Below, piece after piece: positions 1 through 64,000 of a stretch of 64,000 nucleotides of DNA. A program made the position numbers and the translations under genes. The notes under the pieces were generated by a model that made no database searches, was not told the DNA's origin, and saw nothing but the letters and a program-made list of their open reading frames with translations. Source of the stretch: a virus; the IMG/VR virus record IMGVR_UViG_3300025684_000014, positions 59,668 to 123,667 of that record; one strand, given 5' to 3'. Within the stretch, counting starts at the first letter, position 1. Each line of letters starts with the position of its first letter.

Positions 1-1
1 A

Positions 2-403
2 GTAAAGTCAAAGCTTGGTGTTTCTTTTGGCCCTATTTCTAATTTTGAAAGTGGCTTGGTTATTAGAAGTCCAAAAGCTCCTTACGATATGATTATTATG
101 GCTTTTAGAGATGATCATCTTGTTGGCGTATTTTACAGCTATTCAAACGCTTTTCAAGATAGCGTAGGCGGACCTTTCAAAGCTGTTGTTCTTGTCCGCG
201 ATAAGTTCAAGGAAAAGTTTGGTCTTCCTGACGATGCTACTAAGACAGACAAAGGTGTAAAGCTTACTTGGAAGCTAAACAAGGGCGCTGCTCTTGAGCT
301 TACAGGTGAAGATCCTTATAAGGTTACTTACACAGTTAAGTGCGAGCAACTTATTGATTCTCTTGACGCAAAAGCTCGAAGGGGAGCAAATCTTGGATTC
401 TGA
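2..403 (+). CDS. Hypothetical protein, 5' end outside window
   Basis: The reading frame is open from the left edge to a TGA at 401-403, so the N-terminus lies outside the window; 133 residues are visible. No known domain was recognised. The visible part is a mixed alpha/beta sequence with a Lys-rich C-terminal half. Its codon use is less AT-biased than that of the next genes, which often marks a well-expressed phage protein. The next gene begins inside its last 11 bases, which implies translational coupling. Confidence 0.7.
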   Translation, partial: VKSKLGVSFGPISNFESGLVIRSPKAPYDMIIMAFRDDHLVGVFYSYSNAFQDSVGGPFKAVVLVRDKFKEKFGLPDDATKTDKGVKLTWKLNKGAALELTGEDPYKVTYTVKCEQLIDSLDAKARRGANLGF

Positions 404-716
404 TCCTCGCTTTTCTGTTTCTTTACTTAAAAATATTTTTGTTACTGCTTTACAAGATGGTAGTAATTATTGGCTTATTATAAATAATTGGTGCTTAGAA
501 GAACATATTGCTAATATTACTGATATAGAAGCAAATCCATTTACACAATATGAAGTAGATTTAAATGTTATTAAAAAAGGGTTTGAAATACTTTATGCAC
601 AAAAATCTGAATGGAGCAGTAAAAAGCTTTCTAATATTTTAAATAAAAATTATGATGCAGAAGATGCAGATGTAATTTTACAGTACGGTTTATTCGGGGA
701 GCTTCTTTATGGATAG
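393..716 (+). CDS. Hypothetical protein, TTG start
   Basis: The 107-residue product resembles nothing I recognise. The TTG at 393 is chosen because an AAGGGGAG ribosome-binding site lies just upstream, inside the end of the preceding gene. The frame stays open further upstream to 294, but that part is shadowed by the previous gene. The product is acidic and rich in aromatic residues. It overlaps the next ATG by 8 bases. Confidence 0.6.
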   Translation: MDSDPRFSVSLLKNIFVTALQDGSNYWLIINNWCLEEHIANITDIEANPFTQYEVDLNVIKKGFEILYAQKSEWSSKKLSNILNKNYDAEDADVILQYGLFGELLYG

Positions 717-912
717 TAAACATCCTCTTGTTGGTAAATCTGTAAAACTTTTTCCTAACGACACTTTTGCAAAGTATGGAGTAATAAATAAAATCGATGA
801 TCTTGGTTATTATATAGAGATTTATAGGTGCGACAATAAGCAAGAATATAAGGTTGGTGATATAGCTTTTTTTAATCACGCTAACCAGTTGCATTTTATT
901 ATTTTAAATTGA
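709..912 (+). CDS. Small hypothetical protein (67 aa)
   Basis: A short soluble protein with an ATG start preceded by GGGGAG. The pattern of small beta strands with a central Gly-Tyr-Tyr (residues ~20-45: KYGVINKIDD, GYYIEIYRCD) suggests a small barrel such as an SH3-like or KOW-like fold, but no family was recognised. It overlaps both neighbours. Confidence 0.55.
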   Translation: MDSKHPLVGKSVKLFPNDTFAKYGVINKIDDLGYYIEIYRCDNKQEYKVGDIAFFNHANQLHFIILN

Positions 913-1238
913 ATACTAATTATATAATACCTTGCCTTGCTCTTTCTTTTGCTAATATTATTTTCTGGTATAAAGGTAATTCAAAAGCTATTTATGGTTT
1001 AGATTGGTCTCCATTCAAGTGGTGGCTTTATACTAGTTTAATAACAAACTATATTACACTTCATGCTTGGTGGAAATTAATTGAATTAAGCAATGTTTGG
1101 AAAGCTGGTGTTACATGGGGGCTTTGCAGTCTTTTTGTTGACTTAATTTTAAATACCATTTATTTTGGTTTTAATTTAAACGGCATTATTGCTTTAGCAT
1201 TCTGTGCTTGCTCTGCTTTTTTTGCACATAAAACTTGA
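909..1238 (+). CDS. Small integral membrane protein
   Basis: A TTG start overlaps the TGA of the previous gene. The 109-residue product has about three hydrophobic segments (residues ~5-20, ~35-55 and ~70-105) with several Trp residues, so it should be an inner-membrane protein. Size and pattern are compatible with small four-helix transporter-like proteins (DMT/DUF486 type), but that is only a guess. It is the last gene before the tRNA block. Confidence 0.55.
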   Translation: MNTNYIIPCLALSFANIIFWYKGNSKAIYGLDWSPFKWWLYTSLITNYITLHAWWKLIELSNVWKAGVTWGLCSLFVDLILNTIYFGFNLNGIIALAFCACSAFFAHKT

Positions 1239-1271
1239 CAAACATTTTTTAATGATTATAAATCATATCAT

Positions 1272-1289
1272 AAGCAACAGCAGTTGCTT
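1272..1289 (+). terminator. Hairpin before the tRNA block
   Basis: A perfect 7-bp stem (AAGCAAC/GTTGCTT) with a 4-base loop is followed by TCTTAG. It lies between the membrane-protein gene and tRNA-Thr. It may be a weak terminator or an RNA-processing site; the following T run is short. Confidence 0.35.
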
Positions 1290-1307
1290 TCTTAGCTCTT
1301 TAACCTT

Positions 1308-1380
1308 GCTGGTGTAGCTCAGTTGGTAGAGCCCCTGTCTTGTAAACAGGTTGTCGGGAGTTCAAGTCTCTCCTCCAGCA
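1308..1380 (+). tRNA. tRNA-Thr (anticodon TGT)
   Basis: A 73-nt cloverleaf: acceptor GCTGGTG pairs with CTCCAGC with one T-T mismatch at pair 6; a D arm GCTC/GAGC; anticodon stem CCTGT/ACAGG around loop CTTGTAA; and a T arm with loop TTCAAGT. Anticodon TGT (1341-1343) reads ACA, a common Thr codon in this AT-rich genome. The 3' CCA is not encoded. Confidence 0.93.
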
Positions 1381-1383
1381 CAT

Positions 1384-1456
1384 GCAAGAATAACTCAATT
1401 GGTAGAGTATCTGCCTTCCAAGCAGAATGTTGCGGGTTCGAGTCCCGTTTCTTGCT
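1384..1456 (+). tRNA. tRNA-Gly (anticodon TCC)
   Basis: A 73-nt cloverleaf with acceptor GCAAGAA/TTCTTGC, anticodon stem TCTGC/GCAGA around loop CTTCCAA, and a T loop TTCGAGT. Anticodon TCC reads GGA. It begins three bases after tRNA-Thr, so the two are probably processed from one transcript. CCA is not encoded. Confidence 0.93.
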
Positions 1457-1457
1457 C

Positions 1458-1550
1458 TAATAGCTTAAACAACATTCATACTACTTTTAACCTTTTAGAA
1501 AGATTAATCAGTGGTTATGTGTGTCGTGGGTTCAAACGTTTAAGCTATTA
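1458..1550 (+). ncRNA. Closed-stem structured RNA or decayed tRNA
   Basis: A perfect 13-bp inverted repeat (TAATAGCTTAAAC at 1458-1470 and its complement at 1538-1550) encloses 67 nt. The interior holds GGGTTCAAAC, which resembles a tRNA T loop, but no normal T stem, D arm or anticodon arm can be drawn. It starts two bases after tRNA-Gly. It could be a degenerate or very unusual tRNA, or a novel small RNA processed with the tRNAs. Confidence 0.45.
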
Positions 1551-1553
1551 ATT

Positions 1554-1657
1554 GATGCAGCTTAGCGCCTCTTTTTTCCTACTTTCTTTTAACACTAATA
1601 ATATAGATTAAGAGTTTGCAGGGTTGAGTGTGTAAAAGTGAACTGTTAAGTTGCATC
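1554..1657 (+). ncRNA. Second closed-stem RNA in the tRNA block
   Basis: GATGCAGCTTA (1554-1564) pairs with TAAGTTGCATC (1647-1657) over 11 bp with one G-T wobble, enclosing 82 nt. It starts three bases after the first closed-stem RNA and ends three bases before tRNA-Asn. These are the same short spacings as between the true tRNAs. No cloverleaf could be drawn. A CTCTT/AAGAG inner stem is possible. Confidence 0.42.
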
Positions 1658-1660
1658 TAT

Positions 1661-1733
1661 GCTCTCTTAGCTCAATGGTTAGAGCAATCGGCTGTTAACC
1701 GATAGGTTCTAGGTTCAAGTCCTAGAGAGAGCG
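1661..1733 (+). tRNA. tRNA-Asn (anticodon GTT)
   Basis: A 73-nt cloverleaf with acceptor GCTCTCT/AGAGAGC, discriminator G, anticodon stem ATCGG/CCGAT around loop CTGTTAA, and a T loop TTCAAGT. Anticodon GTT reads AAC and AAT. Asn is abundant in the phage's AT-rich genes. CCA is not encoded. Confidence 0.94.
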
Positions 1734-1764
1734 TTCTTTTATTTTAATTGTAGAAAGGTCAAAC

Positions 1765-1992
1765 ATGTCTGATTACCCTTATCATTTTTCTGATTACGTA
1801 GATATTAAAGCAACTAATGGTTACACAATAAGATTAAAAAGCAGATCAATGTCTAAAGACGCTTTAACATTGGTTGCTAAAAAATCTGGAGTTAATATGG
1901 TTATGTGGGAATGGATGTGGCGCACAGGTAATATTTCCTCTATTACTAGACTTCTTAATACTGAAGTTAATGAAAATGGTTATTCAAGATAA
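1765..1992 (+). CDS. Small hypothetical protein (75 aa)
   Basis: First gene after the tRNA block, with AGAAAGG ahead of its ATG. A soluble basic N-terminal half is followed by a Trp/Met-rich stretch (residues ~45-55). No family recognised. Confidence 0.6.
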   Translation: MSDYPYHFSDYVDIKATNGYTIRLKSRSMSKDALTLVAKKSGVNMVMWEWMWRTGNISSITRLLNTEVNENGYSR

Positions 1993-2005
1993 CTGAGGCT
2001 TTATT

Positions 2006-2350
2006 ATGAATTTAGATTTTTATCCTTCTTCTACTCTCGAGTGGAATCAGGTTACTAAAGATATTGCTAATAAATTAAAAACAATTATTCCTGATTTAAA
2101 AATTAACTTTACTTTTTTTGAGTATGAAGAAACTTCTATAACTTTATCATTAGAATCTTTTGATAATCTTTGTAAACTTTCTAAAGATCTTTTTTATAAT
2201 TCTGAAGATAAGTTAGTAATAAAAAATTTATTTTTGACTAATTATCAAAAGCATTTTTTAGTTTACTGTGATGTAGAATTTCATGATTATAATAATGGTA
2301 TTCCGCAAAACGTAAAAATATTTTTCGATATAGAGGAAAGTATTGATTAA
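2006..2350 (+). CDS. Hypothetical protein (114 aa)
   Basis: An acidic soluble protein with alternating hydrophobic strands, rich in Phe, Tyr and Asn. The ATG is 13 bases after the previous stop with TGAGG upstream. No family recognised. Its end overlaps the next start by 8 bases. Confidence 0.6.
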   Translation: MNLDFYPSSTLEWNQVTKDIANKLKTIIPDLKINFTFFEYEETSITLSLESFDNLCKLSKDLFYNSEDKLVIKNLFLTNYQKHFLVYCDVEFHDYNNGIPQNVKIFFDIEESID

Positions 2351-2585
2351 TTATATAATTATTATATTAGTAACTATTTTTATTTTCTTTTCAAATTACA
2401 ATAATAAAATTACTTCTAAATATAATTGTACCTCTAATATAAACAATAAAACTTTACAAGTTTCTTTTTCTCAATACCAAAAACTTATTAATTCTCATTT
2501 AAAAAATAAAATAAAATGTAGGCTTATTTTTAATGAAAATACTTCTTCAAACAAAAGACAAACTTCTTTTTCCCAACTCAATTAA
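2343..2585 (+). CDS. Small membrane-anchored protein, TTG start
   Basis: The TTG at 2343 lies just after a GAGG site within the preceding gene. Residues ~4-17 form a strongly hydrophobic Ile-rich segment (signal anchor). The rest is Asn/Lys/Ser-rich with Cys residues and probably outside the cytoplasm. Its function is unknown. It overlaps the next gene by 53 bases, so one of the two starts may be wrong. Confidence 0.45.
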   Translation: MINYIIIILVTIFIFFSNYNNKITSKYNCTSNINNKTLQVSFSQYQKLINSHLKNKIKCRLIFNENTSSNKRQTSFSQLN

Positions 2586-2778
2586 TCAAATAACATTAGA
2601 AACTTTTGATAATCAAATTGTTGTTTACGGATCTGATATAAAAAGTTCTCTTTATATTAAAAAATATTCTTCTTCTTCTGAATTGATACATGATTTAAAA
2701 AAAATACAAACTAACAAAAATTTAACTAAAAATTATTTTTGTTCTATCTTGAAATTTTATTCTTCTCTAAGTAAATAA
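2533..2778 (+). CDS. Small hypothetical protein (81 aa)
   Basis: An ATG-started frame overlapping the end of the previous gene. It is a basic soluble protein with a Ser/Lys-rich middle. No family recognised and no strong ribosome-binding site seen, so the exact start is uncertain. Confidence 0.45.
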   Translation: MKILLQTKDKLLFPNSINQITLETFDNQIVVYGSDIKSSLYIKKYSSSSELIHDLKKIQTNKNLTKNYFCSILKFYSSLSK

Positions 2779-2800
2779 CGCTAATCTTCAAGGAGTACAT

Positions 2801-3004
2801 ATGAAGAATACAATACTTTTTACACTAATTTTATTTTTAATACTTACTTCTTCTTGTCTAGAAAGCACTAAGATCGAAGAATTACCTGATCTTAATTTTA
2901 GAGACCAAGAATTAGATGATCAAATAAATTATATTTTAGATGATCAAGGTAATCTTTTAGAATTTCACGACTTTGAATTTTCAGAAATCCCTGACCAAGG
3001 TTAA
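2801..3004 (+). CDS. Small predicted lipoprotein
   Basis: AAGGAG precedes the ATG. The N-terminus has a basic start, a hydrophobic core (residues 4-17) and a lipobox-like LTSSC with Cys at ~19, which predicts processing by signal peptidase II and lipid attachment. The mature part is very acidic (Asp/Glu-rich, ~48 residues). Small phage lipoproteins can act in outer-membrane disruption (o-spanin) or superinfection exclusion. No partner i-spanin is adjacent, so the role is open. Confidence 0.6.
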   Translation: MKNTILFTLILFLILTSSCLESTKIEELPDLNFRDQELDDQINYILDDQGNLLEFHDFEFSEIPDQG

Positions 3005-3007
3005 AAA

Positions 3008-3298
3008 ATGAAATGTTCTGTAACATATTTTGTAGATGAAAAAACAAACAAATTGATGTGGCAATGCCCTAACAGAATGGGTATTCCCACTAAACATGAT
3101 GCTAAAACAACTACCCGTTGTTGGAGACATAATTGTAAAGGAATTAAACCTCCGAATCCAATCATGTTTTGTAACGCTCAAAATTGTAATAAAATAAAAA
3201 AGAATCATCCTGATTCTTTGTATTGTAGTGACCGCTGCAGTAAACGCGAAAGAGATCGTAGGTATCGGTTAAAGAAGAAAACAAATGTCTCATTTTGA
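3008..3298 (+). CDS. Cys-rich zinc-binding-like protein
   Basis: The 96-residue product contains Cys/His pairs in two groups: an N-terminal set (CPNR, CWRHNC) and a C-terminal set (CNAQNC, then YCSDRC). The latter is followed by a very basic Arg/Lys tail (residues ~78-92). This looks like one or two zinc-binding treble-clef or ribbon units with a nucleic-acid-binding tail. It overlaps the AlkB-like gene by 14 bases. Confidence 0.55.
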   Translation: MKCSVTYFVDEKTNKLMWQCPNRMGIPTKHDAKTTTRCWRHNCKGIKPPNPIMFCNAQNCNKIKKNHPDSLYCSDRCSKRERDRRYRLKKKTNVSF

Positions 3299-3899
3299 AT
3301 ATGTTAAAGATTTTCTTTACAAGAAAGAAGCCGATTATTTACAGTGTTTTCTTGAGGAAGAGATACCTTGGCGCCAAGTAAAATATTTTAAACCTGAAAG
3401 AGGTTATGTAATTACACCTCGTTTAACTTGGTGCGCAGGGTTTCACAACAATCTTTATTATAACATAAACAATATAACTCCTAATCCAATTCCAAAAACA
3501 ATATTACCTCTTAAAGAAATAATTGAAGATTATACTGGTACTACTTATAACTTCGTTCTTTTTGCTAAATATAGAAATGGTCAAGATTCGATAACTTATC
3601 ATTCTGACGATGAATTATTTTTAGGAAAAAACCCAACTATACCTTTATTAACTATTGGCTCTGCAAGACCTTTTAATTTGAAAAATAAGATTGATAGATC
3701 TGTACAAAGTTTTGATTTAAATCATGGTGATTTATTAATCATGAAAAATGATTGTCAAAGAAACTTTCAACATGCAGTACCTAAAGTTGACAACTTTAAC
3801 GAAGTTAGGTATTCAATTACTTTTAGAAAAGCTATAAATGAATACGGTACTAAAAACTATTATACTTATAATGTAGGTAATCAACTTGATTTTAAATAA
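3285..3899 (+). CDS. AlkB-like 2-oxoglutarate/Fe(II) dioxygenase
   Basis: The 204-residue product fits the AlkB family, which repairs 1-methyladenine and 3-methylcytosine in DNA or RNA by oxidative demethylation using Fe(II) and 2-oxoglutarate. The iron ligands are visible as H106-S-D108 (YHSDDE) and H163 (QHAVP). The 2-oxoglutarate-binding Arg pair is R175/R181 (RYSITFR). The PRLTWCAG stretch matches the substrate-lid region of the family. Length is normal for AlkB. Several RNA viruses and phages carry AlkB. Here it may protect phage nucleic acid or edit a modified base. The start overlaps the zinc-binding-like gene. Confidence 0.85.
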   Translation: MSHFEYVKDFLYKKEADYLQCFLEEEIPWRQVKYFKPERGYVITPRLTWCAGFHNNLYYNINNITPNPIPKTILPLKEIIEDYTGTTYNFVLFAKYRNGQDSITYHSDDELFLGKNPTIPLLTIGSARPFNLKNKIDRSVQSFDLNHGDLLIMKNDCQRNFQHAVPKVDNFNEVRYSITFRKAINEYGTKNYYTYNVGNQLDFK

Positions 3900-3914
3900 C
3901 TTTTTTTGTATTAC

Positions 3915-3934
3915 CCCCTTTTTATAAAAAGGGG
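3915..3934 (+). promoter_or_regulatory. Hairpin masking a ribosome-binding site
   Basis: CCCCTTTTT-AT-AAAAAGGGG is a 9-bp palindrome. Its 3' arm GGGG is the Shine-Dalgarno sequence for the small ORF starting at 3943. No T run follows on either strand, so a translational-control hairpin is more likely than a terminator. Confidence 0.4.
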
Positions 3935-3942
3935 AAAACATT

Positions 3943-4026
3943 ATGTCTCAAGAATTTTTAGCTTTTTCTTATATACTTTTTTCATATTCAATTATAATCA
4001 TTCAAGGAATTAATAAATTAAAATGA
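3943..4026 (+). CDS. 27-aa membrane peptide
   Basis: A short ORF with AAGGGG eight bases before its ATG. Its TGA overlaps the next ATG (ATGA), typical of coupled phage genes. The product is almost entirely one hydrophobic helix (residues ~6-21) followed by a short basic tail. Whether it is made is unproven. Confidence 0.4.
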   Translation: MSQEFLAFSYILFSYSIIIIQGINKLK

Positions 4027-4244
4027 GCTGTTTTTATACAAGCGAAGAAAAAAAGCGTAATGTCATTGATTTTTTAAGTCAATTTAACAGTCTTATGAGA
4101 GACTGTAATGTAGATATAAACTTTTTAGATGGTACTTTATATATTGAAGGTCAGTATGCTGGCAATTTAGAAGACACTTGTAATTCAGTGCGTCTAGAAG
4201 ACGCTGAAGGTATTGAACTTTATGAAACTGATTTTATTGATTAA
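4023..4244 (+). CDS. Small acidic protein (73 aa)
   Basis: The start overlaps the stop of the 27-aa ORF. It is an acidic soluble protein with an Asp/Glu-rich C-terminal half. No family recognised. It overlaps the start of the lytic transglycosylase gene by about 23 bases. Confidence 0.55.
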   Translation: MSCFYTSEEKKRNVIDFLSQFNSLMRDCNVDINFLDGTLYIEGQYAGNLEDTCNSVRLEDAEGIELYETDFID

Positions 4245-4716
4245 AGTCATTCCTGCTTTTCTTTGTTTAACTTTTGCAAAACTTAAAGAAAAAAACGAAA
4301 TAGATATAACAGCTCAAGGTGTTTTTAATAGTTGTAATTATTCTCAAGATTTAATCTATACCGCAGAAGAAAACAACTTATCTCCTTTTTTGTTAGCTGC
4401 TTTGATTTTTCAAGAATCAAGATGGCAGACAAATTTACAAAGTAATGTCGGAGCTTGTGGTCTTACACAAGTTATTGGCAAGTATTTTGGAATTTCTTGT
4501 GATTTTCTTAAGAAAAATCCTGCTTTATCTATAGAAACAGGAGCTCACATAATAAACTTATATCTAGAACATACAAAAAATGATTTAGATAAAGCTTTAG
4601 CTTGTTATAGTACTGGCTATAAATGTTCTTACATGTCTTACTCTAAAAGAGTAAAACAAAGATCTAAACAATTACAAACAACTTACAACAGTATTTTAAT
4701 GGAGATACATAAATGA
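4222..4716 (+). CDS. SLT-type lytic transglycosylase, secreted
   Basis: The 164-residue protein has a signal peptide (residues 1-19, MKLILLIKV onward, ending near FAK). An SLT/goose-lysozyme domain follows: catalytic Glu in FQESRWQ, then GACGLTQV, and ALACYSTGY, the conserved substrate-groove motif. The family cleaves the MurNAc-GlcNAc bond of peptidoglycan, forming 1,6-anhydro ends. The ATG at 4222 is preferred over the upstream TTG because it begins the signal peptide exactly. It may act in lysis or in cell-wall penetration; the separate amidase endolysin at ~7 kb is the better lysis candidate. Confidence 0.8.
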   Translation: MKLILLIKVIPAFLCLTFAKLKEKNEIDITAQGVFNSCNYSQDLIYTAEENNLSPFLLAALIFQESRWQTNLQSNVGACGLTQVIGKYFGISCDFLKKNPALSIETGAHIINLYLEHTKNDLDKALACYSTGYKCSYMSYSKRVKQRSKQLQTTYNSILMEIHK

Positions 4717-5411
4717 GTAAAATTTATGGTTCGCTTATTGTCCCTGCAAAGGATTGGCGATATATTTACAATAGTGTAATTAACTATTTTAACGAAGAGA
4801 TTTCAGTAGCCTATACCCAGGCTACTGAATTTTATAAAGAAGCAAATACAACCAAGTATGATGCTTATATGGAGTACCTTACTAACAAGTTTTCTTCTAT
4901 CGAAATTACAGATTTTAGAAAAGAGCTTATTAAAAGTTCTACTACTAAAAATTCCTCTTCTGTAAGAAAGCCTAAAAAGAATTTTTTTCAAAAGTTCACA
5001 AATAGAACTACAAGAATTGACACTATAGATCTTTCTATTTCTTTTGATAAAGAGAATCATCAAATTTATATTGAAACTTCTCAATTTGAAGATTTTGACA
5101 ATTACATGGCTACAAATTCTTTTATTACCGAATTTGTAAATATGATCAATTGCATCAACTGGCCTTCAAGACAAGGACCTTCTAAGACAATTAGAGGTGC
5201 TACACTAATTAAAGAGACTGTTCTAAAGAATAAAACTCTTTTCTATTCTGCTGGACCTAATCCTCCTGCTTATGAAGTTCATAATGTAGAAGTAGTAGAT
5301 AAGCCTGCTTATCTTGATTCTTCAATTATTAAAACAATTAAGCTTACTTCTACTTCTGAAGAGGAAACAGCACAACCTGTTCCCGAGCAAGAAGATTTAA
5401 CTGATATTTAA
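4713..5411 (+). CDS. Hypothetical protein (232 aa)
   Basis: The ATG overlaps the previous stop (ATGA). The first half is helical; a basic linker follows (residues ~75-100, Ser/Lys/Arg-rich), then a mixed domain and an acidic Glu/Pro tail. No family recognised. The basic linker would suit nucleic-acid binding, but this is a guess. Confidence 0.6.
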   Translation: MSKIYGSLIVPAKDWRYIYNSVINYFNEEISVAYTQATEFYKEANTTKYDAYMEYLTNKFSSIEITDFRKELIKSSTTKNSSSVRKPKKNFFQKFTNRTTRIDTIDLSISFDKENHQIYIETSQFEDFDNYMATNSFITEFVNMINCINWPSRQGPSKTIRGATLIKETVLKNKTLFYSAGPNPPAYEVHNVEVVDKPAYLDSSIIKTIKLTSTSEEETAQPVPEQEDLTDI

Positions 5412-5425
5412 TTTGGAATTATATA

Positions 5426-5797
5426 ATGAGTACTGAAAATAATTTTACTTGTATTGATCCTGAGTTTTTGAAATATACAAATTCTACTAATTTGAATCTT
5501 TTGGTCAAAGTCTTCAATGAATCTAATCATAATCTTTTTGATTATGAATCAAAAAAGATTAATTCTTGGGATTCTATTTATACTTTTGATCCTGCATCTT
5601 TTTTTAATTCTATTGGTCCTTTTCTTACTCTTGTTGTTGAAAATCAAATTGATTTAACAAATCCTGATTTTTCTAACGTTCCTCATAATGAAACAAAAAA
5701 AGTTATTAATTTTTATAACGAAATTTCTAAGTTGCTTTATTTTTTTCAGAACTCTTATAGAACACAAGAACAAAAATTAAACAAAAATGAATCTTAA
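5426..5797 (+). CDS. Hypothetical protein (123 aa)
   Basis: An Asn/Phe-rich acidic soluble protein, not recognised. Its last 11 bases overlap the start of thyX, so the two are probably translated together. Confidence 0.6.
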   Translation: MSTENNFTCIDPEFLKYTNSTNLNLLVKVFNESNHNLFDYESKKINSWDSIYTFDPASFFNSIGPFLTLVVENQIDLTNPDFSNVPHNETKKVINFYNEISKLLYFFQNSYRTQEQKLNKNES

Positions 5798-6584
5798 AAA
5801 AGAATTATATACTAATTTTAGTCAAAATCCTGGTTATGTAGAACTTATTCAATTTATGGGTCAGGATGTTATAACTCCTGTTAATGCAGCAAGAGCTTCT
5901 TTTGGTGTGCAAATAGAAGAGTTGCAAGAAAAAGACAAAAAGCTTTTTTCTTATTGTGTTAGGGAAGGTCACACTTCTATTCTCGAGCACAATACTCTTA
6001 CTTTTGCCATCAAAGTTCCTCTTTTTGTTGCTAGGCAACATATGAGACACAGAACCTGGTCTTATAATGAAATAAGTCGCAGATACACTAGTAAGGATTT
6101 AGATTTTTATCTTCCTACTAAATTTAGAGTCCAGGCTGAATCTAATCGCCAAGCTTCTGTTGTAGGGTCTGAACAAGATCCAACTTTATCAGAAGTTCAA
6201 GGCACTAACATGATTTGGCCTAAAAAAGCCTCTACCTCTTTGGCTTTGCATACAGAATATTCAATTAAACTTTTTAATAGTATGATTGAAGGAGGCGTTT
6301 GCAGAGAACAAGCAAGGATGGTTTTACCTCAAAATCTTTATACTTATTATTGGGCTACAGTAAATTTAAATAATTTCTTTAAATTTTGTGATCTTCGTAT
6401 TCATGAAGGCGCTCAACCAGAAATTCAAGAAATGGCTCAAGCCTGCAAAGATCTTGCTTCTCAAATTTGGCCTTTAACTTTTGAATTATACAACAAGTCA
6501 AAACAAGAGAAGCAAAGAACTAATGCTATTCAATATTTACGTTCTTTAGATAACGTACCAACAGAACTTTTAAACTTACTTTAA
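5787..6584 (+). CDS. thyX: FAD-dependent thymidylate synthase ThyX
   Basis: ThyX methylates dUMP to dTMP using methylene-tetrahydrofolate, with NADPH and FAD. The signature R-H-R-x7-S is present as R87-H88-R89 to S97 (MRHRTWSYNEIS), followed by RRY. C-terminal family features are CREQARMVLP and FFKFCDLRIH. At 265 residues it is normal or slightly long for the family. It supplies dTTP for phage DNA synthesis together with NrdAB at 21.6-24.3 kb. The ATG overlaps the preceding gene by 11 bases. Confidence 0.93.
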   Translation: MNLKKELYTNFSQNPGYVELIQFMGQDVITPVNAARASFGVQIEELQEKDKKLFSYCVREGHTSILEHNTLTFAIKVPLFVARQHMRHRTWSYNEISRRYTSKDLDFYLPTKFRVQAESNRQASVVGSEQDPTLSEVQGTNMIWPKKASTSLALHTEYSIKLFNSMIEGGVCREQARMVLPQNLYTYYWATVNLNNFFKFCDLRIHEGAQPEIQEMAQACKDLASQIWPLTFELYNKSKQEKQRTNAIQYLRSLDNVPTELLNLL

Positions 6585-6611
6585 TCACGTATATTATATA
6601 GGATATTTATT

Positions 6612-6992
6612 ATGGCTAAGAACATGAACCAATGGATCGGTGAAGGAAACATTTCTTGTGACCCTGAGTTGCGTCACACTTTTGATAGTACTCGTCCAGT
6701 TACAAATTTTAATCTCTATGTTGACAATGTTTACAGATCTAAGAAAGACAACGATTATGAAGATGAAGTAGCTTTTAAGAAGCGTACTTCAAAGATTCCT
6801 GTTGTTGCTTGGGCTGGTAAGGCTGAAATGATTTCTAAGAATTTCAGAAAGGGAGATAAGGTTAGACTTGTAGGTCATCTTCGTACAAGAAAGATTGAAA
6901 AGAATGGTGTTTTTTTTAATGCATTTGAAATCGTTGTAGAAGACATTTCTCTTATCAGAAGAGCTTCTAGCAAAACTCGTGAGCTTGACTAA
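6612..6992 (+). CDS. ssb: Single-stranded DNA-binding protein (OB fold)
   Basis: The 126-residue product begins like bacterial SSB (NQWIGEGNISCDPELR) and continues with VTNFNLYVDN, IPVVAWAGKAEMI and GDKVRLVGHLRTRK, the OB-fold strands in family order. The C-terminus (KTRELD) lacks the usual acidic DDDIPF-type tip. SSB coats single-stranded DNA at the replication fork. Its end overlaps the convergent endolysin gene by 26 bases. Confidence 0.85.
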   Translation: MAKNMNQWIGEGNISCDPELRHTFDSTRPVTNFNLYVDNVYRSKKDNDYEDEVAFKKRTSKIPVVAWAGKAEMISKNFRKGDKVRLVGHLRTRKIEKNGVFFNAFEIVVEDISLIRRASSKTRELD

Positions 6993-7875
6993 ATTCTTTT
7001 GCTTCTCTAAGGATTTCTTCCATATCTAGAGAAGCACAATCAATTTTATTTGACGTTAAATTGTAATGATTAATAAAACCATTAAATCGCATCATTCTAC
7101 AATCTTCGTCAACTCCTTTAGTTTTACAGACATCTAAATTTATTCCAGTTGCATCGTGTATAGCAGCCCATAAAGCTGCTAACGCTTTTAATTGTACTGG
7201 ATAAAAATCTAAATGCGGTCCTACTTTTTTACCATTCACTTCTGAAGTTACAACTGGTCTTTCTCCAAAGCCTTTTTTAATGTACCACTCCTGGTATTTT
7301 GTATAAAAAGCATTAGAGATTTCCACTCCAACTCCATGAGTGTTCCACAATCGATTACCTGCTTGCCAAGCAGGATGTTGTATATCTAACATTTGATAGA
7401 TAGTTCCATCATTATCTATCAAAAAATGCATAGAAAGCCCACGTTTATTTATTATTCTTGCACAAGCTTCAGATGAAAGAGTAGCGTCCCAATGATTTAC
7501 AAATTGAACGATCCCTCTATTTGGTCTTCCAGACCAATCATAGTAAGTACCGTCTTTAGCTTTTAACCCACCTCTTTCATCCCACAAAATTACTTTGTCC
7601 CAACAAATAGGAAACTTTTCTCCATTGTAAACAATAGATTTTTCACCTTTTCTTTTGTTTCTTTTTGGAGGACTATAATCTTCCTCTTCTAAAACTTTTG
7701 TTTGGATTCTTCTAAAAGTTGTTTCTCCTACAAGACCATCAGTTTTTATTCCAAAAATTTCTTGATGTTCTTTAATCTTTTCAATAAGATTTTCATCAAA
7801 GCTTTCTGCTCCAAACCATTCTGGAGACCAGCCTAAAGTTTTTGAAGAATTAAGATTAAAATCAATTTTACTCAT
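6967..7875 (-). CDS. Endolysin: PG-binding + amidase_2
   Basis: The 302-residue minus-strand protein has an N-terminal peptidoglycan-binding region (residues ~25-65; GIKTDGLVGETTFRRI is typical of PG_binding_1). An N-acetylmuramoyl-L-alanine amidase_2 domain follows: zinc-ligand His in VNHWDAT, then MHFLIDNDGTIYQ, HPAWQAG and GVGVEISN. The family cuts the amide bond between MurNAc and L-Ala. A basic linker (PPKRNKRKGEK) joins the parts. There is no signal peptide, so a holin is needed. It is one of few minus-strand genes in this region and is convergent with ssb. Confidence 0.85.
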   Translation of the reverse strand: MSKIDFNLNSSKTLGWSPEWFGAESFDENLIEKIKEHQEIFGIKTDGLVGETTFRRIQTKVLEEEDYSPPKRNKRKGEKSIVYNGEKFPICWDKVILWDERGGLKAKDGTYYDWSGRPNRGIVQFVNHWDATLSSEACARIINKRGLSMHFLIDNDGTIYQMLDIQHPAWQAGNRLWNTHGVGVEISNAFYTKYQEWYIKKGFGERPVVTSEVNGKKVGPHLDFYPVQLKALAALWAAIHDATGINLDVCKTKGVDEDCRMMRFNGFINHYNLTSNKIDCASLDMEEILREAKEFSQAHEFC

Positions 7876-7899
7876 TAAAAAATTCCTTAAGGTTAAAAA

Positions 7900-7995
7900 A
7901 TGTTAAAAAAATATATTCCTTTTTTTTCTAAAATATATCAAACTTTTATTATCTTGGCCACAGCTTCAATTGGTTTGCTCGAAGTTTGGCTATGA
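7900..7995 (+). CDS. 31-aa membrane peptide
   Basis: The ATG has AAGG upstream, and the TGA overlaps the next ATG (ATGA). The peptide is a basic start plus one hydrophobic helix (residues ~14-30). Its position divergent from the endolysin gene suggests a lysis role (holin or antiholin), but that is inference. Confidence 0.45.
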   Translation: MLKKYIPFFSKIYQTFIILATASIGLLEVWL

Positions 7996-8258
7996 TTACT
8001 TGGAAGTTTTTTATGTTGCCTGAAATATTTGTTTCTTTTTTAGCTATTGTTGGCGCTTTTACTACTACTGCTTTTATTACTTGGTTTATTAAAAACTTTT
8101 TATCTAAGTATTATTACAAAGAGCCATACATGTCTCCTGATCAAAAAAAATATTTTATGCTTTTAGAAGAAAATAAAAAACTTAAAGAAAAAATTTCTTC
8201 TCTTGAAATTGAAGCACAGCAAATAACTGATTCGCTTCTAAAACACATACAAGGATAA
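7992..8258 (+). CDS. Membrane protein with coiled-coil tail, possible holin/spanin
   Basis: The 88-residue product has an N-terminal hydrophobic region (residues ~5-35, one or two helices), a Lys/Tyr-rich joint and a C-terminal coiled coil (~50-85, LEENKKLKEKISSLEIE). The ATG at 7992 is preferred to a TTG at 7986 because of the ATGA overlap. Signal anchor plus coiled coil is the layout of inner-membrane spanins, and holins also fit. It sits next to the endolysin gene, in divergent orientation. Confidence 0.5.
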   Translation: MITWKFFMLPEIFVSFLAIVGAFTTTAFITWFIKNFLSKYYYKEPYMSPDQKKYFMLLEENKKLKEKISSLEIEAQQITDSLLKHIQG

Positions 8259-8261
8259 ATT

Positions 8262-8606
8262 ATGTCTATTTTTCATTTTGATATTGATGCTACTCTTTCT
8301 GTTCAAGCTGATTCTCTTGATCAAGCAGAAACAATTTTCAATGATTACATTACTTTTATTTCTTCAGGAATCCCTCATTCTGATTTCGATCTTTATGATT
8401 ATGATGTAAGAGTAGAGCACGAAGATGTTTCTCCTACTGACAATGGCTCTTATACATCTTTTTCTAGTGTAGTATTGAATAATGCTGTTCAAGATGTAAC
8501 TCAACAGATTCAACAAGTTGAATCTTACACTCCTATGACTGCAACTTCTCAGCAAACTCTTCCTGCTATTCCAGGTTATTCTCGTTTGCGCACTACCAGA
8601 AGTTGA
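8262..8606 (+). CDS. Hypothetical protein (114 aa)
   Basis: An acidic N-terminal half with alternating strands and Asp/Tyr clusters, then a Gln/Thr/Pro-rich C-terminal tail ending in Arg residues. No family recognised. Confidence 0.55.
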   Translation: MSIFHFDIDATLSVQADSLDQAETIFNDYITFISSGIPHSDFDLYDYDVRVEHEDVSPTDNGSYTSFSSVVLNNAVQDVTQQIQQVESYTPMTATSQQTLPAIPGYSRLRTTRS

Positions 8607-8612
8607 TTTTAT

Positions 8613-8650
8613 CCCCTCTCAGATGTAACTTTTAAAATATCTGAGGGGGG
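8613..8650 (+). promoter_or_regulatory. 12-bp hairpin masking the next ribosome-binding site
   Basis: CCCCTCTCAGAT (8613-8624) pairs with ATCTGAGGGGGG (8639-8650), 12 bp with one G-T pair and a 14-base loop. The GAGGGGGG arm is also the Shine-Dalgarno sequence for the ATG at 8656. No T run follows. A translational switch or mRNA-stability element is likely; a terminator is less likely. Confidence 0.5.
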
Positions 8651-8655
8651 TATAT

Positions 8656-10254
8656 ATGAATAGTCTTCCATATTTACAAATAGATGCAGAAAATTTAATT
8701 CCACATCCTTCTAATACTTACACTATTGTTTTAGATAAGTCTGAATTTTCTGAAAAGTTTCTATTGCAAACAGAGTCGTTTTCTTACAAAAATGATTCTT
8801 ACAAGAATGCTTTTCTTATAGTTTCTAAATATAAAAATATTATATCTGAAACAGCAGCTTTTTGTAATTGGATAGACACTTCCTACTCTCAAGAAGAAAT
8901 ACTTTTAACCTTTACTTCTTTTTTCAAAGTAAAGGTTAAACAAATTCTTTCTGGCAATAAACTTGCCTTTACTTTCCTATCTTTATCTGCTCATAAAAAA
9001 TATTATAATGATTTTTCTATTCTTTCTACTTATTTAAATTCAAATCTTTTATTTAAAGATTTTTTTATTTCTAAAGATAGAGAGAACTACAAAGATCCCA
9101 ATTACTTAAATAATATATATATACAACTATCTCCTCAGATAGACAAAGACTTTGAATTTTTCAATACTTCTAACCCTTCTAAACAATTAAATATTCTTTA
9201 TTCTTTATTATTAGAGACACAATTACTTTTAGAATTCCAAGAAGATCTATCGTTATCAAACGAATTATTTCCCAAAGAAGTTCTTATTAAATTAAAAAAA
9301 GAAAAAAAACGATTATCTAAAATGAATTCATCTAGTTCTGAATACTCAAATATTCAAGATTACATAGATCTTTTACTTGATATACCTTGGAATTCTTATT
9401 CTGAACAAACATTAAATCCAACTTTAATATCTAAAGAAATATCTAGTACTCACTATGGTTTAGAAAATGTTAAAGAAAATATTTTAGAGTACTTTTATCT
9501 TCACAAACTAACAGGCATAATGGATGGCGCCGTTCTTCTTTTCAACGGACCTCCAGGTACAGGAAAAACTACAATTGCCAAAGCTATTGCTAAAGCAACT
9601 AATAGAGAATTTATATCTATATCTTTAGCGGGTGTTGGCGATGAATCAGAAATTAGAGGCCACAGAAGAACTTACGTAGGTTCTAAACCTGGAAGAATAG
9701 TTTCTGCTATTGCTAATTCGAAAACTATGAATCCTATTATACTTATTGATGAATTAGACAAAATTAAACCTGACAAAGGAGATCCTTTTTCAGCTTTATT
9801 AGAACTTTTAGATCCTGAACAAAACTATGCTTTTATAGACAGGTATTTAGAAGTTCCAATCGATTTATCTAAAGTTACTTTTATATGCACTTCTAATTCT
9901 AAAAATAAAATTCCTGAACCTTTATTAAATAGATGTGAAATAATTGAATTTCAGAATTATTCTTTCGAAGAAAAAAAACACATTCTAATTAACTATATAA
10001 TTCCTAAAATCATCTCTAATTATAAACTTAAATCTTATAATATTATTTTTGAAAGTACTTTATTAGATTACTTGTCTAAACAAAAAGATTTAAGAAACTT
10101 AAAAAAGATAATTTCTAGATTACTAAGAAACAAAACCAAAAAGTTATTATTAGATAACTCTGACACCTTAATAACTTTAGAGCAGTATAAAAAAATATTT
10201 AACGTAACTACGCAAAATTCTACACGGAGAATTGGTTTTGCTACAAATATCTAG
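8656..10254 (+). CDS. Lon-like AAA+ ATPase lacking the protease domain
   Basis: The 532-residue protein carries a clear Lon-type AAA+ module. Walker A is GPPGTGKT (~298-305) and the Lon-specific stretch is IRGHRRTYVGSKPG, with the pore loop. Walker B is ILIDELDKI (~361-369), followed by ELLDPEQN and sensor 1 (ICTSN). It ends at RRIGFATNI, where Lon enters its Ser-Lys protease domain (usually GxxxGLAW), so the whole peptidase is missing. The ~270-residue N-terminal part is divergent. It is probably a stand-alone unfoldase or remodelling ATPase. A ClpP-like gene lies at 55.5 kb and the Ubl cassette is just downstream; either could be functionally linked. Confidence 0.85.
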   Translation: MNSLPYLQIDAENLIPHPSNTYTIVLDKSEFSEKFLLQTESFSYKNDSYKNAFLIVSKYKNIISETAAFCNWIDTSYSQEEILLTFTSFFKVKVKQILSGNKLAFTFLSLSAHKKYYNDFSILSTYLNSNLLFKDFFISKDRENYKDPNYLNNIYIQLSPQIDKDFEFFNTSNPSKQLNILYSLLLETQLLLEFQEDLSLSNELFPKEVLIKLKKEKKRLSKMNSSSSEYSNIQDYIDLLLDIPWNSYSEQTLNPTLISKEISSTHYGLENVKENILEYFYLHKLTGIMDGAVLLFNGPPGTGKTTIAKAIAKATNREFISISLAGVGDESEIRGHRRTYVGSKPGRIVSAIANSKTMNPIILIDELDKIKPDKGDPFSALLELLDPEQNYAFIDRYLEVPIDLSKVTFICTSNSKNKIPEPLLNRCEIIEFQNYSFEEKKHILINYIIPKIISNYKLKSYNIIFESTLLDYLSKQKDLRNLKKIISRLLRNKTKKLLLDNSDTLITLEQYKKIFNVTTQNSTRRIGFATNI

Positions 10255-11050
10255 TCAAGATAACCTTATCATTCCTTACCACAATAAAATTATTTCAAAA
10301 TGCGAAGCTTGTTTAAAAAACATACATCCTGATTTTTTAAACTCAAATCCTATAGTCAGTGGTAGTTATGCTATTAATTTGGTTTATTCCCCCGAGTCTT
10401 TTCATAATGACATTGATATATACTTTGCTTCTCAAAACGATTTTGATTTAGCTAAATCTTATATTGAAACTCTTTATCCTAATTCCAAAAAATTTCAAAC
10501 AGAAAATGCGATATCTTTTTCAATTGAAGAAAATAAAGAAGTTCAACTTATCTGTAAGTTTTTTCTTCCCCCGGAAGAGCTTATTTACAAGCACGATTTT
10601 ATTGTTAGTTCTGTCGCTATTTCTAATTCTAAAGTTTATACCACTTTAGAAACTTTTAAAGCTTGGTCTAAATCTGAACTTAGTTTTCGTGATTATCAAT
10701 TTCCCGAATCTAACAAAGATTTAAATAAAGTTTTCATTCGTTTATTTAATATAATTAATAGAATTGATAAATATTCTAAAAGATATTCACTTGATATTAC
10801 CCCTTCTACTTATCAAGATCTTAAATCTATTTACAATTTGATATCATCTAATGATTATTTAAATGAAAGTAATTTTATCGATTCTCCAAACATTCAAACT
10901 CCCGTATTGGATTATTATGGAAGAACTGTAAATTCAAAAATTACTTATAAAGAAATAATTTCTTCTTTGTACAAGTTTCTTAAAGAAGAAAATAGTGACT
11001 CAGATATACTCCCTCCGTCTTTTGAAAGAGACAATTTCTTTACTTTATGA
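10238..11050 (+). CDS. Nucleotidyltransferase-fold-like protein
   Basis: The ~270-residue product has SGSYAINL followed by FHNDIDIYF at residues ~42-65, resembling the GS...DxD active-site pattern of DNA polymerase beta-type nucleotidyltransferases. A helical C-terminal half follows. Substrate is unknown; the family includes toxin-like AbiEii/MNT, tRNA and protein nucleotidyl-transferring enzymes. The TTG at 10238 is chosen for its spacing to GGAG (10226-10229). The gene begins inside the Lon-like ATPase gene, so they are coupled. Confidence 0.5.
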   Translation: MLQISSQDNLIIPYHNKIISKCEACLKNIHPDFLNSNPIVSGSYAINLVYSPESFHNDIDIYFASQNDFDLAKSYIETLYPNSKKFQTENAISFSIEENKEVQLICKFFLPPEELIYKHDFIVSSVAISNSKVYTTLETFKAWSKSELSFRDYQFPESNKDLNKVFIRLFNIINRIDKYSKRYSLDITPSTYQDLKSIYNLISSNDYLNESNFIDSPNIQTPVLDYYGRTVNSKITYKEIISSLYKFLKEENSDSDILPPSFERDNFFTL

Positions 11051-11259
11051 AAATATATTGCTTAGATAGAGAAGATTGTTGCTTTTATCGTTATTTATCT
11101 GATGACGAATATAAAGTTTATGATTTTGATAAGCCATTTATTCACTGCGAAAATTGTGATTATGTAGCTTTAATTGTTCCTGACGATTTTGTTTTGGAAA
11201 ACAACTCCAAAACAAAATCATTAATTCTTTCAGCCTTAAACAAATTGGATAAACTTTAA
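11047..11259 (+). CDS. Small hypothetical protein (70 aa)
   Basis: The ATG overlaps the previous stop (ATGA). It has clustered Cys residues (REDCCFY, HCENCDY) that could bind a metal. Unrecognised. Its TAA overlaps the start of the E2-like gene. Confidence 0.5.
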   Translation: MKIYCLDREDCCFYRYLSDDEYKVYDFDKPFIHCENCDYVALIVPDDFVLENNSKTKSLILSALNKLDKL

Positions 11260-13562
11260 TGTTTATAACAACTTATTTTGATAATTCACAACAAGATCTT
11301 ATTTTTCCCTATACCTTAAATAAGCATGGCATAGAAAAATGCATACAAGATCCTGATTATCTATTAAATTTTTTTGACGGTCGCGCTCATTCTATACCCG
11401 ACCTTCAATTATCTTTTTTAAATTCTCTTACTCAAAATTCTCAAATAACTACTTTTTCTACTTTATTAGATAAAATGAATCTTGAAAATCAAAATGAAAG
11501 ATTTGTTTTATCTGATTCTAATTTTTTTTCTACGGTTCTTTTTTCTGCTTTTAATAAGCAGAATAATTATAATATTACTACTAACTTAAGAAGATCTTTT
11601 AATTGGCGATATAATTTTAAAAATATCTCTAAATTTTATACTGAATTCTTTCTTTTTGATCAAGATGTTCATAATCGAAACTTAGAAAACGGTTATATTT
11701 GTTTTGATATTACACCAGATTTTAATCACTATTTTAACGAAGAAAATTTTGAATTAAAGTGTATTTCTTATTTAAAGAGAAATCTAATAGCTACTTTCAA
11801 TGATAAAAAAGTTTATTCTTTGATTTCAAAAACTTCTTATGATAACTATATTAAAGATATGGTTTTTCCAGAGGTTTTTGATTATTCAGAAATAAACCCT
11901 ACTAAAAATATAATTAATTTTGCTTCTTTAAGATCTACTTATCAGGCCAATCTTTTAGCATATTCTAAAGGAATTTTAATTAACTTTGATTTTGTATTTG
12001 AAAATAACTTATTTCAAGAAAAGCTAGAATCTTTAGATCAAACAAAAATTGATGTTATAAAAGTTCCTTCTTTTTCTTCAATTTCTAAAGACAATTTAAT
12101 TGAAAAAACTTCTTATACAAAAAATCAAGTCGTAAAAAGAAACACTTCTTTTACTCCTTCTTTTACTAAAATTAATGTTTTTGGTTTAAATTTTGAAATC
12201 GAAGAAATATATCTTTTAAATTTTTTCTCTCTTTATTCTCATTCTAATTTATCTTCAAGAAAACGTTCAGCTAGACGTTTTTTTGAATTTTATAATTTTC
12301 TTGTAGAAGAAGATTCTCTTCAAATTTTTAATAAAGATTTATATATCGATAGAATGAGACAAAAGTTTAAATCTTTGTTTATTTATTCTAGTGACTTCTT
12401 AAATAATCTTACTGATTCTCAAAAACAATATATTGTTAGTTTAAATCTTAAAAATAATTATAACCATTTTGATGAAAATTTAAATTCTTTAATTTTATCT
12501 TCTCCAAAAATTGATAAAAAGTTAGATTCAAAATACAAAAAGCTAAAAGAAAAAACCAACAAAAGCATTCTTTTTATGAATGATCGTTCTTCTTTGATAA
12601 ATAATTTACTTTACACTTCTGCTGAAATTAAAAAATTAAAAAAAGAGTTAGTTAAACTAACTCAAGATCTTGAAGAAAAATTGGCACAACAGAAAACTTA
12701 TTTTCAAAGATTTTCTACCGAAGCATCTTCTTTGTTTACTAATTATAATCTTTTTTTAACTATTAAAGATAAATATTTTAATGAATATGCTTCTGCTACT
12801 CAATATACTGTTGATCAATTTTTAAATAATTATAGTAATCAAGGAATAAATATAATTGATTTAAATTATACTTATCAAGATAATACTTATTCTATAAATT
12901 TTAAATCTTCTCAACAAGATGTAGCTAAATTTCTTCTTGCTAAAAAAGAAGGCGCTCTTCAGATTGAATCAATTACTTTTTCTACTTCTACCCCTACTAA
13001 AATAAACATTGTTGGTAATCAAGATTCCAGTGTTTATGGTGGGCCTTATGTTGTAAAAGTTACCAAGAATAGTATTAATATTTCTTTGAAAGATACTACT
13101 TCTATTTTTGGCTCAAACCTTTCTACTGGTGCTTGTTTTGTGCACCCTCACTCTGGCGCTACCAGCAGCATTGATAATCTTTATTATCCTAATTATTCTA
13201 GAGCTTGTTTAGGTGAAGCTTCCCCTTTGCTTTATAAAGCTTTTGAAGATAATGATATAAAACTTATTCTTATTTCTGCTATGACTTGGGTTTCTTCAGC
13301 TAACTCTGCTGATACCTGGGGGAAGAATTATATTTATTTTCCTAAAAAACTAGACATGATTCAACAAGAATCTAATTCAGTTTCTCTTTCTGATATTTCT
13401 GAAGAAGAAGTAATAGATTTTCTTTCTGTCTTTTCAGATGAGGATGAGGATGAAGACGATTCTCAACTTAATCAAAACGAACCCACCGATACAGTTGAGC
13501 AACAACCTGTTCAAGAAACACAAGAAACTGTTTACACAAGGTATACTGCTAATACGTTATGA
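11259..13562 (+). CDS. Large protein with C-terminal E2-like domain
   Basis: Of 767 residues, the first ~440 are an unrecognised Asn/Phe-rich region. A coiled coil follows (~448-494, EIKKLKKELVKLTQDLEEKL), then a C-terminal domain (~570-710). That domain looks like prokaryotic E2 (UBC-like) folds of Ubl operons: GGPYVVKVTKN, then H629-P-H631, then RAC650LGEAS with a candidate catalytic Cys, then a helix (LLYKAFEDNDI). An acidic Asp/Glu/Gln tail closes the protein. E2 enzymes take a Ubl from E1 as a Cys thioester. The call rests on the HPH...C pattern plus tight coupling (4-base overlap) to the JAB gene and then the E1-like gene. The size is far above a typical E2. Confidence 0.65.
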   Translation: MFITTYFDNSQQDLIFPYTLNKHGIEKCIQDPDYLLNFFDGRAHSIPDLQLSFLNSLTQNSQITTFSTLLDKMNLENQNERFVLSDSNFFSTVLFSAFNKQNNYNITTNLRRSFNWRYNFKNISKFYTEFFLFDQDVHNRNLENGYICFDITPDFNHYFNEENFELKCISYLKRNLIATFNDKKVYSLISKTSYDNYIKDMVFPEVFDYSEINPTKNIINFASLRSTYQANLLAYSKGILINFDFVFENNLFQEKLESLDQTKIDVIKVPSFSSISKDNLIEKTSYTKNQVVKRNTSFTPSFTKINVFGLNFEIEEIYLLNFFSLYSHSNLSSRKRSARRFFEFYNFLVEEDSLQIFNKDLYIDRMRQKFKSLFIYSSDFLNNLTDSQKQYIVSLNLKNNYNHFDENLNSLILSSPKIDKKLDSKYKKLKEKTNKSILFMNDRSSLINNLLYTSAEIKKLKKELVKLTQDLEEKLAQQKTYFQRFSTEASSLFTNYNLFLTIKDKYFNEYASATQYTVDQFLNNYSNQGINIIDLNYTYQDNTYSINFKSSQQDVAKFLLAKKEGALQIESITFSTSTPTKINIVGNQDSSVYGGPYVVKVTKNSINISLKDTTSIFGSNLSTGACFVHPHSGATSSIDNLYYPNYSRACLGEASPLLYKAFEDNDIKLILISAMTWVSSANSADTWGKNYIYFPKKLDMIQQESNSVSLSDISEEEVIDFLSVFSDEDEDEDDSQLNQNEPTDTVEQQPVQETQETVYTRYTANTL

Positions 13563-14641
13563 ATTCAATTAAGCCTTTTTCTATTCTCAATAGAAACTTT
13601 TATATTTCTATTTCTAATAAATGTCATGAATCTTTTAAAAAGATTGTAGACATTGCTCCTCAAGAATCTCAATGGTTCAATACTGTTAATGAACTTTATG
13701 ATGAAGACGGAGAACTTATTTGTTTAGAGCTTGGTGATCAACTTTATATTCCTGAACAAATTTGTTCTGCTACTGAAGTAGATACTTCTCCTACCATGAT
13801 GATGGATTTTTACAAAGAACTTTTAAAGAGCCATACTCCTGAAGAAACTAATGAAATAATTTCTTCTATGAATTGTTGGAGTCACTCACATGTAAATATG
13901 TCTGTGAACCCTAGTGGCCAGGATGTTTCTCAATTTACTCAATTTGTAAAGCAATCCCAGGATCAGCAATGTAATAAATTTCAAATCATGCTTATTCATA
14001 ATAAGAAGGGAGATTATTATTCTAGAGTTTTCGATCCCTATACAAAACTTATTTACGAAGGTATTCCAGTTTATATAGATTCTGAATTTGATCTTTCTTA
14101 TATTGAAGAAGCTGCTAAAGTTAAATTTAAAAAGAAAGCTTTACCTTCTTCTCTTAAGAATCCTTATGTAAATTCTTCTAAATTTACAGATCTTTTTTCT
14201 CTTTCGTCTTCTAAAGCTTACTCTCCTCTAGAAGATGAAGAAGATTTATCAAAAGTTAATGAAGCTTTGAGTAAAGATCTATTAAATCAAATTTACCACA
14301 CTACTAATTTAAATACTAAAGTTAAACTCAGTAAGAAAGACTCTGTTTTAGCTTACAGTTTACTCACTAATGAGTTTGATCAACAAGAGTTGCTTTGGTT
14401 TTACTTTTTAATTTCTGGAAATAAAGATAAAATTCCAAAGTTTTCTTCTTTAGAAAAAGTTGATCATTTCTTTTTAAACAATCAAAACGTTACAGGCGTT
14501 AAAAACTTTATAATAGATTATTTTAACAAAACCGCTGACACTTTAGCACATCTTCATGAAATTTTTTACACTGTACATTCTCTTACTGACGCCCCTACTA
14601 TTAATAAGTTAAAAGAAATTGTTGAGGATTTGACAATATGA
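13559..14641 (+). CDS. JAB/JAMM metallopeptidase (deubiquitinase-like)
   Basis: The 360-residue protein has a complete JAMM zinc motif: H109-S-H111, seven residues, S119-G-Q-D122 (HSHVNMSVNPSGQD), with a candidate activating Glu at E36 (QESQWF). The JAMM family hydrolyses isopeptide or peptide bonds after Ubl C-termini, as in Rpn11/AMSH and bacterial Ubl operons. The N-terminal ~170 residues are the catalytic domain. The helical C-terminal half (~200-360) is unrecognised. It starts inside the E2-like gene and overlaps the E1-like gene (ATGA), so all three are one translation unit. Its expected job is trimming Ubl precursors or removing Ubl from targets. Confidence 0.85.
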   Translation: MNSIKPFSILNRNFYISISNKCHESFKKIVDIAPQESQWFNTVNELYDEDGELICLELGDQLYIPEQICSATEVDTSPTMMMDFYKELLKSHTPEETNEIISSMNCWSHSHVNMSVNPSGQDVSQFTQFVKQSQDQQCNKFQIMLIHNKKGDYYSRVFDPYTKLIYEGIPVYIDSEFDLSYIEEAAKVKFKKKALPSSLKNPYVNSSKFTDLFSLSSSKAYSPLEDEEDLSKVNEALSKDLLNQIYHTTNLNTKVKLSKKDSVLAYSLLTNEFDQQELLWFYFLISGNKDKIPKFSSLEKVDHFFLNNQNVTGVKNFIIDYFNKTADTLAHLHEIFYTVHSLTDAPTINKLKEIVEDLTI

Positions 14642-15336
14642 CTCAAGTAAATTTTATGAGGCACGCATCATATTTTGGCCCTGAAGATGCTGCTGACAAA
14701 ACGCTTACTATTATTGGTGCAGGTGCTACTGGCTCTTGGGTTGCTTTAATTGCAGCAAAAATGGGTTGGCACAATTTTTCTATTTGGGATTCTGATATTG
14801 TTGAATCACACAATTTGCCAAACCAGGTTTATGGTGTTGAGCATATTGGTATGCAAAAAGTAGATGCTTTAGAGCAAGTACTAAAAGCTTTTAATCCTCA
14901 ATGTTCTGTTGAAAAGCACAATGAATTTTTTATTGGTTCTAATGAAGATCACAAAAGCTCATTAGAAGATTATGTTTATGTTGCTGTAGATTCTCTTTCG
15001 GCTAGAAAAGATATCATTTCTAATTGCTTTCATTTACCCTTTACAGATCTTATTTTCGAAACTAAAATGGGCTTTGAGCATGCAGAAATCAATATATTCT
15101 CTCCTTCAAACGAACAAGCTATGAACTCTTATCTTGGAATGCTTAAAAGCGATGACGAGGTGGAGGAAAGCGCTTGCGATGCTAAAATCATAACTACACT
15201 TACCACTATCGTGGCTTCCACTTTAGTACATGCTTTATGTGGCCATGCCTCTCTTTCTCGAAGAGGCAAAAATACTTTTTACGATTCTAAACAAATTATT
15301 TCTCTTCAAGATAAATTAACCACTATCTCTTTTTAA
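14638..15336 (+). CDS. ThiF/E1-like Ubl-activating enzyme
   Basis: The 232-residue Rossmann protein has nucleotide-binding G27-A-G-A-T-G32, then WDSDIVESHNLPNQ, the family's acidic/Arg-Asn region with Asn-Leu retained (usual form D.D.V..SNLNRQ; here N-L-P-N-Q). A candidate catalytic Cys is C180 (ESACDAK) before a Thr-rich helix, as in ThiF/MoeB/E1 proteins. The family adenylates a Ubl C-terminus and passes it to a Cys. It lacks a second repeat and a ubiquitin-fold domain, as in most prokaryotic E1-like enzymes. Coupled to the JAB gene; the Ubl genes lie 200-1600 bases downstream. Confidence 0.87.
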   Translation: MTQVNFMRHASYFGPEDAADKTLTIIGAGATGSWVALIAAKMGWHNFSIWDSDIVESHNLPNQVYGVEHIGMQKVDALEQVLKAFNPQCSVEKHNEFFIGSNEDHKSSLEDYVYVAVDSLSARKDIISNCFHLPFTDLIFETKMGFEHAEINIFSPSNEQAMNSYLGMLKSDDEVEESACDAKIITTLTTIVASTLVHALCGHASLSRRGKNTFYDSKQIISLQDKLTTISF

Positions 15337-15345
15337 GGATAAAAA

Positions 15346-15546
15346 ATGGATACACCTACAATGAATCAACGAATTCAAGCTTTAATCGACCAGCTTCAAG
15401 CATCTCTTTCCGATGCTGATCGTTTTGATCGAGGTCAGAATGCTGCAGGTATTAGAATTAGAAAGCTCGCTCAAGATGTAAAAGTTGAATGTCAATCTAT
15501 TCGTAAAGATATTCAAACAATTCGCGATTCACGCAAAAACTCTTAA
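15346..15546 (+). CDS. Histone H1/Hc1-like small protein
   Basis: The 66-residue helical, moderately basic protein fits the bacterial Hc1-type pattern: helix, then ...FDRGQNAAGIRIRKLAQ..., then a second helix with RK and RDSRK. The family binds or compacts DNA. It lies 9 bases after the E1-like gene with AAGGAT upstream, in the middle of the Ubl cassette. It could be an abundant DNA-binding protein or a modification target; both are guesses. Confidence 0.5.
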   Translation: MDTPTMNQRIQALIDQLQASLSDADRFDRGQNAAGIRIRKLAQDVKVECQSIRKDIQTIRDSRKNS

Positions 15547-15560
15547 TTTAAGGAAATATT

Positions 15561-15776
15561 ATGTCTACTATTACTCTTGTTGTTATTCCTGGCCCTGGTG
15601 CCCGCACCGTAACTGTTCCTGATGGAATGACTGTTGAGCAACTTGTTGTTCAAGAGAATCTTCATGGAAGAGATATTATCGTTAATGGAGAAGGTGTTTC
15701 TCCTGGAACTTATTCAAGTACTCTTGTTACTCCAAGCTCTGAAATCTTTGCTACAGGTTCAGTAAAAGGTAACTAA
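15561..15776 (+). CDS. Single-domain ubiquitin-like protein
   Basis: The 71-residue product is one Ubl (beta-grasp) unit, nearly identical in layout to each repeat of the poly-Ubl at 16334-16975. It has TLVVIPGPGARTV (first hairpin), MTVEQLVVQENLHGRDI (helix and following strand), VNGEGV and the C-terminal FATGSVKGN. The C-terminus is not Gly-Gly but Lys-Gly-Asn, so JAB trimming of the Asn would expose a Gly, or conjugation may use another chemistry. RBS is AAGGAA. Confidence in the Ubl fold comes from its neighbours and the Prok_Ub-like pattern. Confidence 0.75.
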   Translation: MSTITLVVIPGPGARTVTVPDGMTVEQLVVQENLHGRDIIVNGEGVSPGTYSSTLVTPSSEIFATGSVKGN

Positions 15777-15781
15777 TTTTT

Positions 15782-16081
15782 ATGGGTGCTGAAACTTTCT
15801 ACGAGTTTTCTTCTGGAAAAACAGCCAAAGAAGCTTTTAGCAAAGCAGTTAAAGACGCTGCTTATCAATATGGTCACTCAGGATATACTGGATCTATTGC
15901 TGAAAAAAGTGATTTTTCTATGGTTACTGAAAAGACTTTTTCTTCTTCTGAAGCATGGAACCTTGCAAGGTCTTTAATTAGCACTGATTATTCAGATAAA
16001 TGGGGGCCTGCTGGATGCATACAGGTTCAGTCTGATTCTCAACAAAATATTTATCTTTTCTTTGGCTGGGCTTCTAGCTGA
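15782..16081 (+). CDS. Hypothetical protein paired with the Ubl genes
   Basis: The 99-residue product has a helix (SGKTAKEAFSKAVKDAAYQ), a GYTGSIAEK strand, TFSSSEAWNLARSLI, and ends with IYLFFGWASS. The same order of elements recurs in the 91-residue protein at 16991-17266, so the two look paralogous and flank the Ubl genes. Small alpha/beta proteins of this layout exist in phages without a known role. The ATG is preceded by a weak site. Confidence 0.55.
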   Translation: MGAETFYEFSSGKTAKEAFSKAVKDAAYQYGHSGYTGSIAEKSDFSMVTEKTFSSSEAWNLARSLISTDYSDKWGPAGCIQVQSDSQQNIYLFFGWASS

Positions 16082-16100
16082 TAAAATTTATAATTAAAAT

Positions 16101-16307
16101 ATGTCTAAAATTAATTTAATAAATGTAAATAAAAATTATCGATTAACTATAGCTTACCCAAAAGTACTTTCTTTACATCAATTCCTTTTTGATAATAATT
16201 CTTTGGGCTATAGAGCTATAGTTAATGGTAGAGATATATGTCGGAATGATTGGAAATATACTGTTTTACAACCAAATTCCGATGTACACTTACTTCAACA
16301 CTTTTAA
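16101..16307 (+). CDS. Divergent ubiquitin-like protein
   Basis: The 68-residue product aligns by pattern with the Ubl units: RLTIAYPKVLSLHQFL (strand and helix), YRAIVNGRDICRNDW (compare the VNG/ING motif followed by a Trp) and VLQPNSDVHLLQHF (compare PSDAEVFATGSVKGN). It lacks the Gly-rich C-terminal tail, so it is unlikely to be conjugated the same way. It may be a decoy, scaffold or sulphur-carrier-like relative. Confidence 0.55.
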   Translation: MSKINLINVNKNYRLTIAYPKVLSLHQFLFDNNSLGYRAIVNGRDICRNDWKYTVLQPNSDVHLLQHF

Positions 16308-16333
16308 TTTATTTGTTATAGAAAGATTTTATT

Positions 16334-16975
16334 ATGTCTACAATTACACTTGTTGTTATTCCTGGCCCTGGCGCTCGCACTGTAACCATTTCTGACTCTG
16401 CTACTGTTGCAGATCTTGCTTGCCAAGAAAACCTTCATGGTCGTGACATTATCATTAACGGTCAAGGCATCTCTCCTTCTCAATGGAGTTCTACTATCGT
16501 TCCTTCTGATGCAGAAGTCTTTGCTACTGGCTCAGTAAAGGGCAATACTAGTTCTGCAACACTAGTTGTGATTCCTGGTCCTGGCGCTCGAACTGTTTCT
16601 CTAGATGACTCTATGACGGTTAGTGATCTTGTTTGTCGTGAGAATTTGCATGGTCGTGACATTATCATTAATGGCGAGGGAATTTCTCCAAACCATTGGG
16701 AGACTCATCAAATTCCAGAAAACGCAGAGATCTTTGCTACTGGTTCTGTGAAGGGCAATACTGATATCGCGACCCTCGTCGTCATTCCTGGCCCTGGTGC
16801 AAGATCAATAACTCTTTCTCAAGATATGACTGTTGCAGATTTGGTTTGCCGTGAAAACCTTCATGGTCGCGACATCATTATTAACGGACAAGGTGTACCT
16901 CCAACTTCTTGGGAAACTACTACTGTCCCCCCTTCTTCAGAAATTTTTGCAACCGGCTCTGTAAAGGGCAATTAA
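16334..16975 (+). CDS. Poly-ubiquitin-like protein, three tandem Ubl domains
   Basis: The 213-residue product is exactly three 71-residue units (1-71, 72-142, 143-213). Each has LVVIPGPGAR, a variable strand, a helix ending in ENLHGRDIIING, and a terminal FATGSVKGN. The unit junctions are GSVKGN-TSSATL and GSVKGN-TDIATL. This is the layout of eukaryotic polyubiquitin and of prokaryotic multi-Ubl proteins, in which a peptidase releases monomers. The JAB protein two genes before the mono-Ubl gene is the natural candidate. The third unit uses more C-ending codons than the first, so the copies are not a recent identical duplication. Confidence 0.82.
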   Translation: MSTITLVVIPGPGARTVTISDSATVADLACQENLHGRDIIINGQGISPSQWSSTIVPSDAEVFATGSVKGNTSSATLVVIPGPGARTVSLDDSMTVSDLVCRENLHGRDIIINGEGISPNHWETHQIPENAEIFATGSVKGNTDIATLVVIPGPGARSITLSQDMTVADLVCRENLHGRDIIINGQGVPPTSWETTTVPPSSEIFATGSVKGN

Positions 16976-16990
16976 TAATATAGAGTCAAT

Positions 16991-17266
16991 ATGATTTTTG
17001 TAACAGCTATTGGTGATTCAGCAAAGAAAGCATATTTAAACGCAAAAGAAGAAGATTTGATGTGGGCTAATTATAATGAAGATCATATCCAATCTGTTGA
17101 CTTAACTAAGCGTTATTTTATTCTTTCTGTAGATGTTTTTGAATCAAAGGAAGAAGCCATTCAATTTGCTTCTTCCTTTGATTATTCTACAATTAAATAT
17201 CGTAAAAATACTTCTGGCGCATTAATTCTTACTAACGATACTTACTTGTTTTTTACTCTTCCATAA
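16991..17266 (+). CDS. Paralogue of the 99-aa Ubl-neighbour protein
   Basis: The 91-residue product repeats the layout of the 15782-16081 protein: AKKAYLNAKEEDLMWA helix, RYFILSVDVFESKEEAIQFA, KYRKNTSGALIL and a final TYLFFTLP. Sequence identity is low but the order and spacing match. Its placement directly after the poly-Ubl gene suggests a shared role with the Ubl cassette. Confidence 0.5.
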   Translation: MIFVTAIGDSAKKAYLNAKEEDLMWANYNEDHIQSVDLTKRYFILSVDVFESKEEAIQFASSFDYSTIKYRKNTSGALILTNDTYLFFTLP

Positions 17267-17282
17267 TTTTAAAGGTTTTTAT

Positions 17283-17693
17283 ATGTCTACAAATAAGCTT
17301 ACTGCAATTCTTATTACTGGCGATGTTGATTCTGTTATCAAAGCTGTTAATTCCTTTGATTTTTCTTCTGCTGAAAACCAAACAACAAAGTTGGCTTTCC
17401 AAGACATTTCAAATGATCTTTGTCAAGAAGATAATTCTGTAGAGTATTCTGCTTACACTTGGAACTTTACAGATCAGGACATTAATCAAAAGCAAAACAC
17501 TGCTGCAAAGATGTATCTTGCTAAGAACCCTATTGTTCGTTTTGATAATCTTATGAATTATATTGGCAATACTACTAACCTTAAACCTTCTAATGCAGCG
17601 CTTTCAAACTTTCTTCGAAAGAATAACTATCAAAGAAAGCTTGTTAAAAATCTTGCACTCGGCACTACAAGAGTTATCTGGAAGAAAGCTTAA
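17283..17693 (+). CDS. Hypothetical protein, possible winged-helix C-terminus
   Basis: The 136-residue product has an acidic N-terminal half and a basic C-terminal half (residues ~75-136). The latter, with FDNLMNYIGNT, PSNAALSNFLRKNNYQRK and TTRVIWKKA, looks like a small DNA-binding winged helix as found at the ends of some primase-like phage proteins. The function is not established. Confidence 0.5.
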   Translation: MSTNKLTAILITGDVDSVIKAVNSFDFSSAENQTTKLAFQDISNDLCQEDNSVEYSAYTWNFTDQDINQKQNTAAKMYLAKNPIVRFDNLMNYIGNTTNLKPSNAALSNFLRKNNYQRKLVKNLALGTTRVIWKKA

Positions 17694-17695
17694 TT

Positions 17696-17968
17696 ATGTT
17701 TCCTGATTGTTTTACAAAAAAACAACTTTCAGAATATAGTTTTCTTTTTTGCTTTGACCTAAATAAAGTTCCGACTACTTCTCAGCAAATTTTAAAACTT
17801 GCTGAATTGATTACTTCTTTAGAAAAACAAAATTATATTTGTTCTGTAAAGCCAGATAAACGTCTTAGAGCAAATGGTCTTTTTGTTGTTTTTGCTAATA
17901 CTTCTCAATATTATTCTGATCTCAAATCTAAGCGACAAAAAGTTTTAAAAGCTTGGGATATTAAATAA
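17696..17968 (+). CDS. Hypothetical protein (90 aa)
   Basis: The ATG is close after the previous stop. It is a soluble, basic, helix-rich protein. No family recognised. Confidence 0.55.
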   Translation: MFPDCFTKKQLSEYSFLFCFDLNKVPTTSQQILKLAELITSLEKQNYICSVKPDKRLRANGLFVVFANTSQYYSDLKSKRQKVLKAWDIK

Positions 17969-17973
17969 TAATA

Positions 17974-18411
17974 ATGATAATTCAAATCGTAGGTTTACCT
18001 GGTACAGGTAAATCTTTTTTAATAAAAAAATTTCTTCAAAAAAACAAATATAAAAACATTTTTTACTTAGATATTATAAATTTTAAACACATTAAATCTC
18101 TAATATTTAAAGCTAAATCACTTTCTCAAAAAAATAATATAGTTATTTTAGAGTCAGCTTGCGGTATCTCTAATCTCTCGAGTATAGTTTTATTACATAG
18201 AACTTCTAAACGTAACTATGTCAACAATTGTTTAAAAAGAGGTATTGATATAAATTCTTCTGAGCTATTACTCATAAAAGAAAATATAATACCTGCACAT
18301 TATACAACTTATACACCTAAATCATTTGAAGTTCTTTTAAATTCCCTAATAAGGAAAGAAAAAAATGAAAGAACTTTACTTAACAAAAGATCAACTAGAC
18401 AAATTTTTTAA
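17974..18411 (+). CDS. P-loop nucleotide-binding protein
   Basis: The 145-residue product opens with a Walker A motif at residues ~6-14 (VGLPGTGKS), followed by alternating strands and helices, with VILESACG as a Walker B-like strand. The size and LHRTSKRNYVNNCLKRG region resemble small kinases. The substrate is unknown. The last 47 bases overlap the PhoH gene, an unusually long overlap. Confidence 0.6.
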   Translation: MIIQIVGLPGTGKSFLIKKFLQKNKYKNIFYLDIINFKHIKSLIFKAKSLSQKNNIVILESACGISNLSSIVLLHRTSKRNYVNNCLKRGIDINSSELLLIKENIIPAHYTTYTPKSFEVLLNSLIRKEKNERTLLNKRSTRQIF

Positions 18412-19219
18412 AGATTCTAAACTTAAAATTCCTGAAGATTTTTTTTCTGAGCCTGATGAGAATGAATATTCTATTATTAAAGCTGATTCTTCTTCAGCTT
18501 TAGTTAAATATAAATCTCCTTATTTCTTTCCTTTGAATTTAAATCAGAATTTACAAGGAATAAAACCAAAAGACGCTAGACAAAAAGCTTTTATAGACTC
18601 TCTTTTAGATCCAAAAATTTTAATGTCAGTAGCATTAGGCAAAGCTGGTACTGGTAAAACTCTTTTATCTATCGCTTATGCTTTGAATCAATATTTTAGA
18701 AACGATAAAAATATTATTCTTATCAAACCTTCTATTTATGTTGGCGGCAAATCATCTGTTATGGGGATTTTGCCTGGTGACGTAAATGATAAAATGAGTG
18801 GCATAATGTCTTCTTACATGGTGCATATTAGAGCTCTTTTGGGTTCTGATGCTGAGCATTTTATTTTTCAAATGCTCGAAGATGATAGATTAAAATATCT
18901 TCCAGTAGAGCTTGCTCGTGGTATGTCTTTGGAAAACTCAGTTGTCATATTTGATGAGTGTCAAAATGCTGATATTCACACAATGAAAACTATTGTTTCT
19001 AGAGTTGCTGCTACTAGTAAGCTTATTTGTCTTGGAGATCTTGGTCAAATAGATGCTCCTTTTAAAAAAGATGAATCAGGTTTAAATATATTTTTAGAAT
19101 CAACTCACTTTAAAAATTCACCTGTCACTTCTCAAATAACTTTAACTTCTCAATACAGATCTGCTCTTGCAGATTTATGCGAATCAATTACTGAAGAGTA
19201 TTACTCTCAACAAGGATAA
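18365..19219 (+). CDS. phoH: PhoH-like ATPase
   Basis: The 284-residue protein has the PhoH/RecD-like core: QKAFIDSLLDP (Q motif region), Walker A GKAGTGKT (~92-99), ILIKPSIYVGG, KMSGIMSSY, YLPVELARGMSLENSVVIFDECQN (Walker B at DECQN), ICLGDLGQID and LTSQYRS. Phage PhoH proteins are common in marine phages; proposed roles include RNA metabolism and phosphate stress, but none is settled. The ATG has AAGGAAAG upstream. Confidence 0.88.
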   Translation: MKELYLTKDQLDKFFKDSKLKIPEDFFSEPDENEYSIIKADSSSALVKYKSPYFFPLNLNQNLQGIKPKDARQKAFIDSLLDPKILMSVALGKAGTGKTLLSIAYALNQYFRNDKNIILIKPSIYVGGKSSVMGILPGDVNDKMSGIMSSYMVHIRALLGSDAEHFIFQMLEDDRLKYLPVELARGMSLENSVVIFDECQNADIHTMKTIVSRVAATSKLICLGDLGQIDAPFKKDESGLNIFLESTHFKNSPVTSQITLTSQYRSALADLCESITEEYYSQQG

Positions 19220-19220
19220 C

Positions 19221-19649
19221 ATGTACCCTACATCATTTAATATTTACAAAAAGTCTGCTGCTGCTCAATTTACTTTACTTCCTCCTCGCACAGACGATAA
19301 TAACAGAATTCAAAAGACTGGAGCTATTCTTCTTGAAATGGCACCTTCTGCTGGCGAAAAGTCTTATAACTGGAAGAGCCAAAAGCTTACTTTTGCTTTT
19401 GGAATCAATGATCTTACACAGTTCTTCGATGATCCTTCTTCTCCTAAGTGGGGAAGCTTTTATCATGATAATGACGGTACTGGAAAGAAGCTTACCCTTA
19501 GCCCTGGTGAAGGTAAGTATGCTGGAACTTTTATGATGTCTCTTTCTAGTGGAGATCAACGTGTTAGCGTATCTCTTTCTGCTGGAGAATTCCAAGTTCT
19601 TGGAAGACTTTTTACTGCTGCTTTACCTAAAATGCTTGGTTGGGATTAA
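19221..19649 (+). CDS. Whirly-like single-strand DNA-binding protein
   Basis: The 142-residue product matches, by pattern, phage proteins related to the Whirly/PUR-alpha/MRP ssDNA-binding fold: FNIYKKSAAAQFTLLPPR, KTGAILLEMA, then KLTFAFGINDL, HDNDGTGKKLTLSPGEGKYAG and a final GEFQVLGRL...LGWD. These proteins bind ssDNA or RNA as tetramers. This would be a second ssDNA binder beside the OB-fold SSB. The ATG at 19221 follows AAGGA. Confidence 0.65.
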   Translation: MYPTSFNIYKKSAAAQFTLLPPRTDDNNRIQKTGAILLEMAPSAGEKSYNWKSQKLTFAFGINDLTQFFDDPSSPKWGSFYHDNDGTGKKLTLSPGEGKYAGTFMMSLSSGDQRVSVSLSAGEFQVLGRLFTAALPKMLGWD

Positions 19650-19945
19650 TGATTAAATACAAGATTAATCCTAAAAATTCTGACTCTTACAATATCAGTC
19701 AAGATCAGCTAGCAGATTTTCTGCTTGCTTATATGAATGATAATTTTGATAATCCAAATTTAGAGTCATTAGATGATCTTGTTAAAATCGTATCAAAAAA
19801 ACTTATCTCTTTGGATAAATCTTATTTTGATACTACTCAAAATCAATTATTTTCTATTTATTTTCTTGTTGGCTATTACTATAAATTGTTTTTAACTAAA
19901 AATAACGTTCAAGTTATTAATACCGAAATCGAAAAGGATTCATAA
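19649..19945 (+). CDS. Hypothetical protein (98 aa)
   Basis: The ATG overlaps the previous TAA (TAATG). It is an acidic, helical soluble protein. No family recognised. It is followed directly by the SpoVG gene. Confidence 0.6.
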   Translation: MIKYKINPKNSDSYNISQDQLADFLLAYMNDNFDNPNLESLDDLVKIVSKKLISLDKSYFDTTQNQLFSIYFLVGYYYKLFLTKNNVQVINTEIEKDS

Positions 19946-20377
19946 ATGTTCTCATATGAAGTAAATGTACGTAAGATTAATTCTGCCAAGCTAAAAGGTG
20001 TAGCTTCTGTTATTATTGAAGGTATCATGGAAATTGATGGCTTTAAGATCATCGAAGGCTCTAACGGTCTTTTTGTAAGTGTTCCCTCCCATAAGGGTTC
20101 TGTTATGGAAGACGGGCAAAGAGTTGAAAAGTATTTTGATGATGTAAAATTCAAAGGTGAAGATGGTCTTTTGTTTTCTAAGGAGCTTAAAGATTCTATT
20201 CTTTCTTCTTTTATGAACGCCTCTGACCCTCTTGGTTCTTCTTCTGCCCGTCAACAATCCCAATCAACTACTTCAGCTAAATCTACTACTGTAAAAGCTA
20301 GAGATGAAGCTGCCACAGCAGTAAAGCCACAAGCTTCTGGGCCAGATCGTAATCGCAAACCTCTTTGGGAGTTTTAA
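19946..20377 (+). CDS. spoVG: SpoVG-like nucleic-acid-binding regulator
   Basis: Residues ~5-90 match SpoVG: VRKINSAKLKGVASVIIEG, then IDGFKIIEGSNGLFVSVPS, the family hallmark, and YFDDVKF. SpoVG proteins bind DNA or RNA and regulate gene expression in bacteria. A ~50-residue Ser/Thr/Ala-rich linker follows and the chain ends in KPLWEF, a short aromatic tip like those that recruit partners. It lies between ssDNA-binding-type and helical proteins, so a recombination or replication role is also possible. Confidence 0.82.
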   Translation: MFSYEVNVRKINSAKLKGVASVIIEGIMEIDGFKIIEGSNGLFVSVPSHKGSVMEDGQRVEKYFDDVKFKGEDGLLFSKELKDSILSSFMNASDPLGSSSARQQSQSTTSAKSTTVKARDEAATAVKPQASGPDRNRKPLWEF

Positions 20378-20940
20378 TGTCTGAAGATAGTGAAAAAGAA
20401 GAAGTTGTTGAATTAATAAATATAGAAGCCCAAGATCTTGTTGATGAGTTAAAGCTTGGTGCTGAAACTTATTCTACAATTACTGAATCCTTTATTAAAG
20501 AATTTGTTTTTTACGATAAAACTCTTTATCAATGGGCTACTGATCTTGTAATTCAAATCCCTTCAACTAAAGATTTAGATTTACCAAAATTTAGAGAATT
20601 ACTTACTAAGTTAGGTAATAATATACAGATAGCTTCTAACTATTACTCTTTAGCTTCTAGTATGGTAGATGCTATTAGTGGTGGAAACAATATTAAAAAG
20701 TCTGATCTTGTTAATATTATTGTTTCAAACTATGCTGCTAAAGGCGCAAAACGTCCTGCTGGTACAGTTATTGAAAGAATGGCTGACTCATATCTTTCAA
20801 ATACTGTCTCTGCAGAAAAAGCCGCTAAAATAGTTAAAAATTTTTGGAAACAAAGATTTGATACTTTACTAGAACTTAGAAAAGTTTTTGAGCAAATAGG
20901 CTTATCTTTATCTGTTGAAATGAAATTTACATCTAATTGA
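20377..20940 (+). CDS. Hypothetical helical protein (187 aa)
   Basis: The ATG overlaps the spoVG TAA with GGGAG upstream. The product is almost all helical with an acidic N-terminus. No family recognised. Its place after ssDNA-binding genes would fit a recombination-mediator or loader role, which is only a guess. Confidence 0.6.
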   Translation: MSEDSEKEEVVELINIEAQDLVDELKLGAETYSTITESFIKEFVFYDKTLYQWATDLVIQIPSTKDLDLPKFRELLTKLGNNIQIASNYYSLASSMVDAISGGNNIKKSDLVNIIVSNYAAKGAKRPAGTVIERMADSYLSNTVSAEKAAKIVKNFWKQRFDTLLELRKVFEQIGLSLSVEMKFTSN

Positions 20941-20947
20941 GGTTATT

Positions 20948-21298
20948 ATGGGTTTAGATAATTTTTGGCACATGCCAGAATCCAAAGATCATCCAGAGTT
21001 TGATCCCCCTTTAAATCTTTGTGGAGGTATGTTTTCAGAACATGGTTCTAGATCTTTTAGAGGTAAAGTTTACGCTGATTTCTGCAAAGATATAATGTCT
21101 CTTAATCTTTATCAAGACATTATATCTCCAGAAGAAATTGAAGAAGCTTTATACTATTTAGATTCTTGGATAGCAGCAGATCTTTGCGACACTTCTACAT
21201 TGTCTAATTACGGAATTACTCATGAAGAACTCTTAGATTTGCAAAGAATGTTTTCTAAATATTCAGCGCTAGGAGCTCATTTAGAATCATGGTATTAA
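20948..21298 (+). CDS. Conserved phage-type hypothetical protein (MGLDNFW)
   Basis: The 116-residue product starts MGLDNFW, a start I have seen in uncharacterised phage proteins. It contains GGMFSEHGSRSFRGKVYADF and an acidic helical C-terminus (SPEEIEEALYYLDSW). Function unknown. The TGAGG before the ATG is a good ribosome-binding site. Confidence 0.6.
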   Translation: MGLDNFWHMPESKDHPEFDPPLNLCGGMFSEHGSRSFRGKVYADFCKDIMSLNLYQDIISPEEIEEALYYLDSWIAADLCDTSTLSNYGITHEELLDLQRMFSKYSALGAHLESWY

Positions 21299-21299
21299 A

Positions 21300-21563
21300 A
21301 TGTATGATGGATTATTTTTAGGATTTTTAACTTGGTTGAGTTTTTTATTATCTTTTAAACATTTTCCTAATTTTATAAAAAGATTTTTACTTAAACATTT
21401 TGTTCTAACAGATTTTCTATCTGTCTTGACTTCTTTTCTTTTGTTAACTAGTATATCCAAATCTTTAGTCGCCGTAATCGCTTCAATGTTTTGTGGTTTA
21501 TTAGTTAATATTACTTTGATAATATACAAAAACCAATATATTAAAAGCATTTTCGGCAATTAA
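21300..21563 (+). CDS. Small membrane protein (87 aa)
   Basis: It has two or three hydrophobic segments (residues ~3-20, ~38-50, ~55-72) separated by basic loops, so probably an inner-membrane protein. No family recognised. A terminator follows. Confidence 0.5.
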   Translation: MYDGLFLGFLTWLSFLLSFKHFPNFIKRFLLKHFVLTDFLSVLTSFLLLTSISKSLVAVIASMFCGLLVNITLIIYKNQYIKSIFGN

Positions 21564-21569
21564 TTCATT

Positions 21570-21600
21570 AGCTCTCTTTATGGGAGCTTTATTTTTTTTA
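21570..21600 (+). terminator. Rho-independent terminator before nrdA
   Basis: AGCTCTC (21570-21576) pairs with GGGAGCT (21582-21588), 7 bp with one G-T pair and a 5-base loop, followed by a run of T (TTATTTTTTTTA). This is a good intrinsic terminator and suggests that nrdA starts a new transcript. Confidence 0.7.
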
Positions 21601-21610
21601 TGGAGATTAT

Positions 21611-23359
21611 ATGTCTTATACATATTCAAAACATGCCGAATTATTATTAAAAAATTACTATATGACTGACTCCGAAAAAGATCCAAAAGATGCTTTTTAT
21701 AGAGCAGCTTATGCTTATGGAAGTTCTGAAGCTCTTTCTAAAAAGATTTATCAGTATGCTTGTGATGGTTGGTTTATGTTTAGTAGTCCAATACTATCGA
21801 ATGCAGCCAGGTCAGGATTACCTATATCTTGTTTCTTAACTTATGTTCCTGATACCGTAGAAGGCTTAATTGAGCATAGTGAAGAACTTCGTTGGATGAG
21901 CGTTATGGGCGGTGGCGTTGGTGGACACTGGAATGATATTAGAGCTGTTTCTAAAAAAGCTCCTGGTCCCATTCCGTTTCTAAAAACCGTAGATTCAGAT
22001 ATGCTAGCTTATAGTCAAGGCTCTACAAGGCGCGGATCTTATGCTGCATATTTAGATATTTCTCATCCTGATATTATTGAATTTATGAATATTAGATTGC
22101 CTACTGGTGGCGATACCAATAGAAAATGTTTTAATATCCATAATGCAATTAATATTACAGATGATTTTATGGTTGCTGTTATTTCTGGCGACGAATGGCA
22201 TTTAAAAGATCCAAATACTAAAGAGATTAAATCTACTTTAAATGCTAGAGAACTTTGGACAAGAATCCTAGAAGTACGATTCAGAACTGGCGAACCATAT
22301 CTCAATTTTATTGATGTGGCAAATCATTCTTTGCCTAAACATTTAAAAGATAAAGGCTTAAAGATAAATGGTTCTAACCTTTGTAATGAAATCCATTTAC
22401 CTACTTCTGAAAATCGATCTGCTGTTTGTTGCCTTTCCAGTCTTAATTTAGAGTATTATGATGATTGGAAAGAAACAACTATAGTTGAAGATCTCATTGA
22501 ATACCTTGATGACGTTCTTCAGTTTTTTATTGATAACGCTCCTTCTCATTTAGAAAAAGCTATTTACTCTGCAGAAAGAGAACGTTCTCTTGGTTTAGGT
22601 GCAATGGGTTTCCATTCATATCTTCAGAAAAAAGGTTTGCCTTTTGAATCTGCTTTGGCTATTTCATGTAACAGAAATATTTTCTCTACTATAAAAGAGA
22701 AAGCAGTTAAAGCTACTCGAGCTTTAGCTATTTCTAGAGGCGCATGTTTAGACGATGATACGAATACAGTTAGAAATAGCCATTTATTGGCTATCGCTCC
22801 TAATGCTAACTCTTCTATTATCTTGGACACTTCTCCTAGTATTGAGCCCTGGAAGTCTAATGCATTTACTCACAGAACTAGAGCAGGTTCTTTTCTCCAA
22901 ATAAATAAGTACCTTTTAGACTGTCTTAAAAAACATTCTAAAACTATTCCTACTAAAAAATTTGGTGAGTATGAGATTAGCTTAGATAGAAAGAATTGGC
23001 TTGATGAACAAATTCAATCTATTATTCTTGCTCAAGGTTCTGTTCAACATCTTGATTATTTAACTGATCAAGAAAAACAAGTTTTTAAAACTGCATTTGA
23101 AATTGATCAAATGTGGATTATCGAACATGCTGCAACTAGACAAGAATGGATTTGCCAAGGTCAGTCTTTGAATCTTTTCTTTCCTAGTGGAACAGATATA
23201 AATGATGTGAATCTTGTTCATATTTCTGCTTGGAAAAGAAAACTTAAAGGACTTTATTATTTGAGGACTAACGCCGGTGTAACGGCAGAAAAAGTTTCTA
23301 CTAAAGTAGAAAGAAGAACTCTTAAAGACGTTGAGGAGTGCTTATCATGTCAAGGCTAA
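21611..23359 (+). CDS. nrdA: Ribonucleotide reductase class Ia, large subunit NrdA
   Basis: The 582-residue protein reduces ribonucleoside diphosphates. Family features are SNAARSGLPISCFL (N-terminal redox Cys), GGGVGGHWNDIR, GSTRRGSYAAYLD, NLCNEIHLP, and the active-site pattern CCLSSLNL. Further matches are ALGAMGFHSYLQ-like ERSLGLGAMG, then LAIAPNANSS, and a C-terminal CLSC pair that re-reduces the active site. The N-terminal ATP-cone is absent, so dATP feedback control is probably lost, as in many phage enzymes. It overlaps nrdB by 13 bases. Confidence 0.93.
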   Translation: MSYTYSKHAELLLKNYYMTDSEKDPKDAFYRAAYAYGSSEALSKKIYQYACDGWFMFSSPILSNAARSGLPISCFLTYVPDTVEGLIEHSEELRWMSVMGGGVGGHWNDIRAVSKKAPGPIPFLKTVDSDMLAYSQGSTRRGSYAAYLDISHPDIIEFMNIRLPTGGDTNRKCFNIHNAINITDDFMVAVISGDEWHLKDPNTKEIKSTLNARELWTRILEVRFRTGEPYLNFIDVANHSLPKHLKDKGLKINGSNLCNEIHLPTSENRSAVCCLSSLNLEYYDDWKETTIVEDLIEYLDDVLQFFIDNAPSHLEKAIYSAERERSLGLGAMGFHSYLQKKGLPFESALAISCNRNIFSTIKEKAVKATRALAISRGACLDDDTNTVRNSHLLAIAPNANSSIILDTSPSIEPWKSNAFTHRTRAGSFLQINKYLLDCLKKHSKTIPTKKFGEYEISLDRKNWLDEQIQSIILAQGSVQHLDYLTDQEKQVFKTAFEIDQMWIIEHAATRQEWICQGQSLNLFFPSGTDINDVNLVHISAWKRKLKGLYYLRTNAGVTAEKVSTKVERRTLKDVEECLSCQG

Positions 23360-24324
23360 CTGAATATTCAAAAACTTATAAACCTTTTCTTTATCCTTGG
23401 GCTATGGAATACGCTGAAGCTCATGAGAAAATTCATTGGGGTTCTTGGGAAGCTAAGCTTCAAGAAGATGTTAATCAATGGAACGGTTCAAAACTTTCTG
23501 ATTCTGAAAAAAACCACATTACAAATATTTTAAGAATCTTTACTCAATCTGATGTTGCTGTTGGAGGAAATTACTGTGATATTTTTATTCACGCTTTTAG
23601 AAATAACGAAATACGCAATATGCTTCTTTCCTTTGCTAATCGGGAAGGTACTCATCAACGAAGCTATGCGCTCTTAAATGATACTTTAGGTATTCCTGAA
23701 GGTGAGTACTCAGTTTTTCTTAAGTTTAAAGAAATGGCTGATAAAATAGAGTTTATGATGGCTCCTGAAAAACATATGAAAAAGCAGGATCAAAACTTAG
23801 CTTTTGAACTTGCTCGTTCAGTATGTAATGAAGGTATGTCTTTATTTTCTGCTTTTGTTATGCTTCTCAATTATCAAAGATTTGGAAAAATGAAAGGCAT
23901 GTGCGAAATAGTAGAGTGGTCTATACGTGATGAAACTATGCATGTAGAGGCAATGACTAAACTTTTTCACACTTATCTTGAAGAAAATCCTCATTTAGTT
24001 ACAGATACTTTAAAAAGTTATATTTATACTAACTTTACTAAAGCTGTAGAACTTGAAGAAAATCTTATTAATTTTATTTACGCAGATCAAGAAATCATAA
24101 ATGATCTTCCTAAAAAAGATGTTATTCTTTACATCAAATATCTTGCCGACAGAAGATTGCTTCAACTCGGCATGAAACCTATATTTAAACAAAAAACAAA
24201 TCCTTTGCCTTGGCTTGATTGGATTATTTCTGGTGATTCTTTAAAGAATTTCTTTGAAGGTACTGTAACAGATTATAATGCTTCTGGTCTTTCTGGACAA
24301 ATGGATTGGTCTTTAATTAATTAA
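23347..24324 (+). CDS. nrdB: Ribonucleotide reductase class Ia, small subunit NrdB
   Basis: The 325-residue diiron protein makes the tyrosyl radical used by NrdA. Metal ligands are visible as E..H in ANREGTHQRSY, E in CNEGMSLFS and E..H in RDETMHVEAM. The Tyr seven residues after the first of these Glu matches the radical Tyr122 of E. coli. The ATG at 23347 is used because GAGGAG precedes it. The C-terminus (MDWSLIN) should dock to NrdA. Confidence 0.93.
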   Translation: MSRLTEYSKTYKPFLYPWAMEYAEAHEKIHWGSWEAKLQEDVNQWNGSKLSDSEKNHITNILRIFTQSDVAVGGNYCDIFIHAFRNNEIRNMLLSFANREGTHQRSYALLNDTLGIPEGEYSVFLKFKEMADKIEFMMAPEKHMKKQDQNLAFELARSVCNEGMSLFSAFVMLLNYQRFGKMKGMCEIVEWSIRDETMHVEAMTKLFHTYLEENPHLVTDTLKSYIYTNFTKAVELEENLINFIYADQEIINDLPKKDVILYIKYLADRRLLQLGMKPIFKQKTNPLPWLDWIISGDSLKNFFEGTVTDYNASGLSGQMDWSLIN

Positions 24325-24335
24325 GAAAGAATATT

Positions 24336-24686
24336 ATGTCTGACAAACGACTATATTTAAATGATTATGTAACTATTTCTTATGACAATGCTGTTTCAAA
24401 AGGATGGCATGAACAAGAACGTACTATTGGCGATCTTATTGCACTTATGCATTCTGAGCTTAGTGAAGCTTTAGAAGAATATAGAAATGGACATTCTCCT
24501 ACAGAAGTTTATTTTAATGATTCTAATCCTGATAAGCCAGAAGGTATTCCTGTTGAGTTAGCAGATTGCATTATTCGTATATTTGACTTTTGTGGAAAAT
24601 ATGGCATTAATTTAGAGCATGTCATAAACCAAAAAATTGAATATAATAAATCTAGGCCACATAGACATGGTGGCAAGAAAGTCTAA
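24336..24686 (+). CDS. MazG-like NTP pyrophosphohydrolase
   Basis: The 116-residue all-helical protein has the MazG/dUTPase-2 pattern: WHEQERTIGDLIALMHSELSEALEEYR (ExxE metal site) and ELADCIIRIFDFCGKYG (ExxD metal site). Members hydrolyse (d)NTPs, dUTP or ppGpp to monophosphates. Directly after nrdAB, it is likely to adjust the nucleotide pool. Residue lengths and order are normal. Confidence 0.8.
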   Translation: MSDKRLYLNDYVTISYDNAVSKGWHEQERTIGDLIALMHSELSEALEEYRNGHSPTEVYFNDSNPDKPEGIPVELADCIIRIFDFCGKYGINLEHVINQKIEYNKSRPHRHGGKKV

Positions 24687-24688
24687 CC

Positions 24689-25285
24689 ATGTTTCACGAT
24701 ATTGCTTCAAATAAAGATTATTTAAAAATAATTAAGGCTGTTTTAGATTCTGCTGCTGTTGATTATGTAAAACTTCAACATCCAGCTAATCGTAAAAAAA
24801 AGTCATTGAAGCAATCTTATATTGATAGCGTTGAAATTTACTTTAATAAAGATTTTCGTTTCGAACATTTTACTGATCCAACAAACGAAGATTATCATTT
24901 TTCAACAAAAGAATTACTTTCTTTTTTACTTGAAACAAATAAAATAAATCTTCAAGGCATTCAAGAACATTTAATATCTGAAGCAATATCGTATTGGTGG
25001 GAAAAGAATTTTCACGATATGTCTATACCAACCACAATTGTTTTAGCTGGCAAAGTATTTAAAATTTGCCATTCTCCTAAAAAACATTTTGTTGATTATG
25101 AAAACAATATAATTTATTGCTCTACTTCTAAGCGAGGTGGAGATCGTTTATTTTTCAAACTTTGTTTCGAAATAATTCTTAAGCATTCTGATATAGATTT
25201 GCCTAAAGATAAATTTGATGAATTTACTAAATTCTTTTATTTGTTTTTAAAAGTCAACGCTGCTTTTGAAGAAAAGAAAAAATGA
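24689..25285 (+). CDS. Hypothetical protein (198 aa)
   Basis: The N-terminal part (VKLQHPANRKKKSLKQSYIDSVEI) is a basic helical segment. The rest is mixed with several aromatic residues and a Lys-rich tail. No family recognised. Close spacing suggests co-transcription with the nucleotide genes. Confidence 0.6.
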   Translation: MFHDIASNKDYLKIIKAVLDSAAVDYVKLQHPANRKKKSLKQSYIDSVEIYFNKDFRFEHFTDPTNEDYHFSTKELLSFLLETNKINLQGIQEHLISEAISYWWEKNFHDMSIPTTIVLAGKVFKICHSPKKHFVDYENNIIYCSTSKRGGDRLFFKLCFEIILKHSDIDLPKDKFDEFTKFFYLFLKVNAAFEEKKK

Positions 25286-25632
25286 TTTCTACTATTTTAA
25301 CAGCTATTGGCTATATAGTTTGTATTGCTCTTATTTACCTTCTTCAAAAAGAATTAAATTTAAAAGATAGAATGTTGGCAGAGCTGGCTTCTTCTATAAT
25401 AAATTTAGAATTAGCTAATTCTAATTATAAATCTTTAATTGCAAATCTTGAACTTCAAAATAAACAATTTGAAGACTCTTTAAATCTTTTAGAAGAAGAA
25501 TTAAATCAAAGTGATTCTGAATACACTTATGAATACAACCTTTTAAAAGACCAAGTTTTAAAATCTATTCAACAACTTCAAGTATCTCAAGAAATTCTTA
25601 TTCAAAAATTAAATGACAAAGATATTATTTAA
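25282..25632 (+). CDS. Membrane-anchored coiled-coil protein
   Basis: An N-terminal transmembrane helix (residues ~5-20) is followed by ~90 residues of coiled coil (LELANSNYKSLIANLELQNKQ onward). This is the layout of inner-membrane spanins and of phage scaffold-like proteins. No partner lipoprotein overlaps it, so it is a candidate only. Confidence 0.45.
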   Translation: MISTILTAIGYIVCIALIYLLQKELNLKDRMLAELASSIINLELANSNYKSLIANLELQNKQFEDSLNLLEEELNQSDSEYTYEYNLLKDQVLKSIQQLQVSQEILIQKLNDKDII

Positions 25633-25837
25633 AGATAAAGAATCTAATTTTTATTTACATTTATCTGAAGATGAACTTAAACTCCCTTTTATAAGTTTAT
25701 CTTATTCAGAAAACAAATACTGTACTTTTAACCCTAAAAATTTTCCAAGATCTCCTTCTATAGAAATTACTATATGGAAAAAGAAAGAGCTTTGGAGAAG
25801 TAAAGGTCCTTTTACTATTTATTATGAACGAGTCTAA
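25613..25837 (+). CDS. Small hypothetical protein (74 aa)
   Basis: The ATG overlaps the previous gene by 20 bases. It is a Lys-rich beta protein ending TIYYERV. No family recognised. Confidence 0.5.
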   Translation: MTKILFKDKESNFYLHLSEDELKLPFISLSYSENKYCTFNPKNFPRSPSIEITIWKKKELWRSKGPFTIYYERV

Positions 25838-26051
25838 TCAAGAAATTTTAAATTCACTTGAAAAAGCTTTAATTAATCACGATTGGTTTTACTTTACTTC
25901 TGATTCCAACAGGATTTATCAAGAAGGGAAAGCAAGTCAATCTAACATCAATTACTTAATGTCTTCTGCAAGATGTTCTGGCTTGGCTGATCAAGCTCAA
26001 GCTTTATATCTAAAATACTACAAGCTCAATCAATTTCAAAGGTACTCATGA
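25824..26051 (+). CDS. Small hypothetical protein (75 aa)
   Basis: The ATG overlaps the previous gene by 14 bases. It is a soluble helical protein, Gln/Ser/Tyr-rich. No family recognised. Confidence 0.5.
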   Translation: MNESNQEILNSLEKALINHDWFYFTSDSNRIYQEGKASQSNINYLMSSARCSGLADQAQALYLKYYKLNQFQRYS

Positions 26052-26293
26052 TTATCACTCAAAAATGTCCTGTTTATGGCACTTTTAATAGTTACGATAT
26101 AAATATAACTCCTTTGCAATATGAAAGAATTAAAGCTAGATTTTCTACTGGCGAATTAATTCAAGATATTGTTCCTCATTTAGAACTTTGGGAAAGAGAA
26201 TTCTTTATGACTGGCATGTCTAAAGAAGCTCAAGACTCTTTTTTTGCAGAACAAACTTCTGCTTTTGAGCCTCTAAATGAAAACGATAATTAA
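26048..26293 (+). CDS. Small hypothetical protein (81 aa)
   Basis: The ATG overlaps the previous stop (ATGA). A beta/helix protein with an acidic second half. No family recognised. It overlaps the next short gene by 17 bases. Confidence 0.5.
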   Translation: MIITQKCPVYGTFNSYDINITPLQYERIKARFSTGELIQDIVPHLELWEREFFMTGMSKEAQDSFFAEQTSAFEPLNENDN

Positions 26294-26444
26294 TCGTTTT
26301 CCTGAGCGCTTCAAATGGACTATACACAATCTTATTGCGCATCCTTTATCTGAGATCTTCTATCAATTCGGATTTGAAGATTTAAGCAATAAGATACACG
26401 ATTCAACTATACCTGATCATAATCCTGATCAAGGTAGAGGATAA
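26277..26444 (+). CDS. Small conserved-looking protein (55 aa)
   Basis: A 55-residue frame starts in the end of the previous gene and stops two bases before recA. Residues ~10-40 (FKWTIHNLIAHPLSEIFYQ) match a pattern I know from short phage and bacterial hypothetical proteins, which argues that it is real. Function unknown. Confidence 0.55.
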   Translation: MKTIINRFPERFKWTIHNLIAHPLSEIFYQFGFEDLSNKIHDSTIPDHNPDQGRG

Positions 26445-26446
26445 CT

Positions 26447-27753
26447 ATGGCAATAAAAAAAGTCACAGGTATTCCTGAAATAGACATGATAGCTTCTTCT
26501 CTTGCTAAGAAATTTGGCAAAGAAGATATCATGTCTATGGGACCTAAATATGAAAAAGTTAAAGCTATTAGCACTGGCTCTATTACTCTTGATTCCGTAC
26601 TTGGTGTTGGCGGTTTACCTTCTGATCGTGTGGTCGAAATCTTTGGACCACCGTCAGCTGGCAAGACAAGTCTTTGTCTCCAAATCGTTAAATCATATGT
26701 AGATACTTATGGGTATGATCGTATTCCTGTGTTTGTAGACTTAGAGCGTACTACTGGTTTAGATCTTATTAAGAGTATGGGAATTGATCCTGAACGCATG
26801 TTGTTTGTTTATCCTGATACTGCCGAAGAAGCTTTGCAATTATGCCAAGACCTTGGTAATTCAGGAAAAGTCGGCGTAGTAATCTTTGATTCTATTGACG
26901 CTGCACAATCAGAGCGTGATACTAAGCGATTAATGAACGAAACAGGTGTTGGCGATCTACCTAGGCTTTTGTCTAAGGCGCTTCGCGCTATTAGCAAAAT
27001 TAGCGTAGATCAAGACTGTCTTTATTTGTTCATCAATCAAGTTCGCATGAATATTGGTGTCATGTATGGAAATTAACTTCGGTTTCCCCTAGAGGTGACT
27101 CTAGGAAAAAAACCTTGTGAACCACTACCAGTGGGTGTCCATTATGGGCTAACGGTGAACCCCTCCATTCATTGGGCAATACCGTGCCAAGCCTCTTTAT
27201 TAGAGGAAGGTGTAGAGACTATCGAAAACACATCAAAAGATGGAAGTGAGTAGAGTAGGAAATGAGATTGGTACATTTCCCAAGCGCAAGGCTCTCTTTG
27301 ATAAGAGATGAAGATATAGTCCACGCCACGAGTATGGTAAACTTGTGGAGTTTCGTGCCAGAGACAACAAGCGGGGGGAATGCTATTCCATTTTACGCTT
27401 CTGTTAGGCTTAGGGTTAGTTCTAAACCTAGCTCTGACGCTCCAGATACTCTTGCTATGAAAGTAAAAGTAGTAAAGAACAAAGTAGCTCCTGCTCTTAA
27501 TAAAACCGCAGAATTTGAATTTCAATGTGCCCGAGGCACAGATAAGCTTATGGATTTGATTGGTTGCGCTAAAGACCAAGGTCTTATGCGTTTTGCCGGT
27601 TCTGCTGTTAAGTGGTTTAATCCCGAAACAGGCGAGGAAGAAACTCTTTGTACTGGTGGTAAAGCTGGTGCAAAGGCTTACTTTGAAGAGAATCCTGAAG
27701 CTGCTGCAAATATGAAAAGAATGTGTCTCGAAGGACCAAAGCAATCTAGTTAA
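26447..27753 (+). CDS. recA: RecA recombinase, interrupted by a group I intron
   Basis: Two exons (26447-27073 and 27358-27753) join to a 340-residue RecA. Walker A is FGPPSAGKT, Walker B is VVIFDSIDA, and the L2 loop is GVMYGN (exon 1) joined to PETTSGGN (exon 2). Family length is about 340-350, so the spliced product is full size. The unspliced frame stops at a TAA (27074-27076) right after exon 1. RecA forms filaments on ssDNA and exchanges strands in recombination and recombination-dependent replication. Exon 2 ends without the acidic tail typical of E. coli RecA. The start has GAGG upstream. Confidence 0.93.
27074..27357 (+). other. Group I intron in recA (284 nt, no HEG)
   Basis: The 5' exon end GGAAAT pairs with GTTTCC inside the intron, giving a P1 helix with the classical U-G pair at the splice site. 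AGACTATCG (P7 5' strand) and GATATAGTCC (P7 3' strand) are present, and the last intron base is G (27357). It interrupts codons for the highly conserved L2 loop, a typical intron target. At 284 nt it is close to the minimum size and contains no endonuclease ORF. Confidence 0.87.
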
Positions 27754-27765
27754 CAAGGAATTATA

Positions 27766-29085
27766 ATGTGCAGTAACGATCATCACAATCATGATGACTC
27801 TCAAGCGCATCAAGAAACTGATGGTAAGTTTGTACATTTTCATGTGCATACTGAGTATTCTCTTCTTGATGGTATTAACAAAGTTTCTCGATTACCAAAA
27901 AGAGCAAAAGAGCTCGGTATGCCTGCTGTGACTATATCTGATCATGGCAACATATCAGGCAGTTACAAATTTTATAAAGAGTGTAAAAAGCATGACATCC
28001 AACCTATTATTGGTATGGAAGCTTATTACACAGTAAATGATCGCCATGCAAAAGAGCCTGATGAACTAGGTAAATCTTACTATCATTTGATCTTACTTGC
28101 TCAAAACAATACTGGTCTTCACAACCTTATGAAGCTTAGCTCTTATGCTTATACAGAAGGTATGTATCGTAAGCCACGTATTGATGACGCTCTTATTGCT
28201 GAATACTCAGAAGGCTTAATAGCTACTACCACATGTCTTGGCAGTAGAGCTAGTCAGCTTATTCTTAACGGCGAAAAAAAAGCTGCTCAAAATCTCATAC
28301 TCCATCATAAAGCAATGTTTAAAGATCGTTTTATGGTTGAGCTTCAGCTTCACAAAGATGAAGAACAACAAACAGTTAATAAAGTACTCCAAGAAATTGC
28401 TTTAGACCATAATCTTCCAATGATTATCACAAATGACTGCCATTATACCTATGAGCATGATAAAATGCATCACGAAGCTGCTCTTTGTATGCAAACAAAG
28501 ACTACTTTAGCTGATGAAAATCGTTTTAGTTTTGGCGAAATTGACGTTCACTTTGCTTCTCATGATTGGATGTGGAAACAAGCTGAAGCTCAAAATATGC
28601 CTTATGATGTAATTTCAAATACTGCTCATTTGACCAGTATGATCGATAGCGATTCTTATTTTATGGATAAGATGAATCGTTATCCAAAATTTCAAGAAAT
28701 CCCTGAAGGTCTTACAAGCCCAGAACATTTAGCTATTGAAGCTCAACATGGACTTTATGCACGTTTTGGAGAAATGCCTCCACTTGAGTACAGAGAACGT
28801 TTATCAGAAGAATTAAATGTTATAAAGAGAATGGGTTTTTCTGATTACATGTTAATCGTTGCCCAATTTATGAATGGCGCTCGAGACTATGGTGTTATGC
28901 ATGGTCCAGGTCGTGGTTCTGCTGCAGGAAGTCTTGTAGCTTGGGCATTACGAATTACTGAAGTCGATCCAATAAAATACGATTTGATGTTTTCTCGTTT
29001 TCTTAACGAGGGTCGTGCTGCGACTCCTCTTATTTTTAACAAAGAAATGGCAGCAAAAGCTGACCAATACACTATGCCTTTTTAA
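27766..29085 (+). CDS. dnaE: DNA polymerase III alpha, piece A (PHP + N-terminal palm)
   Basis: The 439-residue product has a His-rich start (residues 6-15), then the PHP domain (H26-V-H28, VTISDHGN, GMEAYY, ITNDCHY) with its metal ligands apparently intact, so proofreading nuclease activity is possible. It continues to GPGRGSAAGSLVAWALRIT, a palm motif, and FLNEGRA. Normal DnaE would now run into PDFDVDF-like catalytic Asp residues. Instead this chain ends with ~16 unrelated residues and a stop. No intein start (Cys...) is present. Piece B (30427) supplies the catalytic Asp residues, so the parts must assemble non-covalently. Confidence 0.9.
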   Translation: MCSNDHHNHDDSQAHQETDGKFVHFHVHTEYSLLDGINKVSRLPKRAKELGMPAVTISDHGNISGSYKFYKECKKHDIQPIIGMEAYYTVNDRHAKEPDELGKSYYHLILLAQNNTGLHNLMKLSSYAYTEGMYRKPRIDDALIAEYSEGLIATTTCLGSRASQLILNGEKKAAQNLILHHKAMFKDRFMVELQLHKDEEQQTVNKVLQEIALDHNLPMIITNDCHYTYEHDKMHHEAALCMQTKTTLADENRFSFGEIDVHFASHDWMWKQAEAQNMPYDVISNTAHLTSMIDSDSYFMDKMNRYPKFQEIPEGLTSPEHLAIEAQHGLYARFGEMPPLEYRERLSEELNVIKRMGFSDYMLIVAQFMNGARDYGVMHGPGRGSAAGSLVAWALRITEVDPIKYDLMFSRFLNEGRAATPLIFNKEMAAKADQYTMPF

Positions 29086-29094
29086 GGAAATAAC

Positions 29095-29334
29095 ATGACT
29101 AATCAACAACAAATTCAAGAGTATGCAACTAAAATCCAAGCAACAGGCGATACTTATGCAACCTATCTCTACGCTATTCAAGACAAAAATGGACTTATTG
29201 TACGTCATAGAAACAATACTCATTACGCAACTAGGGCTGAAGCTCGTGCTGTTAGGCGCACTCTTCAGCGAAACGATATCAAAGTTGTTCGCGCTGAGTT
29301 TATTAATGTTTCTCGTTGGGAGACTGCTAAGTGA
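29095..29334 (+). CDS. Hypothetical basic protein (79 aa)
   Basis: A soluble Gln/Arg-rich protein with VRHRNNTHYATRAEARAVRR, a basic helix that could bind nucleic acid. It is the first of four genes lying between dnaE pieces A and B. No family recognised. Confidence 0.55.
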   Translation: MTNQQQIQEYATKIQATGDTYATYLYAIQDKNGLIVRHRNNTHYATRAEARAVRRTLQRNDIKVVRAEFINVSRWETAK

Positions 29335-29585
29335 AAGAGCATCTTATTCCAAAATTTTGGCAAGCTAATTTATCAGCAAAATCAAATACAGCTTCTTATT
29401 ATACTGACGGTATTCACCTTTACTCAGGAAAAAAAGTCATTGGAACTACAAACGGCTATGGTCAGAAGTTTTTATACAATTATACAAAGTCTGACCAAGG
29501 GACATTTTTGTCTCCGCTAATTAGCAGACATGTAAATATGGCTAAATTTTATGCAGATGAATTTGTATCAACTAAAAAGGATTAA
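29331..29585 (+). CDS. Hypothetical protein (84 aa), GTG start
   Basis: The GTG overlaps the previous stop. A basic beta-rich protein with NLSAKSNTASYYTDG. No family recognised and no endonuclease motif seen. Confidence 0.5.
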   Translation: MKEHLIPKFWQANLSAKSNTASYYTDGIHLYSGKKVIGTTNGYGQKFLYNYTKSDQGTFLSPLISRHVNMAKFYADEFVSTKKD

Positions 29586-29587
29586 TT

Positions 29588-30025
29588 ATGCTTAACGATC
29601 AATCTCCAGAAGCACATAATTTTTTAGAAAAACATGTCTACGTAAATGCTAATCCTTTAATCCAATATCTTCTTGAATCAACTAAAGAGCCTTTTGGTGA
29701 AGAATGGTATGAAGAGCTTTTTTGTCATTATGACACTTCTTCAAATTCTGAACCAGAGCTTTATCATGAAACTCAACTTTATGAAGATTACAACCCATCT
29801 CTAGAAGGTGATTATTGTCCTGAAGATTTTGAACCAGAACTTAGAGAACCTTATGAGTTTTATATTGTAAGTAATTATTTTGCTGAACAATTAAAAGCTC
29901 ATAATGCTTTACTTACAAATCAATTTGGTTTTTGGATTTGGGGCAGAGAAACTACTGGACAAAGTATTATTTTAGATTATATCTTTCAAAAAATTTGGCA
30001 ACAATTTAAAGAAAGAAATGCATAA
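29588..30025 (+). CDS. Hypothetical acidic protein (145 aa)
   Basis: A very acidic Glu/Tyr-rich centre (residues ~50-95) and a C-terminal aromatic helix (FWIWGRETTGQ). No family recognised. It lies between the dnaE pieces and close to neighbours. Confidence 0.55.
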   Translation: MLNDQSPEAHNFLEKHVYVNANPLIQYLLESTKEPFGEEWYEELFCHYDTSSNSEPELYHETQLYEDYNPSLEGDYCPEDFEPELREPYEFYIVSNYFAEQLKAHNALLTNQFGFWIWGRETTGQSIILDYIFQKIWQQFKERNA

Positions 30026-30034
30026 TAGGTTTAT

Positions 30035-30361
30035 ATGAGCACATATATTATTAAACTTGATCCTTATTCTCAATTATATAAAAAATTAAAATCTATTTTT
30101 AATAATAAAAATCATATTATTATTGCTGTAAAAAATACAGAGCCTCATGCAAGGTCTGCGGTTGAAGGCCTTCTGTATAATTTAAATAACGCATACGAAC
30201 TTTCGTATAAAGAAAAAACTCTTACCGAAAAAGTATTTCAAATAATGGTCTCTTTAAACAAAGATTCTTTTACTGATTCGGAAATACAAGTTATAGAATC
30301 TTCTTTTAATTTTAAAATTAAAGATCAAAGTTTTTATACCAATCTTTTGTGGGGTGGTTAA
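30035..30361 (+). CDS. Hypothetical protein (108 aa)
   Basis: A basic helical protein with AVKNTEPHARSAVEGLLYNL. No family recognised. A GGGTGG/CCACCC hairpin (30352-30370) covers its stop codon, but no T run follows closely, so termination there would be weak. Confidence 0.5.
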   Translation: MSTYIIKLDPYSQLYKKLKSIFNNKNHIIIAVKNTEPHARSAVEGLLYNLNNAYELSYKEKTLTEKVFQIMVSLNKDSFTDSEIQVIESSFNFKIKDQSFYTNLLWGG

Positions 30362-30426
30362 CACCCACCCTTACATCTTCTAACTGGTTGTAACTTCCAT
30401 TTTTTTATTGTTTCAAAGGTATTCAT

Positions 30427-33317
30427 ATGTCTTCCTTTTTGAGAGAAGATGTTCTAAAAAAGATTGACCCTTATATAGATTTAGAAAGATATTCTCAAAT
30501 AGATCCTGATTATTTCAAGCAAGAAGTAATTATGGCTTCTTATGAAGATTTACACAGAATACAAGCTTCCTTATCTAACAATCTTTTTTATAAATCAAAT
30601 CCTCACAACTCTATTTTACTTTATTTAACTAAACTCACTGATGATTTTGATTTTAACAAAGCAAGATCAAATACTACTGGTGGCGCACCCCCCGATGTAG
30701 ACCTGGATCATGATGCATTAGATCGTGAAAAGGCTATTCAATGGTGTATTGATTATTGGGGCAGAGAGCGTGTTGCAAATATTATTACTCACGGTACATT
30801 TAAACCAAAGAGTTTAGCTCGTTCTTATTATCGAATTACCGAAAAAGATCAATCTGATCTTAATGATTTATTAGCAATGATCCCTCCCCCTAAATACGGA
30901 AAAGAAGCTACTCTTGAAGAAATATTGGAACAAAACCCCAACATTTCAGAAGAGCAAAGGTATGCAGCATTTCTTGAATTTGCTGACCGTATAGAAGATA
31001 TGGTTGCTAACTTTGGTATCCATGCTGCAGGTGTTATTATTTCTGATACTGAAATAAGTGATAACATTCCTATTTGGTCAAATAGTAAAGCAGATAGAAT
31101 AACTCAATACGATAAAGATGAATGCGAAGATCTTGGTCTTCTTAAATTCGACTTTCTTGGTATTGATACTCTTTCTGTTATTAAAGAATGTACAGCACTT
31201 ATTGAAGAACAAACAGGTGAAAAAATTGAACCTTACGCTATTCAAGATGGTGATGAACTAGCTTATAAATATCTCAATGAAGGATGTCTTACTGGAATTT
31301 TCCAAATGGAAACTTCTGGTACTGCCAAGAAATTAATACTTGATATTAAACCTCAAAGTATTGAAGATTTAAGTGCTATTAGCGCCATCAATTGGTGGCC
31401 TTAAAAGCGGGTCAATTGCGGGAAACTCCTTAGAGCTTTAACTACTAAATCTTATTAGAGATAATAAGGTGGCCAAGCTAATCACTTGGGTATAGTAAAA
31501 ATGTTGAAGATTGGACAATCCGCAGCCACGAATCCTAATCCGATTCAGGTTCAGAGACTAGGTGAGCACACCAGCTTACATTGAGTAATTGATGTAATGC
31601 GACCCCGCTACTCTTTTATTAAGAGGAATGATATAGTCCGTTTACTAGTGAAAGCTAGTAGTTAGGTCGAAAGGCCTAACTGTTTGACTTTATGAAGAAC
31701 ATCTTCTTCAGAATCGTCATATTTTATTATTAATAAATTGATATTATTTTGTTCACAAAAATCTTTTTTAATTTGATCACGTTTTTTACAGAGCTCAAAA
31801 TCTTCTTCTTTTTTATAAAAGAAATTTACATATTCGTAATGCTGTCTACCGTTATACTCGACAACAAGATTCAACTCTTTAAAATACGCATCGCACCTAA
31901 GTTTGTATTTATATTTTAAGCCAAAAAACTTTTTTTGTTTTTCTGCTTTTAACCCAAAGAGCTCTTCAAGACGCTCTATCCATATATTTTCAGAACTATA
32001 AAAAGTTCTTGGGCTGTATTCTAACCCAAAAAACTCACAACAGTTTTCGATATTTCCGTATCTTTTTAAAATTGTTACGCGGCTTATATTTGTAAATTTA
32101 TCTATGTTTTCTGAACAAATATTATCTTTTATTTTTAATAATTCTTTTTTAATATCTTCGTCTGAAAAATTTAACTGCTTGTTATCATATTTATTTATCT
32201 CAGGATGACCTTCAAAAAACCCACCGAAACTACCATAAAGTCTTCTATATACTTTGTGGTTTATTTTTCCATGTTTTTCTAGAAGTCCTTTAGAAAAAAA
32301 TCCAAATTCTTTTTCTAATCGCTTAGCTTCTAAAAGACAATCTTCTTTTGAATGAACTTTTCTTTTACTCCCTTTAGTACTTGTTGTTATTTTTGTGGTA
32401 TCTATCAGGTTGTGCATTTCTTTGAATGCGCCTAAAGATCCAAAATGAGTTCTAATACTTCTTCTAGTAAAGTCACAATTTTCTTCAACAAGAGGTACTG
32501 TTAAGCGCCCATGTACTTTATGAATAGCAAGCAATTCTTTTTCACAATCAGATTTAGATATTCTATGATGATTCATACGAAACCTTTCTTTGAGTATACA
32601 CCTATTATATACTCTTTGCTTAGGCTTGTCAAACAATTCCTTCGCAATCGCCCCGGGCCGCTACAAGCTGGTCTTGATAAAACTTATATTACAAATAAAT
32701 TAAACAACTCTCCGCCAGAAGATCTTCCAGAAAATGTAGCTGAAATACTTAAAGCTTCTTATTGGACTCTTATATACCAAGAACAAATTATGAGGCTATT
32801 TACTGATCTTGCTGGTTTTACACAACAGGAAGCTGATGATGTTAGACGAGCAATGGGTAAGAAAAAGCTTTCTGTTCTTGAGAAATATAAAGAGCAATTC
32901 CTTAATGGCGCAACTTCTATTGGTGGTCTTATGGCTGATTACGCTGATAGTTTATGGAATGATATTTTGGGTTTTGCTGATTATTGCCTTGCAGGTGATA
33001 CCGAAATATTACTTCCAATAGGTACTAAAAGATCAACAAAAATTAAAGATATTATTAAAGATCAATATAATGGTTTTGCTTTATCTTATGATACTCAAGT
33101 AAATAGTTGGTCTGCAGAGTCCCCTTATTGTGCTCAACATATATCTCAATGGCATGATAAAGGAATAAAAGATGTATACAGATATGTTTTAGAAGATGGT
33201 TCTTATGTTGATTGTACTGAAAATCATAGTTTTTTGTTAAGTAATAAAAAATCTTATGCTGAAATAGATAAAATTTATACTAAAAAATTAGAAATATATT
33301 CTACAAAAGATGATTGA
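30427..33317 (+). CDS. dnaE: DNA polymerase III alpha, piece B, with split-intein N-half
   Basis: Exons 30427-31388 and 32645-33317 join in frame. The first ~86 residues are unlike DnaE and may bind piece A. Then come the palm catalytic aspartates D90 and D92 (PPDVDLDHD), HAAGVIISD, and KFDFLG carrying the third Asp. The exon junction restores ISAINRPGPLQAGL, and LIYQEQIMRL, QQEADDVRRAMGKK and LGFADY follow. At C (32985) the extein ends and an intein begins: CLAGDTEILL, CTENHSFLLS. It stops at 33317 after 110 intein residues with no C-half. The matching half is at 45497. AAAGG precedes the ATG. Confidence 0.9.
31389..32644 (+). other. Group I intron in dnaE with antisense HEG
   Basis: The 5' exon end GCCAT pairs with GTGGC in the intron (P1 with U-G at the splice site). 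GCGGGAAACTCC (P3/P4 region), TTCAGAGACTA and GATATAGTCC (P7) are group I core elements. Two GAAA-tetraloop hairpins follow (31646-31659 region and 31661-31680), as expected for P9. The intron ends in G (32644). Splicing restores the DnaE motif NRPGPL. The 1256-nt length is explained by the minus-strand endonuclease gene inside it. Confidence 0.87.
31662..32576 (-). CDS. Homing endonuclease, Vsr/EDxHD type, antisense in intron
   Basis: The 304-residue protein starts at an ATG (32576) behind GAAAGG; the frame opens earlier, but without a better start. The N-terminal ~190 residues are repeated helical units (GSLGAF/YGSFGGF, each after a helix) likely used for DNA recognition. The C-terminal ~100 residues are a PD-(D/E)XK/Vsr-like nuclease: LRCDAYFKEL, VVEYNGRQHYEYV, DFELCKKRDQIKKDF and LLIIKYDD. 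This matches the EDxHD homing endonucleases known from phage introns. The antisense orientation is uncommon, and its stop codon lies inside the intron's last GAAA hairpin. Confidence 0.82.
   Translation of the reverse strand: MNHHRISKSDCEKELLAIHKVHGRLTVPLVEENCDFTRRSIRTHFGSLGAFKEMHNLIDTTKITTSTKGSKRKVHSKEDCLLEAKRLEKEFGFFSKGLLEKHGKINHKVYRRLYGSFGGFFEGHPEINKYDNKQLNFSDEDIKKELLKIKDNICSENIDKFTNISRVTILKRYGNIENCCEFFGLEYSPRTFYSSENIWIERLEELFGLKAEKQKKFFGLKYKYKLRCDAYFKELNLVVEYNGRQHYEYVNFFYKKEEDFELCKKRDQIKKDFCEQNNINLLIIKYDDSEEDVLHKVKQLGLST
32985..33314 (+). other. Split-intein N-terminal half (IntN) in DnaE piece B
   Basis: 110 residues from the first Cys: block A (CLAGDTEILL), a middle part (DKGIKDVYRYVLEDGSYVDC) and block B (TENHSFLLS), then a short charged end and stop. 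Length and order match the ~102-residue DnaE IntN of cyanobacteria. Blocks F and G are absent here and are found at 45497-45610. Confidence 0.9.
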
Positions 33318-33370
33318 AAATTTATACATACAGATATTAATATAAAATATTAAAAAGAAAGAGGGGGAAT

Positions 33371-33742
33371 ATGGCTACTCATGCAGAGAATTCATTAAAA
33401 GGAACCTTGATTAGAGACGCTAATATTAACGTTAATATGGAGCAAAACTCTTATCTTGGTTCTGTAGGTTCTTCTATTACTAATATAATTCCTTCAGACC
33501 ATGACCTGTCTAGTCAGATTGATGGTGTGACTTCAGAATTTATATTAGACCCACCAGTAGCTTATGGAACTGAATATTTATTTGAGCTTTATTTAGATGG
33601 TCAAAAACTTTATAGATCTATGGTTCCTCAAGCTCCAGACTTTTATTTAAATCCAAATAGAGTACGTGTAGTGCTAGCACCTGATTTCGAGCTTTCTCCG
33701 GAATCAGTTTTAATAGCTAAATACGTGGATCAACTTCAATAA
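33371..33742 (+). CDS. Virion/tail-fibre-associated protein (123 aa)
   Basis: First gene of the tail module that separates the two intein halves. The pattern (IIPSDHDLSSQIDG, then LFELYLDGQKLYR, ... SVLIAKYVDQ) recurs in the products at 42900 and 43213, suggesting a shared beta-sandwich or fibre-tip domain. Function in the particle is inferred from this and from the adjacent long fibre genes. GAGGGGG is a strong ribosome-binding site. Confidence 0.55.
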   Translation: MATHAENSLKGTLIRDANINVNMEQNSYLGSVGSSITNIIPSDHDLSSQIDGVTSEFILDPPVAYGTEYLFELYLDGQKLYRSMVPQAPDFYLNPNRVRVVLAPDFELSPESVLIAKYVDQLQ

Positions 33743-33753
33743 GGGTTTTATGA

Positions 33754-36700
33754 ATGTCTAATACTATAAATAGAAGAACTAAATTTAGGCCAGGATCTCT
33801 TTCAACTGAACTTTTAGCTGATAATGGTGCTTTAGTTTGGGAACAAGGCAGAGTGAGTGCTCAACCTTTACTTGATGCTGATTCCCAAACTAATACTCGT
33901 ATTGATAATATTTATTGGAAAGATCCAGTAAATTCTGTCGCTCAGTTAGAAGATCTAGATCCAGATACTTTAAGACCAGGCGACACTTATTATTCTATAG
34001 CCGAACAACAAGTTTATGTTTTTTCTGGCCCCATTCCTTCTCTTCCTCAAAATGTTGATACTTACCAACCACCTACTTGGACTGCAGCAAATAGAACAGA
34101 ATATTTTTTTCCTGTTGCTGTTGGTTTAGATAAAAACTCATTAGCAACAAAAAGCTATGTCGATTCTGAAATATTAAATCTTATTGATAATGCACCTGGA
34201 GTACTCGATACTATTAGAGAACTCGCAGAAGCAATTAATAATGATGAAAATTTTGCAGACAATGTATTTGCTCAAATTACAGGTTTGCAAAATACAAAAG
34301 CAGATAAAACTTCTGTTTATACTACTACAGAAATTGATCAAATTGAATCAAACCTTTTAGATATCATAAATGCAATTGATGCTAAAAATCGTAGGGTTGT
34401 TGACTATGTTATTGGCTCGCAACCTTATGCTGACAATGTAAATCTTCAAGATCAACTAATTCTCAACAAGCTTCCCACTTCTGAAGAACCACTTACTTTT
34501 CTTTTGAGGTATGGGGCTCAAGCAACAGATCCTACCATAAATATAAATAATCCAGGCTATATATTTATAGCACCTACTGAAGAAACAGTAGTTTTCCCAG
34601 CAGATATAAATATTGAACTTACTGGTACTACCCAAGATGACTTTATAGTTTTTAAAGACATAACTTTAAGTTCAATTACAGTACCTATTACTTCTTCTCC
34701 ATTTACTTTACTTCTTGATAATGTAACTTTTAATAATGAATTACTTATTTATTCTAATATAAATGTCATTATTCAAGATTCTCAATTTATAGATGTTACT
34801 ACTTTAGATTTTTCTAATAGTTCTGTAATAAAAATAACTAATTCTAATTTAAAAAATGATAATAGAATTTTAGAGCTTTCAAACAATGCTTTAGTTACTA
34901 TAAGTAACTCTCATATCACTGGCGAAATAGTTTTAAGATCTTCTTCAAAACTATACTCTAATGATGTATCTTATGAAATTTTAACAGATACTCCAGTAAT
35001 TGTCGCAAACGAAACAAATACATTTGTTTCACTAAAAGATATAGAGTTCCTTACTCCATTAAACTATTCTTCTAATTATATAGATGGTTTAGGCGAACTT
35101 TATTGTAATTTAAATGTATATGATTCTTCTTTAAATCCTATTTTAAATCAAGATCAATCATATACTAAACAAATAAAAGTTGGCTCTACATTAAATAATA
35201 ATGAAGGTATGCAAGTAAAGCATTATTACCTTCCAAACGGTTATGAGCATTTCTTTTATAATGATGAACAAGCAAGAGATACAATTGCTAATTTTATTTC
35301 AGCTCATACTTTAAATCATTCAGCTGTATCTTGGGTACATGACGATCAAAACGATACTTTTGCTTTAGAATTAAATTTATCTTCTTCTGATTTATCTGAT
35401 GAAGCAGATATTGCTTTTAAAAGTAAAACAAATATTTTTACTCAACGAAATGTATTTAATGATGTACACATAACATCTGCTACTATCAATAATGCTGATA
35501 TAGATATTGCTTCTATTGATTTATTAACTGTACCTACTCAATTACAAACAGATAGCTCTAACAAAGCAGCTTCTACTCAATATGTTAGAGAAGCTTTTTC
35601 TAAACTCGAAGCTGATATAGAAGATTTAGAGTTAACAGAATTAAAAGATGTATCTATAACTTCTCCAGCTGAATCTCACGTGGTAGTTTATAATCCATTA
35701 GCTGCTACTATTTCACAAAACTGGACCAATAGACAATTAAATTCATCAGACCTTTCTAATGATTCTCAACTCATTAAAGCTGGGGATTCTGTATTTAGAC
35801 TTTCTGATATAGCTAGACCTACTTTGTTGTGGCAAAGTGGAGCAGCTGGCCCCAACAGCGGCTATTCTTCTACTAATCAAACTTTACGATGGAATGGTGA
35901 CCAGTATGATATTCAAGGCACCATTACAAAGGGTAATGGTCAATGGATAGTTGATTTAGCCAACAACTCTTTATTAAGAGCCTCTTTTGAACCAACTACA
36001 GTTTCCGATTACGATGGTTGGGGTAAAATTGCTTTAGCTGATAATGAAGAGGTTAGAGACGGTTCAAATTCGACAAAAGCAGTTACTCCTTCTTTGTTGC
36101 ATGCAAATTATGCTAGCAATACTTTTAGTAATTTAGGCAATTATGAAGTAGCTAGAGCTAATTTAGGTTTTTCTAATTTACCTCATTATTATAAATATGA
36201 TTTAGACACTGCAACAATTGAAAATGTTGCTTATACATATCCTGGCTACGATTCTGTTTTTTATGAACAAGTTTCTGCAGGATTTAATACTTTTGATTTA
36301 TCAGAAGGAAAATTTTATTTCTTATCTTTAGATAATTCTCAAAATGTATTAATAAATTTAACTAATGCTTTTCCATTAAATTCTACTTCTAAAATTAGAA
36401 AAGAAACCGCTTTAGGCACTTATCAATTAATTGTCGATCCTTCTCAATATATTCTCACTTCTGATAATGTAAAAATATACAATTCTCTTGATTTAGTGAA
36501 TCAATACCAAGAAATTTCAATAACAAAATTAGTAGATTTTTCTGGTGTTATTTATTGGAAACTTTCTGGATATTATCAAAACTCAAATAATTCTAGTACT
36601 GCTCCAATAGATATAGAAGCTACTCAAGATGCTGTGGCGCCTTTATTTATTAATGGCCAGCACTCACCTGCTATAAACTATTTTTATGATGACCCAAATC

Positions 36701-37488
36701 ACAGAATAAATACTACTCTTACTTTTGCAACAGAAGCTCAAGTTTTAGCTGGTATCTTAGAAGACAAACCCATATCTCCAAAAACTTTACAAACTGCAAT
36801 ACAAGCTTCTACCCCTACAGGAGTTTTATTTGCAAATAATAATTTAAATGATTTAACTAATATTTCTACTGCTAGATCTAATTTAGGTTTAGGTTCAGCA
36901 GCATTAACAAATATTGGTTTTTCAGCTGGTGATACTCCAAGGGTAGGTTCTTCCAATCTTATAGTCAATCAAGCACTTATTTATGACGGCACAGGAATTG
37001 TCTCTACAACAATGTCTCTTGGTGGTGGTTCATATACAACCGCAACTACTTTAAACGAAGGTATTGTTACTTTAGCAAAACTTTCTGATCCAGTTTCAAG
37101 TCAGAATGCTGCTACTCCTGATTGGTTTTATAAAACAATCTCAAGTAGCTCTCCTAATGTTATACAATCTACTTTAAAATCACTTTCTGGTTCAGCTGTA
37201 TACCAACCAATGAATTATGATTTTAAAGCTGAATTTTCTTACTATTACAGTATTTCCACTACGCTTACTAGCGGAAACTTAGAAATAGAATTACCAGAGA
37301 TTGCTTTAGGTATACCTGGTACAAAAATAGAATTTAAATATAGGCAACAATACAGTAACTATACTGTCTCCTTGATACCTTATTCTGGAGATACTATAGA
37401 TAGAGATCCTTTTAATTTTATTTTAAATGAAGAAGGTCAATTTATTACTTTTGTTGTTGGTTTTGATGGAAACTGGGAGATCCACTAA
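33754..37488 (+). CDS. Long tail-fibre/tailspike protein (1244 aa)
   Basis: The largest protein in the window. N-terminal ~150 residues hold the fibre start; ATKSYVDSEILNLIDNAPGVLDT... resembles the repeats of phage tail fibres (LD.IREL.EAINND.NFAD). Residues ~250-450 are Thr/Ile/Asn-rich strands (IDVTTLDFSNSSVIKITNS) that fit a beta-helix. Later units such as ATEAQVLAGILEDKPISPKTL are common fibre elements. It probably recognises the host surface or supports a baseplate appendage. Its gene ends by overlapping the next ATG by one base. Confidence 0.8.
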   Translation: MSNTINRRTKFRPGSLSTELLADNGALVWEQGRVSAQPLLDADSQTNTRIDNIYWKDPVNSVAQLEDLDPDTLRPGDTYYSIAEQQVYVFSGPIPSLPQNVDTYQPPTWTAANRTEYFFPVAVGLDKNSLATKSYVDSEILNLIDNAPGVLDTIRELAEAINNDENFADNVFAQITGLQNTKADKTSVYTTTEIDQIESNLLDIINAIDAKNRRVVDYVIGSQPYADNVNLQDQLILNKLPTSEEPLTFLLRYGAQATDPTININNPGYIFIAPTEETVVFPADINIELTGTTQDDFIVFKDITLSSITVPITSSPFTLLLDNVTFNNELLIYSNINVIIQDSQFIDVTTLDFSNSSVIKITNSNLKNDNRILELSNNALVTISNSHITGEIVLRSSSKLYSNDVSYEILTDTPVIVANETNTFVSLKDIEFLTPLNYSSNYIDGLGELYCNLNVYDSSLNPILNQDQSYTKQIKVGSTLNNNEGMQVKHYYLPNGYEHFFYNDEQARDTIANFISAHTLNHSAVSWVHDDQNDTFALELNLSSSDLSDEADIAFKSKTNIFTQRNVFNDVHITSATINNADIDIASIDLLTVPTQLQTDSSNKAASTQYVREAFSKLEADIEDLELTELKDVSITSPAESHVVVYNPLAATISQNWTNRQLNSSDLSNDSQLIKAGDSVFRLSDIARPTLLWQSGAAGPNSGYSSTNQTLRWNGDQYDIQGTITKGNGQWIVDLANNSLLRASFEPTTVSDYDGWGKIALADNEEVRDGSNSTKAVTPSLLHANYASNTFSNLGNYEVARANLGFSNLPHYYKYDLDTATIENVAYTYPGYDSVFYEQVSAGFNTFDLSEGKFYFLSLDNSQNVLINLTNAFPLNSTSKIRKETALGTYQLIVDPSQYILTSDNVKIYNSLDLVNQYQEISITKLVDFSGVIYWKLSGYYQNSNNSSTAPIDIEATQDAVAPLFINGQHSPAINYFYDDPNHRINTTLTFATEAQVLAGILEDKPISPKTLQTAIQASTPTGVLFANNNLNDLTNISTARSNLGLGSAALTNIGFSAGDTPRVGSSNLIVNQALIYDGTGIVSTTMSLGGGSYTTATTLNEGIVTLAKLSDPVSSQNAATPDWFYKTISSSSPNVIQSTLKSLSGSAVYQPMNYDFKAEFSYYYSISTTLTSGNLEIELPEIALGIPGTKIEFKYRQQYSNYTVSLIPYSGDTIDRDPFNFILNEEGQFITFVVGFDGNWEIH

Positions 37489-37976
37489 TGTCTTATAAAA
37501 TAACTAATGTAAATGGGAATTACGGTCCAAATATAAATCTTACTACTGAAACTATTTCAGAAAAAGGTAATTTATATTTTACTGAACAAAGAGCTAAATC
37601 TTCTGCTTTAGAAAACAGAAATGAATTTCCTACTTATCTTGATAAGCATTTCTACACTATTGGTGCTCTTGAGCAAAAGCAAGGAGACCTTTTTTGGCAA
37701 GTATTAGCTCCAATAAAAATTATTGAAGTTACAGCTACTTTAGGCGTTGCTTCTGAAGGTAATTCAGTAGTTATTTATGTTCAAAAAAATGGTGGAAACT
37801 CTCCTGACAAACTATTATACGATATATCAATTCCACCACTTTCAAATAAAAAAATAGTTGGTGGAGAAAGAATTCTTCAACAAGGAGATTATATCCAAGT
37901 AGACATTGCTTCTGTAGGCACTGTTTCTCCTGGTCAAAATCTTACTGTTTCTTTCAAATACCACAACATACTTTAA
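37488..37976 (+). CDS. Virion structural protein (162 aa)
   Basis: A beta-rich protein starting one base into the previous stop codon (TAATG). NLTTETISEKGNLYFTEQRAKSSALE resembles a fibre repeat, and the C-terminal part (VIYVQKNGGNSPDKLLYDI, GDYIQVDIASV) looks like a beta-sandwich head domain. Probably a fibre tip or fibre-associated protein. Confidence 0.6.
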   Translation: MSYKITNVNGNYGPNINLTTETISEKGNLYFTEQRAKSSALENRNEFPTYLDKHFYTIGALEQKQGDLFWQVLAPIKIIEVTATLGVASEGNSVVIYVQKNGGNSPDKLLYDISIPPLSNKKIVGGERILQQGDYIQVDIASVGTVSPGQNLTVSFKYHNIL

Positions 37977-37985
37977 GGATTAAAA

Positions 37986-39938
37986 ATGGCAATACTTAAA
38001 AAAATCAATGGGCTTTCTTATCAACCCAGTACTACTGATCCTGATTTAGGTCAACCTGCATATTTTCAATCATATGCTAATACCACCAACTTTGCTTTAG
38101 CTGAAGATGAAACAAATTCTGTGCTTTACATTGATGGCAATGCTTATGACTCTACTAGTTTAGTTCCTTTTTTCAATAAAGAGTGCAAAGCTTTAAATCA
38201 TCTTAAAAAGAATAACTATACTTGGTACACCAACTCTGCTTTAAATACTCGTTATCCTCAAGCAATAGCTATGCACGATGATTATATCTTTACAGATAAC
38301 TCTCAGAACTCTATTTTCCCTATGATTTTAGAGCCATCTAAATTTGCAAATTTAGATAATTCTACATCTTCATCTCCTATGAAAGTATATGAGTACCAAG
38401 GTCAAACTTATACCTTCATGCTTTCTCCTGAATTCACAGGTGCAGTTACTTACAGAGGTGACGAAGAAAAAATTTCAATTATTGTTGGCCCTGACCTAGA
38501 AAACCCAGAAGCTATTATAACTTCTCCCGAACTTCTACTTGTCGCTGGTTCTTATTATGGTTCAAACCTTTCTATTTTGCATGTAGATATGGAAAATAGA
38601 ACTATTTATTGTTTGAGCACAAGAAACTATGACTCTAGAACAGGTTATGCTTATACAGAATATGTTGCTTTAAATCTTTTTGCTATTCCTTTTGGTCTTC
38701 CTGTCGATGGTAATTCTTACATTGGTGAAATAAACGCTACTAATCTTTTGATTTCCGGCGTTACTCAATTTGCTACTAATATTCCCATAAAAGAGCAAAT
38801 TGTTTATTGTGGTTTAGATTCTTACGACAATCACATTTTTTCTAGAATCAATGCTAATTCTGATCCAATTGAGTACGCTTTCTTTGTAATTAACAATTCT
38901 TCTGGTTCTGCTTCTGTTGTTAGAACAATTAACTTGACCGCTCCTGGTTACTATTTAAACGCTTTGCACTCTTATCAAAGCCAGTTTATTTATAATTCTT
39001 CTAACTCTAATTATGAATCAGTCGCCTTTACAACAAACGCTGCACAAGCATTTAATCCCTTCCTTATTCAATGGGACAAAACAGTAGACGCTTCTCTATC
39101 TACTACTACTCCTATTACTTTTACTGATATTTTAGTAGACGATGTTTCAAAAGTTAATTATGATCCTACTTCTTTATTATGGGCTTCAGGCGTAAGGGTA
39201 GCTACTCATACTAAAATTCTTTATTCAGTATTGAATAATATCGAGTATCTTACTTTACTTCCTGTATTTAGGCATGGCTATGCTGTTACTTTAGCAGAAG
39301 CTAACAATAATGCTGCTTTAAATATGCATTGTTATAAAATTAATAGAGATTCTGCAACCAATTTACCTTCTCTTGAATATATCAGTACTACTCCTACTAC
39401 TAATATCGATTACTATCTCACTTCAAACAACACTGTCATTAATAGTATTGATTCTTCAGGACTTTCTTTTTATAGCTTGACTCCTGGTGGTTGGGTCAAA
39501 ACTAATACCGAACAAGGTATTTTTACTGCTATGACTTACGATAGTTTTGGTAGGACATGGGCTCTAGAAATTGTAGGAAAACAAATTGCTCAATGGCCTA
39601 TTAAACATACTTATATTTCAGGCACAGTTGCAGACCCAGAACTTAAGCTTCATTTAATTACAAATTCTATTGCTTATTCTACTACTATTGAATTTGGCAC
39701 TACTAATCAAGAATACGCTGGCATAACTCTTAATAATACTTTAAAAGTAAATGCCTATGACAATGTAGGACAACGTATTTCTACAGATGTTATAATCAGT
39801 ATTGAAGGTTCTAATATGACTTTTACTGATGGTAGCACAAGTACTGTTACTACAACTTCTGCTATTCAAGATACTTCTATTCCTGTTTTAATTACTGGCC
39901 CTGGTTATATAAACGTTACAGCTAGCTTCGCTATTTAA
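37986..39938 (+). CDS. Virion protein, paralogue of the 669-aa protein (650 aa)
   Basis: A Ser/Thr/Asn/Tyr-rich beta protein with no membrane segment. Repeated short strand units with dates-like motifs (AFFVINNSSGSASVVRTI) suggest a beta-propeller or beta-sheet domain. The last ~100 residues (TLKVNAYDNVGQRISTDVIIS, then IPVLITGPGYINVTASF) have the same order as the end of the 40839-42848 protein. It is probably an adhesin-like tail component. Confidence 0.55.
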   Translation: MAILKKINGLSYQPSTTDPDLGQPAYFQSYANTTNFALAEDETNSVLYIDGNAYDSTSLVPFFNKECKALNHLKKNNYTWYTNSALNTRYPQAIAMHDDYIFTDNSQNSIFPMILEPSKFANLDNSTSSSPMKVYEYQGQTYTFMLSPEFTGAVTYRGDEEKISIIVGPDLENPEAIITSPELLLVAGSYYGSNLSILHVDMENRTIYCLSTRNYDSRTGYAYTEYVALNLFAIPFGLPVDGNSYIGEINATNLLISGVTQFATNIPIKEQIVYCGLDSYDNHIFSRINANSDPIEYAFFVINNSSGSASVVRTINLTAPGYYLNALHSYQSQFIYNSSNSNYESVAFTTNAAQAFNPFLIQWDKTVDASLSTTTPITFTDILVDDVSKVNYDPTSLLWASGVRVATHTKILYSVLNNIEYLTLLPVFRHGYAVTLAEANNNAALNMHCYKINRDSATNLPSLEYISTTPTTNIDYYLTSNNTVINSIDSSGLSFYSLTPGGWVKTNTEQGIFTAMTYDSFGRTWALEIVGKQIAQWPIKHTYISGTVADPELKLHLITNSIAYSTTIEFGTTNQEYAGITLNNTLKVNAYDNVGQRISTDVIISIEGSNMTFTDGSTSTVTTTSAIQDTSIPVLITGPGYINVTASFAI

Positions 39939-39949
39939 GGAGATAAAAG

Positions 39950-40654
39950 ATGGCAGAATTTCAATTTTTAGATAAAATAATAAATACAGTTTCACTTCAA
40001 GTTAAACCTAATAATAAATATAAAACTAAAACTCACAAATATCTGTCATCTTTTATCTCTACCTTAGTTCCTAATTATATTACTAAGAATAATTTTTATA
40101 ATCTTTCTTATTCTCAAGATTATAATTTTTCTAAAAACTTACTTTACACAGATTCTTCTTACACTCCTTTAACTATTTTTCTTCCAGAAAATAATTATTA
40201 TTTTTCTTCATCAAATACATTATATGTTTCTGATGGATTTGAAACTCAAATAGAATACGATTCTATTATTACTTTAAATATTCAACCAGAAAAAACTGAG
40301 GATTATGATGTTTTAGAAACATATTATAATTCTACTCAGTTTATAATATCCCAAACTATTACTTCTCTTTCTCCTTCTATTGTTACTTCTACATTCAAAT
40401 CTTCTTCTTCTACTGAAAGCACAATACTTTATACGCCAGAATCGTATCAAAATTTCCAAAATGCTTATTCAATACATAGATCTTTTATATTAGATAATCC
40501 TTTATATATACAAAACACAGAAGATACTTTAAACTTAGGTTTAGATTTAGAAACTAATTATATTGTTCAAATTGAAGATGTTGTTGCTTCTACTTATACT
40601 CCTCCAAATCCTTCTGATATTACAATTATAACTCTTAAAGAATTCTGGGCTTAA
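39950..40654 (+). CDS. Putative virion protein (234 aa)
   Basis: AAGGAG precedes the ATG. A Ser/Thr/Tyr-rich beta protein without recognised domain. Its place between two paralogous virion proteins suggests a tail part. Confidence 0.5.
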   Translation: MAEFQFLDKIINTVSLQVKPNNKYKTKTHKYLSSFISTLVPNYITKNNFYNLSYSQDYNFSKNLLYTDSSYTPLTIFLPENNYYFSSSNTLYVSDGFETQIEYDSIITLNIQPEKTEDYDVLETYYNSTQFIISQTITSLSPSIVTSTFKSSSSTESTILYTPESYQNFQNAYSIHRSFILDNPLYIQNTEDTLNLGLDLETNYIVQIEDVVASTYTPPNPSDITIITLKEFWA

Positions 40655-40657
40655 AAA

Positions 40658-40855
40658 ATGAAAGAATTAAAATTTTTTGGTGGCTCTCTTCATGTTTATG
40701 AAGATGAAAAACTAATCATGAAAACTAGAGGCAATCCATCTAAAGTAAACGGAGCCCCGTTTCTTTCCGAACAAGAAGCTTTAGATTGGTACAATGCCAA
40801 CTACCCTGAGCAAAAAGAAGAACTTCCGGAGAATTTAAATGAAGAAACTATTTGA
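40658..40855 (+). CDS. Small protein in tail module (65 aa)
   Basis: A soluble protein with an FFGGSLHVYED start and an acidic C-terminus (YPEQKEELPENLNEETI). It could be a small chaperone or assembly protein for the fibres; not recognised. It overlaps the next gene by 17 bases. Confidence 0.5.
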   Translation: MKELKFFGGSLHVYEDEKLIMKTRGNPSKVNGAPFLSEQEALDWYNANYPEQKEELPENLNEETI

Positions 40856-42848
40856 TATTTTTGGTTTTAAAAGTTCTGCAGGTGGTTATTATTTTGGAAA
40901 AAATAATATTGTTGGCGCACCTTCTGAAGCAAAAATTTACGCAGCAGATCAAGCCGCTGATGCTCAATCTAATGTGAAGCAATCAGTTAATACTGTATTT
41001 CAAAACCCTTCTAATACAGTATTGATGGATTCTTCTTTTTTCCCTTCTACAGTCAAGTCTACTTTTACACCAAGATCCACCAAGCAAGATGACTGGAATA
41101 CTTATTCTCAACATATAACTCCTTATTTTCATAATAATAGTCATGACAGAGTTTTAAATAAAGAATTGAGAAATGTTGCTTCTAATAATTTCACTTTTCA
41201 AGATACTGATGGCACTTCTTATTCTATTAATGTAAAGCCTAAAGTTATTGGAAATTATTCATTTTTTGATAACGATATTACTCTTTACAAAACAGACACT
41301 CCTGAAGATCTTTTAAACTCAATTACTCAAACAATTCCTACTTATTATTATTCTACTAGATATGTAAGATCTGGTTTTGTGCATCCTTATTGGGTGGATC
41401 TTCAAAATAGACACATTTATTTTTTTGGTTATTTTAATTATTATATAAATAATAACAATTCTGTTTATTATCTAACAATAGCTATTTTAAGGTTACCTTT
41501 TACTACAGATGCAGTAGAGGGAACTGTAAGTTTAGGGACTTCTTGGGAATTTTTTCTTCCTCCTCAGTCAACCGCAGCGTGGGTTCTTGCTTATACAGAA
41601 ACTAGAAGAATATTTTTTATAGGTTTAAGTACTTCCGGAAACCCCCTTTATATGGTGGATTCAGAAAGAGACTCAGCTTCTTATAATAGCTGGTATAACG
41701 GTACACCTACAATAAATTCTGATTATTCTTTTTATGAACATGACTTAACTACTGGTTCTTTTACAGTATTGCACACTTACACAGCTTCAACAGGTTGGGG
41801 TTCAGGTAATAACTATACTTCTATTGCTAATAGAATTAAATTAAACTATAGCCCTTCTGCTTTTGAGTACACAGGTACTTCTAATATATGGGCTTCTTAT
41901 ATGCCTGTGTATAATACTTCTAATGAACTTAGTATTGTTGCTATTTTGTGGGACAAAGATTTAGATACTTTTGAAATGTCTCCTGTAACTATTACTTTTT
42001 CTAATTCAGAAACCATTAGAAATCATTTCGTAGATCAATTTGAGCAAATAGTGCCTTTTGTTTATCAATCTAATTCTATTTTAAACTTAAATAATGCTAG
42101 TATTTGCGTTGTTTCTATGGAAATAATAACTGATTCTAATAATCAGAAACATTTATCTTTGTTTTTTAAGCAAAAAGCAGAAATTGCTTCTCGTTTTATA
42201 ACTACTCCTGAGACAAAAAATCTTGCAACTTTTAGAATAGATACTCCTACTACTTTTACTCATGAGCAAACAATATTTATTGATGCTTTTGATACGCTTT
42301 TCTTAGACTCTAATTCTACAAACCTTGTTGTAGCTACACCAAACCTTGTAGAAACTTATCAATTTGACCCTGTTTCTTTTTGGCAAAAACAAGCTTCTTT
42401 TGATGGTATAGCTTACTCCCTTGCAAGAAAATCTGATAATGAATTTTATGTAACTTATTTAGATACAGAAAATCCTAATAATTTAACTTACGAAGGTTAC
42501 CCATTTTCTAAAGCAGATATTTCTGGAACGCTTTTTAAATATTCAATGTCAGATATTTCTTCTACTGCATCTCATCAAACCGCAAGTGTAAATCAATTAC
42601 ATATAATAATTGAAGAGAACCTTTCTTATACTGCTCCATCTACTCAAACTAATGTACTTGTCGCAGTAAAAGATTCTAATAATCAATTTTTATCTACAAC
42701 TTTAACTCTTTCAACTAACTCTTTAAGTGCTGTTTGGACAGATAATTCTTCAAAAGATATTACAATAACTACTCTTTCAAACGATTATTTATCTATTAAT
42801 TTAACTCTCACTTCTCCTGGTTTATTTTATATTTCAGGAAAGATGTAG
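40839..42848 (+). CDS. Virion protein, paralogue of the 650-aa protein (669 aa)
   Basis: A beta-rich protein with many Asn/Ser/Tyr residues. Its C-terminal ~110 residues (LHIIIEENLSYTAP, LVAVKDSNNQFLSTTLTLS, LTLTSPGLFYISG) follow the same order as those of the 37986-39938 protein, so the two probably arose by duplication within the module. Divergent N-termini suggest different receptors or partners. Confidence 0.55.
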   Translation: MKKLFDIFGFKSSAGGYYFGKNNIVGAPSEAKIYAADQAADAQSNVKQSVNTVFQNPSNTVLMDSSFFPSTVKSTFTPRSTKQDDWNTYSQHITPYFHNNSHDRVLNKELRNVASNNFTFQDTDGTSYSINVKPKVIGNYSFFDNDITLYKTDTPEDLLNSITQTIPTYYYSTRYVRSGFVHPYWVDLQNRHIYFFGYFNYYINNNNSVYYLTIAILRLPFTTDAVEGTVSLGTSWEFFLPPQSTAAWVLAYTETRRIFFIGLSTSGNPLYMVDSERDSASYNSWYNGTPTINSDYSFYEHDLTTGSFTVLHTYTASTGWGSGNNYTSIANRIKLNYSPSAFEYTGTSNIWASYMPVYNTSNELSIVAILWDKDLDTFEMSPVTITFSNSETIRNHFVDQFEQIVPFVYQSNSILNLNNASICVVSMEIITDSNNQKHLSLFFKQKAEIASRFITTPETKNLATFRIDTPTTFTHEQTIFIDAFDTLFLDSNSTNLVVATPNLVETYQFDPVSFWQKQASFDGIAYSLARKSDNEFYVTYLDTENPNNLTYEGYPFSKADISGTLFKYSMSDISSTASHQTASVNQLHIIIEENLSYTAPSTQTNVLVAVKDSNNQFLSTTLTLSTNSLSAVWTDNSSKDITITTLSNDYLSINLTLTSPGLFYISGKM

Positions 42849-42873
42849 ATTTTCTTTTCTAATATATTTTAAA

Positions 42874-42894
42874 CTCTTCATTAAAAAGGAGGAG
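42874..42894 (+). promoter_or_regulatory. Hairpin masking a ribosome-binding site
   Basis: CTCTTC (42874-42879) can pair with GAGGAG (42889-42894), 6 bp with one G-T pair. GGAGGAG is the ribosome-binding site for the ATG at 42900. No T run follows. It is the third hairpin of this type in the window. Confidence 0.35.
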
Positions 42895-42899
42895 AAAAT

Positions 42900-43211
42900 A
42901 TGACTTTTACATATCCAATTACAATAGTTGATTCAAATATCTCTATTAATGGAGATGTTACTTCAAATACAACTACTGGTTCTTCTTCTAATAGAATGAT
43001 TACTCATGATATTAGCAATCAAATTGCTCAAGGCGACTTAGTTTTTGAATTAAATCCTCAACCAGTTTTAGAAACTTTAATTGTTTCTTTAGACGGTATT
43101 ATTTTAAAGCCTGGAGTTGACTGGTCTCTTTCAACCAATCTATTGACTTTGAATTTTGACTCAGCTATAGATCTTACTTCGACTCTTCTAGCAATTTACG
43201 AAGAGGCATAA
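42900..43211 (+). CDS. Virion/fibre-associated protein (103 aa)
   Basis: Strong GGAGGAG site. The product (MITHDISNQIAQGDLVFEL, LIVSLDGIILKPGVDWSL, LLAIYEEA) shares its plan with the 123-aa protein at 33371 and the next protein. Probably a small beta-sandwich part of the fibre complex. Confidence 0.55.
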   Translation: MTFTYPITIVDSNISINGDVTSNTTTGSSSNRMITHDISNQIAQGDLVFELNPQPVLETLIVSLDGIILKPGVDWSLSTNLLTLNFDSAIDLTSTLLAIYEEA

Positions 43212-43212
43212 G

Positions 43213-43581
43213 ATGGCTAGACAAACAAAGATAAAAATAGACGCTTTAGATTTACCAAAAATATTTGCTCCTGGTTTTGCTAAACGAAATGGTCTGGTTA
43301 TTACTGGTGATAACTGGCAACACTTCGTTTACAATTTTGGATCTCAAACTACAGATATAACTGAATTCAGTTTACCTGTACCAGTACCTTTAGATTTATT
43401 AGGAAATGTTAAAGTAAAAATGAATGTTAATGGTGTTCCTGTAGAAAATAGACTTATCTCTATTCATCCTAATGCTTCTAATACTTTAATTTATGATTCT
43501 TCTGATTCTAATTCTTATTCTATTGATAGTACTGATTTAGTAGAATTTTGGATTCCCGAAACAACAACAAACACTCCTTAA
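43213..43581 (+). CDS. Virion/fibre-associated protein (122 aa)
   Basis: The ATG lies just after the previous stop. Same general plan as its neighbour (PVPLDLLGNVKVKMNVNGVPV, LVEFWIPE), beta-rich. Probably a tail component; not recognised further. Confidence 0.5.
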   Translation: MARQTKIKIDALDLPKIFAPGFAKRNGLVITGDNWQHFVYNFGSQTTDITEFSLPVPVPLDLLGNVKVKMNVNGVPVENRLISIHPNASNTLIYDSSDSNSYSIDSTDLVEFWIPETTTNTP

Positions 43582-43608
43582 AATTTTTCTAGAAAAAGGA
43601 ATTAAAAT

Positions 43609-45063
43609 ATGGCTCAAATCCATGGAAAACAACTTAGAGGTCTTTCTATTGCAGCAGCAAAGCTAGCTAATGATGCAGTAGAGACACTTAAAATTAAAGA
43701 CGGCAATGTAACACTTGCTAAGCTTAATAGCGATGTAAAGGCTACAGATCTTACTCTTGGCGCAAGCACTCTTTCTGGTATGCTTGCTGAAGCAGCAGCA
43801 GTTATCTCTTATGTTGACTCTGCACAATCAGCTGCTCAATCTTACGCAGATAGTGTTGCTCAGGGTCTTGATGTTAAGCAGTCTGTACACCTTGCTACTA
43901 CAGATGGAGATATTGATTCTCTTTTCTCTTACTCTTCTGGTGTGCTTTCAGAGTCAACTCCTACCCAAGCTTCTTTGCTTGTTGACCAGGTTGCAGTAGC
44001 TCTTGGCGATCGCATCCTTGTCAAGAACCGTTCAACTGCTTCTGAGAATGGTATTTATACTGTTACTCAAGTAGGTGATGGTATTAGCACAGCTTGGGAA
44101 CTTACTCGTGCAACAGATTTTGATACTGATGCAGAAGTAACTGCAGGTGCTTTCTGTTTTGTAGAAGAGGGTGTTGCTAATGCAGATGCAGGTTTCGTAC
44201 TTTCTACAAATGGTCCTATTACTCTTGATACTACAGCACTTGAGTTTACTCAATTCTCTGGTGCTGGCCAAGTAACTGCAGGTGACGCTCTTACTAAAAC
44301 TGGCAATACTCTTGATGTAAACGTTGACAATCTTGCTATTGAAATTGATGGTCTCGATCGTCTTACAATTAAAGATGCTGGTGTAGACGAGAATCATCTT
44401 GCTGCTACAGTTGCTGGTGAGGGTCTTTCTGGCGGTGCAGGTTCTGCTCTTTCTCTTGATCTTAGTGAAGTTACAGCAGGTACAGTAGCTCTTGCTGACC
44501 ACTTTGCTTTTACTGATGTAAGTGCCTCTTCTGTTACTAGAAGTGCTTCTATTTCTTCAGCTCTTGATCTTGCTGCTGGTGACGGTATTGCCTCTGCTTC
44601 TGGTGTGCATAGCGTAGACCTTGCTACAATTTCTGGTCTTGAGATTGTAGGTGGCAAACTTAAGGTTGATGCTTACTCAGCCTCTACTGCTTTTTATGCT
44701 TCTATTGCTGTAACTGATAGTGGTCTTATTGCTGCTACTCAGCATGTAGATACTGCTACTGCTAGCGCAACATCTTCTGATGGCGACGCAACTGGTTACG
44801 CTATTGATAGCCAGCTCAACCCAGCTGCCGATACTCATTTCCTTGTTTTTGTAAATGGTATCGCTGTAGATCTTACTGCAGATAAGCTCGGTGATTGTTA
44901 CTTTAGTAATGATAGTGGAGCAACAGCTCTTTCTCTCACAGCAGTTCAGCCTTCAAGTACACTCCATTGGAATGGTTCTGTTGCAGGTTATCAGCTTGAT
45001 ACTGATGACCAAATCAGAGTCGCTTTCTCTGTTGTTAAGATTCCTGGTGGACTTTCAGTTTAA
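43609..45063 (+). CDS. Tail-fibre protein (484 aa), well expressed
   Basis: The N-terminus (MAQIHGKQLRGLSIAAAKL, then VTLAKLN) and the AQSYADSVAQGLDVKQSVHLATT region are typical of phage fibre proteins. RILVKNRSTASENGIYTVTQ and GEGLSGGAGSALSLDL are widespread fibre motifs. Codon use is distinctly less AT-biased (GCT, GGT, CTT) than in neighbours, as expected of a highly expressed structural protein. A strong terminator follows. Confidence 0.75.
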   Translation: MAQIHGKQLRGLSIAAAKLANDAVETLKIKDGNVTLAKLNSDVKATDLTLGASTLSGMLAEAAAVISYVDSAQSAAQSYADSVAQGLDVKQSVHLATTDGDIDSLFSYSSGVLSESTPTQASLLVDQVAVALGDRILVKNRSTASENGIYTVTQVGDGISTAWELTRATDFDTDAEVTAGAFCFVEEGVANADAGFVLSTNGPITLDTTALEFTQFSGAGQVTAGDALTKTGNTLDVNVDNLAIEIDGLDRLTIKDAGVDENHLAATVAGEGLSGGAGSALSLDLSEVTAGTVALADHFAFTDVSASSVTRSASISSALDLAAGDGIASASGVHSVDLATISGLEIVGGKLKVDAYSASTAFYASIAVTDSGLIAATQHVDTATASATSSDGDATGYAIDSQLNPAADTHFLVFVNGIAVDLTADKLGDCYFSNDSGATALSLTAVQPSSTLHWNGSVAGYQLDTDDQIRVAFSVVKIPGGLSV

Positions 45064-45096
45064 AAAAAATAATTAATTTTATTTAATATATTTTTA

Positions 45097-45127
45097 TTAA
45101 AAGGGGGGCATTAGTCCCCCTTTTTTT
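45097..45127 (+). terminator. Strong rho-independent terminator after the fibre gene
   Basis: AAAAGGGGGG and CCCCCTTTTTTT surround the loop CATTAGT; a stem of at least 7 bp ends in a run of T. It closes the transcript of the highly expressed fibre gene and separates it from the small virion gene and the DnaE piece C gene. Confidence 0.8.
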
Positions 45128-45139
45128 CATGGAGTTAAT

Positions 45140-45484
45140 ATGAAAATATCTGCTAAGCAAGTCAATTTTACCAATCACGCTTTTGTAAACCCTATTGAAT
45201 TTACAAGCAATTATTCACATACACAACAATCCCCACACGATCTTTTGTGGATTGATTCTTCTAGCGATTATACTGTTACTTTGCCTGATCCATCTACTAT
45301 TCCAAGTGGAACTATAGTAAGTTTTATTACTTTAGGAACAGGTAATTTATTAATTCAGCCTTACAATCAATCTGGTACTATAGATGGTCAATCTACTTTA
45401 ACTTTAAATAGTACTAAAGGTGTTTGCCTTGTTTTATTAGACGCTACAAATAAACTTTGGGCTGGTTTATCTCATTACGCTTAA
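45140..45484 (+). CDS. Fibre-tip-like small virion protein (114 aa)
   Basis: A beta-rich protein (WIDSSSDYTVTLPDPSTIPSG, IDGQSTLTLNSTKGVCLVL) resembling the head domain common to phage fibres and collagen-like spikes. GGAG precedes the ATG. It is the last tail-module gene before DnaE piece C. Confidence 0.6.
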   Translation: MKISAKQVNFTNHAFVNPIEFTSNYSHTQQSPHDLLWIDSSSDYTVTLPDPSTIPSGTIVSFITLGTGNLLIQPYNQSGTIDGQSTLTLNSTKGVCLVLLDATNKLWAGLSHYA

Positions 45485-45496
45485 TGAAAGGTTTAA

Positions 45497-45610
45497 ATGA
45501 AAATTGTATCTAAAGAATATTTAGGCAAGCAACAAGTTTATGATATTGGAATTTCTTCTTATACTAATAATCATAATTTCTTTTTAAAGAATGGCCTTGT
45601 TGCTCATAAT
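45497..45610 (+). other. Split-intein C-terminal half (IntC)
   Basis: 38 residues from the start Met to the terminal Asn, followed by the +1 Cys of the C-extein. Size and motifs are close to the 36-residue DnaE IntC of cyanobacteria (KYLGKQNVYDIG... HNFALKNG), including the penultimate His (VAHN). Its IntN lies 12.2 kb upstream on the same strand. Confidence 0.9.
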
Positions 45611-46759
45611 TGTTTTAATAAAGCTCACTCTGTGAGCTACTCTTTTCTTACTTACATTAGTGCATATTTAAAAGCTCATCATCCTGTAGAGTTTTTTACT
45701 GCGCTCATGTCTACTAGATCAAAAACTTTACAACCAAAAAGCTGGGCTGTAAAAGCTCCTGAATATATTTCAGAAGCTAAAAAGTTTGGTGTAGAAATAC
45801 ACCCTCCTAGTATAAATAAATCTGGTTTTGAATTTACTATTCATGGCACTGAAATTTATTTTGGATTAAATGCTATCAGGGATGTAGGTCAAACAGCTGC
45901 TAAGGCTATTATAAAAGCTAGAGGCAATGTTCCTTTCAAAGATGTTAAAGATTTTTTAAACAGAATCAATATGCAAAAAGTAAATACTAAAGTTTTTGAA
46001 GCTTTAGTACATGCTGGAGCTTTTGATCAAATGGGTTATTCTAGAAATGATCTTTTAGATTTTACGTCTGAAATATATAAATATATTAAAGACGTCGAAG
46101 ATTACAAACAACGAGAAATAGATTACGTTGAAAGAGAACAACATAACGCTACTGTTATTCCTTTAATTGAGCGACGTAATTTTCTTCGCAATGAAATAAA
46201 AAAAATTAATAATAGAATTTCAAAAGATAAACAAAAAGAAGACGATATAGACAATCTTCATATTTACGAAGAAGAGTTAGAGCCTCTTGAAGAAGCAGGT
46301 TACAAAAAGCTGCCTTCTTTAAAACGACATGATGTTCCTGTCTTTCCTGAAATACAGAGAACAAAATTTGTTCCTCTTACTCTTAAACAAATTATGGATC
46401 AAGCTCAATATATTGGTTGTTATATTGGTGGACATCCATTAGATCTTATATCTATCGAAAAAGACGATTTAGATACTCTTGTCCCTGGTTTGTATGCATC
46501 TGTTGCTGGAGTCGTGCTTTCGATTAAAGAAATAAAAACTAGAGCTGGTAAGCTTATGGCTTTTATCGAAATAGACGATTCTACTCGATCAGCAGAAATA
46601 GTTGTATTTCCCTCTACATGGACTAAGATAAAAGAAATTGGCATTCAAGAAGCCGATATAATAAAAGCTAGAGTAAAAGTTGAATCAACTGATCCTGATG
46701 TAAAACTTATATTAAATAAAATAGAAAGAATTGATATAAAAAATGAAATGGACTCCTGA
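45497..46759 (+). CDS. dnaE: DNA polymerase III alpha, piece C, with split-intein C-half
   Basis: The first 38 residues are an intein C-half: YLGKQQVYDIGI (block F) and NHNFFLKNGLVAHN (block G), ending Asn38. The C-extein starts with C39 (CFNKAHSVSYSF), which continues LGFADY of piece B exactly as DnaE does (usual form GYGFNKSHSVAY). Further on are helix-hairpin-helix material (FGLNAIRDVGQTAAKAI), the DnaE motif YIGGHPLD and the OB domain (VAGVVLSIKEIKTRAGKLMAF). Trans-splicing would give an 816-residue B+C chain. AAAGG precedes the ATG. Confidence 0.92.
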   Translation: MKIVSKEYLGKQQVYDIGISSYTNNHNFFLKNGLVAHNCFNKAHSVSYSFLTYISAYLKAHHPVEFFTALMSTRSKTLQPKSWAVKAPEYISEAKKFGVEIHPPSINKSGFEFTIHGTEIYFGLNAIRDVGQTAAKAIIKARGNVPFKDVKDFLNRINMQKVNTKVFEALVHAGAFDQMGYSRNDLLDFTSEIYKYIKDVEDYKQREIDYVEREQHNATVIPLIERRNFLRNEIKKINNRISKDKQKEDDIDNLHIYEEELEPLEEAGYKKLPSLKRHDVPVFPEIQRTKFVPLTLKQIMDQAQYIGCYIGGHPLDLISIEKDDLDTLVPGLYASVAGVVLSIKEIKTRAGKLMAFIEIDDSTRSAEIVVFPSTWTKIKEIGIQEADIIKARVKVESTDPDVKLILNKIERIDIKNEMDS

Positions 46760-47816
46760 AGAAGAAAATTTCTTGATTAAAAATATTAAAGATTTATCTA
46801 CACAGCAAATAGCTGATAAGATTTCTTTTTTCTGCGAATCAAATACTCCTGGTTTCCCTACTTCTAGAACTGAACCTGCAGTAAGAAGAAAGATAACAAG
46901 AGATAAACTTTTAAATAAAGATAATAAAATTTCTACATATGATGATACTTGGGATTACATTGTAGATAATACCAAAAAGTACAGATCTAAATCTGTTAAA
47001 AAAGATTTAGGACTTACAACTTCTAAAGAACGTAAAATTATTTCTTTTAGTGATTTACATGTTCCATTTTTCCTTTGGGAAGATATGCAACAAGCTCTCA
47101 TTCAACATAAAGATGCTGATGTAGTCGTACTTAATGGCGATATTCTTGATGCTTATATTTTTAGTACTTTTTCTAAAAGTAAAAATATTGCTGCTTTAAA
47201 AGAATACAAGATTGCTTTTGATCTTGTGCATTATCTTTCAGATCATTTTGAACAAGTGGTTCTTGTTTCTGGCAACCACGATTACAGAACTACTCGTGCA
47301 GTAAAGACTGCTGGTTTTAATCAAGATGCTGCAGCAGTTTTTGGTGCAGATCTTTTGTTTAGAATCAGCAATGGTGAAAAGCTTAATGAACGAGCAGAGC
47401 TTGTTGAAAAACTTGATTTTGATAATGTTGCTTATCAAAGACACGATCCCTGGTATGTTCGTATTGGCTCTACTATATTTTGCCACCCAAGCGGATTTGG
47501 TTCAAAATATCCTGGCGCTACAGTTGTAAAACTGTTAGATCATTTTACAGAACGAATGCATACTGATGACTTTGATTCTATTGTTGTAGGGCATACACAT
47601 AAAGTGTATAAAGGCGTTGTATCAGGAAAACTTTTGATTGAGCAAGGTGCTATGGCACATAAACTTCCTTATCAGTTTCAACCTGATCTTCGTTTTAAAA
47701 ACGCTATGAACGGCTATGCAATTATTTATCAAGACTCAACTGGAAAAACTAATTTTAACGATTCTACCGTAATTTATTTAGGTTCACATTTACCAACAAA
47801 GAAAGGCGTACTATGA
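46743..47816 (+). CDS. Calcineurin-like metallophosphoesterase
   Basis: The 357-residue protein has the metallophosphatase motifs in order: SDLH (SFSDLHVPF), NGDILD, GNHDYR, CHPSGFG and GHTHKVYKG. An N-terminal ~60-residue helical part (WTPEEENFLIKN) resembles a Myb/SANT-like DNA-binding unit. Members include SbcD/Mre11-type nucleases and phosphatases. No SbcC partner is visible. It overlaps the end of DnaE piece C by 17 bases. Confidence 0.82.
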   Translation: MKWTPEEENFLIKNIKDLSTQQIADKISFFCESNTPGFPTSRTEPAVRRKITRDKLLNKDNKISTYDDTWDYIVDNTKKYRSKSVKKDLGLTTSKERKIISFSDLHVPFFLWEDMQQALIQHKDADVVVLNGDILDAYIFSTFSKSKNIAALKEYKIAFDLVHYLSDHFEQVVLVSGNHDYRTTRAVKTAGFNQDAAAVFGADLLFRISNGEKLNERAELVEKLDFDNVAYQRHDPWYVRIGSTIFCHPSGFGSKYPGATVVKLLDHFTERMHTDDFDSIVVGHTHKVYKGVVSGKLLIEQGAMAHKLPYQFQPDLRFKNAMNGYAIIYQDSTGKTNFNDSTVIYLGSHLPTKKGVL

Positions 47817-48166
47817 GTACCGATACCGAAACATTTGAAATCCCAGAAGAAATGAAAGACAAACCAGTACCATTTAACTTTTTTGTAAATGTTACTTCAG
47901 CTATTGAATCTCGAGTTGATTATAACTTCAATTCTATCATTCAAGTATCTTTACTTCTCGAATACCTTTATGAAAAGCTCGAAGAAAAAGATATTCAAAT
48001 TCCTCTTGATGAAAATTTTGCTAAGTTTGCTGAAGCCAGAATGGAAGAGATTCAGCAACAGTTCCAAGCTGCTGTTGCTGAAAAAACTGAAGAAGCAAAA
48101 GCCGATGCTGAAGAATTAGTTTCTCAACTCAATATGTCTGAAGATTCAGACGAAGAGGAAGGGTAA
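47813..48166 (+). CDS. Acidic hypothetical protein (117 aa)
   Basis: The ATG overlaps the previous stop (ATGA). A helical protein with a Glu-rich, coiled-coil-like second half (EARMEEIQQQFQAAV) and an acidic tail (SEDSDEEEG). No family recognised. Confidence 0.6.
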   Translation: MSTDTETFEIPEEMKDKPVPFNFFVNVTSAIESRVDYNFNSIIQVSLLLEYLYEKLEEKDIQIPLDENFAKFAEARMEEIQQQFQAAVAEKTEEAKADAEELVSQLNMSEDSDEEEG

Positions 48167-48170
48167 TTAA

Positions 48171-49160
48171 TTGTCTTGGTCTTTTGTAAATCATATTACT
48201 AATGAACTGTCTCGAAACTTTTTAAGCGAACAAAAAGCACCTACATTGTGGCCAAGCTCAGCTACTGCTGTTGTAGATGGCAAAGTTCTTGGAAAATGTA
48301 GGCGCCAAGCTTTTTATAGATATGCATATGATTCTTATCACTTTAGTGAAGAGTATGATAACTATAAAGAGTTGGCTGAAACTATTTCTGAGTTAAAAAT
48401 ACCTGCTAGCGAATACACTCGTTGGATTTGGAGAGCAGGTGAGCTTTATGAAGAATACTGTATAGATTTAGCTAAAGAATCTGGTGTTTTTCTTGGTACT
48501 CAGATTTCTGTTTACATACCAAAACTTAATGTATCTGGTAAAATAGATCTTATTGTTTTGAATCCTGAAGACAAAACTTACCATATTGTAGAAGTTAAAT
48601 CTGTTTACGGTTTTAACGCAAATTCTGTTATGGGTACAGATGCTACTCATAAAAAAGGAATCCTTGGTGAACCTAGAGATTCTCACTTAATGCAGCTTGG
48701 TATTTATCAATGGTGGTATGGTAACCCCAAGGGTTGGGGACCTGGAATCTTGCTTTATGGAGCTAGAGACACGGGTAGGTTTGCTGAATATTACGTTACA
48801 GTAGAGACAGCTGAAGATGGTCTTGATTATATTTATTATCAAGGCAATTATCCTGTAATTACTGAAAAAGTAAATTCTGGCATAAGCATGCAAAATGTAA
48901 TGTCTAACTATAAACTTATATTAGACGCTCTTGATTCAGGTGAAATCCCTGAAAGAGATTATGACCTTCTTTATTCTGATGAAAAGATTGACGCTATGTA
49001 TGAGGCTGGGCAGTTAACTAAAACTGATACAGCTCAATATGAAAAGCGCAAAAAACAAATTGAAGAAGGCAAAACAAAGCTAGTTAAAAAAGTTGAAAAA
49101 GGAGATTGGCAATGCCGTCTCTGCGATTACAAAAAGGTTTGCTATGGAGAAGACTCTTAA
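48171..49160 (+). CDS. Cas4/RecB-like PD-(D/E)XK nuclease with Fe-S Cys set
   Basis: The 329-residue protein has nuclease motifs GKIDLIVL (Asp) and HIVEVKS (E-x-K), followed by HLMQLGIYQWW (QxxxY). One early Cys (GKCRRQAFYR) and three late Cys (WQCRLC, KVCYG) give the four ligands of a 4Fe-4S cluster, as in Cas4 and AddB. Such enzymes resect DNA ends. The start is a TTG behind GAGGAAGGG. It lies between the metallophosphoesterase and the primase-helicase gene, so it probably takes part in replication or recombination. Confidence 0.78.
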   Translation: MSWSFVNHITNELSRNFLSEQKAPTLWPSSATAVVDGKVLGKCRRQAFYRYAYDSYHFSEEYDNYKELAETISELKIPASEYTRWIWRAGELYEEYCIDLAKESGVFLGTQISVYIPKLNVSGKIDLIVLNPEDKTYHIVEVKSVYGFNANSVMGTDATHKKGILGEPRDSHLMQLGIYQWWYGNPKGWGPGILLYGARDTGRFAEYYVTVETAEDGLDYIYYQGNYPVITEKVNSGISMQNVMSNYKLILDALDSGEIPERDYDLLYSDEKIDAMYEAGQLTKTDTAQYEKRKKQIEEGKTKLVKKVEKGDWQCRLCDYKKVCYGEDS

Positions 49161-49386
49161 GTCTTATTATATAGATTATAATATTGATAATAATATTAAA
49201 GAAACACTAGGCCCTTTTTCTTTTAACGAAGGGTCTAATTTTTTTATTAATAAACTTTCCCATTATACTAAATCTAAAACAAAAACAGATTTTTTCCTTT
49301 CTAGTATTTTTTATATGAAAAAAGAAAACAAGAAATTTGTTTTAATAAAAAAGAATTTAACTAAGGTTAAAAATGATAAGTCATAA
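49144..49386 (+). CDS. Small hypothetical protein (80 aa)
   Basis: The ATG at 49144 is preferred over upstream in-frame starts that lie deep inside the nuclease gene; a TATGGAG context marks it. A basic Lys/Asn-rich protein. No family recognised. It overlaps the IMPDH/GMPR-like gene by 14 bases. Confidence 0.5.
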   Translation: MEKTLKSYYIDYNIDNNIKETLGPFSFNEGSNFFINKLSHYTKSKTKTDFFLSSIFYMKKENKKFVLIKKNLTKVKNDKS

Positions 49387-50452
49387 TGATTTGATTTTTT
49401 CTCTTGATACACCTTCTTCTCCAAGGCTTGCTACAGATGATGTTCTTTTAAAACCTTCAATTGGTAAGTTACCTTCTAGGTCTCTTGCTAAAACTTCCGC
49501 TTCTTTTGTTTTTGGTAGTCCCATGGATGTTGTTACAGGCATAGCTCTTTCGAAAGCTATGCTTGATTCAAAACAATGTCCGGTTTTTTGTAGGTTTCTT
49601 GATGAAGAGCAAAGACTTTATGCTTTAAATAGATTTTCTTTTTATGAAAATTTTTGGTTTTCTGTTGGTGCTTCTTATGAAGATTATGAATTCGTATTAT
49701 CCAACTTGCCTAAAAACAGTTCGATAAATATTTCTGTAGATGTGGCGCATGGCGCCACATCTCAATTGCAGGAAATTTATAATCTTTACTCAAAAGCACC
49801 TTGGTGTAAAAAGTTAATGTCTGGTACTATTGCTACTGTAGAAGGAGCAAAATATGTTGTTGATGCAGGTTGTACTCATGTTCGCGTCGGCATTGGCCCT
49901 GGTTCCGCTTGTTCTACTCGTATTGTTACAGGTGTTGGATATCCTAACTTGTCTGCTGTATACGAAATATACAGGTACTTCTCAGATTTACCTGATAATA
50001 GTTACCGGCCTTTTATTATCGCTGATGGCGGCATTAGAAATAGTTCGGATGTTGTCAAATACCTTTCAGCTGGTGCTAATGGTGTAATGCTAGGTAGTAT
50101 GCTTTCTTCTTTGAAAGAATCTGAAGGCTGGATATACCCAAAGAAAACTTTTTTTCCTTTAAGTAAAGATTTAAAACCTTATAAGTATTATAGAGGTCAA
50201 GCTTCTGCTTCTTTTCAATTAGAAAAAAGAGGCAAAATAAATTCTGTTCCTGAAGGAGTTCAATCTCCTAATAAAATATATCAAACTATAAATTATCTTA
50301 ATTTTCATCAAGATTTAGAAAAAGCAATTAGCTCTTCTTTATCTTATTTAGGCCTTACTGATATTAATCAATTAAATCCTAAAAACGTATCTTTTGTTCG
50401 AATTACTCCTAGTGGCTTAAATGAAAGCCGCCCCCACATACTTTCCTCTTAA
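49373..50452 (+). CDS. IMP dehydrogenase/GMP reductase-like enzyme
   Basis: The 359-residue TIM-barrel protein has the family active-site loop GIGPGSACSTR with catalytic C180, then GVGYPNLSAV and IADGGIRNSSDVVKYLSAGANGVMLGS. CBS domains are absent, and the size fits GMP reductase or a CBS-less IMPDH. The first would turn GMP to IMP, the second IMP to XMP. In the phage, either would shift purine pools for DNA synthesis or for a modified base. The ATG overlaps the previous gene. Confidence 0.82.
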   Translation: MISHNDLIFSLDTPSSPRLATDDVLLKPSIGKLPSRSLAKTSASFVFGSPMDVVTGIALSKAMLDSKQCPVFCRFLDEEQRLYALNRFSFYENFWFSVGASYEDYEFVLSNLPKNSSINISVDVAHGATSQLQEIYNLYSKAPWCKKLMSGTIATVEGAKYVVDAGCTHVRVGIGPGSACSTRIVTGVGYPNLSAVYEIYRYFSDLPDNSYRPFIIADGGIRNSSDVVKYLSAGANGVMLGSMLSSLKESEGWIYPKKTFFPLSKDLKPYKYYRGQASASFQLEKRGKINSVPEGVQSPNKIYQTINYLNFHQDLEKAISSSLSYLGLTDINQLNPKNVSFVRITPSGLNESRPHILSS

Positions 50453-50465
50453 GGAGATTTTTCAA

Positions 50466-52961
50466 TTGTATATTACCGATATTGACGAAGTAGTTTCTCT
50501 TCTACGTTCAAAACTTACTGATTACTTAGCTGTTAAACTAGGTGATAACTTTTCTTCTACTAAAAAGTTTAAATGTTTTGCTCATGACGATAATAGTCCA
50601 AGCATGCATATTAATCCTAAAACTTCAAATGAAACTGTAAAATGTTTTTCTTGTGGTTTCCATGGAGATATTTTTACAGTAGCTAATCATTTTGATAACT
50701 TGCCTACTAACGGTCCAGAATGGCTTACTGTAACTATTCCTGAGCTTTGCGATGTTCTTAATGTTAATTACTCGCCTGGTTCTTTGACTCAACAAGATAG
50801 AGAGCGCATCTCTTTGTTTAAGTTAGCCCAAGATATTTCTGATATTTTAGGTTCACTTTCTCTTAAAGATAACGATTATATTGTTGAGCGTGCTTGGCTA
50901 CAACGCTTCGTCCCTATCGGCTCAATTGATCCTGATATTCTTATTAATAAACTTATTGAAAGAGGTTGGGATTCTTCTTATATAAATTCTACAAATCTAA
51001 TTAAGACTAGATATATTTCTTATTTTGGAGAAGACAAGATTACTTTTCCAATTAAAGATCATCTTAAGAGAACTGTAGGGTTTATATGCCGTAATTTGGA
51101 CTTTGAGTCTCAAGGAGTACCCAAGTATGTAAATACTCCAGAGTCCATTATATATAAGAAAAACCAAGCTCTTATGGGCATTGATATAGCTTATAGAGAA
51201 GCTAAGAAATATGGCTTGTATATTGTAGAAGGTCCTGGCGACCTTATGCAGCTTTACAGGCTTGGAATCAAAAACGCTGTTGCAGTTTGTGGTACTTCTT
51301 TTACAGAAAATCACCTTTTGTTTCTTAAGCAAATTGGAATCAGAAAGATTTATTTGAATTTTGACTGGGACCCAGCAGGTTATGCTGCTACTCATAGAGT
51401 TCTTGAGAATATACTTAAATCTACTTCTGGTTTTTCAGTTTATGTTGTGGCCTCTCCTGAATCTTCTGATTTTAAAGATGTAGATGACTTTTTAAAAGAC
51501 AAAGAAGACCCTATGGATTATCTTGGTCTTGAGAAAATCCCTGCATTTAATTGGCAACTTAAATCTTTTTCTGATTCAGAAACTCCAGATGTAATTTGTC
51601 AAAAAATGATTCCTATTATTGCTGCAGAAGAAACAGGTGTAAAACGTGAACTTCTTATTAAAGAATTAGCACAATTCACTACTGTTTCTACAAACTCAAT
51701 TGCTTCTGATGTAAGCGCTATTAGAAATAATAAATTTTCAGAAAAGATTGAGAAGACAAAGGCTGCTGCTGAAGCTTATCTTAGGGCTGTTTCTGAAGAC
51801 CCCGATAATATTCGTTCTCATATTGCTTTCCATGAGCAAAATGTAGAACTTATTGAGAAAGAATTCAAAGTCGATAGCATTGGTATTAATTATCAATTAA
51901 ATCGTTTTGAATCTATCCAGGAGCTTAGACAGCAATCTGGTGAAGATGAATCATCTACTTCTTTCAAGATGAATTATTTTTACAACTTTGCTGACAATAT
52001 GGGTGGTGGTATGCCTTGGACTACTGGTACATTGATGTACGTAGGTGGTCGTGCAAACTCTGGCAAAACTGCTACTTGTTTAATGATCGGCACTGATATA
52101 GCTATGAGTGATGAAAATGCTCTTGTTATTATTCACAGTACGGACGACTCTTATGAGCAAATTGAACCTCGTATCAAAACCAATATTTACAGAATGGCTT
52201 ATCCAGATGGGCCTTCTCTATCTATTGGTATGGTTGTACAACCCAATTTTCATCTTGCTCAACTTCCAGAAGAGTATACAAAGGCTTTTAACAAAGCTAA
52301 TGAAATCTTTAGAGATCTTATCGAAAAAGAGCGTTTAGTAATTATTGATTCTGAAGATGGCGCTAATCTTTCTACTCTTGAAAGAAATTTGCGTTATTAT
52401 CGTAGTCGTTATCCTAATCGTAAAATACTTATGGTTTGTGACAATACTCACAACTATATGGATTTTATGAATCTTGAGCAATCAGCACGCATGACTATGA
52501 TTTCTAATCAACAGAAAAATCTTACAGTAAAATATCATGCTTGCATGATTGCTACTGCAGAATATCGCAAGAATATGCCTATGGATCATTCTAAGATGCG
52601 TTTACCTGTTGATGACGATCTTGCAGATGCACGCGCACTTATGTATCGTCCAAACGTTATTTGGCATGTTTACAACGACATGCACGATCGTAAAGAGCAT
52701 GCTGAGATATTCTGGAACGATCAAGAGGGCAATATGCGTCCTAGATTGTTACTTCACTTTACTAAAAACAAGATCTCTGGTTTCAAAGATAAGCTTGTTT
52801 TGGATCTTGATCCTAAAACAGTTTCTCTTAAGCCAGTTGATCAAAAACAAGCGCTTACTGATGCAGAGTCCTTTAGAGACTTAAAAGATTCTGGTCAGGC
52901 TTACACTAACGGCAAACAAATAAAATATGTTCATGCTGAAGAATATTACGACGAAACTTAA
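50466..52961 (+). CDS. Primase-helicase (CHC2 zinc, TOPRIM, DnaB-type)
   Basis: The 831-residue protein joins three parts like T7 gp4. First a zinc-finger primase N-terminus (CFAHDDNSP... CFSCGFHGD), then a TOPRIM (YIVEGPGDLMQL, NFDWDPAGY), then a RecA-type helicase with Walker A GGRANSGKT and Walker B-like ILMVCDNTHN. It primes lagging-strand synthesis and unwinds the fork. The TTG at 50466 is preferred to an ATG at 50421 because AAGGAG lies eight bases upstream of it, right after the stop of the previous gene. Confidence 0.88.
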   Translation: MYITDIDEVVSLLRSKLTDYLAVKLGDNFSSTKKFKCFAHDDNSPSMHINPKTSNETVKCFSCGFHGDIFTVANHFDNLPTNGPEWLTVTIPELCDVLNVNYSPGSLTQQDRERISLFKLAQDISDILGSLSLKDNDYIVERAWLQRFVPIGSIDPDILINKLIERGWDSSYINSTNLIKTRYISYFGEDKITFPIKDHLKRTVGFICRNLDFESQGVPKYVNTPESIIYKKNQALMGIDIAYREAKKYGLYIVEGPGDLMQLYRLGIKNAVAVCGTSFTENHLLFLKQIGIRKIYLNFDWDPAGYAATHRVLENILKSTSGFSVYVVASPESSDFKDVDDFLKDKEDPMDYLGLEKIPAFNWQLKSFSDSETPDVICQKMIPIIAAEETGVKRELLIKELAQFTTVSTNSIASDVSAIRNNKFSEKIEKTKAAAEAYLRAVSEDPDNIRSHIAFHEQNVELIEKEFKVDSIGINYQLNRFESIQELRQQSGEDESSTSFKMNYFYNFADNMGGGMPWTTGTLMYVGGRANSGKTATCLMIGTDIAMSDENALVIIHSTDDSYEQIEPRIKTNIYRMAYPDGPSLSIGMVVQPNFHLAQLPEEYTKAFNKANEIFRDLIEKERLVIIDSEDGANLSTLERNLRYYRSRYPNRKILMVCDNTHNYMDFMNLEQSARMTMISNQQKNLTVKYHACMIATAEYRKNMPMDHSKMRLPVDDDLADARALMYRPNVIWHVYNDMHDRKEHAEIFWNDQEGNMRPRLLLHFTKNKISGFKDKLVLDLDPKTVSLKPVDQKQALTDAESFRDLKDSGQAYTNGKQIKYVHAEEYYDET

Positions 52962-52972
52962 GGAATTTTAAT

Positions 52973-53266
52973 ATGCCCTCAGAAAACTCTATGGGAATCT
53001 ATGTTTTATCAGATAAAACTTTTTATTATCTAGAAGCTGGACCTAACTATATTGGCAATTCAGTCGATAGAATTAGAAAAGCTTTGATACATAGAGGACT
53101 TATACAAGGTCTTCTTGATTCACCTAATAAAGTTCAATATGAAATTATTTCATATAAAGATGCTCAAAGAAAAGATATGAATATGAAACCTATTTATATC
53201 TCGAAACATCTTGAAAATATTATGAAAACTCAAAATAAACCTTCTTCTTCTGGAGGGTTTAAATGA
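52973..53266 (+). CDS. Hypothetical protein (97 aa)
   Basis: AAGGAA precedes the ATG. A soluble basic protein with GNSVDRIRKALIHRG. No family recognised. The last 4 bases overlap the next start. Confidence 0.55.
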   Translation: MPSENSMGIYVLSDKTFYYLEAGPNYIGNSVDRIRKALIHRGLIQGLLDSPNKVQYEIISYKDAQRKDMNMKPIYISKHLENIMKTQNKPSSSGGFK

Positions 53267-53601
53267 GTCTAAAAGATTTTTTTACGGCTAACACTTTTAC
53301 AAAAGTTTATAAAGAAGCTGCTTTTCATGGTTTTCTTTTTGGAATTTTTGTAACTGCTGTTACTTGTTTTTTATTTAAAGAAACTCCTGACAAATCTGTT
53401 GTTTGCAAATTCGAATTACAAGAAGTCGTTTCTTTAAGAACTCGCTTATTAACTCAAGATAAAAATTGCTCTTCTAAAATTGATAAAGCAAAAACTCTTG
53501 GTTTTGATGCTGGCAAAAAAACTTGTACAGATGTTACTCTAGAACAAAAATGCAATGAAATTTTTGATCGTTATTTAGAGAAACATTGCAGGAAAGATTA
53601 A
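53263..53601 (+). CDS. Membrane protein with Cys-rich C-terminal part
   Basis: The ATG overlaps the previous stop (ATGA). A hydrophobic helix at residues ~20-38 (FHGFLFGIFVTAVTCFLF) is followed by ~70 residues with five Cys (VVCKFE, NCSSK, KTCTDV, KCNEIF, HCRKD). If outside the cytoplasm these could form disulphides. Together with the next gene it may be a spanin-like or envelope-associated pair; this is inference. Confidence 0.5.
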   Translation: MSLKDFFTANTFTKVYKEAAFHGFLFGIFVTAVTCFLFKETPDKSVVCKFELQEVVSLRTRLLTQDKNCSSKIDKAKTLGFDAGKKTCTDVTLEQKCNEIFDRYLEKHCRKD

Positions 53602-53603
53602 TT

Positions 53604-54056
53604 ATGAAATATCTACTCGTTTTTTTATTATTCATTTCTGATGTTTATGCAAAACCTTTTATAGAAGAAGATGACGTAAAATTCTTTTCTTCTATAGATT
53701 TAGATTGCTGTTATGTACTTGAACAAGGTGAAGCTGCCCCTTATTCTGGCTTTTTATTAACACCTTATGAAATAATTTATATAAAAGACGCTGTAGATTT
53801 TTCTGCTCAAAAAATACAAGAAGCAATTCAATTAGAAATTGAAACCTGTTCTTTAAAACTTGAAACCTGTCATGACTCTTCTAATTCTTTTGTAGATCAA
53901 TTAAAAGATACTCTTTATGAATACGAAACCAAATTAGACTTTCAAGATAAAGAGAATATTAAACTAAAAAATAAACTTACTAATGGTAAAATATTTTTAG
54001 CTATTTCTTTACCTTTAGTTTTTACTTTAGGATATTTTTTAAATAGTGTCTTCTAG
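53604..54056 (+). CDS. Secreted/membrane protein with two hydrophobic ends
   Basis: The 150-residue product has an N-terminal signal peptide (MKYLLVFLLFISDVYA, cleavage after ~16). A periplasmic acidic region with Cys pairs (LDCCYVL, ETCSLKLETCH) and a coiled-coil stretch follow, then a C-terminal transmembrane helix (~128-147). This is the plan of unimolecular spanin-like or envelope proteins. The ATG at 53604 is chosen because it begins the signal peptide. Confidence 0.5.
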   Translation: MKYLLVFLLFISDVYAKPFIEEDDVKFFSSIDLDCCYVLEQGEAAPYSGFLLTPYEIIYIKDAVDFSAQKIQEAIQLEIETCSLKLETCHDSSNSFVDQLKDTLYEYETKLDFQDKENIKLKNKLTNGKIFLAISLPLVFTLGYFLNSVF

Positions 54057-54807
54057 AAAAAATTATACTGAAACTCAATTTTTAACTGCTCTTGATTGTG
54101 GAAATTTATTAAATTTAAATCATAATAATTACCAATTAGATCAGTCTCAAAAAATTACTTTAAAAACATTACAAAACTTTTATATTTCTATATATGAAAT
54201 GACTGTTATAGAAGATATAGATTATCTTTTGTATTCAGCTTTTTTAAAAACAGTTTCTCCGATAATGCATAATTATCCTGATTCTTGGTTTAAAGAAACT
54301 TTCTCTTTTGCTGCATCTTTTATTTATTGTTTTTTAAAAAAATATCCTCCCAACAAATTTAAACCTATATATACTGATTTAAATCTTCCTTTTTCTTACG
54401 AAAAGTACAACATAATATTTAACTATCAATTTGTTTTGCATGATGTATCTTTGAAGAAAAAAGATCGACAAATATATGTTTTTGATTTTCTTCAAAAAAA
54501 TGATAATCAAATTACTAGAAATAATCTTTATTATTTAAATAAATATAAATTTGTTTTTGATAAAATTTCATTAATTTTAGGCAAAGATAAAATAAATTAT
54601 GTTTTGTTTTATTTTTCAAACAATTCAAGAAACAAACTTGTTGCTAACGAATTTATTTTTGACAACTTTCTTTATACTCCTAAAGACTTGCCAAAAGTTT
54701 CTTTTCTAGACATATATATGCAAAAGTTTTATTTAAATTTAAAAATACCAACATATCCTTTTTGTGTTAATTTTAAATGCCCAAAAAGAAAGGAATGTTT
54801 AAAATGA
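54046..54807 (+). CDS. Hypothetical protein, possible degenerate Cas4-type nuclease
   Basis: A GTG start overlaps the previous gene. The 253-residue helical, Lys/Asn/Phe-rich protein has an N-terminal Cys (TALDCG) and a C-terminal Cys set (YPFCVNFKCPKRKEC). This is the same spacing plan as Fe-S Cas4/AddB nucleases. The core around residue 145 (VLHDVSLKKKDRQIYVFDF) has Asp-rich strands but lacks a clear E-x-K, so catalytic activity is doubtful. The call is tentative. Confidence 0.4.
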   Translation: MSSRKNYTETQFLTALDCGNLLNLNHNNYQLDQSQKITLKTLQNFYISIYEMTVIEDIDYLLYSAFLKTVSPIMHNYPDSWFKETFSFAASFIYCFLKKYPPNKFKPIYTDLNLPFSYEKYNIIFNYQFVLHDVSLKKKDRQIYVFDFLQKNDNQITRNNLYYLNKYKFVFDKISLILGKDKINYVLFYFSNNSRNKLVANEFIFDNFLYTPKDLPKVSFLDIYMQKFYLNLKIPTYPFCVNFKCPKRKECLK

Positions 54808-55112
54808 CTACATCTACTTATGGAGATTTTGTTCTTGCTTCTAGTGCAAGGATTGATTTGCCAAATCATGTTTTTAAAGGTGGTCCATGGACTCATCTTG
54901 GTACAGTTAAAAGATCTTTTAGAGAATTCGTTTGTTTGCTTCATCAGCCTACTCAAAAAATATATCTAGAAGAAATATCTGCTACAGGTCAATTTCATGA
55001 AATTGATGATGATGAGCTTTGGTCTGATCTTCTTAATTTTTTCTTTTCAAAAGGCATTATTGGTTTTGTTAAAGATAAGGAAATGATTGTTGGCACTGAC
55101 TTCGACAAATAA
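54804..55112 (+). CDS. Hypothetical protein (102 aa)
   Basis: The ATG at 54804 overlaps the previous stop and has AAAGGAA upstream. A soluble beta/helix protein with RSFREFVCLLHQPTQKIYLEE. No family recognised. It overlaps the next, differently framed gene by about 26 bases. Confidence 0.55.
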   Translation: MTTSTYGDFVLASSARIDLPNHVFKGGPWTHLGTVKRSFREFVCLLHQPTQKIYLEEISATGQFHEIDDDELWSDLLNFFFSKGIIGFVKDKEMIVGTDFDK

Positions 55113-55533
55113 TAAACGATCTGGTTGGCTCGACCAATATCACCTTTATCCTAACGCTTCAAAATTTCATAATACTCTTAGAAGTTTTTTTACTACTGAT
55201 TCTTATTTTAAGAAACTTAAATGCTATCAAGAAGTTCCTCTTAAAGGTCTTGTTGATACTTACCCTAATAATTATGATGCTGTAGATTGGTTTATAGATG
55301 AATTAAATACTGTAATAGAGTTGCATGGAAAGCAACATTATGAAAAAGTAATGTTTGGTAAGAAATCTTTTTATGAAGCAGAACAAGATTTTAAAAATAT
55401 TCAATTTAGAGATAATCGTAAAAAAACTTATCTTATTGAAGCTGGATATAATTTTGTAGAAATCTCTTACAAAGAAGCTAAAAAACTCACACCAGAATAT
55501 ATTAAAAATAAAATATTTAACGAAAGTTATTAA
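55087..55533 (+). CDS. Free-standing Vsr/EDxHD-like endonuclease
   Basis: The 148-residue protein has the same nuclease core as the intron-encoded enzyme: DAVDWFIDELN, VIELHGKQHYEKVMF, then EAEQDFKNIQFRDNRKK and YNFVEISY. The N-terminal repeats of the intron enzyme are lacking. It could be a free-standing homing endonuclease or a nickase/resolving enzyme. The TTG start has AAGGA upstream and lies in the end of the previous gene. Confidence 0.65.
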   Translation: MLALTSTNNKRSGWLDQYHLYPNASKFHNTLRSFFTTDSYFKKLKCYQEVPLKGLVDTYPNNYDAVDWFIDELNTVIELHGKQHYEKVMFGKKSFYEAEQDFKNIQFRDNRKKTYLIEAGYNFVEISYKEAKKLTPEYIKNKIFNESY

Positions 55534-55534
55534 A

Positions 55535-56170
55535 ATGACACAATTAAAAGAAGCTTTGCTTAACGACCTTATGCAATCCCAAGATATTTCAGTTACTTCT
55601 CCTTATGAGCACAGATACTTTGGAGAAAGCACTAGGTCTTTATCTTTTTTTGGAGAAGTGGAAACTACAAAGGCAGAGCTTTTTATTTCTCAACTTTTGC
55701 ATCTTGAAGAACTTGATCCAGAAGAACCAATTACAGTATTTTTAAATACTGAAGGTGGAAGTCTTATGGACGCTTTAGCAATTTATGATGCTATTAGAAT
55801 TTGCTCTTGTCCTGTCATTATTATCTCTACGGGACTTTGTTCTTCTGCAGGTCTTTTAATATTATCTGCAGGAGATTTTAGAATGGCTACTTCTAATACA
55901 GTTTTCTTTTATCATCAACCTATTGTAGCAAATAGTACTATTGATAGTATTTCTAGTATGAATGCTTTTAAAGACCACTATATTTATTGCCAAGAAATTG
56001 CAGACAATATTATTAAAACTAAAACTAGAATTAAAAAATCTATTTGGAATAAATTCTTTGAAGGAAAAACTTCATATTATTTTGACGCTTTAAAAGCTTA
56101 TGAATATAATATGATTGATCAAATTGTTGAATCAAGAAAAGTAAAATTTAAAATTAAAAAGGATAAATAA
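55535..56170 (+). CDS. ClpP-like serine protease (S14)
   Basis: The 211-residue protein has the ClpP core: FLNTEGGSLMDALAIYDAI, catalytic S104 in GLCSSAGLLI, and H127 in FFYHQP. The position of the usual catalytic Asp (ClpP RDxFLSAxEA) aligns with Ser in TSYYFDALKA, so the triad may be altered, with the Asp in FDAL as a substitute. The family also includes phage prohead proteases. Capsid genes are not adjacent here, so both roles stay open. Partner ATPase is unknown; a Lon-type ATPase without protease lies at 8.7 kb. Confidence 0.8.
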   Translation: MTQLKEALLNDLMQSQDISVTSPYEHRYFGESTRSLSFFGEVETTKAELFISQLLHLEELDPEEPITVFLNTEGGSLMDALAIYDAIRICSCPVIIISTGLCSSAGLLILSAGDFRMATSNTVFFYHQPIVANSTIDSISSMNAFKDHYIYCQEIADNIIKTKTRIKKSIWNKFFEGKTSYYFDALKAYEYNMIDQIVESRKVKFKIKKDK

Positions 56171-56535
56171 TGACTACAAGAGGAAGAGGTGCCAGAATAA
56201 AAGGCGCTGCATTTGAACGTTTTTTAGCTAAATATATTACTGAAAATACTGACATTGCTGCAAAGCGTGGGATTGGCCAAACTCGTTGTGGCGGCTCTGA
56301 AGTCTCAGACGTAGATATGCCTATTTTGCATATCGAAGCTAAACGTCATGCTCGTTGCAATATTAAACGCGCTTTAAAACAAGCCATTACAGACGCTAAT
56401 GTAAATGGCAAAATCCCAGTAGCAATTACAAAAGATGATCGAGAAGAAGTACTTTGTACTATGCTTCTTGATGACTGGGTAAAACTTTTTAATGCTTATG
56501 TTTTGTTTTTAAATGATCAAGAAAATAACGATTGA
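56170..56535 (+). CDS. Hjc-like Holliday-junction resolvase (PD-(D/E)XK)
   Basis: The 121-residue protein begins with a basic GRGARIKGAAFERFLAKYI helix (Glu ligand), then GQTRCGGSEVSDVDM and HIEAKRHARC, the D...ExK catalytic strand, and KRALKQAI. This is the plan of archaeal Hjc and phage resolvases that cut branched DNA before packaging. TAATG overlap with the ClpP-like gene. Confidence 0.75.
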   Translation: MTTRGRGARIKGAAFERFLAKYITENTDIAAKRGIGQTRCGGSEVSDVDMPILHIEAKRHARCNIKRALKQAITDANVNGKIPVAITKDDREEVLCTMLLDDWVKLFNAYVLFLNDQENND

Positions 56536-57226
56536 TAAAAACACTCTACCTCTTTTCCTTGAGGTAGAATTTAAAACATTTTCTTACTATTATGTTTTAG
56601 CTAAAAAAAATAAATCTAAACAAAGTATAAACAAGCTTTTTTCTTTTTTATTACCTACTTTTAATAAATGGAATATAGCTTATAAACATAATATTTACTC
56701 TGATATTACTATTTACACTTTGTTTAGATTGTTACAAGCAGACACTACTTTTGTAAAAGGTTTTACTTCTCTCTTTTACTTTTTTAATCTTTATCTTATT
56801 AAAAATAATTTAACTTTTCTTGATATAATCTTTGAAGCATTTATAAATCATATCAATAAGCAACATGAGTATATTTCTAAAAAATATACTAATCAAAAAA
56901 CACTTGAGTTTTTTATTGCTAATGATATTAAAATGTTTATATTCACTTCAATAAGATCCTATGCCGCTGAAGCTAGAAGAAATCCTATTTATCATTCATC
57001 TTTGTTAGATGAACTTTCTTCTGAAATTCTTTTTGAAGAAGACCTTTATATAGATTATGATATTTTAGATTCTATAGACGAAGGCTTATATAGGGCGTAT
57101 TTTATCAACGCTTTACTTGGTAATTACTCCCCTACTTTAGATAATAATTTTAAACGAACAAAACAATCAATCCAAAATAAGGATACTTTATGTCACTTAA
57201 TAAAGCAGATGCCATTAAACAATTAG
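56513..57226 (+). CDS. Hypothetical helical protein (237 aa)
   Basis: A Phe/Tyr/Asn-rich, mostly helical protein. The arrangement of SIRSYAAEARRNPIY, an acidic linker and a final helix with FKRTKQSIQNK faintly recalls small sigma factors (regions 2 and 4), but conserved residues cannot be confirmed. The ATG lies inside the previous gene (23-base overlap). Confidence 0.5.
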   Translation: MIKKITIDKNTLPLFLEVEFKTFSYYYVLAKKNKSKQSINKLFSFLLPTFNKWNIAYKHNIYSDITIYTLFRLLQADTTFVKGFTSLFYFFNLYLIKNNLTFLDIIFEAFINHINKQHEYISKKYTNQKTLEFFIANDIKMFIFTSIRSYAAEARRNPIYHSSLLDELSSEILFEEDLYIDYDILDSIDEGLYRAYFINALLGNYSPTLDNNFKRTKQSIQNKDTLCHLIKQMPLNN

Positions 57227-57687
57227 GTAACTCTCCTTCTGTTTCTAATCAAGAATCTCTTGTCAAGAAATTACAGGGTCCAAGAATTAATAAGCAAGTC
57301 AAAATGGTTATTCCAGGTGGCGCTTCTCTTACAGAGCTCGTTAGCAAGGAACAACTACCTACAGCAATTTTTACTTGGCTAAGAAGAGTACGTCATTTTA
57401 AAGATGTTGAAATTTCTTTAGTAGATACTTATGCTGGTAAAGATTATCAAACTTCTACTGTTGTAGATTTTAATACTGCTACAAAGCTCCCTGAGTGGGA
57501 AATCCAAGGAAAGAAATGGCTTGCTGATCAAATTGCCGATGTTCTTAGTATGGACAATGTCTATTCAGTTAAAGTAGAAAAACATGGAATTTCTGTGGTA
57601 TTAGATAAAACAGGTACATTCGGTCCTGATTCAGATTCCTGGGAGCCTAATGTAACTTTTACTCCTCACAAACCAACAGGATTTTAA
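57190..57687 (+). CDS. Hypothetical protein (165 aa)
   Basis: AAGGA precedes the ATG, which lies inside the previous gene. The less AT-biased codon use and well-ordered alternation (KMVIPGGASLTELVSKE, LPEWEIQGKKWLADQIADVL) suggest a real, well-expressed soluble protein. No family recognised. Confidence 0.6.
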   Translation: MSLNKADAIKQLGNSPSVSNQESLVKKLQGPRINKQVKMVIPGGASLTELVSKEQLPTAIFTWLRRVRHFKDVEISLVDTYAGKDYQTSTVVDFNTATKLPEWEIQGKKWLADQIADVLSMDNVYSVKVEKHGISVVLDKTGTFGPDSDSWEPNVTFTPHKPTGF

Positions 57688-57689
57688 TT

Positions 57690-57965
57690 ATGAGCTTATT
57701 TAAAGAGAGGCAGGCTTCTTCTAAAAAATTAGTCGCTTTGCAAAATGAAATAATTTCTTTAAAGTTACAACTTTCTCAAACAAAAACATCTTCTAAAGAT
57801 TGTCAAGATTGTGCGGCTTTAAAAGCTGAAATTGCTGATTTAAAAGAATTGCTTGAGCTTTCTCAAAAAGAGCTTTCTCAAGTTCAATCTGATCACAAAG
57901 CAGAACTTAAAAAACTAAAGTCTGAAATTACAAGACTCAAAAAGAAGATCCCAGAAGAGGGATAA
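57690..57965 (+). CDS. Coiled-coil protein with CxxC (91 aa)
   Basis: Two coiled-coil stretches (residues ~10-30 and ~45-88) flank KDCQDCAALK. The Cys pair, and a CNC near the start of the next small protein, could bind a metal or crosslink. Role unknown. Confidence 0.55.
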   Translation: MSLFKERQASSKKLVALQNEIISLKLQLSQTKTSSKDCQDCAALKAEIADLKELLELSQKELSQVQSDHKAELKKLKSEITRLKKKIPEEG

Positions 57966-57969
57966 TACT

Positions 57970-58137
57970 ATGCCTTGTAATTGTAAGAAAAGCAAAAAAA
58001 CAAATTCTTTAAAAAAGATTGATCAAGAGATAGATGAGTTAAAAATCAAAGCTGCTAAAATAGAAGAGCTTTATTTTAAACTTAATGCTTATCAAAAGCA
58101 TCAAGAACAACTCTCTTCTTTGGTGTTTAAAGATTAA
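57970..58137 (+). CDS. Short coiled-coil protein (55 aa)
   Basis: MPCNCKKSKKTNS is followed by a helix with heptads (LKKIDQEIDELKIKAAKIEEL). It follows a similar but longer coiled-coil protein by four bases and ends convergent with a minus-strand gene, overlapping it by 4 bases. The gene is inferred from these features. Confidence 0.5.
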   Translation: MPCNCKKSKKTNSLKKIDQEIDELKIKAAKIEELYFKLNAYQKHQEQLSSLVFKD

Positions 58138-58361
58138 TCTATATCTGGAATATCTTCCAATATAGCTATTCTTCTTTCTAATGAGCTCAAAGTAGTGTTC
58201 ATTGCACTTAGTTCTGTGCTTATTGCTGTAAGCAATTCTGTTACTTGAGTGTTACTTACAAATCTACTTTGAGCTGTAAAAAGATCTCTCAGTCTTTCCT
58301 CGAGATTTGCAATTCTTCTTAACTGTAACTGGTCAAAGTTATTGGTTACATCTATTGGCAT
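58134..58361 (-). CDS. Small coiled-coil protein (75 aa)
   Basis: A minus-strand protein of one long helix (LRRIANLEERLRDLF, TAISTELSAMNTTLSSLERRIAIL). AGGAGG lies just before the start. It is the last gene of the minus-strand virion block. Confidence 0.55.
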   Translation of the reverse strand: MPIDVTNNFDQLQLRRIANLEERLRDLFTAQSRFVSNTQVTELLTAISTELSAMNTTLSSLERRIAILEDIPDID

Positions 58362-58362
58362 T

Positions 58363-58698
58363 TTAACCTCCTAACATCTTGATTAAAAACGCTCCAACTG
58401 TACCTCCAAAAGCACCCCACCCTAGCTTTTCTGCTACAGAAACTTTTAATTGATTAACATCTTTTTTAATTTCTGCATCTTCTTTACGCAACTTATTAAA
58501 TTCTTCTTCAAGTTTATCTACTTTTACTTTAAGTTGAGTTTGTTCTATATTGTGTTTATTTAATTGCTCGATTAAAGTATCAATTTTATCAGAGATCTTA
58601 TTGATATTTTTTTCCAAATTTCCCTCTATTTCCCTTAAGCGATAAGATAAAAGATTTAATTCTGGTGCTGGTGTCTTGCTTTTTTCTTCTAAGCTCAT
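58363..58698 (-). CDS. Coiled-coil protein with C-terminal TM (XhlA-like)
   Basis: A ~70-residue coiled coil (EIEGNLEKNINKISDKIDTLIEQL onward) ends in a hydrophobic Gly-rich helix (~92-111). This is the plan of XhlA-type haemolysin-enhancer or membrane-associated phage proteins, which work with holins. AAAGGAGAT precedes the ATG. No adjacent holin is obvious. Confidence 0.55.
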   Translation of the reverse strand: MSLEEKSKTPAPELNLLSYRLREIEGNLEKNINKISDKIDTLIEQLNKHNIEQTQLKVKVDKLEEEFNKLRKEDAEIKKDVNQLKVSVAEKLGWGAFGGTVGAFLIKMLGG

Positions 58699-58744
58699 CA
58701 GAAATCTCCTTTTTTCTTTATTTTATCATTTAAGAGAAATGAAT

Positions 58745-60727
58745 TTATATATCTAATACTACATAAGCTAAAGAAAGTTCACTATTTCTTTTAATAAAAT
58801 TACGAGCACTTTCAGCTGCTGATTGTGAACCTAAATTACTTGCGGTTAAATTTTTAACATCAAATCCATATACTCCAATACTTAAAGCATCTATATATGA
58901 GTAATAAGTAGTTCCTGTTGAATAATTAGGATCTATATCCAATAAGTCTGAGCAAAGTTTATTTTGATCTTCTTGTATAAGAGGAAATGGCTCTACTCCT
59001 GCATTTAAATATCTTTTTAACTTTGATCCAACAGTAGCAATACTTTTGCTTCGTAAACTTTCTGACCATTCTTCAAAAGTAAAATTACTTAACAAATTGT
59101 TTGAAACAGAGTTTATAAAAACACTTCTAATCAAATCCAAACCTGTTAATCCAGAATCTTCTTCTTGGAAATAGTTTTTTGGCATAGCTATAACTGCATT
59201 AGAAATACCTCTAGAAAGCAATATTTCTTTAGGCGCTATTACTAACTCATCTCCTACATTATAGTCTCCTAAAATCATTATTAATGTTTCTCCGCCGCGT
59301 TTAACATGACTGTAAGGGTGCTGTTGCTTCCATGTTAAATTTTCAAAGCTTGGATTAACACCAACAAAACTATTTTCATTCCAGATTAAATAATCTTCTG
59401 CAATTTCTGTTTCAAAAGAAATATCTTCTCTAGATACTCCAAGAACTTTCCCCCATCTCTTTTTGCCAAATTTATCTTTATAAGTATTCTTAAGAGAAGT
59501 ACTGTAAACAATGTTATTGTCTTCAAGATTGCTTCTTGTTGATGCTTTTAATGCGTTTTCATTAGTTAAATTTACAAGCTCATTGTATCCAAGTAATGTA
59601 AAAGGAATATATTTTTCAAATAAAATAGGATTAGTAGATAACAAATTTGTTGTTACTAAACTCAAACCATCACTTTTACTTTTATTCCCAGTAATTTCCC
59701 AACTATCGCTATATTTTCGATATGCTAGTTCTCTTACTGGATCAAAGTAATTTTGAGGATTAAGTAAATTTCCTAAACCTTCAATATCACTATTCGATTC
59801 TCTAGTGTAAAACTTATTACTTCCACTTACGTATTCGTTAGCAACGATCTTTCCATTTTCAACAGTAAGTATTTTTCCTTCACTGTTTTGAAAATCAACT
59901 TCTCCTTCTAGTTGATTTATAGAAGTTACTGCTTCTGGTATCTCTGGAGTATTGTTAATATTATTATAATCAATATTATTATTAACAAATGCGTTACCGT
60001 TCCATACTAAACTTTGCCCTTCAATTGGGTCTACTAAAAATACATCGTTGTGTATTGATACAGAAGTGTTTGCTAAACTTGTTTCTATTATTTCATTTGA
60101 AATACTCAATGATGGATATTCACTTCCATCGTCAAGTTCATTAATTAAATTAAGGTTGTGCCCTTGAACTACTTGAGTCAAAATTTCATATAAATGTTTT
60201 GAAAGACTCCAGTTCCTTGTAGCGTCTGTACTACATTCTAATAGATGATTAATACCTAAAGCGTCTTTTTGGACTCGCTCAAGGTTTGCTGCATTGCATC
60301 TTATTTGCTCCCAAAGGCTACTTACATCTACAGTTGATTCTCTTATTTCAATTATCCTATCAATCAAACTAGCTTGTAAATAATCAAATGATTCTTTAAC
60401 TGTACAAGGCCTTCCAGTTTCTAAATCATTTTCTTTCTTCCAGTAAAGTTCTGTATTGAATTTATCATTACCTTCTTCTTCTGGATATGTTACCAAAGTA
60501 AGTCCGTTTATTCCTGACTCTACTGCGTCGTAAGGATATCTTGGCTTACTTGTTAAACTTTTAAATCCTGGAACTAAAACCATGTTTATGTAATTACTGA
60601 TTTTTACTAAATCACTTTGAGTTCTTTTTGAATTCAAAAACAATAGATCTTTATTATCTGCATTTGTAATTACAGAACTGTTTACTATTATAGGATAGTT
60701 TAAATTATTTAGATAATTTGTAGCCAT
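58745..60727 (-). CDS. Virion structural protein (660 aa)
   Basis: Minus-strand; a Ser/Asn/Leu-rich beta protein with motifs such as LVWNGNAFVNNNIDYNN and INQLEGEVDF that are common in phage fibre and baseplate proteins. The C-terminal half is a Ser-rich, mixed region. No precise family named. It begins exactly at the end of the next minus-strand gene. Confidence 0.6.
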   Translation of the reverse strand: MATNYLNNLNYPIIVNSSVITNADNKDLLFLNSKRTQSDLVKISNYINMVLVPGFKSLTSKPRYPYDAVESGINGLTLVTYPEEEGNDKFNTELYWKKENDLETGRPCTVKESFDYLQASLIDRIIEIRESTVDVSSLWEQIRCNAANLERVQKDALGINHLLECSTDATRNWSLSKHLYEILTQVVQGHNLNLINELDDGSEYPSLSISNEIIETSLANTSVSIHNDVFLVDPIEGQSLVWNGNAFVNNNIDYNNINNTPEIPEAVTSINQLEGEVDFQNSEGKILTVENGKIVANEYVSGSNKFYTRESNSDIEGLGNLLNPQNYFDPVRELAYRKYSDSWEITGNKSKSDGLSLVTTNLLSTNPILFEKYIPFTLLGYNELVNLTNENALKASTRSNLEDNNIVYSTSLKNTYKDKFGKKRWGKVLGVSREDISFETEIAEDYLIWNENSFVGVNPSFENLTWKQQHPYSHVKRGGETLIMILGDYNVGDELVIAPKEILLSRGISNAVIAMPKNYFQEEDSGLTGLDLIRSVFINSVSNNLLSNFTFEEWSESLRSKSIATVGSKLKRYLNAGVEPFPLIQEDQNKLCSDLLDIDPNYSTGTTYYSYIDALSIGVYGFDVKNLTASNLGSQSAAESARNFIKRNSELSLAYVVLDI

Positions 60728-62727
60728 TAGATCACCCTGACTTGTATTTGATCAATTTTAGGAGTAACTTTCGTATCAGAACTTTTTAATATTGCTTTTA
60801 TATATAACAAATTAGAAGTACTGATGCTTGTTTTTCGAAAAGATATTTCATAATCTTCTATCTTTTCGTCTCCTGTATTTTCATTACATTTTATCACAAA
60901 ATAAATATTATTATTAATCTCTTTTATAGTATATTCATCAAGCCTTTTACTACTTTCAAAAGATCCTTCAGAGCTTAATTTCATTTTAAATGAATAGATT
61001 TTATCTACTCCTTTATATTTCTTTGTTCCTCTAAAGTTTCTTTCGTAATTAAAACCTTCAACAATGTATTTATGATTGTAAGGGTAAAGCGCATCTTTTT
61101 GTTTTAATTCTCTTAAAGAATTTATAGATTCTTCTTCTTCTATAACTTTCCAATTTTCACTAGAAGTTTTAAATGTATGCTTACCATACGGTAAGAAAAC
61201 ATTTCCTGAAACTTTCCTGTCATTTAGAAAACAAGAACTTTCTCCAAAGTCTAAATAGATTCCTTCCATTTTTAAAACTTCTATATTGGTTTTATAATAT
61301 CCAGAGTCTAATTCCCATCCCGAAGAAGCATTGTAAATTTCTTGTTTATTATTTTTTAAAATGTTTCTTTTTATGTTTATACTATTTAGAAATAATTTGT
61401 TTCTATTTGCTTCTGGAATATAATAATTTAAAATTCTTTCTGAGCTTTTCAAACTAAGTCCTTCAGGAATTTGTTCAGAAATAAAATTAGATTGAGAATT
61501 TACATCTAATATTTCAAATACATTTCCATCTGAGGCTTTGCCTTCTGATTCTTCAAACTGAACAATACTTTTTCCTTCTTTTATAAAATCACTTTTAATC
61601 CAAGTTTCATTGTCTTTTGATAAATATAAGTCTATTGAACTTTTATCTGGTATTATACAGCAAGTACCACCTTTTGCTGTTGCCATTGTAAAATTAACAG
61701 GGTTGTTTTCTTCGTCTATTACTTCATAAGGCCCTAAGTACAATGTGCTTTCTTCGTTTATTTTATATTCGGCTGACATGTACCCTATAAAATCTAACCC
61801 AAAAATATACCCCCACCCATTTTGATACTTTGTATCAGAAGAGCTTTTACTTAAAATAATTTTAATAGATTTTACACGTTCTTTTTTTACTTCAATAAAA
61901 TTGTCATTGTTTTGAACTCTTATTCCGCTTTCAAATACTCTTTCAAAATTTACTCCGTCACTACTCCAGTAACAGTTTTGTTGAAGCTTTGAATTTGTTT
62001 CAATACTTTGGGTCGTATAGCTTATAGTGTCAATGTATCGTTCTTTATCAAAATCTATATTGATTATAAAATCAATTGTTTCGTCTTTGTATTTAGATAC
62101 AGCAACAACTTTAAAAAACCTTCCGTCTTTTTTAAGTGCGTTATAAAAATTATTATATTCTATACTTTCTATCTTTCCTTTATTTCTATAAACCAAATCG
62201 TAACTTATATTTTTCTGCTCAAAAGATTCGCCTGTAACAAAATCGAATCCTAAAGTCGCTCTTCCATTTAGTAAATATATATTAGATTTTTCTTGATTTA
62301 TCTTATTGTAATCAGAAAAATCTTCTATTATTCCATAACTAAAAGGATCATCGCTACTATATAGCAGTAAATTTTTATTAACATTTCTTTCTAAGTTTTC
62401 TAATTTAGAAATTGTTTTATTTAAGTTACTACTTTGCTCTTTAAAAAAAGATTTTAATTCGTTTTCTTTTTTAAGATTTTCTTTAATTAAGAAATCTAAA
62501 TCTTTAATTAGCTTGCTCTTTATTTTTTCATGACTTTTGCTAGAAGACTCTTCTCCTGCTTGTTGAAGCTTATCTTTTTCTCCAACAAGAAGACCTAAAG
62601 TTTCTACTTCTTTATTTTTTTTTATAAAGTCTTCGTAAATTAATTTAATTTCATTTTCGCTAGGACTTTTTTTATATTCTTTTACATAATTTGCTATTAA
62701 ATAGTTTTTTATATTAGTTTTCATCAT
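60727..62727 (-). CDS. Virion structural protein (666 aa)
   Basis: Residues ~20-130 are Lys/Glu-rich coiled coil (DKLQQAGEESSSKSHEKIKSK, then ELKSFFKEQSSNLNKTISKLENLE), followed by a beta-rich region with motifs recalling carbohydrate-binding modules (YWSSDGVNFERVFESG; ...WGYIFGLDFIGYMSAEY). It is likely a baseplate or tail adhesin. It overlaps both minus-strand neighbours. Confidence 0.6.
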   Translation of the reverse strand: MMKTNIKNYLIANYVKEYKKSPSENEIKLIYEDFIKKNKEVETLGLLVGEKDKLQQAGEESSSKSHEKIKSKLIKDLDFLIKENLKKENELKSFFKEQSSNLNKTISKLENLERNVNKNLLLYSSDDPFSYGIIEDFSDYNKINQEKSNIYLLNGRATLGFDFVTGESFEQKNISYDLVYRNKGKIESIEYNNFYNALKKDGRFFKVVAVSKYKDETIDFIINIDFDKERYIDTISYTTQSIETNSKLQQNCYWSSDGVNFERVFESGIRVQNNDNFIEVKKERVKSIKIILSKSSSDTKYQNGWGYIFGLDFIGYMSAEYKINEESTLYLGPYEVIDEENNPVNFTMATAKGGTCCIIPDKSSIDLYLSKDNETWIKSDFIKEGKSIVQFEESEGKASDGNVFEILDVNSQSNFISEQIPEGLSLKSSERILNYYIPEANRNKLFLNSINIKRNILKNNKQEIYNASSGWELDSGYYKTNIEVLKMEGIYLDFGESSCFLNDRKVSGNVFLPYGKHTFKTSSENWKVIEEEESINSLRELKQKDALYPYNHKYIVEGFNYERNFRGTKKYKGVDKIYSFKMKLSSEGSFESSKRLDEYTIKEINNNIYFVIKCNENTGDEKIEDYEISFRKTSISTSNLLYIKAILKSSDTKVTPKIDQIQVRVI

Positions 62728-64000
62728 TTCATCTCTAGCTTTATTTTGTAAATTATTGGAGAGAAATATTCTCTTAATTCTTCTAGAGATATTTCATCTA
62801 GAATTTTTTCCCAACAAAATTTTACTTGGTTTTTATAACTAGGTAAATTTTCTGTATAAACTTTTGTTTCATCTTTAAAAACTTCATATTCTTTTAAATA
62901 TTTAACAAGGCTATACTCTAATCCGATTCTACCAATTTTGTAACTAATTTTTTTATTTTCAGAATTCACAATATCTTTAGAAGAGAAAAGTATTCCATTC
63001 TTGTAGTCTACAGAATATTTATTTATTAACTCTTTCTCTTCTTTTTCATAGAAGTACTCAAGGTAATAATCTTTTCCCGTTTCTTCCTCTATTTCTAATT
63101 CACAAACTTTCCCATTTATTCTTATTGAATTGTTTACAAGGATTCCCTTTTTATAAACTTTTATACCAAGCCCTTCTTCCAGGTAGGGTTTCTCAGATAA
63201 AGTAAAAGAAACAGTATTAGAAGTGCTTTTAGATATGTTTGGAACTTGATCTCTTTCCATTTTTTCTAAAGACAAGAATTCTATGTTCCCATTTACATAT
63301 TCTACTTCTTTAAATTTTTCTCTTTCAAAAAGATTTATATCTGCTTCTAAAGATCCTTTTATAATATTTCCTTCTTTCAAAATAAATCTTTTATTATTCT
63401 CGCTGACTACTTCTCTTTCTTTGTAGTTGCCGTCAAAAACATAATAGTTGTTTTTTTCGTTATTTAAAACTTCTGAAATTTCTTCTGTTACAAGATCTTC
63501 TTCGTTAATAAAAATACCGTAATTTTTATTTTTATTGCTCCATAATTTTTTATTTTCTACTTCTTTATAATCAAAAAAGCTGTACTCTATTTTTCTTTCT
63601 TTATCTTTTCCTTCGCTCCAATACAGCCTTCCATTTAACGGCTCTATTCTTCCGGCTTCAGTTTCTTCCCAAACTGAATCTGTTTTTATAAACATTTTTG
63701 TTTCATTCAAGTCTATGTATTCTTGTTCTAAATAAAATTCTTCTTTTCCTATTTCTAAGAATTCTGTTTTTTTCTTTAGACTTTTTATTAAATTAAAAAC
63801 TTTTATTGTTTTTAAATCTTTATCAAATTCCTCTTCTATTTTTACAAAATAGCCTTCACCCTTTTTGATAATTTCATTAAACCCAGGTTTTAAAGCAATT
63901 TTACATGAATACAAGTAACCAGTTGTGTTAAGCTTAAAGCTTATTTTTTCAAATTTATCATCGATATAAAATTTACCATTTTCTAAGTTTTCTTTAGAAT
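62724..64000 (-). CDS. Virion structural protein, N-terminus outside window
   Basis: The minus-strand frame is open past the first candidate start (TTG at 63914) to the right edge of the window, so the true start lies outside. The visible part is Lys/Glu/Asn-rich with repeated strand units. Probably a further baseplate or tail protein of the same block. It overlaps the 666-aa gene by 4 bases. Confidence 0.6.
   Translation of the reverse strand, partial: SKENLENGKFYIDDKFEKISFKLNTTGYLYSCKIALKPGFNEIIKKGEGYFVKIEEEFDKDLKTIKVFNLIKSLKKKTEFLEIGKEEFYLEQEYIDLNETKMFIKTDSVWEETEAGRIEPLNGRLYWSEGKDKERKIEYSFFDYKEVENKKLWSNKNKNYGIFINEEDLVTEEISEVLNNEKNNYYVFDGNYKEREVVSENNKRFILKEGNIIKGSLEADINLFEREKFKEVEYVNGNIEFLSLEKMERDQVPNISKSTSNTVSFTLSEKPYLEEGLGIKVYKKGILVNNSIRINGKVCELEIEEETGKDYYLEYFYEKEEKELINKYSVDYKNGILFSSKDIVNSENKKISYKIGRIGLEYSLVKYLKEYEVFKDETKVYTENLPSYKNQVKFCWEKILDEISLEELREYFSPIIYKIKLEMK

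Follow-up and report, generated by a model that had tools for sequence, protein, structure and literature searches.

The C-terminal glycine is treated as a hallmark of the ubiquitin-like proteins (Ubls) that E1 enzymes activate, and the known E1-activated systems end, to our knowledge, in Gly. Eukaryotic polyubiquitin genes such as yeast UBI4 encode head-to-tail units that are cut into monomers, and in some of them one more residue follows the last Gly. Bacterial poly-Ubls with E1, JAB, and E2-like partners were predicted in 2006 (Iyer et al., PMC1779556), in operons (row 6e) with two to three tandem Ubls, an E1-like protein and a JAB that are usually fused to each other, and a protein of the E2/RWD fold whose E2-like domain was described as inactive. 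In the archaeal SAMP2/UbaA/HvJAMM1 system, activation by a single ThiF-type E1 is reversed by a JAMM protease (PMC4443979, PMC4895103), while the Bil (BilABCD) and Bub defense or stress operons are prokaryotic cascades of Ubl, E1, E2, and protease (PMC11354881; Bub is named in PMC13373217), with a separate Cys domain in BilD and with BilC exposing the C-terminal Gly of BilA. Within the E1 superfamily, MccB adenylates the C-terminal Asn of the heptapeptide MRTGNAN, which closes to a succinimide, and when the Asn of microcin C7 is replaced by Gly a thiol captures the MccB intermediate as a thioester (PMC12250964, PMC13255007). Activation of a C-terminal Asn is thus within the reach of an E1 fold, as MccB demonstrates.

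The window analyzed here is a stretch of 64,000 nucleotides (positions 59668-123667 of a virus record of 123,667 bases), from a large tailed phage, as marked by its tail, primase/helicase, and polymerase families. It encodes, on the same strand and in this order, a 767-aa protein, a JAB, an E1, a 66-aa Hc1-like protein, and then the Ubls (Table 1), and this cassette occurs in eleven divergent viral contigs, usually with PhoH next after it. The nearest solved Ubl by profile is archaeal SAMP2 (E values of 2.6e-7 to 6.9e-7), with IKGG/VSGG aligned to IKGN; unlike the phage Ubl, SAMP2 has a Gly-Gly end and is not repeated in tandem, and no E2 is known from its system. Set against the polyUbl operons, the cassette has its JAB and E1 as separate genes, its E2-like protein keeps HPH...Cys, and its Ubls end in KGN. 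It resembles Bil and Bub in being a cascade of Ubl, E1, E2-like protein, and protease, but differs from Bil in a 232-aa E1 with the Cys in its core, in the Asn end, and in being carried by phages. The extra residue of polyubiquitin follows GG and varies, whereas in the phage each unit has Asn in place of the terminal Gly. An N-terminal peptide-clamp domain of ~90 residues is present in MccB, which takes a heptapeptide and forms no thioester; the phage E1, with a predicted folded Ubl as its substrate, keeps an invariant Cys and has no such clamp, its GxGATGS motif beginning at residue 27, and with the clamp missing and Cys180 kept it is no MccB. In the literature searched, outside the primary Bub and Bil papers and the 2009 E1 survey, we found no description of Asn-ended Ubls. 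Poly-Ubls with E1/JAB/E2-like partners had already been predicted and Bil/Bub cascades are established; as far as that literature goes, Asn-ended Ubls are new.

Table 1. Positions of the Ubl genes and of the cassette that precedes them, numbered from the first base of the window.
Feature	Coordinates	Strand	Basis or remark
Large E2-like protein, 767 aa	11259..13562	+	Motif and profile match
E2-like domain, aa 526-712, with HPH...CLG	12834-13394	+	Within the 767-aa protein
JAB/JAMM metalloprotease, 360 aa	13559..14641	+	Zinc-site alignment; PADLOC JAB 9.3e-5
E1/ThiF-type adenylating enzyme, 232 aa	14638..15336	+	Pfam ThiF 3.8e-24; PDB profile matches
Hc1 (histone H1-like) small helical protein, 66 aa	15346..15546	+	Pfam Hc1 3.8e-10
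Mono-Ubl gene, 71 aa, KGN then stop	15561..15776	+	KGN codons 15765-15773
p99, 99-aa protein starting MGAE	15782..16081	+	Homologous domain C-terminal to 4-unit poly-Ubl in L014
Degenerate Ubl-like ORF, 68 aa, without KGN end	16101..16307	+	Ubl profile E 2.8e-4
Poly-Ubl gene, 213 aa, three 71-residue beta-grasp units	16334..16975	+	ORF translation
Ubl unit 1	16334..16546	+	KGN codons 16538-16546
Ubl unit 2	16547..16759	+	KGN codons 16751-16759
Ubl unit 3	16760..16972	+	KGN codons 16964-16972, then stop

The first-pass annotation had described a poly-Ubl of three 71-residue units ending in FATGSVKGN, a separate mono-Ubl also ending in KGN, and unit junctions KGN-TSS and KGN-TDI, and the translation bears all of this out, with FATGSVKGN closing the three units and the mono-Ubl alike. 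Compared pairwise, the three units have 48-51 of 71 residues in common (46-51 of 71 when the mono-Ubl is included as a fourth), with codon agreement at identical residues of 39-57% (37-57% for the four). Since only 37-57% of these codons agree, the similarity is old and has been kept at the protein level, and judged in this way the poly-Ubl is an old, selected repeat. Chance or a recent tandem duplication as the source of the repeats was ruled out because the codons differ, and so was a DNA-level constraint, the terminal Asn being encoded across relatives by AAT as well as AAC. A poly-Ubl of 3 x 71 residues is also found in the divergent virus L002 (loci are given here by L numbers). The earlier "exactly three" is not supported as a conserved property: units of 71 residues are mostly kept, but the Ubl genes of close relatives have 1, 2, 3, or 4 units, with tails of 0-33 aa past the last Asn, and units of 70-74 residues occur, so that neither "exactly three" nor "exactly 71" is a general rule.

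The Ubl is predicted to have the ubiquitin/ThiS/MoaD beta-grasp fold. An AlphaFold2 model of the mono-Ubl (pLDDT 91.9, 31-row alignment) matched SAMP1, ThiS, MoaD (TMq 0.84), and ubiquitin in Foldseek with a probability of 1.00, none of the matches having an E value of <0.001. The poly-Ubl itself matched NCBIfam thiS at an E value of 7.5e-8, below that model's cut-off, and Pfam ThiS at 2.9e-4, and divergent Ubl relatives matched Pfam SAMP2 (2.5e-9) and ThiS (3.4e-6) above both cut-offs.

The adenylation-site residues of the E1 (G27, G29, D51, D53, K74, and D118) and Cys180, the predicted thioester cysteine, are kept in 75 of 75 E1s, and its profile matches include ThiF, MoeB, and, at an E value of 4e-7, MccB. 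The Arg of the N-x-x-R-Q motif is Asn (N-x-x-N-Q) in 74 of 75 E1s; this Asn is also present in relatives whose Ubls end in Gly-Gly and is thus a feature of the clade. The JAB zinc-site residues E36, H109-S-H111, S119, and D122 are invariant in 12 aligned sequences. No match came from searching PDB profiles with the JAB alignment, and the L002 orthologue matched Prok-JAB at 0.0019, below that model's cut-off. The earlier proposal of a poly-Ubl with a co-encoded JAB is supported at this locus, and so is a co-encoded E1.

The E2-like domain of the 767-aa protein has HPH, CLG, AN, D, and WG as its invariants, with HPH...CLG in all 12 close relatives. Pfam returned no match for the domain of the window, and Foldseek found one close viral homologue and no UBC match in the PDB. 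Its profile matched the short E2-like neighbors of distant E1s (97.6% probability, E value of 4e-12); the profile of these short relatives (A12) in turn set HPHvssdGkpCLG against HPNIDEKGQVCL in human UBE2L3, an E2 (E value of 0.007), and Pfam UQ_con was found in only 2 of 17 relatives. The E2 identity of the 767-aa protein, which comes from profile comparison together with the motif, is the least certain of the four components. The conserved features of the E1, JAB, and Ubl, taken together with these E2-like profile matches, mean that at the sequence level all four components of a cascade are present.

Several neighbors accompany the cascade genes. The Hc1-like protein lies between the E1 and the mono-Ubl in nine aligned viruses, this one counted, and is a possible target of tagging. 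Upstream of the cassette, at 8656-10254, is a Lon-type AAA+ ATPase (TIGR00763 positions 258-575 of 795, E value of 5.9e-110) that apparently lacks a protease domain and is kept in several relatives. A 272-aa protein with a nucleotidyltransferase-like GS...DIDIYF motif (10232-11050) is conserved directly upstream of the cassette, and a nucleotidyltransferase was noted beside one Ubl operon type (PMC1779556). Elsewhere in the window, ORFs at 30427-31404 and 45497-46759 match parts 441-675 and 790-1055 of phrog_405, a phage DNA polymerase family, and the polymerase gene is apparently split.

The alignment of homologues that had been proposed as a check shows the KGN end to be conserved far beyond close relatives. 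The latter were found through Ubl patterns outside the C terminus or through the E1 and include one 4-unit Ubl gene with another domain fused to it; TG[SA]VKGN closes 31 of 31 of their units. For a wider set, and to counter bias toward the Ubl end, loci were gathered through the E1 (80) and through the JAB (50), and a Ubl profile trimmed of its last residues was run against them. This gave 95 distinct Ubl domains in 73 phage loci that carry this E1, most of them reached by way of E1 or JAB and not of the Ubl; across these 73 distinct E1 loci a Ubl is present in 70 and a JAB in 69. The reactive C-terminal Gly(-Gly) of the beta-grasp family is absent from the four units of the window, and 93 of the 95 domains end in Asn (KGN in 90; KAN, VGN, and GAN in 1 each), although the rows in these counts, as in those of the E1s, are related, some of them near relatives of one another, and are not independent. 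The two exceptions are L104 (QGG) and the second Ubl of L055. The penultimate Gly is kept in 91 of 95, which makes the Asn slightly more conserved than the residue before it, and the position after the Asn is a stop in 37 of 91 and is otherwise varied. Poly-Ubls of three (L141) and two units (L063 and L083) that are distant in similarity from the window also have KGN at every end. The comparison thus indicates that the KGN end is real biology that recurs across a wide phage group. Searches of INPHARED phage records found no poly-Ubl, and the E1 relatives there were of the GG type or different. Five loci (L006, L008, L011, L012, and L013) have Ubls with a common tail behind the KGN, N(A/G)PSxTGRPSGGGRGNNP..K.

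A first genome scan, with the Ubl alignment, gave no loci, and the E1 alignment, run against bacterial and archaeal genomes, gave 79; many of the contigs from the latter may be phage or prophage. GG-ended Ubls occur in Myxococcales, Methylomirabilota, Chloroflexi, and Ignavibacteria beside the same HN-x-[PA]-N-Q E1 and HPH...C[LW]G protein, and Asn-ended Ubls occur in Melainabacteria (RGN/VGN), a Gallicola MAG (VKGN), and a Gammaproteobacteria MAG (VKGN). An ungapped alignment places the Asn on the terminal Gly of the GG-type relatives (LVKQIKGN / LVPKIKGG), and in solved SAMP2 sequences LIKGG is likewise aligned to KIKGN. On an E1 tree of 105 rows, whose deep branch is weakly supported (70), the Asn/GG label requires 3 changes, versus 23 for shuffles. 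The phage locus L104, with its QGG-ended Ubl, has an E1 in the GG group, and the bacterial loci L225, L181, and Melainabacteria, with GN ends, have E1s in the Asn group. With four long-branch or doubtful rows set aside, E1 position 141 is Glu in 80 of 80 Asn-type and Asp in 24 of 24 GG-type enzymes, and the residue after the catalytic Cys is Gly, Asn, or Asp in the Asn type versus mostly Thr in the GG type. These differences are what an E1 adapted to another Ubl end would show, but they may be lineage markers instead; Glu141/Asp141 in particular could mark lineage and not determine specificity. Two further loci were noted. On an Allochromatium humboldtianum contig (L167, 3482-3998), two Ubls that end in AKSAS/AKSAA, neither GG nor GN, lie next to an E1 of the same type and an HPH...CLG protein, and the Xanthomonas jumbo phage PhiXhv-15 (L020, 4733-8612) carries a GG-ended Ubl-like protein (KASGG), an HPH...CLG protein, and a related E1 annotated as a thiamine biosynthesis protein.

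We consider it probable, from these comparisons, that the cassette encodes a phage Ubl conjugation cascade (Ubl, E1, E2-like protein, and JAB) in which Asn is the mature C terminus of the Ubl. The cleavage, its exact position, the activation, the conjugation, and the biological role that we infer would be as follows. The poly-Ubl would be a precursor that the neighboring JAB cuts after each Asn, between KGN and TSS and between KGN and TDI, releasing monomers that correspond to the mono-Ubl. Adenylation by the E1 would take place at the Asn carboxylate; the Ubl would then pass to the invariant Cys of this E1, next to the Cys of the E2-like protein, and finally onto a target. The JAB would recycle conjugated Ubl, and the system would serve, during infection, to modify proteins of the phage or the host. 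Asn in an acyl-adenylate or a thioester could cyclize to a succinimide, which makes a terminal Asn a difficult choice chemically unless the cyclization is prevented or put to use by the E1. Use of the side chain, with the E1 adenylating the terminal Asn to give a C-terminal succinimide as in MccB, and Cys or a target Lys opening it to an Asp/isoAsp-linked conjugate that Gly-specific deubiquitinases could not remove, strikes us as improbable.

The Asn might also be a one-residue extension (or the first residue of one), so that the JAB would cut between Gly and Asn and the E1 would act on a Ubl ending in a single Gly, as Ufm1 and Atg8 do. Precursor extensions past the reactive Gly are common in Ubls, a JAB is almost always co-encoded, the Gly is likewise highly conserved, and a JAB that needs Asn at P1' would keep the Asn invariant under this cutting too. 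However, the C-terminal arm would then be one residue shorter than in the GG type, yet the alignment is ungapped; two natural Ubls have replaced the Gly by Ala and kept the Asn (KAN in L096 and GAN in L145); and 37 genes or units stop exactly at Asn, while no Asn-type gene stops at Gly. In L014 (one case, of low identity), a fourth unit is joined as KGN-GAEGFIE to a p99 domain, and stand-alone p99 proteins begin MGAE, MGAQ, MGAT, MGSS, or MGAC. The Asn sits where the stand-alone protein has its start Met, and cleavage behind it would therefore leave the N terminus that Met removal is expected to yield. The first-pass annotation had offered both removal of the Asn by the JAB and use of a C terminus after it. 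The comparison favors the latter, because the Asn takes the place of the terminal Gly without a change in length and is the more conserved of the two residues, and because nothing past it is conserved, many genes stop right there, and the GN-GAE fusion fits. We therefore judge removal of the Asn to be rather unlikely.

Other functions were weighed for the Ubl as a whole. As a sulfur carrier like ThiS/MoaD, it would be adenylated and converted to a thiocarboxylate for biosynthesis, with no tagging of proteins, and its fold, its best family matches (ThiS/MoaD/SAMP2), and the ThiF and MoeB matches of the E1 fit such a role. We think this very improbable, given that tandem Ubls are untypical of such carriers, that the E2-like HPH...Cys protein and the JAB are conserved, and that a nonsystematic look at neighboring ORFs noticed no rhodanese, cysteine desulfurase, or thiamine/molybdopterin genes. 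The poly-Ubl could alternatively stay uncleaved as a fused scaffold or binding protein whose repeats give avidity; two-domain Ubls of the ISG15/BilA kind exist, and L044, L046, L049, L050, and L052 each fuse two unlike Ubl domains that both end in KGN. An uncleaved scaffold nevertheless seems very unlikely, because in relatives the poly-Ubl comes together with mono-Ubls of identical end, tails of varying length past the last Asn, fusions, and a JAB, and copy number varies from 1 to 4 while internal and terminal KGN are equally invariant. Intein-like self-cleavage by Asn cyclization at the KGN junction was considered as well.

Of the readings weighed, the one we prefer, a conjugation cascade with Asn as the mature end of the Ubl, puts the position of JAB cleavage and the residue choice of the E1 within reach of direct tests on three or four small proteins. 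The Glu141/Asn-type and Asp141/Gly-type enzymes would offer a natural E1 pair for the study of how Ubl ends are read. If it is true, phages carry E1-E2-JAB systems with Asn-ended Ubls, self-contained Ubl cascades would join the known tools of phages, and the Gly rule would be no chemical necessity.
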